A stretch of 35,902 nucleotides of DNA, taken from positions 1 through 35,902 of the forward strand of contig JAUNUI010000028.1 in assembly GCA_030538255.1 (NCBI GenBank), given 5' to 3'. The stretch comes from Pelistega sp. GTDB lineage: Bacteria > Pseudomonadota > Gammaproteobacteria > Burkholderiales > Burkholderiaceae_B. The notes under the pieces are model-generated. The model did no database searches. It saw only the letters and a program-made list of their open reading frames with translations, and was not told where the DNA came from. A program made the translations under genes and the position numbers. Numbering within the stretch: the first letter of the stretch is position 1; each line of letters starts with the position of its first letter. Positions 1-35,902 of the stretch are shown one piece after another.

Positions 1-36
1 ATGTTTGAGTGTGACTTAATGTTTGAGTGTGGCTAA
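1..36. repeat. 18-bp tandem direct repeat upstream of coq7
   Basis: Two adjacent 18-base copies (1-18 and 19-36) differ at two positions; the shared core is atgtttgagtgtg. The second copy ends in GGC TAA and could be the tail of a gene lying outside the window, or a duplicated tail of one. It resembles the stop-codon-linked repeats found elsewhere in this window. Confidence 0.7.
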
Positions 37-90
37 AGAGTTGAATCAGACAGAAAATTGCGCTCAGGATTGATTGAATAGGAATTGAAT

Positions 91-762
91 ATGTCGACAA
101 AGATTAGCGGTGATGGTTTTAGACGCGCTCCAGGCGTATTGGATCAAGTCTTAGGGCAAGTCAATGATGCCTTAACGATTCTCTCTGGTAATGCGGTGGC
201 AAGTCGTCCCAACCCTGCTCAAGTTCTCACTGAAGAGCCTGGTGCATTAAATGAACAAGAGCGCGCGCATGCAGCAGGGCTGATGCGTGTAAATCATGTG
301 GGTGAGATCTGTGCTCAAGCTTTATATCGTGGGCAAGCCGTATTCTGTAAAGATCCAGATGTACGGCAAGTGCTCCTAGAGGCGGCTAAGGAAGAAGTCG
401 ATCATCTCGCATGGTGTAATGAGCGTATTCAAGAGTTACAAAGCCATCGTAGTTATCTCAACCCTTTCTGGTATGCGGGCTCCTTCTCTCTAGGCGTGGT
501 CGCAGGCTTAGCGGGAGTGTCTAAGAACTTGGGCTTTATGGCAGAAACTGAGAAGCAGGTTGAGCAGCATTTGGATTCACATTTAGAAAGCCTACCCGTA
601 CAAGATACGGTTTCAAGAGCGATTGTGGCGCAGATGCGTGAGGAAGAAATTCATCATAATCATACAGCAGTAGCACATGGTGCTGAGCAATTGCCCGCAC
701 CTGTACGCAGTGCTATGCGTCTTATGTCCAAGGTGATGACAACCTTGGCGTATAAGATTTAG
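91..762 (+). CDS. coq7: Coq7-type di-iron demethoxyubiquinone hydroxylase
   Basis: Membrane-associated di-iron monooxygenase that hydroxylates the 2-polyprenyl-3-methyl-6-methoxy-benzoquinone intermediate late in ubiquinone synthesis. The 223-residue product shows the expected ferritin-like iron ligands: Glu in HVGEICAQALY, the ExxH of EEVDHLAW, a Glu in the EKQVEQHLDSHL helix, and the ExxH of REEEIHHNH near the C-terminus. The beta-proteobacterial form has an N-terminal stretch before the catalytic domain, as here. I chose ATG 91 because AGGA lies 7 bases upstream; an in-frame TTG at 85 has no such support. The gene stands alone with its terminator at 847-875. The family call is firm; regulation is not visible. 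Confidence 0.95.
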   Translation: MSTKISGDGFRRAPGVLDQVLGQVNDALTILSGNAVASRPNPAQVLTEEPGALNEQERAHAAGLMRVNHVGEICAQALYRGQAVFCKDPDVRQVLLEAAKEEVDHLAWCNERIQELQSHRSYLNPFWYAGSFSLGVVAGLAGVSKNLGFMAETEKQVEQHLDSHLESLPVQDTVSRAIVAQMREEEIHHNHTAVAHGAEQLPAPVRSAMRLMSKVMTTLAYKI

Positions 763-772
763 CGTATAAGAT
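748..772. repeat. 11-bp direct repeat across the coq7 stop
   Basis: The sequence gcgtataagat occurs at 748-758, inside the last coq7 codons, and again at 762-772, just past the stop (period 14). It is a short echo of the gene's 3' end. Confidence 0.65.
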
Positions 773-782
773 ATAAGTTCCT

Positions 783-799
783 GAGTTCTATCAGAACTC
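783..799. other. Short perfect hairpin downstream of coq7
   Basis: gagttct / agaactc form a perfect 7-bp stem around a 3-base loop. No U-tract follows, so it is not a terminator itself. It may protect the coq7 mRNA 3' end or be incidental. Confidence 0.4.
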
Positions 800-846
800 T
801 CTGTAAAACCTTGTCTTTAGGGCAGGGAGGGCCTCAAACTCTAGGC

Positions 847-875
847 AAAAGCGAGCAGGTATAGCTCGCTTTTTT
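847..875 (+). terminator. Rho-independent terminator of coq7
   Basis: agcgagc (850-856) pairs with gctcgct (864-870) around a 7-base loop. The stem extends to 10 bp using flanking A and T residues, and a run of six T (870-875) follows. On the opposite strand there is only a four-U run, so minus-strand activity would be weaker. Confidence 0.85.
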
Positions 876-1036
876 CATTTGGAAAATTTTTTAAAAGAGA
901 ATTTAAAGAGAAAATGTCGCCAAGGTAAATGCTAGCGAAGCCTAGGAACTTAAGCGTCATATCATTCCACTCATAAAGAAAAGAGGTTTGTGAAGGAAGG
1001 TGCTCTTGCGAAGGCTTACAAGAAAAAACGCTAGAC

Positions 1037-1069
1037 AAAAAAATGCCCAAAATCTTGCGATTTTGGGCA
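1037..1069 (-). terminator. Rho-independent terminator of the small RNA
   Basis: A perfect 11-bp stem (1044-1054 with 1059-1069) is closed by a GCAA tetraloop on the RNA, a GNRA type, and followed on the minus strand by seven U (1043-1037). There is no T-run on the plus side, so it works for leftward transcription only. This fixes the strand of the small RNA. Confidence 0.9.
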
Positions 1070-1197
1070 AAATCCACCAAAGGAGGAGGGTGGAGGAGAC
1101 AACTTGCTGGGCTTAGCGACTTGCTCAAACCTAACTTAATGACTAAGCGACTCTATAAGACATTCGCTTTCTGCTAGGGAGCTAATTAAGCACCAAT
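1037..1197 (-). ncRNA. Putative trans-acting small RNA with CUCCUCC anti-Shine-Dalgarno loop
   Basis: A minus-strand unit of about 161 nt is bounded by a strong sigma-70-type promoter (start near A1197) and a strong intrinsic terminator. Just before the terminator the RNA has UCCACC (1094-1089) pairing with GGUGGA (1078-1073), a perfect 6-bp stem whose 10-nt loop reads CUCCUCCUUU. A second CUCCUCC (1098-1092) overlaps the 5' arm. Loop-exposed C/U-rich motifs of this kind are known from alpha-proteobacterial sRNAs such as the CcsR and alpha-r families, where they bind ribosome binding sites. I do not recognise the RNA family itself. It does not match 6S RNA or tmRNA as I know them. The 5' half contains a repeated AGUCGCU(U/A)AG. 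Function is inferred only. Confidence 0.7.
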
Positions 1198-1203
1198 GAA
1201 TCT

Positions 1204-1232
1204 ATTATACGAAGACTTTTTGTGCAATGCAA
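1204..1232 (-). promoter_or_regulatory. Sigma-70-type promoter of the minus-strand small RNA
   Basis: Read on the minus strand: -35 TTGCAT (1232-1227), a 17-base spacer, then a consensus -10 TATAAT (1209-1204). Transcription should begin near A1197. It matches the consensus better than any other promoter candidate in the window. Confidence 0.8.
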
Positions 1233-1341
1233 GAAAAACCTAGGGAATACCCGAGATGAAGCTTTAAAAACTGTCAATTTGTGGTGGATTTCGAACACTC
1301 GTTTGATATTGCCTAGGAAGTCAGGCTAAAAAGCAACACTG

Positions 1342-1371
1342 TTACATTGAGAGATGTTTTTTCCCTATATA
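1342..1371 (+). promoter_or_regulatory. Candidate promoter of the glycan cluster
   Basis: TTACAT (1342-1347), an 18-base spacer and TATATA (1366-1371) lie about 95 bases before the first gene. The match is moderate and other AT-rich hexamers nearby could serve equally well. I found no JUMPstart/ops element. Confidence 0.35.
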
Positions 1372-1464
1372 GGTTCTATACTTAGAGGTTAGCCTGCATA
1401 AGGGTATATCTCTTTTTTGAGCAGTGCTTCATTTACATAACAGCATTCATATAGCGGAACTGCC

Positions 1465-2583
1465 TTGACATTTTCTTGGTTATATCTTTACGTTGTGCTG
1501 ACCGCCTTTACAGTGGGTGGTGCAATTGTCTTGTCTGAACGTTGGCACGGCCGCTTTACGGGCGATTATGACCTGAATAAGCCGCAGGCAAGTCATAAGA
1601 AATCAACCCCGCGGATTGGTGGTTTAGCTGTTTTTGCGGGTACTTTAGCGGGTCTATTAGTCTGGGGGCGCCCAGATAATACGACCTTGCACTGGCTCTG
1701 GCCCGCTTTATTTATTGCGGCTTTACCGGTTTTTGCGGCTGGCATTCTAGAAGATATTACCAAGGATGTGGGCACAGGAAAGCGCCTGATGGCTGCATTT
1801 ATCTCGGCACTCATTGCCTGTTGGTTTTTCGGTGGCGTGAGTCGCGTTGGGATTCAGCCGTTTGATTTTCTCTTTAGTTTCTGGCCAATTTCGGTCCTAT
1901 TTACCGTTATCGCGGTGGGTGGCTGTACTCACGCCTTGAATATCGTAGATGGTATGAATGGTCTGGCCGCCATGGTGTCTATGTTGATGTCAATTTCGAT
2001 TGCCTTGGTGGCCTATCAAGTGGGCGATATGGCGGTCTTTACGATTGCACTGGCGCTAGCATCGGCGATTGTTGGTTTTTTTGTCTGGAACTTCCCCTTC
2101 GGTCGGGTGTTTCTCGGTGACGGAGGGGCCTATTTTATTGGCTTTATTCTTGCTGAGTTGGCGGTGTTATTGGTGATTCGCAACCACTCAGTGTCGCCTT
2201 TTTATGCTTTAGCGGTGTTGTTTTACCCTGTCTTTGAGACCTTGTTTTCAATTTGGCGTCGTCGCTTTAAGCGTGGGGTGCCTGTGGATCAGCCGGATGC
2301 TTTGCATCTGCATCAATTGATTTTCCGTCGTTTGGTGCGAGTGACATTTAATCGCGATAGTGTGGATACGGCTCCCTACCTATGTAATGCGCTGACCTCA
2401 CCGTATTTATGGGTGTTAACTTTAATCAATTTGGTGCCGGCGACTATTTTCTGGGATCAGCCGCTACTCTTATGCGCAGGCATGTTGGTGTTTTCTTCGG
2501 CGTATATTTGGCTGTATTCGCGCTTAGTGAGTTGGCGTTGTCCGCGGTGGTTATTATTACCATCCGTGTCTCGTAAGCGCTAA
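1465..2583 (+). CDS. wecA: WecA/MraY-family undecaprenyl-phosphate sugar-1-phosphate transferase
   Basis: Inner-membrane enzyme that moves a HexNAc-1-phosphate from a UDP-sugar onto undecaprenyl phosphate, starting a lipid-linked glycan. The 372-residue product is close to E. coli WecA in length and highly hydrophobic. It carries family signatures in order: H-x4-PRIGG (about residues 43-53), the acidic GILEDITKDVG, NIVDGMNGLA, FLGDGGAYFIGF and a C-terminal HLHQLIFRRL. The start is TTG 1465, chosen because the first membrane helix begins at once; the ribosome binding site is weak. It is first in the cluster, 358 bases before tviB. Whether it takes UDP-GlcNAc, UDP-GalNAc or another HexNAc cannot be read from the sequence. 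Confidence 0.88.
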   Translation: MTFSWLYLYVVLTAFTVGGAIVLSERWHGRFTGDYDLNKPQASHKKSTPRIGGLAVFAGTLAGLLVWGRPDNTTLHWLWPALFIAALPVFAAGILEDITKDVGTGKRLMAAFISALIACWFFGGVSRVGIQPFDFLFSFWPISVLFTVIAVGGCTHALNIVDGMNGLAAMVSMLMSISIALVAYQVGDMAVFTIALALASAIVGFFVWNFPFGRVFLGDGGAYFIGFILAELAVLLVIRNHSVSPFYALAVLFYPVFETLFSIWRRRFKRGVPVDQPDALHLHQLIFRRLVRVTFNRDSVDTAPYLCNALTSPYLWVLTLINLVPATIFWDQPLLLCAGMLVFSSAYIWLYSRLVSWRCPRWLLLPSVSRKR

Positions 2584-2655
2584 GCATCTATAGCTGCTCA
2601 TGCACCATACAATGTGTCGCACTGGGTGCGTAAGTGCTCCATCTATAACTACTCA
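2572..2655. repeat. Diverged direct repeat of the wecA 3' end
   Basis: 2572-2600, spanning the last wecA codons, its TAA stop and 17 further bases, is repeated at 2629-2655 with a two-base gap and about four substitutions (cgtaag...catctata..ct.ctca). It is one of the clearest 3'-end echoes in the window. Confidence 0.7.
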
Positions 2656-2941
2656 ACTATTTGCATGGCTGGTGTAGTGCTCTTCTATCAGGCCTAAGGA
2701 ATTTGAAACTGAGCCTAGCAAAAGTGATGATAATAGATGAGCCAAAGATCGCTAGTGAGAGGTAGATATTAGATATAGCATTCGCTGCTTATGCAAAGTA
2801 TGTGCAAGACAAGCAGGGCGTAAGAATACTGGCGAAAATGAGATAAACTTTTTTACAAATGATTGACGATTCTTTTTTAAGTGTCATCCCTTAGTTTGTT
2901 ACAATTACATTAAATTATTTTGCCCCTTCAAGGAGTTTATT
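2584..2941. other. 358-base spacer between wecA and tviB
   Basis: No gene is visible. It holds the wecA 3'-end repeat and, near its right end, an AT-rich stretch (about 2840-2920) where a tviB promoter probably lies. TACAAT at 2900-2905 is the best -10 candidate, but no convincing -35 is spaced from it. Confidence 0.5.
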
Positions 2942-4216
2942 GTGCAATTACAAGATGTGAAATTGGCTGTTGTTGGTTTAGGTTATGTGGGCCTGCCATT
3001 GGCTGTTGAATTCGGCAAGAAGCGTGAGCTGCTTGGTTTCGATATTAATCAAAAGCGCGTTAAGGAATTGCAATCTGGTGTTGACCACACGCTTGAAGTG
3101 GATGCTGATGAACTACAAGAGGCTAAGGGCTTGCGTTATAGTGCGGATGCGCAAGATTTGGCCGCCTGCAATACCTATATTGTGACGGTGCCTACACCTA
3201 TTGATGAGTTCAAACAACCTGATTTAACGCCTTTGGTAAAAGCCAGTGAGACTCTCGGCAAAGCCTTAAAGCAAGGTGATATCGTGATTTATGAATCAAC
3301 GGTGTACCCAGGCGCCACTGAAGAAGTCTGCGTGCCTGTCTTGGAGAAAGTTTCAGGCCTAAAATATAATGTTGATTTCTACTGTGGTTATAGCCCAGAG
3401 CGTATTAACCCAGGCGATAAGCAACACCGCGTATCGACGATTAAGAAAGTGACTTCGGGCTCAACTCCTGAGATTGCTGAAGTTGTGGATCAGCTTTATA
3501 AAACCATTATTACGGCAGGTACTCATAAGGCTTCAAGTATTCGTGTGGCCGAAGCCGCCAAGGTCATTGAGAACACACAGCGTGATGTGAATATTGCCTT
3601 GATTAATGAGTTGGCATTGATTTTCAATCGCTTAGGGATTGATACGCAAGCCGTGCTTGAGGCGGCGGGTACGAAGTGGAACTTCTTGCCATTCCGTCCA
3701 GGTCTAGTAGGTGGCCACTGTATCGGTGTGGACCCGTATTATTTAACCCATAAGGCGCAAGCAATTGGCTATCATCCAGAAATTATTCTGGCCGGTCGCC
3801 GCTTAAATGACTCGATGGGTTCTTATGTGGTGTCTCAGTTGGTGAAAGCCATGACTAAGCGTTGTATTCAAGTACAAGGTGCGCGTGTTCTAGTAATGGG
3901 TTTAACCTTCAAAGAGAATTGTCCAGATCTACGCAATACGCGTATTGTGGATATTGTGAAAGAGCTTGGCGAATATAATATTCAAGTGGATGTCTACGAC
4001 CCATGGGTAGAGGTAGAGGAAGCCCAACATGAATATGGTATTACTCCTATTGCCAATCCTCAAGCGGGTGAATATGACGGCATTATCTTAGGTGTTGCAC
4101 ATCAAGAGTTTGTAGAGATGGGTGCCCAAGCTATTCGTGCGCTAGGTAAGCCGAATCATGTTCTTTACGATTTAAAATATATTCTCAAAGCGGAAGATGC
4201 AGATATTCGTCTGTAA
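2942..4216 (+). CDS. tviB: TviB/WbpO-type UDP-N-acetylhexosamine 6-dehydrogenase
   Basis: NAD-dependent oxidation of UDP-GlcNAc or UDP-GalNAc at C6 to the uronic acid, in the cytoplasm. The 424-residue product is near-colinear with Salmonella TviB. It has a Rossmann GLGYVG (residues 12-17), the [11 protein letters not shown] block, the [16 protein letters not shown] helix, and the catalytic Cys at about residue 260 in [12 protein letters not shown]. The C-terminus (DPW.., VLYDLKYIL.. and a final RL) also follows TviB. The start is GTG 2942 with AAGGAG six bases upstream, the best ribosome binding site in the cluster. With the next gene it makes UDP-GalNAcA. I am sure of the family; the preferred UDP-sugar is inferred. 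Confidence 0.95.
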
Positions 4217-4326
4217 TAGGTGAATTTGCTTTGGATACTTGAGTTCGTCTTGAGTTTGCGGATATCCGCCGCTACTACGTGAGTGCGCAAGTAAAGTGTG
4301 TGCTTGTCTGTAAGTTGCGGATAGTC
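4208..4326. repeat. Short diverged repeats after tviB
   Basis: The last tviB codons plus stop (cgtctgtaa, 4208-4216) recur as tgtctgtaa at 4305-4313. The adjacent ttgcggata at 4256-4264 recurs at 4315-4323 (period 59). A perfect 12-bp palindrome (gcggatatccgc) lies at 4258-4269. No gene or promoter could be supported in this 188-base spacer. Confidence 0.5.
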
Positions 4327-4404
4327 CCCTTATTAAGTATTAGCTTTATAGTGATGAGCTTTGGTTATTCCTTATTAATGCTTTGCTAACATAGACAGAT
4401 TGAT

Positions 4405-5430
4405 ATGACGCAAGTTTATTTAAATGCGCAGCAAGAGTTGCGTAATCATCCTCGTACCTGGTTAGTCACTGGGTGTGCGGGATTTATTGGCTCTAATCTT
4501 TTAGAGAAACTACTCTCGCTTGGGCAAAAAGTTGTCGGTCTCGATAATTTTGCCACGGGCTTTCAACATAATCTTGATGAAGTGCAGACGCAAGTTACGC
4601 CAGAGCAATGGACGAATTTTCACTTTATTGAGGGTGATATCCGCAATTTAGAGACATGTCAGCAAGCGGCGCAAGGGGTAGATTACGTCTTGCATCAAGC
4701 GGCTTTAGGTTCGGTGCCGCGCTCCATTAACGATCCGATTACCACTAATGAGGTGAATATCGGTGGTTTTTTAAATATGCTAGTAGCTTGTCGTGACGCG
4801 GGTGTGAAATCATTTGTGTTCGCCGCATCTAGCTCAACCTATGGCGACCATCCAGACTTGCCCAAGGTGGAGCATAAGATTGGCAATCCCTTATCTCCCT
4901 ATGCGATTACTAAATATGTCGATGAGTTGTACGCTAAAGTCTTCGCCAGCACCTACGGCTTTAAATCGATTGGCTTGCGCTACTTTAATGTGTTTGGTAA
5001 GCGCCAAACACCGAACGGTGCCTATGCTGCGGTGATCCCTAAGTGGACCGCCGCCATGATTCACCAAGAAGAAATTGTGGTTAATGGTGATGGGGAAACC
5101 AGTCGCGACTTCTGCTATGTGCAGAATGCTGTACAAGCGAATCTCTTAGCAGCGATGACGATGCCTGAGAGTGGTTATGAAGTGTATAACGTAGCCTACC
5201 ATGCGCAGACCAGTCTTAATCAACTGTTTGTCATGATTCGTGAGACCTTGGCGACTAATCAAGTCGCGTATCAAGCTGAGCCCAATTATCAAGACTTCCG
5301 TCCCGGTGATGTGCGCCATTCTTTTGCAAATATTGATAAGGCACAACAGCAACTGGGTTATCAGCCAACGCATTCGATTCAGCAGGGTTTAGCTGAGGCG
5401 ATGCCTTGGTATATTCAGTTTTTAAGCTAA
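4405..5430 (+). CDS. tviC: TviC/WbpP-type UDP-HexNAc(A) 4-epimerase
   Basis: Extended short-chain dehydrogenase that interconverts the gluco and galacto forms of UDP-GlcNAc or UDP-GlcNAcA using bound NAD. Motifs in the 341-residue protein are GxxGxxG (residues 23-29 in [10 protein letters not shown]), a [14 protein letters not shown] block characteristic of WbpP/Tvi[10 protein letters not shown] carrying the catalytic Ser/Thr, and YxxxK (Tyr166, Lys170 in SPYAITKY). The C-terminus, [10 protein letters not shown] then MPWYIQFL, also follows WbpP closely. The start is ATG 4405 with only a weak purine stretch upstream. The next gene begins four bases after the stop, so the two are probably translationally coupled. 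WbpP is the equivalent name in P. aeruginosa O6. Confidence 0.93.
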
Positions 5431-5433
5431 ATT

Positions 5434-6756
5434 TTGAACCAAACTAAAGTTCTAAGCGACCATATGCGGATTGTCCAAGGGGCATTACGGGTCGCTTTTT
5501 TCCTGCTTATCGGTAAATTTGCGGGTGCCTTGAAAGAGATGGCTATTGCCAATCGTTATGGCGTCAGCGATGTGGTGGACGCTTATCAGTTTACGATGAC
5601 GATGGCGAGTTGGTTGCCGATGACCATGGTCGGTGCTTTCTCGATCGTCCTCATTCCTGTGCTGGTGAAGTTGAAGCATCTTGGTGAGGCAGAGAAGAAA
5701 ATCTTTACCGCAGAATTACAGGCGTGGGTGCTGACACTGGGCGCAGGTATTGCCGTCTTGACTTGGTTTTTCTGGCCACAGATTGTTCAATTAACGGCAG
5801 GGCAACTGAGTCAATCGGCCCGTGACTTTAGCCAATTATTGATTTGGGCCTTCGCGCCAGGCGTGTTGTTGATTCTGCTGATAGGGGTCAGCACTTCACG
5901 GCTACGAGCCAAAGAGCGGCATATTAATACTTTGCTCGATAGTCTGCCTGCGCTCTTTATCTTACTGTGGATTTTCTTATCGCCCGATGATGTGTCGGTC
6001 TGGCCCTTACTCTTAGGTACCTTAGTCGGTTATATCGTGCAGAGTCTGATTCTCTGGTTCTTGGCTGAGCGTGCTGATGGTCATGGCTTTATCTGGCCAC
6101 GTTGGCGCTTTAGCTCCGATCAATGGCACTTATTACTCAGCTCGGCTGGGATTATGTTGATTGGTCAGATTGCCATGAGTTTTGTCGGACCACTAGACCA
6201 GATGGTGGCTGCACGACTTGGTGATAATGCGAATGCCACGATGGGTTATGCTACGCGCCTGTTGTCTTTAATTCTCGGCTTAGGTGCGGCCTCGGTTGGA
6301 CGCGCGGCCTTACCTGTACTGGCGGACGTGCATAGCCGCGGTGATGCAGAGCAGGCCAAACAGATGGCCTTAAAATGGTCTGTTGCTATGTTGGGTTTAG
6401 GTGCGCTTGCGGTCCTCATTATGTGGTTTATTGCGCCATACATGGTTAAAATACTATTTGAACATGGTGCTTTTACATCTGAAAACACACAGCGTGTGAC
6501 TGAAGTCTTGCGCTATGGCTTGGTGCAGTTGCCTTTTTATTTTGGCGTCCTTATCTTAGTGCAGCTCTTAGCGAGCCAACATCGCTATCGCGTGATGGCC
6601 ATTATCGCTATTGCCAATTTCTTAATTAAGGCCTTGATGAATTATTTATTGGCCCCTAGTTATGGTGTCAATGGCATTATGTTAGCAACAGGCATGATGT
6701 ATTTATTATCGTTCGTCTGCTACTTTGTAGTAGCATGGCGCTTACCCAAGAGTTGA
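5434..6756 (+). CDS. MurJ/MviN-like lipid-linked oligosaccharide flippase (Wzx role)
   Basis: Polytopic member of the MOP exporter superfamily, expected to flip undecaprenyl-linked oligosaccharide to the periplasm. The 440 residues form about 12 membrane segments. The N-terminal region (FLLIGKFAGALKEMAIANRYG) and the later GLVQLPFYFGVLILVQLLAS segment are MviN/MurJ-like. It is about 70 residues shorter than typical MurJ, and its place inside a glycan cluster argues for a dedicated flippase rather than the cell-wall MurJ. The start is TTG 5434, four bases after the epimerase stop; ATG 5464 (giving MRIVQGALRV) is an equally reasonable start. The next gene begins four bases after the stop. Confidence 0.8.
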   Translation: MNQTKVLSDHMRIVQGALRVAFFLLIGKFAGALKEMAIANRYGVSDVVDAYQFTMTMASWLPMTMVGAFSIVLIPVLVKLKHLGEAEKKIFTAELQAWVLTLGAGIAVLTWFFWPQIVQLTAGQLSQSARDFSQLLIWAFAPGVLLILLIGVSTSRLRAKERHINTLLDSLPALFILLWIFLSPDDVSVWPLLLGTLVGYIVQSLILWFLAERADGHGFIWPRWRFSSDQWHLLLSSAGIMLIGQIAMSFVGPLDQMVAARLGDNANATMGYATRLLSLILGLGAASVGRAALPVLADVHSRGDAEQAKQMALKWSVAMLGLGALAVLIMWFIAPYMVKILFEHGAFTSENTQRVTEVLRYGLVQLPFYFGVLILVQLLASQHRYRVMAIIAIANFLIKALMNYLLAPSYGVNGIMLATGMMYLLSFVCYFVVAWRLPKS

Positions 6757-6760
6757 TGCC

Positions 6761-7882
6761 ATGGATAAAGCAGCTCAGTTAAGTATTATGATTGTGATTC
6801 CTTCACTGCGCGGCGGTGGTGCCGAGCGAGTGACGGTGGACTTGGCATCGCATTGGATCTTTTTAGGGCATGAGGTGGTATTGGTGACTTTCTCGGACCC
6901 GAGCACCGATGTGTATCAGTTTGATAAGCGTATTAAGCGCATTAGTCTAGCGCATTTAGAGCGTAGTTCAGGTGCTTTAGGCCATATACGCAAAACCCTA
7001 GCCATACGTAAACTCATGGGTCAGTACCGTCCTGAAATCTGTTTAGGCGTGATGACGACCTGTTCAGTGTATAGTGTCTTAGCGGCTATGGGATCACCAA
7101 CGCGGGTTATAGCGACCGAGCATGCCCATCCGCCTTCACAGAAAATCTCTTCTTTATGGCAACGCTTACGCCGCTTTGCCTATCCACGTGCGGATGCCGT
7201 AATTGCCTTAACCCAACTCTCTTCACAGTGGTTATGTGATCATGTGATGGGTTGTAAACCGACTGTGATTGCGAATGCCGTGCATTGGCCTATGCAGGAT
7301 GTTGAGCCTAAGGTGATTTGCTATAAGCCGAGTAATATCCATTGGTTATTAGCGGTTGGCCGCTTACATGAGGAAAAAGGCTTTGATAAATTAATTCAAG
7401 CTTTTAGTAAAATTGCTGAGGATGTCCCGAACTGGCAGCTTATTATCTTAGGGGAAGGGGATGAGCGTGAAGCCTTGCAAAAACAAGTCAAAGAAGTGCA
7501 CTTGCAAGAGCGAATTCTGTTGCCAGGACGTGTGGGTAATTTAAGTCAATGGTATTTAGCTGCCGATTTATTTGTTTTAAGCTCACGTTTTGAAGGCTTG
7601 TCGAATAGTTTACAAGAGGCAATGTCTTACGGCTTGCCTGCAATTTCCTTCGATTGTGATAGTGGGCCCAGAGAGATTATCCGTGATGGCGTGGATGGCA
7701 TTCTTGTGCGTCCCAACCAAGATGTGGATGCCTTAGCGAATACCTTGCGTGATCTGATGAGTGATCCTGAGCGCCGTGCTCAGCTTGGTCAAGAGGCTAA
7801 GGAGGTGCGCGAGCGCTTTTCAACACGCAGCATCTACCAACAGTGGGATCGATTATTTGCGCAACTGCTCAGCATTAAATAG
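6761..7882 (+). CDS. GT4-family glycosyltransferase
   Basis: Cytoplasmic or peripheral GT-B enzyme adding a sugar to the lipid-linked chain. The 373 residues show the GT4 plan: N-terminal acceptor domain with GGGAERVTVDLA (residues ~18-29), EHAHPPSQKISS in the acceptor loop, then a donor domain with AVGRLHEEKGFDKLI, LGEGDERE, and the E-x7-E motif in FEGLSNSLQEAMSYGLP followed by DSGPREII. It resembles the GalNAc transferases of the PglH/PglJ/AmsD group, but the donor and linkage cannot be read from sequence. It is a paralogue of the gene at 9956-11062. The spacer to the flippase is four bases and to the amidotransferase eight. Confidence 0.88.
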   Translation: MDKAAQLSIMIVIPSLRGGGAERVTVDLASHWIFLGHEVVLVTFSDPSTDVYQFDKRIKRISLAHLERSSGALGHIRKTLAIRKLMGQYRPEICLGVMTTCSVYSVLAAMGSPTRVIATEHAHPPSQKISSLWQRLRRFAYPRADAVIALTQLSSQWLCDHVMGCKPTVIANAVHWPMQDVEPKVICYKPSNIHWLLAVGRLHEEKGFDKLIQAFSKIAEDVPNWQLIILGEGDEREALQKQVKEVHLQERILLPGRVGNLSQWYLAADLFVLSSRFEGLSNSLQEAMSYGLPAISFDCDSGPREIIRDGVDGILVRPNQDVDALANTLRDLMSDPERRAQLGQEAKEVRERFSTRSIYQQWDRLFAQLLSIK

Positions 7883-7890
7883 GACTGATT

Positions 7891-9786
7891 ATGTGTGGAA
7901 TTATTGGCTTAATTGGTCAGTTTTCGCAGAAACAAGAAAAACTCGAACAAGCATGCGAGCGCCTTAAGCGACGCGGCCCCGATAGTCGGGGAGTCTGGTT
8001 AAGTGCCGATCAGAAGGTTGGATTAGCCCACGTGCGCTTAGCGATTCAAGATCTCTCTGAGCATGGGCATCAACCAATGTTAAGCGCTGATCAGCGCTAC
8101 GTGATGGTCTTTAATGGTGAGATTTATAATCATTTTGCCTTGCGTGATGCGCTCGGTAGTCAGGCCCCACAATGGCGTGGTCACTCTGATACGGAAACCT
8201 TACTAGCCTGCTTTGTCGCCTGGGGTGTAGAGCAAACCTTGCGTCAAGCCGTGGGTATGTTTGCTTTTGCCTTATGGGACCAAGAGCAAGGGAGCTTAGT
8301 GTTAGGGCGTGACCGTTTTGGTGAAAAGCCCTTGTACTATACGCAACAAGCGCAAGGTTTGCTCTTTGCTTCAGAGTTGAAAGCATTCATGCCAATAGCA
8401 GAATTCGATAAGCGTATCAATCGCGGTGCTGTTGCACTATTGATGCGTCATAATTATATTCCTGCGCCACACACCATCTTTGAGCGGGTTTATAAATTAC
8501 CACCCGCCTCCTATCTGCAATTAGACGCTGAGCACTTATTCTCACAACATGAATTACCTGAACCTAAGCGCTATTGGTCTGCTTATGAGGTCGCCAAGCG
8601 TAGTAGCGCACGCGTATTTGCGGATGACGATAAAGCGATTGATGCATTTGAGCGTGTGCTGAGTGATGCGGTTCAAGGGCAGATGCTGGCCGATGTCAGT
8701 CTTGGTGCCTTTTTATCAGGTGGCACCGACTCTTCATTGATTGTGGCTATGATGCAAAAGCAAAGCACGCAAGCGGTGAAGACTTTTGCCATTGGCTTTG
8801 AGGAACAAGCCTATAATGAGGCGCCTTTCGCTAAAGCGGTGGCCGAGCATCTAGGTACAGACCATACTGAACTGTACATGAATGGTAATGACGCCTTAAC
8901 TATCTTCCAATCCTTGGCGGATGTATATAGTGAGCCTTTTGCCGATTCCTCTCAATTGCCTGTCTTGTTGATGATGGGACTCACCGCACAGCATGTTAAG
9001 GTCGCCTTATCGGGTGATGCGGGTGATGAATTGTTCGGTGGTTATAAGCGCTATGCAAGGGCACAAGCTTGGTGGGATCGCTGTCAGAAAATTCCTTCTG
9101 CAATGCGTCCAACTGTGGCGAAGATGCTGAGTACTTTGGCGAGTAGCTTGCCCTTAGGTCAAAAACAGGAGAAGTGTGTGCAATTCGCCCAGCTCCTACG
9201 CGCCAAGAATACCGTGGAGTTTTATCGACCGTTTGTTTCTTATTGGAAGCAGCCCGAGAACTTGGTGCTCCAATCGGAGGCCTTGAGTACATGTTTTGAT
9301 GGTAAGCCATTGCGTAATTTACAAGATACGATGCAAATCTTAGATACGCTTTCGTACCTGCCCGATGATATCTTAGTGAAGGTGGATAGGGCGGCGATGT
9401 ACCATTCCTTAGAAACGCGAGTGCCGCTCTTGGATCACCGCGTATTTGAATTTGTCTGGGATATTCATCCGCGCTATAAGCAACGTGATGGTCAATCGAA
9501 GTGGCTGATGAAGCAGTTGCTCTATCGTCATGTCCCTCAAGCCTTACTTGAGCGCCCCAAGAAAGGCTTTTCTGTGCCACTTGGACAATGGTTACGTGGT
9601 CCCATGAAAACCTGGGCCTCAGATCTTTTATCCCAAGATCGCTTGCAGCAGCAGGGCTTATTTGATGCGTCTTGCGTACAGCGCATTTGGCAGCAACACC
9701 AACAAGGCGCGGGTGATTGGAGCGCGCATCTATGGGGAATCTTAATGATGCAAGCCTGGTTAGATACGTATCAAATTCGCGTCTAA
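7891..9786 (+). CDS. asnB: AsnB/WbpS-type glutamine-dependent amidotransferase
   Basis: Class II (Ntn) glutamine amidotransferase fused to an asparagine-synthetase ATP-pyrophosphatase domain, 631 residues. The N-terminus MCGIIGLIG gives the catalytic Cys2 after Met removal, followed by RRGPDS and VFNGEIYNH glutaminase motifs. The synthetase half has the PPi loop SGGTDSS (~residues 276-282), LSGDAGDELFGGYKRY, and ETRVPLLDHRVFEF. Such paralogues in O-antigen loci (WbpS in P. aeruginosa O6, beside wbpO and wbpP as here) are thought to convert the uronic acid carboxyl to the amide. Context therefore suggests formation of a GalNAcA amide rather than free asparagine, though asparagine synthesis cannot be excluded. 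ATG 7891 is preceded by AGGA. Confidence 0.9.
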   Translation: MCGIIGLIGQFSQKQEKLEQACERLKRRGPDSRGVWLSADQKVGLAHVRLAIQDLSEHGHQPMLSADQRYVMVFNGEIYNHFALRDALGSQAPQWRGHSDTETLLACFVAWGVEQTLRQAVGMFAFALWDQEQGSLVLGRDRFGEKPLYYTQQAQGLLFASELKAFMPIAEFDKRINRGAVALLMRHNYIPAPHTIFERVYKLPPASYLQLDAEHLFSQHELPEPKRYWSAYEVAKRSSARVFADDDKAIDAFERVLSDAVQGQMLADVSLGAFLSGGTDSSLIVAMMQKQSTQAVKTFAIGFEEQAYNEAPFAKAVAEHLGTDHTELYMNGNDALTIFQSLADVYSEPFADSSQLPVLLMMGLTAQHVKVALSGDAGDELFGGYKRYARAQAWWDRCQKIPSAMRPTVAKMLSTLASSLPLGQKQEKCVQFAQLLRAKNTVEFYRPFVSYWKQPENLVLQSEALSTCFDGKPLRNLQDTMQILDTLSYLPDDILVKVDRAAMYHSLETRVPLLDHRVFEFVWDIHPRYKQRDGQSKWLMKQLLYRHVPQALLERPKKGFSVPLGQWLRGPMKTWASDLLSQDRLQQQGLFDASCVQRIWQQHQQGAGDWSAHLWGILMMQAWLDTYQIRV

Positions 9787-9955
9787 GTGCAGAGTAGATT
9801 GAAATCAATTTACGATGCTAGTGTGAAATTAGAAGCCTTATTAAATCTATGCTAAGTAAGAGCAGTTTATTAAAATGCATTAAATGATGGTGGTGTGACA
9901 TTAACGTCTTATTAAATCTGCATCAAAGTGACAAGCGAGAAATCTGGATAAACAC
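9787..9955. repeat. Intergenic spacer with 12-bp exact and ~28-bp diverged direct repeats
   Basis: cttattaaatct occurs at 9837-9848 and 9908-9919 (period 71). The match extends leftward in diverged form (gtgtgaaatta... and gtgtgacatta...). The first bases after the asnB stop (tagat...atcaa...agtg) also weakly echo the gene's last codons. No gene or clear promoter is visible. Confidence 0.6.
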
Positions 9956-11062
9956 ATGAAGATAATGTTGTTGTTAAGTTCTTTAAATGCCGGTGGTGCG
10001 GAACGTGTTGGTGTCAGTTTGGCGAATGCCTGGGTGGAGCGAGGATACGAGGTGGTATTGGTAGCAACATTCAATCAGGGTTGCGGGGAGTCATTCTATC
10101 CCTTAGATGATCGTGTCCGTGTTGTATGGCTAAGTCAGCTAATGCCTCAAAATAAATTGCTTAAGCGAGGTCTTAAGCCTTTTTACTTACGTCGTGTTAT
10201 GCGGCAAGAGCGCCCTGATATCATGGTGTCGTTCTTAACTAATGTGAATGTCATGAGTCTGATAGCAAGCATGGGTTTACGGATTCCCTTGATTGTTTCG
10301 GAGCGCTCTAATCCATTGCACCAGAAAATTAGTTCAGCATTAAAATCTTTACGCCGTCGCTTATATCCGCGTGCGGATGTGGTGATGCTGCAAACCAAGC
10401 AAGCAGCCGATGAGTTCCAAGCGAGTATGCCTGCTTTAAAGTCCTTGGTGGTGATGCCCAATCCCTTACCTCTTGATTTGCAGCTGAGTGCGCTTAGTGT
10501 TGAGAAGCCACAACGGATTATGGCAATGGGGCGTTTGGTCAAGAGTAAGCAGTTTGATTTATTGATTCATGTGTTTAGCCAAGCCAGTAAGCAGATACCT
10601 GGGTGGACCTTACATATTTATGGTGATGGCCCTGAGCGAGAGAAACTCCAGCAGTTGATTGGGAGTTTGAATAAAACCGAATCGATTTTCCTTGAAGGCA
10701 AAACTACTGAGCCCTGGGAAAAAATGCGTGAGGCGCAAATTTTCGCCATGACTTCACGCTTAGAGGGTTTTCCGAATGCCATGATGGAGGCGATGGCAAT
10801 GGGCTTGCCCGTGATTGCCTTTGACTGCCCAAGTGGTCCGCGAGAAATTAGCCAAGAAGGGCAATGCGCGCAGATTGTTCCCTTAGATGATACACAACAA
10901 TTTCAAGCTGGCTTGATACGTATGATGCAAGATACAGCGTATCGACAGAGCATGGCAAGCTGTGGGCAAGAGCATGTGTTTACGCACTACTGTCAAGAGC
11001 AGGTGTTAGGGCAGTGGGATGCTTTGTTTGAACAACTTCTAGATCGGCCCTTGAAGCATTAA
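9956..11062 (+). CDS. GT4-family glycosyltransferase (paralogue of 6761-7882)
   Basis: GT-B glycosyltransferase of 368 residues, starting MKIMLLLSSLNAGGAERVG. Landmarks match the first GT of the cluster one for one: GGAERV, SERSNPLHQKISS, RLYPRADVV, AMGRLVKSKQFDLL, GDGPERE, then the E-x7-E motif in LEGFPNAMMEAMAMGLPVIAFD and SGPREIS. The two probably arose by duplication and now flank the amidotransferase gene. The start is ATG 9956; a clear Shine-Dalgarno is absent. The next gene begins 24 bases after its stop, so co-transcription is likely. Donor sugar unknown. Confidence 0.88.
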   Translation: MKIMLLLSSLNAGGAERVGVSLANAWVERGYEVVLVATFNQGCGESFYPLDDRVRVVWLSQLMPQNKLLKRGLKPFYLRRVMRQERPDIMVSFLTNVNVMSLIASMGLRIPLIVSERSNPLHQKISSALKSLRRRLYPRADVVMLQTKQAADEFQASMPALKSLVVMPNPLPLDLQLSALSVEKPQRIMAMGRLVKSKQFDLLIHVFSQASKQIPGWTLHIYGDGPEREKLQQLIGSLNKTESIFLEGKTTEPWEKMREAQIFAMTSRLEGFPNAMMEAMAMGLPVIAFDCPSGPREISQEGQCAQIVPLDDTQQFQAGLIRMMQDTAYRQSMASCGQEHVFTHYCQEQVLGQWDALFEQLLDRPLKH

Positions 11063-11086
11063 GAACGAAACGGAATTAAGATAACT

Positions 11087-12424
11087 ATGAAGCGTAAATT
11101 ACGTGTACTGCACATTATTAGTGGGCTTGGTCAAGGCGGCGCCGAAAGCGTGTTGACTCGATTAGTCGCGCATTCACAAGAAGAGAATATTGTTTTATCC
11201 TTCGCTGATGAGGGCATGTATGGCCCCCAGATTCGCCAAGCGGGTGTTGAGCTACATTGCCTAGGAATGCGCCCAGGCCGTTTAAGTGTGGGCGACTTTT
11301 CGCGTTTAATAAAGAAAATCCGTGAGTTAAAACCTGATGTGGTGCAAACCTGGATGTATCATGCGGACTTTATTGCCGGACTCGCAGCGCGTATGGCTGG
11401 CTGCAAGCATATTGCTTGGGGGATTCGTAATTCTGGTTATCAACTTAAGCAAAGCTCACGTAGCGCGTATTATCTAGCGCGCCTGAGTGGTCTAATGAGC
11501 CGCCTAATTCCACAGAAAATTATTGTATGTGGAGAGCAGGCGGCGCAATTACATCAAGCCTGGGCCTATGATAAAAATCGAATGATTGTTATCCAGAACG
11601 GTTACGATCTTAGCCGCTGGCAAGACGACTCCTTAGGAGCAGAGCAACTTCGACATGCATGGCAGATTAAACCTGGTGAACAGCTCTTGGGCTTTGTGGC
11701 GCGCTGGAATCCCTTAAAAGATCATACGAGTTTATTGCGCGCCTATGCATTACTGAAGCAAGAGCGACTTAAGCAAGGCCGCATGGCACCGCGCTTAGTG
11801 TTAGTAGGTAAGGGCTTGGAGACGAGCAATGCGCCATTGATGGCTTTGATTGATGAGCTAGGGTTAAAAGCTCAAGACGAGACGCAGCTAATGCAAGCGT
11901 TAGCAACGGCACAAACGCTAGATGCTGAGCACTCTGACTTGCAAGGGGACAATAAGCCGCTGACCTCTGAGCACTCTGACTTGCAGGATGACAATAAGCT
12001 AGTGGCCTCACAAGCTTCTACGCTACAGGAGGGCAGATCTAATCATACCGACATTATTCTTCTTGGGATGCGCAGCGATGTACCCACGATTATGTCGGCT
12101 CTAGATATTCATGTCTTATCCAGTATTGCTGAGGGCTTTCCGAATGTGGTGGCTGAGGCCATGGCTTGTGGCACCCCTTGTGTGGTGACGGATGTAGGTG
12201 ATGCGGCCTTGATGGTGGGTGATTTGGGCTGGGTCGCACAGCCGAGTAATCCAGAGGATTTGGCGCAGAAGATAGCCCAAGCTCTTAACTATCTAGAGAG
12301 TCTGAGCATGCAAGAACAAGAGCAGTATGCGCGACGGGTTCGTCAATTTGTTTTGGATAATTTTAGTTTATCGACAATGGTGGATCGCTATGAACAGACT
12401 TGGCGAGATATGGTTGAGGCTTAG
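11087..12424 (+). CDS. GT4-family glycosyltransferase with an inserted repeat segment
   Basis: GT-B enzyme of 445 residues, about 60-70 longer than usual. The acceptor half begins RKLRVLHIISGLGQGGAESV and contains VQTWMYHADFIAGLAARMAG, as in WbpT-like transferases. The donor half has GFVARWNPLKDHTSLL, LVGKGLE, and the motif block HVLSSIAEGFPNVVAEAMACGTP. Between LIDELGL and IILLGMRSDVP, normally only a few residues apart, lies an insertion at ~residues 262-320 containing two tandem 14-residue units beginning EHSDLQ. The core motifs are intact, so the enzyme is probably active. A diverged copy of its last 13 codons plus stop lies just downstream. ATG 11087 has a weak ribosome binding site. Confidence 0.87.
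   Translation: MKRKLRVLHIISGLGQGGAESVLTRLVAHSQEENIVLSFADEGMYGPQIRQAGVELHCLGMRPGRLSVGDFSRLIKKIRELKPDVVQTWMYHADFIAGLAARMAGCKHIAWGIRNSGYQLKQSSRSAYYLARLSGLMSRLIPQKIIVCGEQAAQLHQAWAYDKNRMIVIQNGYDLSRWQDDSLGAEQLRHAWQIKPGEQLLGFVARWNPLKDHTSLLRAYALLKQERLKQGRMAPRLVLVGKGLETSNAPLMALIDELGLKAQDETQLMQALATAQTLDAEHSDLQGDNKPLTSEHSDLQDDNKLVASQASTLQEGRSNHTDIILLGMRSDVPTIMSALDIHVLSSIAEGFPNVVAEAMACGTPCVVTDVGDAALMVGDLGWVAQPSNPEDLAQKIAQALNYLESLSMQEQEQYARRVRQFVLDNFSLSTMVDRYEQTWRDMVEA
11926..12009 (+). repeat. 42-bp tandem duplication inside a glycosyltransferase gene
   Basis: Units 11926-11967 and 11968-12009 match at 35 of 42 positions and encode 14 residues each (EHSDLQGDNKPLTS and EHSDLQDDNKLVAS). A third weak unit may follow (SxLQ at the same phase). 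The frame is kept. Confidence 0.9.
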
Positions 12425-12470
12425 CTCGAATCGTTATGAGCAAACTGATCACAATATGGCTGAAGCTTAA
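12383..12470 (+). repeat. Diverged copy of the glycosyltransferase 3' end, stop included
   Basis: 12383-12424 (13 codons plus TAG) is repeated ungapped at 12429-12470 with 29 of 42 bases equal. Translated, DRYEQTWRDMVEA-stop becomes NRYEQTDHNMAEA-stop. Several changes are synonymous (CGC/CGT, GAA/GAG, CAG/CAA, GAG/GAA) and the stop changes TAG to TAA. The copy lies outside the gene and in another frame. Confidence 0.8.
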
Positions 12471-12482
12471 AGGATATAAATA

Positions 12483-13610
12483 ATGGCCAAAATATTCATG
12501 GTAGTCAATAATCCAGCATTCTTCCTATCGCATCGTTTGCCGATAGCCTTGGCTGCAAAGCAAGCAGGGCATGATGTGCATATCGTGACCATGGCTGGAG
12601 AATCGGTTAAGACTATCTTAGCAGCAGGGCTAAAGCACCATGCCTTGCCCATGTCGCGTAGTGGTACTAATCCCTTGCAAGAGTTCAAGACGCTTATGTT
12701 TCTCTATTGTCTTTTTCGTCGAGAACAGCCGGATTTAGTGCACTTGGTTACGATTAAGCCTGTGCTCTATGGTGGGATTGCTGCACGCTTGGCTAAGGTA
12801 AAAGGCCTTGTGTATGCGATTTCAGGTCTAGGGTTTATTTTTACGCGGCAACGTAATGGTTTAGATCTGCTCAAAACAGCAGCAGTAACTTTATATAAAT
12901 TGGCTCTAGGCCATCCGAATAGCAAAGTGATTGTGCAAAACCAAGATGATAAGAAAGTCTTGGAGCAAATAGGTGCATTGCGCGCCAATCAGGCCGTACT
13001 AATCAAGGGCTCTGGCGTTGATATGCAGGAGTTTGCCGCCACGCCAGAGCCGCCGGAGCCGGTTGTCGTCACGATGGCGGCTCGCTTGTTAAAAGATAAA
13101 GGCGTTATGGAATATGCCCAAGCTGCACGTCTAGCACGTGATGCGGGTGATCATACGAGTGTCTGGCAACTCGCGGGCAGCCTAGATCCAGGCAATCCCG
13201 CTTCTCTTAATGAGCAAGAATTATCACAAATTAGTGAGCATCTGCAGGTGCTGGGTGAGCGCCATGATATTGCCCAACTCTATGCGCAGTCGCATATTGT
13301 CGTCTTGCCTTCGTATCGTGAGGGTATTCCTAAGTCTCTGCTTGAAGCGGCTGCCAGTGCGCGTCCTATTGTTACCAGTGATGTGCCAGGATGTCGTGAT
13401 GCGATTATTGTGCATAAAACCGGTGAGTTAGTACCCGTTAAAGATGCGCATGCCTTAAGTGAGGCGATTCAAGGCCTGATTAGCGATAAGCAGCGCCGGC
13501 AAGCCATGGGTAAAGCGGGGCGCGAACTGGCTGAAGAGGAGTTCGCTTTGCCGATTATTATTGAGCAACATAGAGCACTTTATCAAGAGCTGTTAGACCA
13601 GCAAAAGTAA
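12483..13610 (+). CDS. PglA-like GT4 glycosyltransferase
   Basis: GT-B glycosyltransferase of 375 residues. The N-terminus (AKIFMVVNNPAFFLSHRLPI) and the segment HLVTIKPVLYGGIAARLAK then YAISGLGFIFT recall the PglA/WbpU-like group, which adds the second sugar, often an alpha-1,3 HexNAc, to an undecaprenyl-PP-HexNAc. The donor domain has VTMAARLLKDKGVMEYAQA, then PSYREGIPKSLLEAAASARPIV with E-x7-E, and GCRDAI. ATG 12483 is preceded by AGGA eight bases away. It is the last gene of the plus-strand cluster and converges on the mutase. Donor and linkage are unproven. Confidence 0.87.
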   Translation: MAKIFMVVNNPAFFLSHRLPIALAAKQAGHDVHIVTMAGESVKTILAAGLKHHALPMSRSGTNPLQEFKTLMFLYCLFRREQPDLVHLVTIKPVLYGGIAARLAKVKGLVYAISGLGFIFTRQRNGLDLLKTAAVTLYKLALGHPNSKVIVQNQDDKKVLEQIGALRANQAVLIKGSGVDMQEFAATPEPPEPVVVTMAARLLKDKGVMEYAQAARLARDAGDHTSVWQLAGSLDPGNPASLNEQELSQISEHLQVLGERHDIAQLYAQSHIVVLPSYREGIPKSLLEAAASARPIVTSDVPGCRDAIIVHKTGELVPVKDAHALSEAIQGLISDKQRRQAMGKAGRELAEEEFALPIIIEQHRALYQELLDQQK

Positions 13611-13628
13611 TCAAGACAACAAGGCTAA
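13596..13628 (+). repeat. Possible in-frame echo of a glycosyltransferase tail
   Basis: The last codons GAC CAG CAA AAG TAA are followed 18 bases later, in the same frame, by AGA CAA CAA GGC TAA. The match is short and Gln-rich, so chance is possible. Confidence 0.4.
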
Positions 13629-13642
13629 GCATTACTTTAGGC

Positions 13643-15100
13643 TTAAAAAGGCAGCGTCACGTCAGGGGCAAACTGCTGAAATAGACTACGGAAGTCAGCT
13701 TGGATTTGCGCTAAACTTGCTTGGTCCTGTGCTTCAAATCGCAACACAATAACAGGCGTTGTGTTCGAGGCCCTGGCCAAACCAAAACCATAAGGATATT
13801 CAGCACGAATACCATCAATCTTGATGAGGCGCGTAGCTTTAGGTAGTTCCGCTTGTGCTTGTAATTGAGCGATGAGGGCATGTGGCTGACCGTCTTGCAT
13901 CTGGATTTTTAATTCAGGTGTAGAGATGTCTTGTGGTAGGGCTTCCAAGACCGCACTGGCGTTCTCGTGACGCGACAGAATTTCTAAGAGGCGAGCACCC
14001 GTATACAGCCCATCATCAAAGCCATACCAACGTTCTTTAAAGAAAATATGCCCGCTCATCTCGCCACCTAAAGCGGCTTGCTCAAGCAGCATCTTATGTT
14101 TGATTAATGAGTGACCTGTCTGCCACATCAGAGCCTTGCCACCTGCTGCTTCAATCTGCTCGCCAACATGGCGGCTGCACTTGACGTCATAGACAATGGT
14201 AGCGCCTGGAACCCGAGATAAGACATCTTGACTAAAGAGAATTAATTGACGATCTGGCCAGATGATTTGCCCTGTTTTCGTGACTACACCCAGTCGGTCG
14301 GCATCGCCATCGAAGGCTAAACCAATCTCACAATCGCTGCTTTGTACATGTTCGATAAGGTCCTGCAAATTATGTGGGTCAGCGGGATCAGGGTGATGGT
14401 GCGGGAAATCAGCATCGACTTCGCAGTAGAGTGCATCAATGTCACAGCCTAGGCGTCGGAATAAATCTTCGGCCACAACGCCGCCTACGCCGCTGCCACA
14501 GTCGATAGCAATCTTCATGGGGCGGCTGAGCTGAATATCACTGGCGATGCGTTGAATATAGTCTGGAATAACCTTAATCACTTGCTCGGTGCCTGCCAAG
14601 TGAGCAGAGCCTTTTTCAAGTTGCGTAGTTGGCGTATTCAGCGCTGGCTTAAGTAATGGCGGCGTTGACGAATTCGCAGGGCCTTTTTCAAGTAGCGCCA
14701 GCATCTCAACATAGAGGGAACTGACTTGCTCACCATATAAGGCCTGACCATTGAGCATCATTTTGAAGCCATTGTAGTCAGGTGGATTATGGCTGCCTGT
14801 GATTGCTACAGCGGCACCAATCTGGTGGTGGTAGGTGTAAAAATACACGAGAGGCGTCGGCACCATGCCAAGATTAATCACCTGCACGCCTTGATCGCGT
14901 ATGCCGGCGCTTAATTGCTGCGCTAAATGAGGGCTACTATGCCGCCCATCAAAACCCAAGACAATCTGTGTGTGTGCAAATTGACGAGCACGTTGACCTA
15001 AAGCGCGGCCGAGTAAAAAGGCGAAGTCCTGATTAATTTGCTCGGGCACAATACCACGAATATCATAGGCTTTGAAGACATTTTGCGGTAAAGCGTGCAT
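13643..15100 (-). CDS. Phosphomannomutase/phosphoglucomutase (AlgC/ManB type)
   Basis: Alpha-D-phosphohexomutase that interconverts hexose 6- and 1-phosphates, supplying Glc-1-P or Man-1-P for nucleotide sugars. In 485 residues it has the phosphoserine loop TGSHNPPDYNGFK (~residues 105-117), the metal loop DGDADRLG, the sugar-binding GEMSGHIFF, and a C-terminal phosphate-binding domain with RASNTTP. It is about 20 residues longer than AlgC. The excess is a Pro/Ser/Thr-rich insertion (~residues 136-170) carrying LEKG twice. ATG 15100 has AAGGA upstream. It converges on the glycan cluster but is transcribed separately, so it may serve LPS or exopolysaccharide more generally. Confidence 0.92.
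   Translation of the reverse strand: MHALPQNVFKAYDIRGIVPEQINQDFAFLLGRALGQRARQFAHTQIVLGFDGRHSSPHLAQQLSAGIRDQGVQVINLGMVPTPLVYFYTYHHQIGAAVAITGSHNPPDYNGFKMMLNGQALYGEQVSSLYVEMLALLEKGPANSSTPPLLKPALNTPTTQLEKGSAHLAGTEQVIKVIPDYIQRIASDIQLSRPMKIAIDCGSGVGGVVAEDLFRRLGCDIDALYCEVDADFPHHHPDPADPHNLQDLIEHVQSSDCEIGLAFDGDADRLGVVTKTGQIIWPDRQLILFSQDVLSRVPGATIVYDVKCSRHVGEQIEAAGGKALMWQTGHSLIKHKMLLEQAALGGEMSGHIFFKERWYGFDDGLYTGARLLEILSRHENASAVLEALPQDISTPELKIQMQDGQPHALIAQLQAQAELPKATRLIKIDGIRAEYPYGFGLARASNTTPVIVLRFEAQDQASLAQIQADFRSLFQQFAPDVTLPF
14609..14697 (-). repeat. 72-bp-spaced direct repeat inside the mutase gene
   Basis: gcctttttcaagt.gcg at 14609-14625 recurs at 14681-14697 with one mismatch in 17. On the coding strand both encode a (L/Q)LEKG stretch in the extra Pro/Ser/Thr-rich loop. 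The 72-base spacing keeps the frame. Confidence 0.75.
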
Positions 15101-15229
15101 AGGAAATCCTTATAAAACATGTAAAACGCACATAATACCTAAACATTAGCAGTTTTTTTCGGTAGAATGGTTTTTACATTTCTTCGCTTAACGAAAACTT
15201 ACAGCAGACCAAGCATTTTAGGTACCGAT

Positions 15230-16648
15230 ATGACTTTATTAGCCGATCTTCAAGACGTCGTGGGAGCAGACCACATTCTTACTGGTGATGATGCCAAGCC
15301 TTATTTAACTGACTGGCGTGGACGCTTTATAGGTAGAGCTGTGGCCGTGGTTCGTCCTGGCACGGTAGAAGAGGTGGCTGATGTGGTGAAAACCTGCTTG
15401 TATTATGAAACACCGATGGTAACCCAAGGCGGTAATACGGGCTTGGTAGGAGGCGCCACACCAAGTAATAAGGGTGATGCCGTGGTGATTCTCACGACTC
15501 GTCTGAATAAGGTGCTGGATATTGATACCGATAACGATACGATTACGGTGCAAGCGGGTTGTATTCTGCAAGCTGTTCAAGAGGCTGCCGCTAAAGTGGA
15601 TCGTCTCTTCCCACTAAGCTTAGCGGCTGAAGGTAGTTGCACAATCGGCGGTAATTTAGCCACCAATGCGGGCGGTACACAAGTGCTGCGCTATGGCAAT
15701 GCACGCGACCTTACCTTAGGTTTGCAAGTGGTAACGGTCGATGGTGAAATCTGGGATGGCTTGCGTGGCTTACGTAAGGACAATACAGGCTACGATTTAC
15801 GTAATTTATTTGTCGGCAGTGAAGGCACCTTAGGGATTATCACGGCAGCCACTTTAAAACTTTATCCTCAGCCTGTGGCGCAGACCACGGCTTTACTTGC
15901 TTTGACAGGCTTAGAAAGTGCTGTGAAGGTGCTCACTCGAGCACGTCGTGATTTTGGCTCCGCCTTAACGGGTTTTGAAATTATCTCAGATTACTGCATG
16001 CAGATCGTGGCCGATAATTTTCCGCAGATGAAATTGCCATTCGAGCCCGCTTCAGCGCCTTGGTATGCCTTAATTGAGGTGTCGGATAGTGAGAGTGCTG
16101 AACATGCCCGAAATCGCTTTGAAGATGTCGTTGGTCGCGCCTTTGAGGCGGATGAAATTGTTGATGCGGTGATTGCTGAGTCTGTACAACAGAGTCAGGA
16201 ACTCTGGCATATTCGTGAGAGCATTCCTTTGGCCGAGGCCGAAGTAGGTAAAGGTATTAAGAACGATATTTCTGTACCCGTTTCTCTTACGGCGCAATTT
16301 GTCGAAAAAACCAATGAGTTGCTACAACAAAATTTCCCAGGTGTGCGCCATATTATCTTTGGTCATCTTGGCGATGGCAATTTACACTACAATGTGGGCG
16401 CTCCTGATGGGCAAGAAGAAGACTTTTTAAGTATTCAGAAAGATGTTTATAAAGTGGTGTACGACAGCGTACATGCATTCAAGGGCTCTATCTCGGCCGA
16501 GCATGGCGTAGGCCAGCTTAAGAAAGATCTACTGCCTGAATACAAGGATGAGGTTGAGTTGGCTCTGATGCGTAAAATTAAGCGTGCCTTAGATCCGAAT
16601 GCCTTACTGAATCCTGGTAAAGTCATCAATAGCGTTGAGTTCTATTAA
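15230..16648 (+). CDS. FAD-binding 2-hydroxyacid dehydrogenase (GlcD / D-2-hydroxyglutarate dehydrogenase-like)
   Basis: Flavoprotein of the FAD_binding_4 / FAD-oxidase_C (VAO/PCMH) type, oxidising a D-2-hydroxyacid such as D-lactate, glycolate or D-2-hydroxyglutarate. The 472-residue product shows QGGNTGLVGGATPS (FAD pyrophosphate binding), NLATNAGGTQVLRYGN, GSEGTLGIIT, and the C-terminal FGHLGDGNLHYN and SAEHGVGQLKK active-site motifs. I chose ATG 15230 (MTLLADLQDVVG) because it matches the family N-terminus and has AGGTA upstream. An in-frame ATG at 15167 would add 21 atypical residues. It ends three bases from the convergent mutM stop. The substrate is not determinable here. Confidence 0.88.
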   Translation: MTLLADLQDVVGADHILTGDDAKPYLTDWRGRFIGRAVAVVRPGTVEEVADVVKTCLYYETPMVTQGGNTGLVGGATPSNKGDAVVILTTRLNKVLDIDTDNDTITVQAGCILQAVQEAAAKVDRLFPLSLAAEGSCTIGGNLATNAGGTQVLRYGNARDLTLGLQVVTVDGEIWDGLRGLRKDNTGYDLRNLFVGSEGTLGIITAATLKLYPQPVAQTTALLALTGLESAVKVLTRARRDFGSALTGFEIISDYCMQIVADNFPQMKLPFEPASAPWYALIEVSDSESAEHARNRFEDVVGRAFEADEIVDAVIAESVQQSQELWHIRESIPLAEAEVGKGIKNDISVPVSLTAQFVEKTNELLQQNFPGVRHIIFGHLGDGNLHYNVGAPDGQEEDFLSIQKDVYKVVYDSVHAFKGSISAEHGVGQLKKDLLPEYKDEVELALMRKIKRALDPNALLNPGKVINSVEFY

Positions 16649-16651
16649 TCC

Positions 16652-17473
16652 TTAGCGACTCTGGCAGCGAGGGCAATAATACGTTGCACGCTGCCCCTGG
16701 ATTATTTTCTTAATTGGCGTGGCGCATACACGACAAGCTTGTCCAAGTCGGTCATAGACTTGCGCATGCAGTTCAAAGTATGCCCCTGGTTGACCATCGG
16801 TATGATGGAAGTCTTTTAAGGTGCTGCCACCACTTTCTAAGGCTTTATTTAAAGTGTCAAGTATTGCTTGATGAAGGCGCTCTACACGTTGATGTGAAAT
16901 CTTATTCGAGGCGACTTTGGGGTTGATTCCTGCCTTAAAGAGGCTTTCGCTGCAATAAATATTACCTACACCAACGACAATTGAGCCACTGAGTAAACTG
17001 GCTTTAATATTCTGCGATTTTTGACGCAAGGCTTGGTATAAGTAATCGACCGTAAAAAGAGGGTCGAAAGGCTCAATGCCTAGGCTCTGCAAAAGTGGGT
17101 GCTCCAAGACATTGTCGCCCTCATGCCATAAGATTGCGCCAAATCGCCTTGGATCATTTAAGCGAAAGCAAGCCTTGTCGAAAACCCATTCAATGTGGTC
17201 ATGTTTTAATAAGAACTCTCCCTCGTTCACACGACGAATGGAGCCGGACATGCCTAAATGAATTAATAAGCTGCCATGGCTAAAATTCATTAATATGTAT
17301 TTTCCGCGTCTTGTGATGCTGAGCACTTGTTGCCCTTTTAAGGTTTCCGGTAAAAAGGCAGGAATGGGCCAGCGCAAAGTGGGGAAATAAATGCGAAAGG
17401 CTTTGACCGCTTGTCCCGCAACGAAAGGCTCTAGGCCTCGGCGGGTGGTTTCAACTTCAGGTAATTCAGGCAT
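16652..17473 (-). CDS. mutM: Formamidopyrimidine-DNA glycosylase
   Basis: Base-excision repair enzyme removing 8-oxoguanine and formamidopyrimidines, with beta/delta lyase activity. The 273-residue protein starts MPELPEVETTRRGLEP, giving the catalytic Pro2 and Glu3 after Met removal, and has the conserved Lys in RRGKYIL (~residue 57). The helix-two-turn-helix region includes VGVGNIYCSESLFKAGI. It ends in a C4 zinc finger, CRVC...CPRC. Length is standard. It runs divergently from the TPR gene and converges, with three bases between stops, on the FAD dehydrogenase. Confidence 0.96.
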   Translation of the reverse strand: MPELPEVETTRRGLEPFVAGQAVKAFRIYFPTLRWPIPAFLPETLKGQQVLSITRRGKYILMNFSHGSLLIHLGMSGSIRRVNEGEFLLKHDHIEWVFDKACFRLNDPRRFGAILWHEGDNVLEHPLLQSLGIEPFDPLFTVDYLYQALRQKSQNIKASLLSGSIVVGVGNIYCSESLFKAGINPKVASNKISHQRVERLHQAILDTLNKALESGGSTLKDFHHTDGQPGAYFELHAQVYDRLGQACRVCATPIKKIIQGQRATYYCPRCQSR

Positions 17474-17606
17474 ATTGCTTAAAAACGTTGCTTTGAGGGG
17501 AGATTAAGATGTCTTCTATTAAGATTTTACCCTTAGAACGCTGAAAAATACGGTAGCAATGTTAATATAAACTTTGTCATAAATATTTTGTGGTGTTCTT
17601 GGTTTT

Positions 17607-19409
17607 GTGAATTTACTTAAGTCGCTTGTCTTGTGTTTAATTTTATCGAGTTTTGGTCCGACTGTATTGGCTCAATCCATCGATTTACCAGGCTTACGTC
17701 ATCTGCGCCCATTTTTAGAATACAAAGTGGCGGATGATATCTTGCCTGTTGATTTTTCGTATGCGATGCAAGCGGATGAAATTTATCAAGTGCTCTTGAT
17801 AGAGGTGGCGATTCAAGATGGCAATTATGAGTTAGCCGCCCGTGAATCCCTTAATTTTTTAAAAGATATCAAGAACTCTTCGGCGATTGCTGAACGAGCC
17901 ACCAAATTACATCTTGCTCTAGACAAGCCTGCTCAAGCGCTCGAAGCAGTGCGTTATTGGGTGCAGTTAGATAAGGGCAAGGAAGCGAAAACCTTATTTT
18001 ACTTATTATTGGGTGATAATCAGAAGACGCGGGAATTGGCTGACCATTTGCGCGCGGATCTCTTAAGGGCGCAGGAAGGGCACGATCAAGAGCTTGTCCT
18101 ATATGAGATGGCGACATTGCTTGAAGAGCTTAATGACCGACAAGCGGCCAAAGATGTTTTCGATTATGCCAGCCATGGCATCCTACAAGACTCAGCGGAC
18201 TTACACATGATTAAGTCGAATTTCGCTGTTCGCGTCAATTATATGGAAGAGGCATGGGATGAGGCATTTAAAGCCTTGGATATTGATCCGAGCATGGCGC
18301 CTGCAGCGGGTAGAATTTTGTTTTTGGCTCAAGGACCGCGGCGCGCACAGGCCTTGAATTTTGTGCAGTCTTTTTTACATAAATACCCAGCCTCAAGAGA
18401 GTTGTATTTAGCGTATATTCAAGAGCTTGCCCGAGACCGTGATTATAAGGAAGCGACTGCCGAGCTTAAGCGCATGCGCCAAGCCAATCCTGAGGATTTT
18501 GAACTGCTTTACTTTGAGGCTTTATTGCACAAAGATGCGCAACAATATGAATCAGCGCGTAAGCTATTGATTCAGTTTATAGAGATTCAGAAACAACGCC
18601 AGCAAACCACTGAAAATGAAAGCACCAACTCGAAAGAGATGGAAGTTTTAGCGCGCATGGCTTTAGCGTCGGTTTACGCCGAGGAGAAAAAATATAGTTT
18701 AGCCTTGGCGCAGTTAGATAAATTAAAGCCAGAGGATACAACGCTTGAGGTTGATCTTGAGAAAGCTCGCTTGTATGCACGCTTAGGACAGATTACTAAG
18801 GCCTTAGATAAGTTGTCCTCGATTAAGTCAGAGAGCGATGAAGAAAAGTCGATGGTCTACTTAGTCGGAGGTGATATATTGCAAACCTCAGGACGTACGG
18901 ACCAGGCAATTGCTTATTTAGATCGTGCGCTGAAAGACTTGCCTGATGATAATTCGATTAAATATAGTTTGGCTATGCTTTACGAAATGCGCGGGCAATT
19001 AGATCTCACCGAGAGGTATCTGCGTCAAGTGATTGATGCTCAACCGAGTGATGCACATGCCTATAATGCGCTTGGCTATGTGTTCGCGGATAATAATTAC
19101 AATCTTACTGAAGCGCAAAGCTTGTTAGAGCGAGCCTTGGTGTTTGACCCACACAGCCCTTATATCCTCGATAGCATGGGATGGTTGCAGTTTCGACTAG
19201 GCAATTATATGCTTGCTTTAGAGTATTTAGAGTTAGCCTATGAAATTGATGAGCAAGTCGAGATAGCAGCGCACTTGGCCGATGTATATGTTGTGTTAGG
19301 TAATCCAGAGCGCGCCAAAGCTATTTTATTGAAAGCTCAAGAACAGGATAAAGATAATGAGGTGTTGCGTCAGACGATTCGACGCCTAGATTTAGGAATT
19401 AAACCATGA
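17607..19409 (+). CDS. Secreted tetratricopeptide-repeat protein
   Basis: The 600-residue protein has an N-terminal signal peptide (MNLLKSLVLCLILSSFGPTV, probable cleavage after VLA) and is otherwise almost entirely helical TPR-type repeats. The clearest units are in the C-terminal half (for example SMVYLVGGDILQTSGRTDQA and AYNALGYVFADNNYNLTEAQ). It probably acts in the periplasm or at the outer membrane as a scaffold. Its stop overlaps the start of lolB (ATGA), so the two are translationally coupled. This pairing is common in beta-proteobacteria and suggests a role in envelope biogenesis, but no function is established here. The start is GTG 17607, chosen because it gives the signal peptide. 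Confidence 0.85.
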   Translation: MNLLKSLVLCLILSSFGPTVLAQSIDLPGLRHLRPFLEYKVADDILPVDFSYAMQADEIYQVLLIEVAIQDGNYELAARESLNFLKDIKNSSAIAERATKLHLALDKPAQALEAVRYWVQLDKGKEAKTLFYLLLGDNQKTRELADHLRADLLRAQEGHDQELVLYEMATLLEELNDRQAAKDVFDYASHGILQDSADLHMIKSNFAVRVNYMEEAWDEAFKALDIDPSMAPAAGRILFLAQGPRRAQALNFVQSFLHKYPASRELYLAYIQELARDRDYKEATAELKRMRQANPEDFELLYFEALLHKDAQQYESARKLLIQFIEIQKQRQQTTENESTNSKEMEVLARMALASVYAEEKKYSLALAQLDKLKPEDTTLEVDLEKARLYARLGQITKALDKLSSIKSESDEEKSMVYLVGGDILQTSGRTDQAIAYLDRALKDLPDDNSIKYSLAMLYEMRGQLDLTERYLRQVIDAQPSDAHAYNALGYVFADNNYNLTEAQSLLERALVFDPHSPYILDSMGWLQFRLGNYMLALEYLELAYEIDEQVEIAAHLADVYVVLGNPERAKAILLKAQEQDKDNEVLRQTIRRLDLGIKP

Positions 19410-19993
19410 TGATAAAGCGCTTGACAAGAGTGGCGGCATTCGCCGTTATTGCCGGTTTAGCCGCATGTACTACCCCCCAACCCTTGATCCAAGCCGATCC
19501 CAGTCTAAGTCAAGAACAACAGTTGCTGCGCGATGGACGCTTTGCCTTATTGGTATTTGACCGTGCCTTAGAGCGCAATACAGATTCAGTGCAAGGTAAT
19601 TTTCGTTGGTTATCGCAGCAAGAACGTATTACTCTAGACCTGAGTAGCCCTTTAGGGCAGGTCTTGGCCAGAGTTGAGGTCAGACCAGGTCATGCTAGTA
19701 TGACACGAGCCAATGGGGAGTATTTAGAGGCCAGCAATCCTGATGAGTTGGTAGCTCAGGTCTTAGGTAATCCAATTCCCGTCACGGGTTTGCAGTATTG
19801 GATTCATGGCCGTGCGATGCCTATGTATTCAATCGAGCAAGCTGAGTATGATGAGGCTAAGCGCTTAACTCGTTTTCAGCAAGCGGGATGGCGTGTCACT
19901 ATGAGCGATTATGATGCTCAAGGTCCCAAGCGTTTGGCACTTATTCGACAGGTATCGAACCAACGCATAAATGTGCGTATTAGTATTGATTAA
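19406..19993 (+). CDS. lolB: Outer-membrane lipoprotein insertion protein LolB
   Basis: Receives lipoproteins from LolA and inserts them in the inner leaflet of the outer membrane. The 195-residue product has a lipoprotein signal with lipobox LAAC (Cys21, followed by Thr, consistent with outer-membrane sorting). A LolB beta-barrel domain follows (QGNFRWLSQQERITLDLSSP, then LEVRPGHASMTRANGEYLEA-like strands, then PVTGLQYWIHGRAMP). ATG 19406 overlaps the TPR stop by ATGA; the adjacent ATG 19409 is an alternative start. lolB followed by ispE is the usual order in proteobacteria. Confidence 0.93.
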   Translation: MMIKRLTRVAAFAVIAGLAACTTPQPLIQADPSLSQEQQLLRDGRFALLVFDRALERNTDSVQGNFRWLSQQERITLDLSSPLGQVLARVEVRPGHASMTRANGEYLEASNPDELVAQVLGNPIPVTGLQYWIHGRAMPMYSIEQAEYDEAKRLTRFQQAGWRVTMSDYDAQGPKRLALIRQVSNQRINVRISID

Positions 19994-19994
19994 A

Positions 19995-20011
19995 ACCTTG
20001 GATTCCAAGGT
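19995..20011. other. Perfect hairpin immediately after lolB
   Basis: accttgg / ccaaggt form a 7-bp stem with a 3-base loop two bases past the lolB stop. No T-run follows, so it is at most a weak or Rho-assisted 3' end. Confidence 0.4.
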
Positions 20012-20040
20012 AATTGAGGCATAGTGTGATATCGACAATG

Positions 20041-20135
20041 CTTTAAAAATTGATGTAGGCTCAGTTTGGGCGTTGATATAGGCAGTGGTTTAAATCTAGG
20101 CATTGATTTAAAGATTGAATCAGACATTACTTTAT
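20041..20135. repeat. Degenerate short repeats in the lolB-ispE spacer
   Basis: The 159-base spacer contains several variants of (a/g)ttgat..a(g)gc. The clearest pair is taggcagtggtttaaatc (20079-20096) and the 18 bases beginning taggcattgatttaaa at 20097. They are low in identity and no function is evident. Confidence 0.35.
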
Positions 20136-20152
20136 AAGCATTGACTTCAAAT

Positions 20153-21214
20153 ATGACGACAGTGGCACAAACCGTTATCCGCGCGCCTGCTCCAGCAAAA
20201 CTTAATCTTTTTTTGCACGTGCTGGGTCAGCGCGCCGATGGCTATCATCTCTTACAGACTGCCTTCACCTTAGTGGATTGGCAAGACGAACTTTGTTTTA
20301 AGCGCCGTGATGATGGGCAGATTATACGCTTGAATGATATGCCAGGGGTGGCGCCAGAAGAAGATCTCGTGGTGCGAGCGGCGCGCTTATTGCAGGCGCA
20401 TACAGGCACACATTTAGGTGCGGAAATTCATGTGGATAAACAGCTGCCAAGCGGTGCGGGTCTAGGCGGCGGCTCTAGTGACGCAGCGACAACTTTGATG
20501 GCGCTGAATTATTTATGGCAGACAGGATTAAGTGATGCTGAATTAGCTGAGCTTGGCGTACAACTTGGCGCAGATGTTCCCGTATTTATTTTTGGTCAAG
20601 ATGCTTTTGCCCAAGGCATTGGCGAGGAACTGCAAGCATTAAACCTAGTGCCACAAGCCTATGTCTTGATTCAACCTGACTTAGCGATTCCGACCCCAGC
20701 TATTTTTAAATCCCCTCAACTTAAGCGCGATACCGCAGAGCAGAGTTTTGCCCAGGTCGAGCAGGGTTTACAAAGTATGCAGGCGGTGAATCAGGAACTC
20801 AAGCAGGGTTTGCAAAGTAGGCAAGCGATAAATCAGGCCTTAGAGCAAGGACAGGGCTCGCCTCAGCAAGTGCTTGGAATACCTAAGGAACAGTCAAGGA
20901 CGCTGAGTACATCACTGAATATACGCTATTATGGACACAATGATTTAGAAAAAGTCGCCTTATTACTGTATCCCGCCTTACAGCATTTAGTCCACGCCTT
21001 ACATCAGCAAGGATGGCCAGTGCGAATGACGGGCTCAGGCTCTTGCTTTTTCCTGCCAGTAAAAGATATTCAGCAAGCACATGAAGTAGCGCTACAAGTG
21101 CGCTCTTGGGCAGATACGTGGCAAACACAATCAGCAGATCACCTTGCGATCAAATACGTGCAAGTTTGTCAAAGCTTGCAAGCGCATCCGATTAAGGCTT
21201 TATTGGGGGTGTAG
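20153..21214 (+). CDS. ispE: 4-(cytidine 5'-diphospho)-2-C-methyl-D-erythritol kinase with inserted repeat segment
   Basis: GHMP-family kinase of the MEP isoprenoid pathway. The 353-residue product begins with the substrate motif PAPAKLNLFLHVLGQRADGYH, then the ATP-binding PSGAGLGGGSSDAATTLMAL, then LGADVPVFIFGQDAFAQGIG, and the C-terminal MTGSGSCFF. It is about 60-70 residues longer than usual. The extra sequence (~residues 195-255) lies between FKSPQLKRDT and the GHNDLEKVA block and is Gln-rich, with two tandem 14-residue units (EQGLQSMQAVNQEL, KQGLQSRQAINQAL). All catalytic motifs remain. ATG 20153 is favoured; an in-frame TTG at 20141 is possible, and neither has a strong ribosome binding site. 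Confidence 0.93.
   Translation: MTTVAQTVIRAPAPAKLNLFLHVLGQRADGYHLLQTAFTLVDWQDELCFKRRDDGQIIRLNDMPGVAPEEDLVVRAARLLQAHTGTHLGAEIHVDKQLPSGAGLGGGSSDAATTLMALNYLWQTGLSDAELAELGVQLGADVPVFIFGQDAFAQGIGEELQALNLVPQAYVLIQPDLAIPTPAIFKSPQLKRDTAEQSFAQVEQGLQSMQAVNQELKQGLQSRQAINQALEQGQGSPQQVLGIPKEQSRTLSTSLNIRYYGHNDLEKVALLLYPALQHLVHALHQQGWPVRMTGSGSCFFLPVKDIQQAHEVALQVRSWADTWQTQSADHLAIKYVQVCQSLQAHPIKALLGV
20759..20884 (+). repeat. 42-bp tandem duplication inside ispE
   Basis: Units 20759-20800 and 20801-20842 agree at 32 of 42 bases. A weaker third unit begins at 20843 (GAG CAA GGA). The encoded 14-residue units space hydrophobics 3-4 residues apart, compatible with an amphipathic helix. Confidence 0.85.
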
Positions 21215-21344
21215 ATAGGCTAACCTAAGCTAAGGTGTGTGTGCATAAAAAGCAGACCTTAATCAAGTTTGCAGCCAAGAAAGCAAGACGTGTGACAATA
21301 AAGCAACAAATTGGTGAGTATTGCGTGATTTATGCAACAACCCC

Positions 21345-21374
21345 TTTTCAAAATCCTAAAAGTTTGGGTATAAT
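21345..21374 (+). promoter_or_regulatory. Promoter of the tRNA-Gln / prs region
   Basis: A consensus -10 TATAAT (21369-21374) is preceded by TTTTCA or TTTCAA at 18 or 17 bases (21345-21351). Transcription would start about 60 bases before the tRNA. Confidence 0.65.
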
Positions 21375-21439
21375 TTAAATCTTGTCAGGCAGGGCATATT
21401 TAATTGCTTAAATAAGCACTAGCCAAATAAGACAAGTGT

Positions 21440-21516
21440 TGGGGCGTCGCCAAGCTGGTTAAGGCACTGGATTTTGATTCCAGCATGCGAAGGTTCGAAT
21501 CCTTCCGCCCCAGCCA
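21440..21516 (+). tRNA. tRNA-Gln (anticodon TTG)
   Basis: The 77 bases form a complete cloverleaf with CCA encoded. The acceptor pairs (T)GGGGCG with CGCCCC(A), the anticodon stem is CTGGA/TCCAG with loop TTTTGAT (anticodon TTG, 21474-21476), and the T arm has GGTTCGAATCC. It closely resembles E. coli tRNA-Gln. Its position before prs is typical for Burkholderiales. Confidence 0.97.
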
Positions 21517-21531
21517 ACACAATTATATGAG

Positions 21532-21579
21532 ACCGTTTATGCGACACCAGATTTGGCTGTATTGCTAAACGGTTTTTTT
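21532..21579 (+). terminator. Terminator-like hairpin between tRNA-Gln and prs
   Basis: accgttta (21532-21539) pairs with taaacggt (21566-21573) across a 26-base loop and is followed by seven T (21573-21579). It may end the tRNA transcript or act as an attenuator or processing signal for prs, whose start is only 28 bases downstream. Confidence 0.65.
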
Positions 21580-21607
21580 CTTACTACTTATCTCCCTCCT
21601 CACTATC

Positions 21608-22558
21608 ATGACTACAAAAAACTTCATGATTTTTACCGGCACTGCTAATCCAAGACTTGCCGTTGATGTCGTCAATCACTTAGATATGTCACTAGGAAAG
21701 ATGACCGTTGGTCGTTTCTCTGATGGTGAGGTAATGGTTGAGATTCTTGAGAATGTACGCGGTCGCGATGTTTTCGTCTTGCAACCGACTTGCGCACCAA
21801 CCAATGACAACTTGATGGAAATCATGACCATGGTTGATGCTTTGCGTCGTGCCTCAGCAGGGACGATTACAGCAGCTATTCCATACTTTGGTTATGCGCG
21901 TCAAGACCGTCGTCCGCGTTCAGCGCGCGTGGCCATTACCGCTAAAGTTGTCGCGAATATGTTGCAGTCTGTGGGTGTTGACCGTGTTTTAACCATGGAC
22001 TTGCATGCGGACCAAATCCAAGGTTTCTTCGACATTCCTGTGGATAATATTTATGCAGGTCCTGTTTTGTTGGCCGATATTGATCGTCGCCAATTTAAAG
22101 ACTTAGTGGTGGTTTCTCCCGATATTGGTGGTGTTGTACGTGCTCGTGCATTAGCGAAGCAACTTGAAGCTGACTTAGCGATTATCGATAAGCGTCGTCC
22201 ACGTGCCAATGTGTCGGAAGTGATGAATATTATTGGCGAAGTTGATGGTCGTACCTGTATCATCATGGATGATATGGTCGATACTGCGGGTACTTTGACT
22301 AAAGCGGCCTCCGCCTTGAAAGAGCGTGGCGCTAAAGCGGTGTATGCATATTGTACGCACGCGGTTTTATCCGGCAGCGCGATTGAGCGTATTGGTGGTT
22401 CTGAGATTGATGAGTTAGTGGTTACCGACACAATTCCACTGAGCGAAGCGGCCGCTGCTTGCCCGAAGATCCGTCAATTATCTTCAGCCGCTTTATTGGG
22501 CGAGACAATCTTACGTATTTCGCAATCTGAGTCAGTGAGCTCAATGTTTGCGGATTAA
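21608..22558 (+). CDS. prs: Ribose-phosphate pyrophosphokinase
   Basis: Makes PRPP from ribose-5-phosphate and ATP for nucleotide, His, Trp and NAD synthesis. The 316-residue length is standard. Motifs are [22 protein letters not shown], the catalytic [25 protein letters not shown], and the PRPP loop [17 protein letters not shown] 21608 fits the family N-terminus, yet the 20 bases before it are pyrimidine-rich (CTCCCTCCTC) with no Shine-Dalgarno. An in-frame ATG at 21626 would remove six residues and is also without a good site. A strong hairpin and a terminator follow the gene. Confidence 0.97.
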
Positions 22559-22566
22559 GAATTCAA

Positions 22567-22590
22567 GTTGATACTGGTCGCGGTATCAAC
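22567..22590. other. Perfect 8-bp hairpin after prs
   Basis: gttgatac (22567-22574) and gtatcaac (22583-22590) flank an 8-base loop, just ahead of the true terminator. It may stabilise the prs mRNA 3' end. Confidence 0.45.
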
Positions 22591-22599
22591 TGAATCACG

Positions 22600-22632
22600 G
22601 TTTAAGCATTAGGCTTAAACTTTTTTATTTTT
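22600..22632 (+). terminator. Rho-independent terminator between prs and rplY
   Basis: gtttaagc (22600-22607) pairs perfectly with gcttaaac (22613-22620) around a 5-base loop, followed by TTTTTTATTTTT. The rplY ribosome binding site lies 16 bases further on, so rplY must be read through or use a promoter overlapping this region. Confidence 0.8.
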
Positions 22633-22658
22633 ATGTTTTTTGATATTCGGAGTATTCC

Positions 22659-23264
22659 ATGAAATTTAACGCCAAATTGCGTGACGTTCAGGGTTCGAGT
22701 GCGAGCCGCCGCCTGCGTCGTGCTGGTAGCGTACCTGGCATCGTTTACGGTGGTAAAGGTGAAGCTGTTAGCATCGAACTAGATCACAACCAAATGTACC
22801 ACGCTGTACGTAAAAGCGAGTTCCATGCATCAGTGCTAGAAATGAACTTAGATGGTAAAGTTGAGAATGTATTATTGCGTGCTGTTCAATGGCACCCATA
22901 CAAACAACAAGTTTTACACATTGACTTTCAACGTGTTGAAGCAGGTCAAGCAATTACCACTAAAGTACCATTAACATTCATCAATGCAGAATTGTCACCA
23001 GCGGTTAAATTGCACGGTGAGAATGTTTCTCATGTATTGAATGAAATCGAAATCACTTGCTTACCGAAAGATTTGCCAGTTGAAATCGTTGTTGATCTAG
23101 CTGAGCTAGAGTCAGCTCAAGTAGTTCACTTAGGTTCAGTTAAGGCTCCTAAAGGTGTTACATTCGTAGCGCCTGAAGATGAAGTATTAGCTTCTGCTGT
23201 TGCCCCTAAAGGTCCTAAAGTTGAAGCTGCTGACGACGCTGAAGGCGAAGCTGCTGCTGAATAA
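22659..23264 (+). CDS. rplY: Ribosomal protein bL25, long (CTC) form
   Basis: Binds 5S rRNA in the large subunit. The 201-residue product has the N-terminal L25 5S-binding domain (GSSASRRLRRAGSVPGIVYG, then AVQWHPYKQQVLHIDFQRV) and the C-terminal CTC/TL5 beta domain (HGENVSHVLNEIEITCLPKD, then EVLASAV), ending in an acidic Ala-rich tail. ATG 22659 is preceded by GGAG. It sits between prs and pth, the usual beta-proteobacterial order. Confidence 0.96.
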   Translation: MKFNAKLRDVQGSSASRRLRRAGSVPGIVYGGKGEAVSIELDHNQMYHAVRKSEFHASVLEMNLDGKVENVLLRAVQWHPYKQQVLHIDFQRVEAGQAITTKVPLTFINAELSPAVKLHGENVSHVLNEIEITCLPKDLPVEIVVDLAELESAQVVHLGSVKAPKGVTFVAPEDEVLASAVAPKGPKVEAADDAEGEAAAE

Positions 23265-23314
23265 TCTTATTGATAAGAATAGTCTTAGACAGGCTATTTT
23301 TGCATAAGTCATTC

Positions 23315-23351
23315 TATAATCCCCCGTTGTGCGTTAAGCTTGCCGGGGGAT
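23315..23351. promoter_or_regulatory. TATAAT box overlapping a perfect inverted repeat upstream of pth
   Basis: TATAAT (23315-23320) overlaps the left arm of atcccccg / cgggggat (23319-23326 and 23344-23351), an 8-bp perfect repeat with a 17-base centre. A correctly spaced -35 is not evident. The repeat would straddle the transcription start and could be an operator or a 5' UTR hairpin. Confidence 0.45.
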
Positions 23352-23370
23352 TTGTACGTAAGGAAGTATT

Positions 23371-23961
23371 GTGAATCACACTATTCGACTCATTGTTGGT
23401 CTTGGTAATCCTGGGCTACAGTATGAAGCCACACGGCATAATGTGGGATTTTGGCTAGTCGATCAGTTGGCGGATAGGTATCATGCGAACTTCACCCTAG
23501 AAACTGGATTTTCTGGACAAGTGGCTAAGACCAAGACGATTGACGGTAATCTTTATTTTTTAAAGCCCATGACCTATATGAACCGGTCGGGGCAGTCAGT
23601 TCGAGCTTTAGCGCAGTTTTATAAAATTGGCGTAGAAGAAATATTGGTTTTGCATGATGAGTTAGACCTATTGCCAGGTCAAGTGAAGCTCAAGAAGGGT
23701 GGTGGTCATGCGGGCCATAATGGCTTGCGAGATATTCAAGCGCAGATGGGGAGCCCTGATTTCTTGCGTATGCGTATTGGTATAGGTCATCCGCGCACAA
23801 TGGGTTTAGCGCAACAAGTTGCAGACTATGTGTTGCATGCTCCCCGTAAAGAAGATATGCCCTTGATTGAGGAGAGCTTAGTGCGTGCCACAAAAAGTGT
23901 CCAAGCGCTCTTGAAAGGCGATTATAATTTAGCTTCACGTGAACTTGCTGCTAAGGCATAA
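23371..23961 (+). CDS. pth: Peptidyl-tRNA hydrolase
   Basis: Releases tRNA from peptidyl-tRNAs that drop off the ribosome. The 196-residue product shows the family residues: Asn in [18 protein letters not shown], the catalytic His in that same block, [15 protein letters not shown], the Asp of [15 protein letters not shown], and [13 protein letters not shown]. The start is GTG 23371 with AAGGAAG upstream. The CPBP-family gene begins 11 bases after its stop and is probably co-transcribed. Confidence 0.97.
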
Positions 23962-23972
23962 AGGACTCTTTC

Positions 23973-24740
23973 GTGTCTTCTCAACTTACCTTTAAAAATG
24001 ATTTAAAAGCGTTCTGGGCGTATATTATACGGCCTAGCTTTGGTCCTCGACTTGCGCATAATCGTCGCGGTGATGGTTGGTGGAGTGATCTTAAAGTTCA
24101 TACGCCGTTTAAGCTACTTTTAAAATGGGCCTTTTTTCTTTGGCTTTTAAATATTGGTCTTTTAGCGCCTATTGCGATAGGTGTGGCGGAATCATTAGGT
24201 GCCAAACATCGAATTAGTTTAGATATCCCCTATCTCTTCTTATTGGCCGCTATATGGGCACCCATAGTGGAAGAGCTATTATTTCGCTTTGGTCTACGAC
24301 GGCCAAAATTGATTTTAATTTACGTCCCCTTAATGATTTACGTAATGCACAATGGGCCGAATATCGTCAGTCTGGGCATAGTTGTGTTATTATCATTTTT
24401 ATTGATTTTATTTGATTTACTACGTCAAACTGATGAGCGCTTCGCTTTGCCATTTGCATGGCGACGTTATTATCGGCAATGGTTTCCATTGGTTTTTCAT
24501 GCATCAGTCTTTAGCTTTGCGGCTATGCACCTCATGAACTATCAATTTGGCGATAGTATGACATGGTTAGTGCCTTTATTAATACTGCCACAATGGTTGA
24601 CAGGCTTGGTTGTTGCCTGGATGCGCATGCGTGACAGCATGGCTTGTGCGGTGGTAATGCATGCAATTTTTAATGGGGGACCTATCCTATTAATGCTCCT
24701 ATTGATGCAATTGCTACCTGAGCAAGTTCTTACTACATAG
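23973..24740 (+). CDS. CPBP-family intramembrane metalloprotease (Abi/CAAX protease-like)
   Basis: Polytopic 255-residue membrane protein carrying the three CPBP motifs in order: EExxxR in APIVEELLFRFGLRR (~residue 100), FxxxH-like FAAMHLMNY (~residue 190), and HxxxN in VMHAIFNG near the C-terminus. Members are membrane-embedded glutamate-type proteases related to the Rce1 CAAX protease. In bacteria they serve in bacteriocin immunity, protein maturation or unknown roles. Nothing in the sequence gives the substrate. The start is GTG 23973 with AAGGA upstream, 11 bases after pth, an arrangement that suggests co-expression but does not define function. Confidence 0.82.
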   Translation: MSSQLTFKNDLKAFWAYIIRPSFGPRLAHNRRGDGWWSDLKVHTPFKLLLKWAFFLWLLNIGLLAPIAIGVAESLGAKHRISLDIPYLFLLAAIWAPIVEELLFRFGLRRPKLILIYVPLMIYVMHNGPNIVSLGIVVLLSFLLILFDLLRQTDERFALPFAWRRYYRQWFPLVFHASVFSFAAMHLMNYQFGDSMTWLVPLLILPQWLTGLVVAWMRMRDSMACAVVMHAIFNGGPILLMLLLMQLLPEQVLTT

Positions 24741-24791
24741 TGTTTTTGCGAATTGTTAGCGAGTAATACAGTATAGTATTGTTTTTTTAAA

Positions 24792-24833
24792 ATGAATATC
24801 GATGGAAATGAAAATAAATATGTCGATATTCAT
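24792..24833. promoter_or_regulatory. 11-bp perfect inverted repeat upstream of ychF
   Basis: atgaatatcga (24792-24802) and tcgatattcat (24823-24833) flank a 20-base AT-rich centre. It lies 71 bases before the ychF start. It could be an operator or a 5' UTR stem-loop; no U-run follows it. Confidence 0.5.
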
Positions 24834-24904
24834 GTGTCTGTTGAATTTTGAATCAGCAGTTTTTCTCTTGCTCTGTACAAGAGTTTTTGAATTTAAGGAA
24901 GAAT

Positions 24905-25996
24905 ATGGCTTTGCAGTGTGGCATCGTTGGCTTGCCTAACGTTGGAAAATCTACTTTATTTAATGCCTTGACTAAGGCAGGTATTGCCGCGGAAAACTAT
25001 CCGTTCTGTACGATTGAGCCTAACGTAGGGATTGTGGAAGTGCCTGATTCACGTTTAGATGAGTTGGCCAAAATTGTTAAGCCAGAGCGTGTTTTGCCAG
25101 CGACAGTTGAGTTTGTCGATATTGCAGGCTTGGTGGCTGGTGCTTCTAAGGGTGAAGGCTTAGGTAATCAATTCTTAGCCAATATTCGCGAGACGGATGC
25201 GGTTGTGCATGTCGTGCGCTGTTTTGAAGACGAGAATGTGGTTCACGTGGCCGGTCGTGTTGACCCCATTAATGATATTGAAGTAATTAATACGGAATTG
25301 GCCTTGGCGGATTTGGCTTCGGCAGAGAAAGCCTTACAACGTTCGCAGAAGGTTGCGCGTGCAGGTGACAAAGAAGCTCAAAAATTGACAGCGGTTCTTG
25401 AGAAAATTGTACCTGTATTGAATGAGGCACGTCCTATTCGTTCATTGGATTTGGATGAAGACGAACTGCTGGCGATTCGTCCTTTTGGTTTTATTACGGC
25501 AAAACCCGCGATGTACGTCGCCAATGTTAAGGAAGACGGTTTCGAGAACAATCCTCACCTTGAGGCTGTGCGTCAATATGCCGAGAATGAACATTCCCCA
25601 GTGGTAGCAGTCTGTGCGGCCATTGAAGCTGAAATTGCTGACTTGGAAGAAGAAGACAAGACGGTGTTCTTGGAAGATATGGGCATGGATGAGCCAGGTT
25701 TAAACCGTGTCATTCGTGCTGGCTATAAATTGCTTGGTTTGCAGACCTATTTCACTGCCGGCGTTAAAGAAGTGCGTGCTTGGACTATTCGCGTAGGCGA
25801 TACAGCACCGAAAGCAGCAGGCGTGATTCATACTGACTTTGAGCGTGGTTTTATTCGTGCGCAGACCATCGGCTATGATGATTATATTGTCTTCAAAGGC
25901 GAGCAAGGTGCTAAAGAGGCCGGTAAAATGCGCGCTGAGGGCAAGGAATATATTGTTAAAGACGGCGATGTATTGAATTTCCTATTTAATGTATAA
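24905..25996 (+). CDS. ychF: Redox-regulated ATPase/GTPase YchF (OLA1 family)
   Basis: Obg-family P-loop protein that binds ribosomes and prefers ATP. The 363-residue product matches E. coli YchF in length. It has G1 [14 protein letters not shown] (residues ~8-21), G3 [16 protein letters not shown], and NVKE in place of the G4 NKxD, the change associated with ATP preference. The C-terminal TGS domain includes [13 protein letters not shown]-like sequence and a final [14 protein letters not shown] 24905 has AAGGAAG upstream; an in-frame TTG at 24848 would add 19 residues without support. Confidence 0.97.
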
Positions 25997-26018
25997 ACTG
26001 AATTAACGCTTTACAGTT
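25973..26018 (+). repeat. Possible echo of the ychF 3' end
   Basis: The last seven codons (25973-25993, LNFLFNV) align ungapped with 25998-26018, which reads L N stop R F T V in its own frame; 13 of 21 bases agree. This alone could be chance. Confidence 0.3.
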
Positions 26019-26052
26019 GCGGAAAGCAAATTAATCTTGGGACGGAGACATC

Positions 26053-26811
26053 ATGATTAAAAAAATTGATCCCACGCTTCTTACTACGCGTGTTGAGCAA
26101 GGTAAGTTGAATACAAGCGAGTCTATCGATAATGATATTATGCCTTTAAGTACCTTGCGTCAGGCGCGCTTCGATGGTGAAGTGACGCGTGAGGCATTGC
26201 TTGAGGAGGCTTGTAAGGTCTTTGCGGAGCAAGGTTATTCAGCAGGCTCGAGTAAGACAATTTGCCAACGTGCTAATGTGAATCTAGCCTCGGTGAATTA
26301 TCACTTTGGTGGTAAGTCTGCACTGTACCGTGAGGTATTAATTGAAGCACAACGCCAGTTGACGGATAATTTATTACTTAAGCTCGATACGATTGGCGAT
26401 ATTATGAGTCTGCGTGAGCGAGTCCGCACCTATTTAGAACATATTTTCGGGGTGTTTTTGCTTGAGGAAACCCCGTGGTATGCGAAAGTCTTGGTGCGTG
26501 AGTATATCGAACCGTCTTCCTTTGGGATGGAGTTGATGAAGCGTGGTGGCTTTCCTAATATCACGCGGATGAGCGAGATGTTTGCTAACTACTTTGAGCT
26601 TCCTGAGGATCATCCAACCGTCTTACGCGCAGTTACGTACACGTTCTCAATGGCGATGGGTAGTTTGGCTTTTGAGTCAACCTTAACAGCGAATTCTGAT
26701 GCGGTACGACGTATCCGTTCTGATAGTGATGCGGCATTGAAAGAGTTAAGTTTTGTGTTGATGACCGGGATGGATGTCTTGAAAATGAGTATGAAGACAT
26801 TTAAACCATAA
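26053..26811 (+). CDS. TetR-family regulator, CecR/YbiH-like
   Basis: DNA-binding repressor of 252 residues. After a ~45-residue N-terminal extension comes a TetR helix-turn-helix (EEACKVFAEQGYSAGSSKTI, CQRANVNLASVNYHFGGKSALYREV). The C-terminal region (VLVREYIEPSSFGMELM..) looks like the DUF1956/CecR_C ligand domain. The ligand is unknown. ATG 26053 is preceded by GGACGGAG. It lies 89 bases upstream of the AsmA-family gene in the same direction, so it may control it or itself; I see no obvious palindrome in front of either. Confidence 0.87.
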   Translation: MIKKIDPTLLTTRVEQGKLNTSESIDNDIMPLSTLRQARFDGEVTREALLEEACKVFAEQGYSAGSSKTICQRANVNLASVNYHFGGKSALYREVLIEAQRQLTDNLLLKLDTIGDIMSLRERVRTYLEHIFGVFLLEETPWYAKVLVREYIEPSSFGMELMKRGGFPNITRMSEMFANYFELPEDHPTVLRAVTYTFSMAMGSLAFESTLTANSDAVRRIRSDSDAALKELSFVLMTGMDVLKMSMKTFKP

Positions 26812-26857
26812 GTGCAATCAAGCGCAATACCTAAGCCTTAAGCGAGATAAGCCTTAA
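26803..26857 (+). repeat. Triplicated Lys-Pro-stop element at the tetR 3' end
   Basis: The gene ends AAA CCA TAA (26803-26811). AAG CCT TAA recurs at 26833-26841 and again at 26849-26857, with similar flanks. The first spacing (30) keeps the reading frame; the second (16) does not. Confidence 0.65.
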
Positions 26858-26900
26858 GTAAATGAATAGACCTATTAAAGAAAGTTTAGAAGATTAATCC

Positions 26901-29399
26901 ATGAAAAAGTGGCTGAAAGGCATATTGATTGCATGCGTTGTATTTCTTATCGCTGCCTTTATCGGGGTTGCTATTTTTATATTAACGTTTGATACCACGG
27001 TATATAAAAATAAACTTGCCTCCATGGTGAAATCTCAATATAACCGAGAACTGAATGTTAATGGCGACATTAAACTTTCTTTATTTCCTCGTATTGGTCT
27101 AAATGTCTCTGATGTTAGTTTGAGCGAGCGTGGCTCAACGCAAGAGTTTGCGCATGTCGATAATATTCGTTTTGCGGTTGCGATATGGCCACTGATTAGC
27201 AATCGCTTCTTAGTTGACCATATGAATATTAGTGGTTTGCGAGCAAATATTGTGCGCGATCACGATGGCTTACTGAATTTTGATGACTTGCTGTCATTGT
27301 CTGAAACTGAACAAGCGGCAGGTGATAATAGCCAAGCCAATCAAGTCGCTGCTAAGGCAGGAACTGGCCAGGTGAATCCAGAGACAGAACAAGCAGTGAG
27401 TGAATCACTCGGCGAGTGGTTGGCGAAAACTGACTTCAAGGTTGATGTCGCGGGTATGGTTCTGCAAAAGGCACAACTCAACTATCTAGACCTTGCTTCA
27501 CAATATCAATTGCAATTAGATAATGTGCAGGTTGATACTGGGCGTATTACGCTAGGGCAAGCCTTCGATATTCATTTACAAGCTGATGTAAAAGGGGAGA
27601 GGCCACAGGCCGCTGCAACCCTTGATGTCAGTGGTTTGCTCTTATTAAATCCTGAAAAACAACAATACACGGCACAAAAATTACGCGCGACCTTATTAGG
27701 GCAGATTAATCAGCTTGATATTACGAAAGCAAATTTAGCGGGTGACTTTAATCTCGATACCTTATCGTATGCGATTTTTGGTAAGGCGGTAGAATTAAGT
27801 GTGCAAGCCAAGGGCCTAGAGAAGAGTGGTACAGATACCGTGAGTATTGACATGACTGCGCCACAATTAAACTACAATGCATCGGACCTGAGCTTAGGCT
27901 TGGAGAATTTTGCGCTGAACAGCCGCTTACAGCGCAAAGATAAACAGTCTATAGACCTTGAGTTGCGTAGTCCAGAATTGGATGTCTCACCGACCAAGGC
28001 GGGTGGAAAGCCCTTAACAGGTAAGATAAGCATTCAGCATACAGAACAGAAAATTGATCTCGGTTTTAGTCTGAGCAATATCAGCGGGATTGCTCAGGAT
28101 TTGAATGTTGAACAAGTCCAGTTAAGCGGGCTCTATCAGGCGAATGAAGAGAGTAAATTGGATATTTCCTTGAGCTCCGCGGGTAAATTTAATTTGTTTG
28201 AGCAGACGATTGGCTTGCCCTATATTCAAGGGGAGTTACGCTTACAAGAAGGTGCCGATACGCAGCAAACTTTCCCCATGACGGGAACCCTTAAGACCAA
28301 CTTACTCCAGGACCAAACAGACTTTCAACTTAACTTTTTGAATTCCCAAGGTAAGTTAGCGATTACGGGTATTTTTACCAACTTCTTTAAGCCACGTATT
28401 AGTTTTGATGTCTCAGCCGATAAGTTTCGTCTCGATGGTTTTTTTGTTGATTTAGCTTTAATCGATGAAGTGACAGATAAGGCAAGTGTAGAGCCCAGCG
28501 CTAAGGATGTCGAGGTGGGCGCTGAGCCCATACACACGAGTGAGTCTGTGTCTAATTCAGTACAAGCAGTAGAGGCCGTGCAAGAACAATCTGCACTTGA
28601 GACGACTTCTAGCAGTGCGACGCTGAATTTTAAACAGGAACTATTGGCTCGCTTAAGCGGTGTGGGAACGTTCAATTTTAAAGAACTTAGCTATCATGAC
28701 GTGGTGCTGAGTAATTTAGGTGCAACCTTAATCTTTGACCAGCAGGACGTTCAAGTCAAATCTTTGAAAGCCGATGTTTTTAATGGCAAATTAAGTGCCA
28801 ATGGTGAGTATGCGATTAAAGCGAATACCTTGAGGGCCGATGCCAGCTTTACCGCGATTCAAGCGGAAAAACTCTTACAACAACTGAAGGCACAAGCGCT
28901 TTTAAGTGGCGTTTTGGATTTGCATCTGGACCTGCGTTCTGAGGGACGTCAAGAGGCGGAGTTGATTAAAAACTTGCAGGGTACGGTCGAAATCAGCGCT
29001 AAAGAAGGAAGTTTTAATGGGATTAATGTCGAGGAGCTCTTGCATGACCCCTTACTTTACGCTAAACAAGATGCGATGACACTTGAGACTTTAAAGATAG
29101 ATTTAAGTAAGCAAACACCATTCGATATAATGCGCTTACAAGCGCAGATTGCTGACGAGCAAATTAACTTTAAGCAACTGGATATTTCTGCGGACTTAGG
29201 TAATCTGCAGTTAAGAAAATTGCCAAGTTACTATAATTGGCGCAATGATATGGTCCAAATTCCCATGATGTTCCAAAGTAATAAACCAGTGAACGTCAAT
29301 CAAGGGGGCATTATGTTCCGCATCAAAAGCGTGCAATTGCCTCTTGTTATTGCGGGACCCAGAAAGGCATTACGCCTTAATTTAGAATTAAGAAATTAA
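26901..29399 (+). CDS. AsmA-family protein
   Basis: Large envelope protein of 832 residues anchored by an N-terminal membrane helix (~residues 7-30) with the rest in the periplasm. The start of the mature part (FDTTVYKNKLASMVKSQYNR, then LNVNGDIKLSLFPRIGLNV) and the C-terminal domain (LRLDLRSEGR-like, LQGTVEISAKEGSFNGINVE) are AsmA signatures. The family is linked to outer-membrane assembly and phospholipid transport. Two Gln/Glu/Ser-rich stretches, at ~residues 135-170 (ETEQA occurs twice, 26 residues apart) and ~530-575, interrupt the beta-rich body. ATG 26901 is chosen for the membrane anchor; the ribosome binding site is weak. Confidence 0.9.
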   Translation: MKKWLKGILIACVVFLIAAFIGVAIFILTFDTTVYKNKLASMVKSQYNRELNVNGDIKLSLFPRIGLNVSDVSLSERGSTQEFAHVDNIRFAVAIWPLISNRFLVDHMNISGLRANIVRDHDGLLNFDDLLSLSETEQAAGDNSQANQVAAKAGTGQVNPETEQAVSESLGEWLAKTDFKVDVAGMVLQKAQLNYLDLASQYQLQLDNVQVDTGRITLGQAFDIHLQADVKGERPQAAATLDVSGLLLLNPEKQQYTAQKLRATLLGQINQLDITKANLAGDFNLDTLSYAIFGKAVELSVQAKGLEKSGTDTVSIDMTAPQLNYNASDLSLGLENFALNSRLQRKDKQSIDLELRSPELDVSPTKAGGKPLTGKISIQHTEQKIDLGFSLSNISGIAQDLNVEQVQLSGLYQANEESKLDISLSSAGKFNLFEQTIGLPYIQGELRLQEGADTQQTFPMTGTLKTNLLQDQTDFQLNFLNSQGKLAITGIFTNFFKPRISFDVSADKFRLDGFFVDLALIDEVTDKASVEPSAKDVEVGAEPIHTSESVSNSVQAVEAVQEQSALETTSSSATLNFKQELLARLSGVGTFNFKELSYHDVVLSNLGATLIFDQQDVQVKSLKADVFNGKLSANGEYAIKANTLRADASFTAIQAEKLLQQLKAQALLSGVLDLHLDLRSEGRQEAELIKNLQGTVEISAKEGSFNGINVEELLHDPLLYAKQDAMTLETLKIDLSKQTPFDIMRLQAQIADEQINFKQLDISADLGNLQLRKLPSYYNWRNDMVQIPMMFQSNKPVNVNQGGIMFRIKSVQLPLVIAGPRKALRLNLELRN

Positions 29400-29428
29400 A
29401 GACTTAAGTGAACCTAATAATTTCTTAA
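29389..29428. other. 11-bp inverted repeat at the AsmA-gene stop
   Basis: ttaagaaatta (29389-29399, containing the stop) pairs perfectly with taatttcttaa (29418-29428) across 18 bases. It is AT-only apart from one G/C pair and has no following U-run. Confidence 0.45.
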
Positions 29429-29444
29429 GTGATCCTGATAATTT
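29403..29444. repeat. 21-bp tandem repeat after the AsmA gene
   Basis: Copies at 29403-29423 and 29424-29444 agree at 19 of 21 bases (cttaagtga.cct.ataattt). A fragment of a third copy may begin at 29445. Confidence 0.75.
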
Positions 29445-29470
29445 CTTACCTTAATTGTTTCTACAAGTGA

Positions 29471-29854
29471 ATGCTTATGTCAGATACCAAGCTACAAGCT
29501 ATTATTCAATGTGCGCCCTGTGATAGAGCGGCGCAAGCACAATACCATCGTCGTTGGGTATTGATTGATCAAGAAGGACAAGCTTTAGCGCAAGAACATC
29601 CTGCTTTAGCCGAGCTGAGTACTGAGGTACGATTTGGCTACTTGGTCCTACGCGCACCTGGCATGTTGCGTCTAGATATACCGATGGATGTCTTGGAGGA
29701 TGACGAAGAGGCTTTCGAGTCCATTCGCTTGGAGGGTGGCAAGACGGCGCGGGCCGTGACCGAGGGCGATCTGGCCAATGCCTGGCTTTCCACGTATTTC
29801 ACCTATCCTGTACGTCTGATGAAACTGCATCCGGATGAGGAGAGTCCGATTTGA
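29471..29854 (+). CDS. Stand-alone MOSC N-terminal beta-barrel domain protein
   Basis: The 127-residue product resembles only the N-terminal domain that precedes the MOSC (Mo-cofactor sulfurase C-terminal) domain: CAPCDRAAQAQYHRRWVLID, then EVRFGYLVLRAPGMLRLDIP, then a conserved AWLSTYFTYPVRLMKLHPDE. Full-length proteins continue with a ~150-residue MOSC domain bearing a conserved Cys; here the frame stops and I find no MOSC remnant downstream. It may be a genuine single-domain form or an old truncation. Start ATG 29471 or 29477; neither has a strong ribosome binding site. Function unknown. Confidence 0.7.
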   Translation: MLMSDTKLQAIIQCAPCDRAAQAQYHRRWVLIDQEGQALAQEHPALAELSTEVRFGYLVLRAPGMLRLDIPMDVLEDDEEAFESIRLEGGKTARAVTEGDLANAWLSTYFTYPVRLMKLHPDEESPI

Positions 29855-29864
29855 GCGGCTAAGC

Positions 29865-29963
29865 GGTTTAAGCTGATGAGCGGAACCACTGATCAACTCC
29901 TCACCGACATTATGCCGACAATTGCCGACAGGTTTAAACTGATGAGCGGATCCACTGATCAAC
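29865..29963. repeat. 33-bp direct repeat, 66-bp period, after the MOSC-N gene
   Basis: 29865-29897 and 29931-29963 agree at 31 of 33 bases (ggtttaa.ctgatgagcgg..ccactgatcaac). TGAGCGG also occurs across the gene's own stop (29852-29858). The sequence ccgaca occurs three times between the copies. Confidence 0.9.
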
Positions 29964-30043
29964 GCTTTATCTGTTCTCTATAAGAATGCACTGCATTATA
30001 CGCTTAGCACTTCGCTATGAGAGAGTAAGACACTGTGCCTTAA

Positions 30044-30071
30044 TGGCGCTCTATTCGACTGCAGAGCGCCA
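30044..30071. terminator. GC-rich hairpin between convergent genes
   Basis: tggcgctct (30044-30052) pairs perfectly with agagcgcca (30063-30071) around a 10-base loop. A second small stem, cgct/agcg (30072-30087), follows. It lies 24 bases past the ferredoxin stop, read leftward, and 190 bases past the MOSC-N gene. Neither strand has a clear U-run, so it may work as a 3' end stabiliser or roadblock rather than a classic terminator. Confidence 0.45.
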
Positions 30072-30094
30072 CGCTAGAATGACAGCGTTTCAGC

Positions 30095-30346
30095 TTATTT
30101 ATTCGCGGTGAGCTTTTTAAATTTAGCCATTAAGTCATCTGGCGACTCTTTGTAGTCGGGATGAGGGTCAATACAGTCAACCGGACAGACGACCATGCAC
30201 TGCGGCTCATCGTGGTGGCCGACGCACTCGGTGCATTTCTCAGGGTCGATTTCATAAATTTCTTTGCCCATATAAATAGCATCATTCGGGCACTGTGGTT
30301 CACAGACGTCACAGTTAATACAATCATCATTAATAATTAAAGCCAT
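30095..30346 (-). CDS. YfhL-type 2[4Fe-4S] ferredoxin
   Basis: Small electron carrier of 83 residues. Cys pattern: CINCDVCEPQCP for the first cluster and CTECVGHHDEPQCMVVCP for the second, the latter with the insertion typical of YfhL/Allochromatium-type ferredoxins that lowers one cluster's potential. A C-terminal helix (SPDDLMAKFKKL) follows. The gene lies downstream of coaD on the same strand with a 71-base gap, the usual beta-proteobacterial arrangement. The partner is unknown. Confidence 0.95.
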   Translation of the reverse strand: MALIINDDCINCDVCEPQCPNDAIYMGKEIYEIDPEKCTECVGHHDEPQCMVVCPVDCIDPHPDYKESPDDLMAKFKKLTANK

Positions 30347-30417
30347 ACCAATCCCATTTCGTTGAAATGAAAAGTAATTATGTCAGCCTAGGAATACTAG
30401 CGTAAATCTAATGCAGT

Positions 30418-30918
30418 TTATTTGGCTGCATTTTGTTTGCGGGCGGCTACTTTCTCATTAAGCCAGCGCTCGACAGAAGGGAAGACGAACTTACTTACAT
30501 CACCACCAAAGCTCGCAATTTCACGCACAAAGGTGCCAGAAATAAACTGATATTGATCAGAGGGTGTCATAAATAAGGTTTCGACATCAGGAAGCTGATA
30601 ACGGTTCATACCAGCCATTTGGAACTCATATTCAAAGTCAGAAACCGCACGCAAGCCACGAATAATGACGCGGGCATTCTCTTGACGAACAAAGTCCTTA
30701 AGTAGACCATCAAAGGATTTGATCTCTACATTCGAATAGTGCTCTAATACTTCTTCGGCGATTTCAAGGCGCTCTTCAAGCGTAAAGAAGGGATTCTTAC
30801 CGCGACTTACCGCAACACCGACAATAACTTTGTCAAAAATGCTCGAGGCGCGACGAACTAAATCTTCATGACCACGGGTTAATGGGTCAAAGGTACCTGG
30901 ATAAACGGCAATTAACAT
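30418..30918 (-). CDS. coaD: Phosphopantetheine adenylyltransferase
   Basis: Adds AMP to 4'-phosphopantetheine in coenzyme A synthesis. The 166-residue length is standard. It has the nucleotidyltransferase (T/H)xGH motif in [19 protein letters not shown], then [20 protein letters not shown], and the [20 protein letters not shown] ending block. It lies between rsmD (65 bases upstream on the same strand) and the ferredoxin gene and is probably co-transcribed with both. Confidence 0.97.
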
Positions 30919-30983
30919 AGTATTGTTTCGCTGAAAAATAGAGTGAAAAGATTATTTAAAAGTTATTAAGAATTATACCGCTG

Positions 30984-31607
30984 TTAGTACTGAAATAGCG
31001 AAAAATGTACCATTCCTGCTTTGGATTCACGCAATAAGCTAAATTCTTCGCTCAGTTCGATGGGTTTGTCTGACTCAATATAGACAAGTCCACCGGGCTT
31101 AACGATAGCGGGCAGGAAGGGCTTCACTTGTGTTAATAGATCGCTGCCAAAAGGGGGGTCTAAAAAAACCAAGTCAAAACGTGAGGCATCCATACGGCGC
31201 AAGACCTGTAGTGCATCTTGGCTATGTATGCGTACCTGTGATAGTTCTAACTTGTCTCGTAGTTGGCGTAATTGGCTCAGAGCTAGGGGATTAGGCTCTA
31301 CCATTTGCACATGAGTGGCGCCTCGAGAGGCCGCCTCAAAACCTAATGCACCAGTCCCAGCGAAGAGGTCAAGCACGCTTTTATCGGCATAATGACTATC
31401 CCACAGATGATTTAACCAATTGAATACTGTCTCACGAATACGGTCAGGGGTTGGGCGCAGGCCTGGGATATCCACTACCGGGATAGGCGTACGCTTAAAG
31501 TCACCGCCAATAATGCGAATTTTATGTTGGCTTAGGCCCTTACTTGAAGTCTTGGAGGCAGCCTTAGGTGTGTGTTTAAAGGGTTTCGGACTTGGAAACT
31601 TTGTCAT
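30984..31607 (-). CDS. rsmD: 16S rRNA (guanine966-N2)-methyltransferase
   Basis: SAM-dependent modification of G966 in 16S rRNA. The product shows IRIIGGDFKRTPI, the RPTPDRIRETVFNWL block, the SAM loop VLDLFAGTGALGFEAASRGA and the catalytic DPPF (LVFLDPPFGSD). I chose ATG 31607 (207 residues, MTKFPSPKPFKH). A TTG at 31622 in frame would add five residues; neither has a strong ribosome binding site. The ~25-residue Lys/Ser-rich N-terminus before the domain is variable in the family. It is divergent from ftsY, with overlapping promoters between them. Confidence 0.95.
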   Translation of the reverse strand: MTKFPSPKPFKHTPKAASKTSSKGLSQHKIRIIGGDFKRTPIPVVDIPGLRPTPDRIRETVFNWLNHLWDSHYADKSVLDLFAGTGALGFEAASRGATHVQMVEPNPLALSQLRQLRDKLELSQVRIHSQDALQVLRRMDASRFDLVFLDPPFGSDLLTQVKPFLPAIVKPGGLVYIESDKPIELSEEFSLLRESKAGMVHFSLFQY

Positions 31608-31658
31608 AACGAGAGACGTCAAGCTTTGTTCAAGGACGTAAAGTGTATTGATTTATGG

Positions 31659-31687
31659 ATTATACGCTTTTACGTCAATTGAAAGTA
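31659..31687 (-). promoter_or_regulatory. Candidate promoter of rsmD
   Basis: Read on the minus strand, TATAAT (31664-31659) is preceded at 17 bases by TACTTT (31687-31682). The -10 is perfect and the -35 poor. Confidence 0.5.
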
Positions 31688-31698
31688 TAAGGTACAAT
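31670..31698 (+). promoter_or_regulatory. Candidate promoter of ftsY
   Basis: TTACGT (31670-31675), a 17-base spacer and TACAAT (31693-31698) lie 33 bases before the ftsY start. It overlaps the rsmD promoter in the divergent intergenic region. Confidence 0.5.
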
Positions 31699-31730
31699 AA
31701 AGCCATCATTGATTATTTGAGTAAAAACCT

Positions 31731-33380
31731 ATGTTTCGCTTTTTTAGACGCAAAAAATCTGAGCCTGCAGTCACTCCAGAAAGCCAAGCACCTGAACAGG
31801 CAGAGCGTGTTGCAGCCGAAGTCACGGATGCGCAAAGCACGGCGGCAGCTACTCTGCCAGAGTCAGCTAGTGTGCAAACCACGGTAGAGTTAGGAGAGCA
31901 AGGTGTTGAGGCGCCCGCTCTAGTTGCTGAGGCAAGCGAGGATGAAGGCTTAGTGGATATGGGCAATCCGAATGCGGCCCAGCAGACAGGGGATGTCTGG
32001 ATGGCAGCCCAAGAAAAACTAGAGCCTGTGCCTGACAATGCGGCTGAGCTGCAACAGCAGGAGGATGATCTACCCGCCTCTGATGCGGATGGCAAAATCC
32101 GCCTTCGCTTTAGTTTAGGTGAGGGTGGTTTTAGTGGTGTGAGTGATATCACCGATGAAGAGCTAGAAGCGGCAGCCCTGGCTGAAATTCCAGAAGATAG
32201 TCCCGAGCGCTATCGTCGTGAGCCAGAAGAGGCTTGGGATGATGAGGACGAGGAAGAGTTTGAGGAGCGAGTTGAGGCAAATGCTGTTAAGGCTGTAGAT
32301 GTTCAGCGTGATACGGCGGTAGCAGCCGTGGCTCCTGTGGCGACTGAGCCAAGCCTAGCGGCCGATACAGCGCCTGTGACAGCGACTGAGCCATCAACCG
32401 ATGCAGTAACTCAGGCAACAAGCCCGGCGACGATGGATGCCACCTTAAGTGCAACGCCTGATGCGGAAAAAGTTTCTTGGCTAGGGCGCTTAAAACGTGG
32501 TCTATCACGTACTGGCTCAAGTATTAGTGCCATTTTTGTTGGCGTGAAGGTTGATGAGGATCTCTTCGAAGAGCTAGAAACCGCCTTGATTATGGCAGAT
32601 TCCGGTGTGGAGGCAACTCAGTCATTATTGACTAAGCTACGGGCAAAAGTGAAAAAAGATCGCATTGAAAATGCGGCCGAAGTTAAAAAAGCACTCCATG
32701 TGTTATTAACAGAGCACTTACAACCCTTAGAGAAAACTTTTATGTTGGCGCAGGATGCAACCAATGTAGTGATGATTGCAGGGGTCAACGGTGCCGGTAA
32801 AACCACCTCAATTGGTAAGCTGGCCCATCATTTTCAGGCCAATGGCGCCAGTGTGCTCTTAGCAGCAGGCGATACCTTTAGGGCCGCAGCGCGTGAGCAA
32901 TTGATTGAGTGGGGTTCGCGCAATAATGTGCAAGTGATTGCCCAGGAAGGTGGTGATCCCGCGGCAGTGGCTTTCGACGCGGTGAATGCGGGTCGTGCGC
33001 GCCGCAATAATGTGGTGATGGTGGATACGGCTGGTCGCTTGCCGACGCAATTACACCTTATGGAAGAATTGAAAAAAATCCGACGAGTGATTAATAAGGC
33101 CGATGCTTCTGCACCACACGAAGTCTTGTTGGTCGTGGATGGCAATACCGGCCAGAATGCGATCGCACAAATTAGAGCCTTTGATGCGGTGTTGAATTTA
33201 ACGGGCTTAGTGGTGACCAAACTTGATGGTACGGCTAAGGGTGGGATACTGGCTGCAGTAGCTGCTGGCAGTCAAGGTGTACGCCCGATTCCTGTGTATT
33301 GGATTGGTGTAGGTGAGGGCTTACATGATTTACAACCATTTCGTGCGAGTGAGTTTGCCAGTGCGTTACTAGGTGATTAA
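31731..33380 (+). CDS. ftsY: Signal recognition particle receptor FtsY
   Basis: GTPase that docks SRP-ribosome complexes at the membrane. Of 549 residues, the first ~240 form an acidic, low-complexity A domain rich in Ala, Glu and Thr, with a loosely repeated PV(T)ATEPS. The NG domain follows: helical N region (LFEELETALIMADSGVEATQ), G1 GVNGAGKTTSIGKL, DTFRAAAREQL, G3 DTAGRLPTQLHLM, G4 TKLDGTAKGG and the final GVGEGLHDLQPF. The long A domain is common in proteobacteria. ATG 31731 has a weak ribosome binding site. The 3' end is echoed just downstream. Confidence 0.97.
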   Translation: MFRFFRRKKSEPAVTPESQAPEQAERVAAEVTDAQSTAAATLPESASVQTTVELGEQGVEAPALVAEASEDEGLVDMGNPNAAQQTGDVWMAAQEKLEPVPDNAAELQQQEDDLPASDADGKIRLRFSLGEGGFSGVSDITDEELEAAALAEIPEDSPERYRREPEEAWDDEDEEEFEERVEANAVKAVDVQRDTAVAAVAPVATEPSLAADTAPVTATEPSTDAVTQATSPATMDATLSATPDAEKVSWLGRLKRGLSRTGSSISAIFVGVKVDEDLFEELETALIMADSGVEATQSLLTKLRAKVKKDRIENAAEVKKALHVLLTEHLQPLEKTFMLAQDATNVVMIAGVNGAGKTTSIGKLAHHFQANGASVLLAAGDTFRAAAREQLIEWGSRNNVQVIAQEGGDPAAVAFDAVNAGRARRNNVVMVDTAGRLPTQLHLMEELKKIRRVINKADASAPHEVLLVVDGNTGQNAIAQIRAFDAVLNLTGLVVTKLDGTAKGGILAAVAAGSQGVRPIPVYWIGVGEGLHDLQPFRASEFASALLGD

Positions 33381-33402
33381 CAGCACATTACTAGGCGATT
33401 AA
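33360..33402 (+). repeat. Echo of the ftsY 3' end, stop included
   Basis: 33360-33380 (S A L L G D stop) is repeated at 33382-33402 (S T L L G D stop). Of 21 bases 17 agree and all four differences are transitions; two are synonymous. The period is 22, so the copy is out of frame with the gene. Confidence 0.8.
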
Positions 33403-33408
33403 TTGACC

Positions 33409-33492
33409 CACGTAAATGTGTAAACTTTAGCGGGTGAACCTTAATGAGAAAGCCTTAATGCGTAAACTTTAATGCGTAAGCCTTTGACGACT
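33409..33492. repeat. Degenerate 14-bp tandem array downstream of ftsY
   Basis: Units start at 33409, 33423, 33437, 33451, 33465 and 33479. The consensus is a(a/g)c(c/t)ttaatgcgta; the middle three units are the best conserved and the ends decay. There are no spacers of CRISPR kind and no protein-coding sense. Confidence 0.7.
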
Positions 33493-33544
33493 TGTCTACC
33501 CTAAAGAACGGGTTTTACGGTGAGTTCCGCTAATACACATGAGG

Positions 33545-33584
33545 AAAAAAGCGCACCTTGATCTTCAATCAAGTGCGCTTTTTT
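33545..33584. terminator. Bidirectional Rho-independent terminator of ftsY and the CYTH-CHAD gene
   Basis: aaaaaagcgca (33545-33555) pairs with tgcgctttttt (33574-33584). The stem continues inward as cttgat/atcaag after one bulged base and closes on a 5-base loop. A6 on one side and T6 on the other serve both convergent genes. Confidence 0.9.
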
Positions 33585-33728
33585 GTGGCTTGAAAAAACT
33601 TATCTACAGCAACTTGTCTAATAACATGAACTTGATAAGTCTGCCGTCAAGTCCCTGGGTTTGCACACCTATGTTCTTAAGCTAAGTGCTTCATGTTTAG
33701 GCGGTAAACTTAAGCCTCGTGCTGGAGT

Positions 33729-35732
33729 CTATGCAAAGCGGATACGCTTGGGCATTAGCGATAGGGCATGGTCACAGAAAACTTTGTGTGCTTCTAATTT
33801 AGCGGATAACCATCCAACGGCAAACCATGCTTCAGGATGCTCGTGTGTAATGCCTGCAAAATAGGTCAAGGCGGTTGAGTAGTCATTGAGTTGACCAAAG
33901 ACTTCCTGGGCTTGTGCTAGACGCTTCACATAGGCTGTGATATTGGCATGTGCTTCAAGTGCTTCATAGACATTCAGACCATAACGAATGCGCTTAATTT
34001 TCTTGCGTAAATCGTGATAGGCCTCAATATCGCTTTTATCGTTGGTTTTCCAGTGTTCAACGATACCTTTATTCCATTTATTTAAGCGTGTTTCGAGAAG
34101 TTTGCGTAGGGCCGGACGATTCTGGTTACTTGGAATAAGCGGAATAATTTCCCAGTCTTGTAAGGCATCGGCAAATTGATCGCTAGCATCATCTTCAAGC
34201 GATTGGCTACGTGAGGCGCTATCACTTGACGCCGGTGTTGGTAAACTACGTGTTGATGCGAATACGGAAGCCGCAGGGTTTTGTTGGCTCTGCGCTGATA
34301 ACTGAGTATTGACTTGCGAAGCGGCCTCATTCAACGCATTAGAATCCACTGCACTTGAAGCGCTTAAGGACTTGTTGTGCTGCTCTTTGGTATCGACTAT
34401 ACCTGCTTTATCAGTGGTCGTTATTGATGCGCCTGCAATGTTTTCGTCGACTTGTGTGTCTTGTGAAGCTTGAACTATCACTTGCTGACTTGCCTTGGCC
34501 AAATCAGTGTTTGCTGCTGTTAAGGCAGGCAGCTCTTGGTCTGACTTGAGGTCCTTGGCGTCATCCTGTGCGGTTTCATCTTTGGCCGGGTTAAGGGGCT
34601 CGGTGGCTTTTTGCGGGTCACTACGTGGCGTGGTGACGACCCATTCAAGTAGGCGAATTAACCAGCTTTGGAAATTAGGATCTCGTGCAATTTCAGTGGC
34701 GGTCTCCCCTTGATAGTGCTCAACGTCAAAATGTGGCATACCCGCGGCTTCAAGAGGAGGCACAATGGTAGCTAGCATTACATCGGTATCACGAGTCGCG
34801 CCAAAGCGGCCCAAATGCACTTTAATCTCGGCTTGTACATCGGCCGGTGGCAAATGGGCTAATTTATTAAATAAGCGCCAATTAGAGATAAGGCGACGCA
34901 TGCCAATCCGTAATTGATGGACGTGTTCAGGTCGAGCAACTGTCATCACACCAGCAGTATCTACTTCTGCCAAGTAAGCGGCATTTAAAGCGATTTGTTC
35001 AAAGCATTCTTCAGTGACTAAGCATAAAGCTTGCGTGGCACTTGATTGCTTGGGTAAGAAGTAAGGTTTGGCTTTACGTTCAGCCCAAAAACGCTGAGTT
35101 TCTTGGTGTTCAATTTTGGCTTGGGCATTCTTATGTGAATGGGAAATTTTTGCGTACATATTGGCTAAAGCATCACCTCGGTGTGATTTAGTCCGTACGT
35201 CAAGAATTAAACGATATTGCTGGAGCCAACGCTGACTTAATTCAAATAATGCGGCAACATCACCTGACTTTAATTCAAACTCAACTTCAGAGATAGGTAA
35301 TTCGAAGTTGCCTGCGCGGACACAGCCAATATCATAAGCAATCTCAACCGTGCCTTTACGGGTGCGTTGTTTGCGCAAGAGGCGAGTGACATCGGTCTCG
35401 TAGCGCAGTTCGAGTGGTTTGCTTAGCGATGCTAAAAAAGGTTCAGCCGCTGTGCCAGCATACAGACTGAGGTCGAGCACCGGGCTCGGACGGCTATGGT
35501 TCAGCTCAATGCGTGTGAGGCTATTGCCACCGGCCATCTTCAAGGTCTGTACCCAATCATTGCCTTCAAGCCGTAGTCGTAGGGCTACTTCTGCCTTGGC
35601 TAATTGCCGGTCGGCAGTATCAAAATAGAGCGCGCGTAAGCTTATAGACTCCGCTTTGCTCTTATGCATATGGGCCGCAACAGCTTGTTGTGCATGAAGG
35701 GGGACATTTAATTTCAATTCTTGTTCTGACAT
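33729..35732 (-). CDS. CYTH-CHAD domain protein with a large internal insertion
   Basis: Predicted triphosphatase or polyphosphate-binding protein of the YgiF type, 667 residues versus about 430-510 usually. The CYTH domain (~residues 1-195) opens with EQELKL (ExExK), and has LRALYFDTADRQL, ALRLRLEG, and ISEVEFELKSG lining the tunnel. The CHAD domain starts at ~residue 230, with HQLRIGMRRLISNWRLF, and resumes at ~530 with YHDLRKKIKRIRYGLNVYEA. Between them a Ser/Gln/Ala/Thr-rich low-complexity block (~residues 370-525) splits the CHAD fold. The core Arg, Lys and His residues of both halves persist. CHAD domains bind polyphosphate. The start is ATG 35732; the ribosome binding site is weak. Confidence 0.88.
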   Translation of the reverse strand: MSEQELKLNVPLHAQQAVAAHMHKSKAESISLRALYFDTADRQLAKAEVALRLRLEGNDWVQTLKMAGGNSLTRIELNHSRPSPVLDLSLYAGTAAEPFLASLSKPLELRYETDVTRLLRKQRTRKGTVEIAYDIGCVRAGNFELPISEVEFELKSGDVAALFELSQRWLQQYRLILDVRTKSHRGDALANMYAKISHSHKNAQAKIEHQETQRFWAERKAKPYFLPKQSSATQALCLVTEECFEQIALNAAYLAEVDTAGVMTVARPEHVHQLRIGMRRLISNWRLFNKLAHLPPADVQAEIKVHLGRFGATRDTDVMLATIVPPLEAAGMPHFDVEHYQGETATEIARDPNFQSWLIRLLEWVVTTPRSDPQKATEPLNPAKDETAQDDAKDLKSDQELPALTAANTDLAKASQQVIVQASQDTQVDENIAGASITTTDKAGIVDTKEQHNKSLSASSAVDSNALNEAASQVNTQLSAQSQQNPAASVFASTRSLPTPASSDSASRSQSLEDDASDQFADALQDWEIIPLIPSNQNRPALRKLLETRLNKWNKGIVEHWKTNDKSDIEAYHDLRKKIKRIRYGLNVYEALEAHANITAYVKRLAQAQEVFGQLNDYSTALTYFAGITHEHPEAWFAVGWLSAKLEAHKVFCDHALSLMPKRIRFA

Positions 35733-35793
35733 ATCGCTAATAGGTAATATAAGATATGTTCATCTTAACATTTTTTTACGAAAATATTATTTC

Positions 35794-35811
35794 ATGTCAT
35801 ATATATGACAT
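35794..35811. promoter_or_regulatory. 18-bp perfect palindrome upstream of the CYTH-CHAD gene
   Basis: atgtcatatatatgacat is a perfect palindrome with TGTCA/TGACA half-sites. A further TGTCA at 35817-35821 forms a second dyad with the right arm. It lies about 62 bases before the start codon, so an operator is plausible. The regulator is unknown. Confidence 0.55.
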
Positions 35812-35848
35812 ATAGCTGTCATTGCTATAGCCTACTATTAATTAAGAT

Positions 35849-35902
35849 TTGACGTCCTCCCCTGCATGAATGCAGGAGATTCCTACGGTGGTTAGCGATG
35901 TT
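35849..35902 (-). mobile_element. Right end of an IS200/IS605-family element (partial)
   Basis: Read on the minus strand the last ~54 bases give ...CTAACCACCGTAGGAATC, then a stem formed by CTCCTGCAT and ATGCAGGGGAG, then GACGTCAA. Hairpins followed by GAGGATGTCAA-like sequence after CGTAGGAATC are familiar at the right ends of IS605-type elements carrying tnpB. The gene itself would lie beyond the window, reading leftward. In TnpB systems this end also forms the 3' part of the omega RNA, and bases just outside it serve as guide. The assignment rests on motif memory and was not aligned. Confidence 0.6.

Follow-up and report, generated by a model that had tools for sequence, protein, structure and literature searches.

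A Pelistega ortholog of the Bordetella small RNA S17 with a candidate PhaR operator at its promoter

The small RNA S17 of Bordetella pertussis is located between coq7 and a glycosyltransferase gene and is described, in the available parts of the original report, as a 190-nt RNA that starts at an A 7 bases past the promoter TTGCAT-17-TACTAT (PMC11722255). According to the same parts, RNase E converts the 190-nt RNA to a 67-nt form (tested in E. coli), S17 co-precipitates with Hfq, and its Site 1 represses BP2158, with compensatory mutations as evidence; an unnamed repressor acting on the S17 promoter is postulated (PMC11722255). Of 11 conserved S17 targets, RIL-seq captured 4, as stated in the available text of a second study (PMC12235514).

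Further relatives are the 'double-hairpin RNAs' ncS27, ncS03, ncS05 and ncS62 of Burkholderia cenocepacia, which share with the RNA described here the assignment to Rfam family RF02278, two hairpins and anti-Shine-Dalgarno stretches (PMC5688073). For ncS27 a long and a processed form are reported, and RF02278 relatives in Burkholderia rise in glucose medium and under starvation, two of three also in stationary phase; the authors call the control of RNA accumulation unknown (PMC5688073). Effects on carbon-source use, and an effect of NcS27 on tyrosine and phenylalanine breakdown pathways, are described in the available part of a review. The Neisseria RNAs NmsRA and NmsRB (RF02877) likewise carry two anti-Shine-Dalgarno motifs, and they repress TCA-cycle mRNAs (PMC5362039).

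In Sinorhizobium meliloti the RNA MmgR (alpha-r8) is Hfq-dependent and tied to carbon storage; as far as the available text states, it is repressed by AniA/PhaR, and this control relies on a dyad that lies between -35 and -10 (PMC8401924). PhbF (= PhaR) of Herbaspirillum seropedicae gives a footprint that covers TG[N]TGC[N]3GCAA, and phaP1 and phbF are repressed; TGC and GCA triplets 3 bases apart are said to be essential, and PhbF leaving the DNA upon accumulation of PHB is hypothesised (available parts of PMC3206438). Here we present an RNA gene of Pelistega sp. that joins these subjects.

The window, a stretch of 35,902 nucleotides, carries on its minus strand at 1037-1101 a match to RF02278 (Betaproteobacteria_toxic_sRNA) of 65.9 bits against a gathering cut-off of 50 bits, covering model positions 1-64 in full. 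By analogy with S17 this core would be the counterpart of the stable processed form S17S, which has 67 nt in S17. It is the only RF02278 copy above the cut-off in the window's genome, whereas B. cenocepacia has several per genome (PMC5688073). With NmsRb (RF02877) the RNA scores 45.1 bits, under the gathering cut-off of 52 bits, which leaves it outside NmsR; Neisseria differs in addition by its tandem siblings (PMC5362039). None of the four Rfam matches with E <=1 bears the name CcsR or alpha-r, a comparison by family name only; the alphaproteobacterial MmgR is absent by name as well, and it is reported to lower phasins (available part of PMC8401924). A weak RF02278-like match of 24.4 bits (E 0.014) was seen at G000:C33:17011-17058 (L002).

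The RNA gene is flanked by two conserved neighbours on the plus strand: coq7 at 91-762 (NF033656, 303 bits, cut-off 180) and a gene for an MraY/WecA-like glycosyltransferase at 1465-2583 (TIGR02380, 73 bits, under its cut-off of 326). Glycosyltransferase proteins with 72-86% identity adjoin the RNA in 24 of the 29 relatives' loci examined. The location between these two genes, the TTGCAT-17-TAnnAT promoter, the core sequence with conserved Sites 1 and 2 and the hairpins agree with those described for S17 (CT_433) in the available parts of PMC11722255 and PMC12235514; the orientation differs. Because neighbours, promoter type and core are shared with S17, the RNA adds one more member to a described family and occupies a locus already known for it; judged by sequence comparison, it is the ortholog of Bordetella S17. 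The window's organism apparently belongs to the same bacterial family as Bordetella, and 34 of the 37 genomes examined of this family carry the RNA. Named matches that share promoter and core come mostly from Bordetella, Achromobacter and other Alcaligenaceae, but also include Cupriavidus cauae and metagenome genomes.

Compared with S17, the RNA is inverted relative to its neighbours and has a predicted length of about 161 instead of 190 nt, transcript and processing being predicted. In five RNA-bearing genomes of the window's genus (the window; L019, L025, L026, L030), RNA and promoter are inverted with respect to the glycosyltransferase gene, versus a co-directional arrangement in 20 of 20 loci of other genera in which the two could be located; another five loci showed no such gene close by. 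The distance from promoter to core is a few dozen bases in the sister species L019, L025, L026 and L030 versus about 100 in the window, so the length of the leader is not conserved. One genome (G042, L092-L098) contains nine RF02278 matches, one of them below the cut-off and two about 300 bases apart. Beyond the sRNA locus in the window a polysaccharide cluster occupies 2942-4216 and 6761-12424 (plus), with a TviB-like UDP-GlcNAc dehydrogenase, GT4-type glycosyltransferases and a sub-cut-off likeness to PEP-CTERM/XrtA glycosyltransferases.

The sigma-70 type promoter TTGCAT-17-TATAAT is located at 1204-1232 (minus) and has the architecture of the published S17 promoter, with the -35 hexamer TTGCAT at 1227-1232, the -10 hexamer TATAAT at 1204-1209 and a spacer of 17 nt. 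An A at 1197, 7 bases past the -10 hexamer, is the putative start, placed by analogy with S17, and gives a predicted S17L-like primary transcript of about 161 nt at 1037-1197. Site 1, the anti-Shine-Dalgarno stretch GTCTCCTCC, lies at 1092-1100, with its 3' end inside the stem of hairpin 1 (1073-1094). In this 6-bp stem TCCACC at 1094-1089 pairs with GGTGGA at 1078-1073 around the 10-nt loop CTCCTCCTTT (1088-1079), which is Site 2; the second CTCCTCC lies 5' of hairpin 1 and extends into its 5' arm. An intrinsic terminator at 1037-1069 follows with 11 pairs and a GCAA loop (hairpin 1069-1044) and a T7 tract (1043-1037). The strand from 1197 to 1030 folds with -52.7 kcal/mol (z -3.87), a value equalled by none of 200 shuffles. 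Promoter, C/U-loop hairpin and terminator, as listed in an earlier sequence-only reading, are thus all present on the minus strand of 1037-1232.

That reading's statement that no protein frame fits holds for ATG starts: the 161-nt transcript contains no ATG-started frame of at least 10 codons. TTG/GTG frames of 11-30 codons are present and stay open through the terminator. The window RNA shows no evident counterpart of the 32-residue frame described in B. pertussis S17.

A simple promoter scan did not list TTGCAT-17-TATAAT in its output, and since TTGCAT agrees with TTGACA at 3 of 6 positions, the promoter by itself is not beyond chance; its conservation, in contrast, is. All 30 aligned family loci contain the core, and 29 of them also have the start of the -35 hexamer together with the site in the spacer; promoter, loop and terminator, whose conservation in relatives had been proposed as a test, are retained in the aligned loci. 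Covariation in the stems, likewise proposed as a check, was not shown by an alignment of 38 cores: the predicted consensus is confined to the first stem, where it has 5 pairs, one of them changed on both sides in a single sequence. As the first stem hardly varies and the terminator is out of register in this alignment, covariation neither supports nor refutes the structure.

Conservation at the promoter passes beyond the -35 hexamer into the spacer, and 30 aligned loci share CTTGCAnYGCACAA. At 1220-1232 (minus), overlapping the -35 box and the spacer, the window has the 13-mer TTGCATTGCACAA, a candidate PhaR/PhbF operator on the grounds of its genome copies, its conservation in the family and its association with PhaR. 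It shares the core TGCN3GCAA with the PhbF/PhaR regulon, in whose description sRNA promoters are unmentioned as far as the available text of PMC3206438 goes. Both essential triplets are present (TTGTGCAATGCAA on the other strand), and relative to the published TG[N]TGC[N]3GCAA one flanking base is T instead of G, a form that most phasin sites of the family also have. The whole genome contains four copies of TTGCANNGCACAA versus none of the reversed control; the sRNA promoter accounts for one of them, and a second precedes a phasin gene (TIGR01841) by about 90 bases. PhaC, PhaR (TIGR01848, 158 bits, cut-off 109) and phasin are all encoded in this genome. Upstream of phaR a 6.0-bit site was detected in the window's genome and none clear in four relatives; the phaR reading frame itself contains an 11.2-bit match.

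TTGCN3GCA is located upstream of the best RNA copy in 33 of 34 genomes of the family that carry the RNA, and each of these 33 also has PhaR. The exception, G004 (L025), is the sole RNA carrier among the four family genomes of the 37 without PhaR (G003, G004, G005, G013) and is also devoid of phasin; its promoter keeps the TTGC of the -35 hexamer and the -10 hexamer, and the GCACAA half is gone. This loss was recorded ahead of the PhaR search. Within the window's genus, the absence of PhaR from three genomes may go back to a single loss. The same record judged the promoter of G018 degenerate, yet PhaR is present there; the site was later located farther upstream, at -222. Four further RNA copies of the family are without TTGCN3GCA, one each in G018 and G031 and two in G019. 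The family genomes G003, G005 and G013 are small and contain neither the RNA nor PhaR nor phasin.

For comparison with phasin genes a matrix was derived from the 33 family sRNA sites, G004 excluded; the counts of plain patterns are independent of it. Matches of at least 6 bits occur upstream of 38 of 39 phasins versus 14 of 145 control windows, and matches of at least 8 bits upstream of 35 of 39 versus 4 of 145, where the phasins are one per genome from 39 of the 47 phasin-bearing genomes and the controls are 375-base pieces of sRNA loci, mostly not gene-upstream.

The association with PhaR was followed across the order among 97 PhaR-positive RNA carriers, of which 60 were taken (59 outside the window's family), and 38 PhaR-negative carriers, of which 4 less than 90% complete and 6 without listed positions were left out. 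The measure fixed in advance was TTGCN3GCA, predicted for a majority of PhaR-positive genomes and near chance for PhaR-negative ones; TGCN3GCA and the matrix came later. TTGCN3GCA was detected in 34/60 PhaR-positive and 5/28 PhaR-negative genomes (Fisher p 0.001). The expected majority is thus seen, whereas the PhaR-negative share exceeds the shuffled 2% because of two PhaR-negative families that retain the motif, f14 (3/6) and f43 (2/5). The contrast is stronger with the matrix, which outside the family hits upstream of the RNA in 43/59 PhaR-positive versus 4/28 PhaR-negative genomes (Mann-Whitney p 1.4e-9; column-shuffled matrices average 1.3/59 PhaR-positive genomes). The looser TGCN3GCA occurs in 48/60 versus 5/28 genomes. 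PhaR presence clusters by lineage, so the rows are not independent and the p-values overstate the case; the fairer measure is the count by family, which for TGCN3GCA is 19/20 PhaR-positive (one locus from the window's family is counted among the 20) versus 2/9 PhaR-negative. The PhaR-positive family f21 is without TGCN3GCA (0/3), and extra RNA copies outside the window's family have it in 9 of 20. The site is also seen in Cupriavidus cauae (L219). RF02278-like elements that score 30-33 bits, under the cut-off, were observed 3' of phasin in two genomes of other families, G055 (L042/L086) and G057 (L087), among 40 phasins examined. Their CTCCTCC stretch lies 40 bases (G055) and 19 bases (G057) past the phasin stop codon, and these elements would therefore be part of the phasin mRNA.

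We favor, with a probability of about 0.75, the reading that the RNA is an S17 ortholog which represses uptake and catabolic genes and is switched by PhaR via TTGCATTGCACAA with the level of PHB. Comparison of sequences supports the orthology, the site common to phasin genes and the association with PhaR. An unlikely alternative is that the S17 ortholog has a constitutive promoter, or one under another factor, the 13-mer being merely a conserved -35 hexamer with spacer. TTGC does belong to the -35 hexamer, S17 is transcribed in vitro with RNA polymerase alone according to the available text of PMC11722255, and a similar site is kept in some PhaR-negative genomes. However, GCACAA belongs to the spacer and not to the hexamer, and G004 has lost this half while keeping TTGC and the -10 hexamer; the same kind of site occurs upstream of 38/39 phasins, and in other families the distance from site to core varies.

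Considerably less probable still is a generally growth-inhibiting 'toxic' RNA masking Shine-Dalgarno sequences at large, as the name of the family and the phenotypes seen when relatives are overexpressed could suggest. Against it, overexpression of S17S in E. coli left exponential growth unimpaired, as reported in the available part of PMC11722255, and a search of ATG starts in the window's genome found GGAGGAGAC exactly once at a distance of 1-8 bases from the start codon, so that perfect targets are rare. The sequence-only reading had proposed a trans-acting repressor of ribosome-binding sites, possibly from a family so far undescribed for this lineage. The repressor part is supported by experiments on the ortholog S17 and the relatives ncS27 and NmsRA/B. 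The undescribed family, like a chance pair of promoter and terminator, has nothing in its favor beyond that reading itself and is refuted by the RF02278 score of 65.9 bits, the 34/37 family genomes carrying the RNA and the conserved neighbours with S17 at the same locus; its probability is close to nil.

In the PhaR-switched reading, the sigma-70 promoter would yield the RNA of about 161 nt, which is probably cut to a stable form of about 65 nt. At low polymer levels PhaR most likely sits on the operator over the -35 hexamer and spacer, and little RNA would be made; once poly-3-hydroxybutyrate accumulates, PhaR would be drawn off and the RNA made together with phasin. The two C/U stretches, with Hfq, would then pair to purine-rich Shine-Dalgarno regions and lower the translation of uptake and catabolic genes, and an RNA made as stored carbon builds up would stop further carbon intake. 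Binding of PhaR at the sRNA promoter and this physiology are what we infer. The PHB-linked model agrees with the expression of related RNAs in glucose medium and under starvation and with the reported carbon-source effects; PhaR alone does not account for the Bvg dependence of S17.

With less confidence, though still on the favorable side, we extend the model to most PhaR-bearing lineages of the order (presumably Burkholderiales): RF02278 RNAs would form the RNA component of the PHB regulon, and release of PhaR would produce the RNA beside phasin, in two lineages as the 3' end of the phasin mRNA, and turn carbon uptake and catabolism off. If so, RF02278 RNAs would be the betaproteobacterial counterpart of MmgR, the postulated repressor of S17 transcription would be PhaR, and carbon-storage status would directly set the translation of catabolic genes in a large bacterial group, with relevance to PHB production strains. 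No mention of a PhaR link for the betaproteobacterial RF02278 family was found in the open-access literature searched, including the available parts of PMC11722255, PMC5688073 and PMC12235514. The RNA is known already, and the new part is the candidate PhaR switch at its promoter: an operator common to phasin genes and lost along with PhaR names a candidate for the switch of a widespread RNA.

The single exact target site is located upstream of maiA (TIGR01262, 279 bits), a gene of tyrosine and phenylalanine breakdown, and was returned by both of two exact-pattern searches. The duplex of Site 1 with maiA has -17.8 kcal/mol, matched by 1 of 1000 shuffles; a duplex run with the whole RNA was uninformative (-24.3 versus a shuffle mean of -22.9). 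Pairing at -12 or lower is found for 6 of 30 maiA starts, a set that contains the window's own, and for 25 of 260 control starts; it is thus not conserved clearly above the control level, which makes maiA a lead and not a conserved target. The gene at 26053-26811 (plus) of the window, whose protein has no NCBIfam match at 1e-20, has a start preceded by GGAGACA, which is complementary to Site 1.
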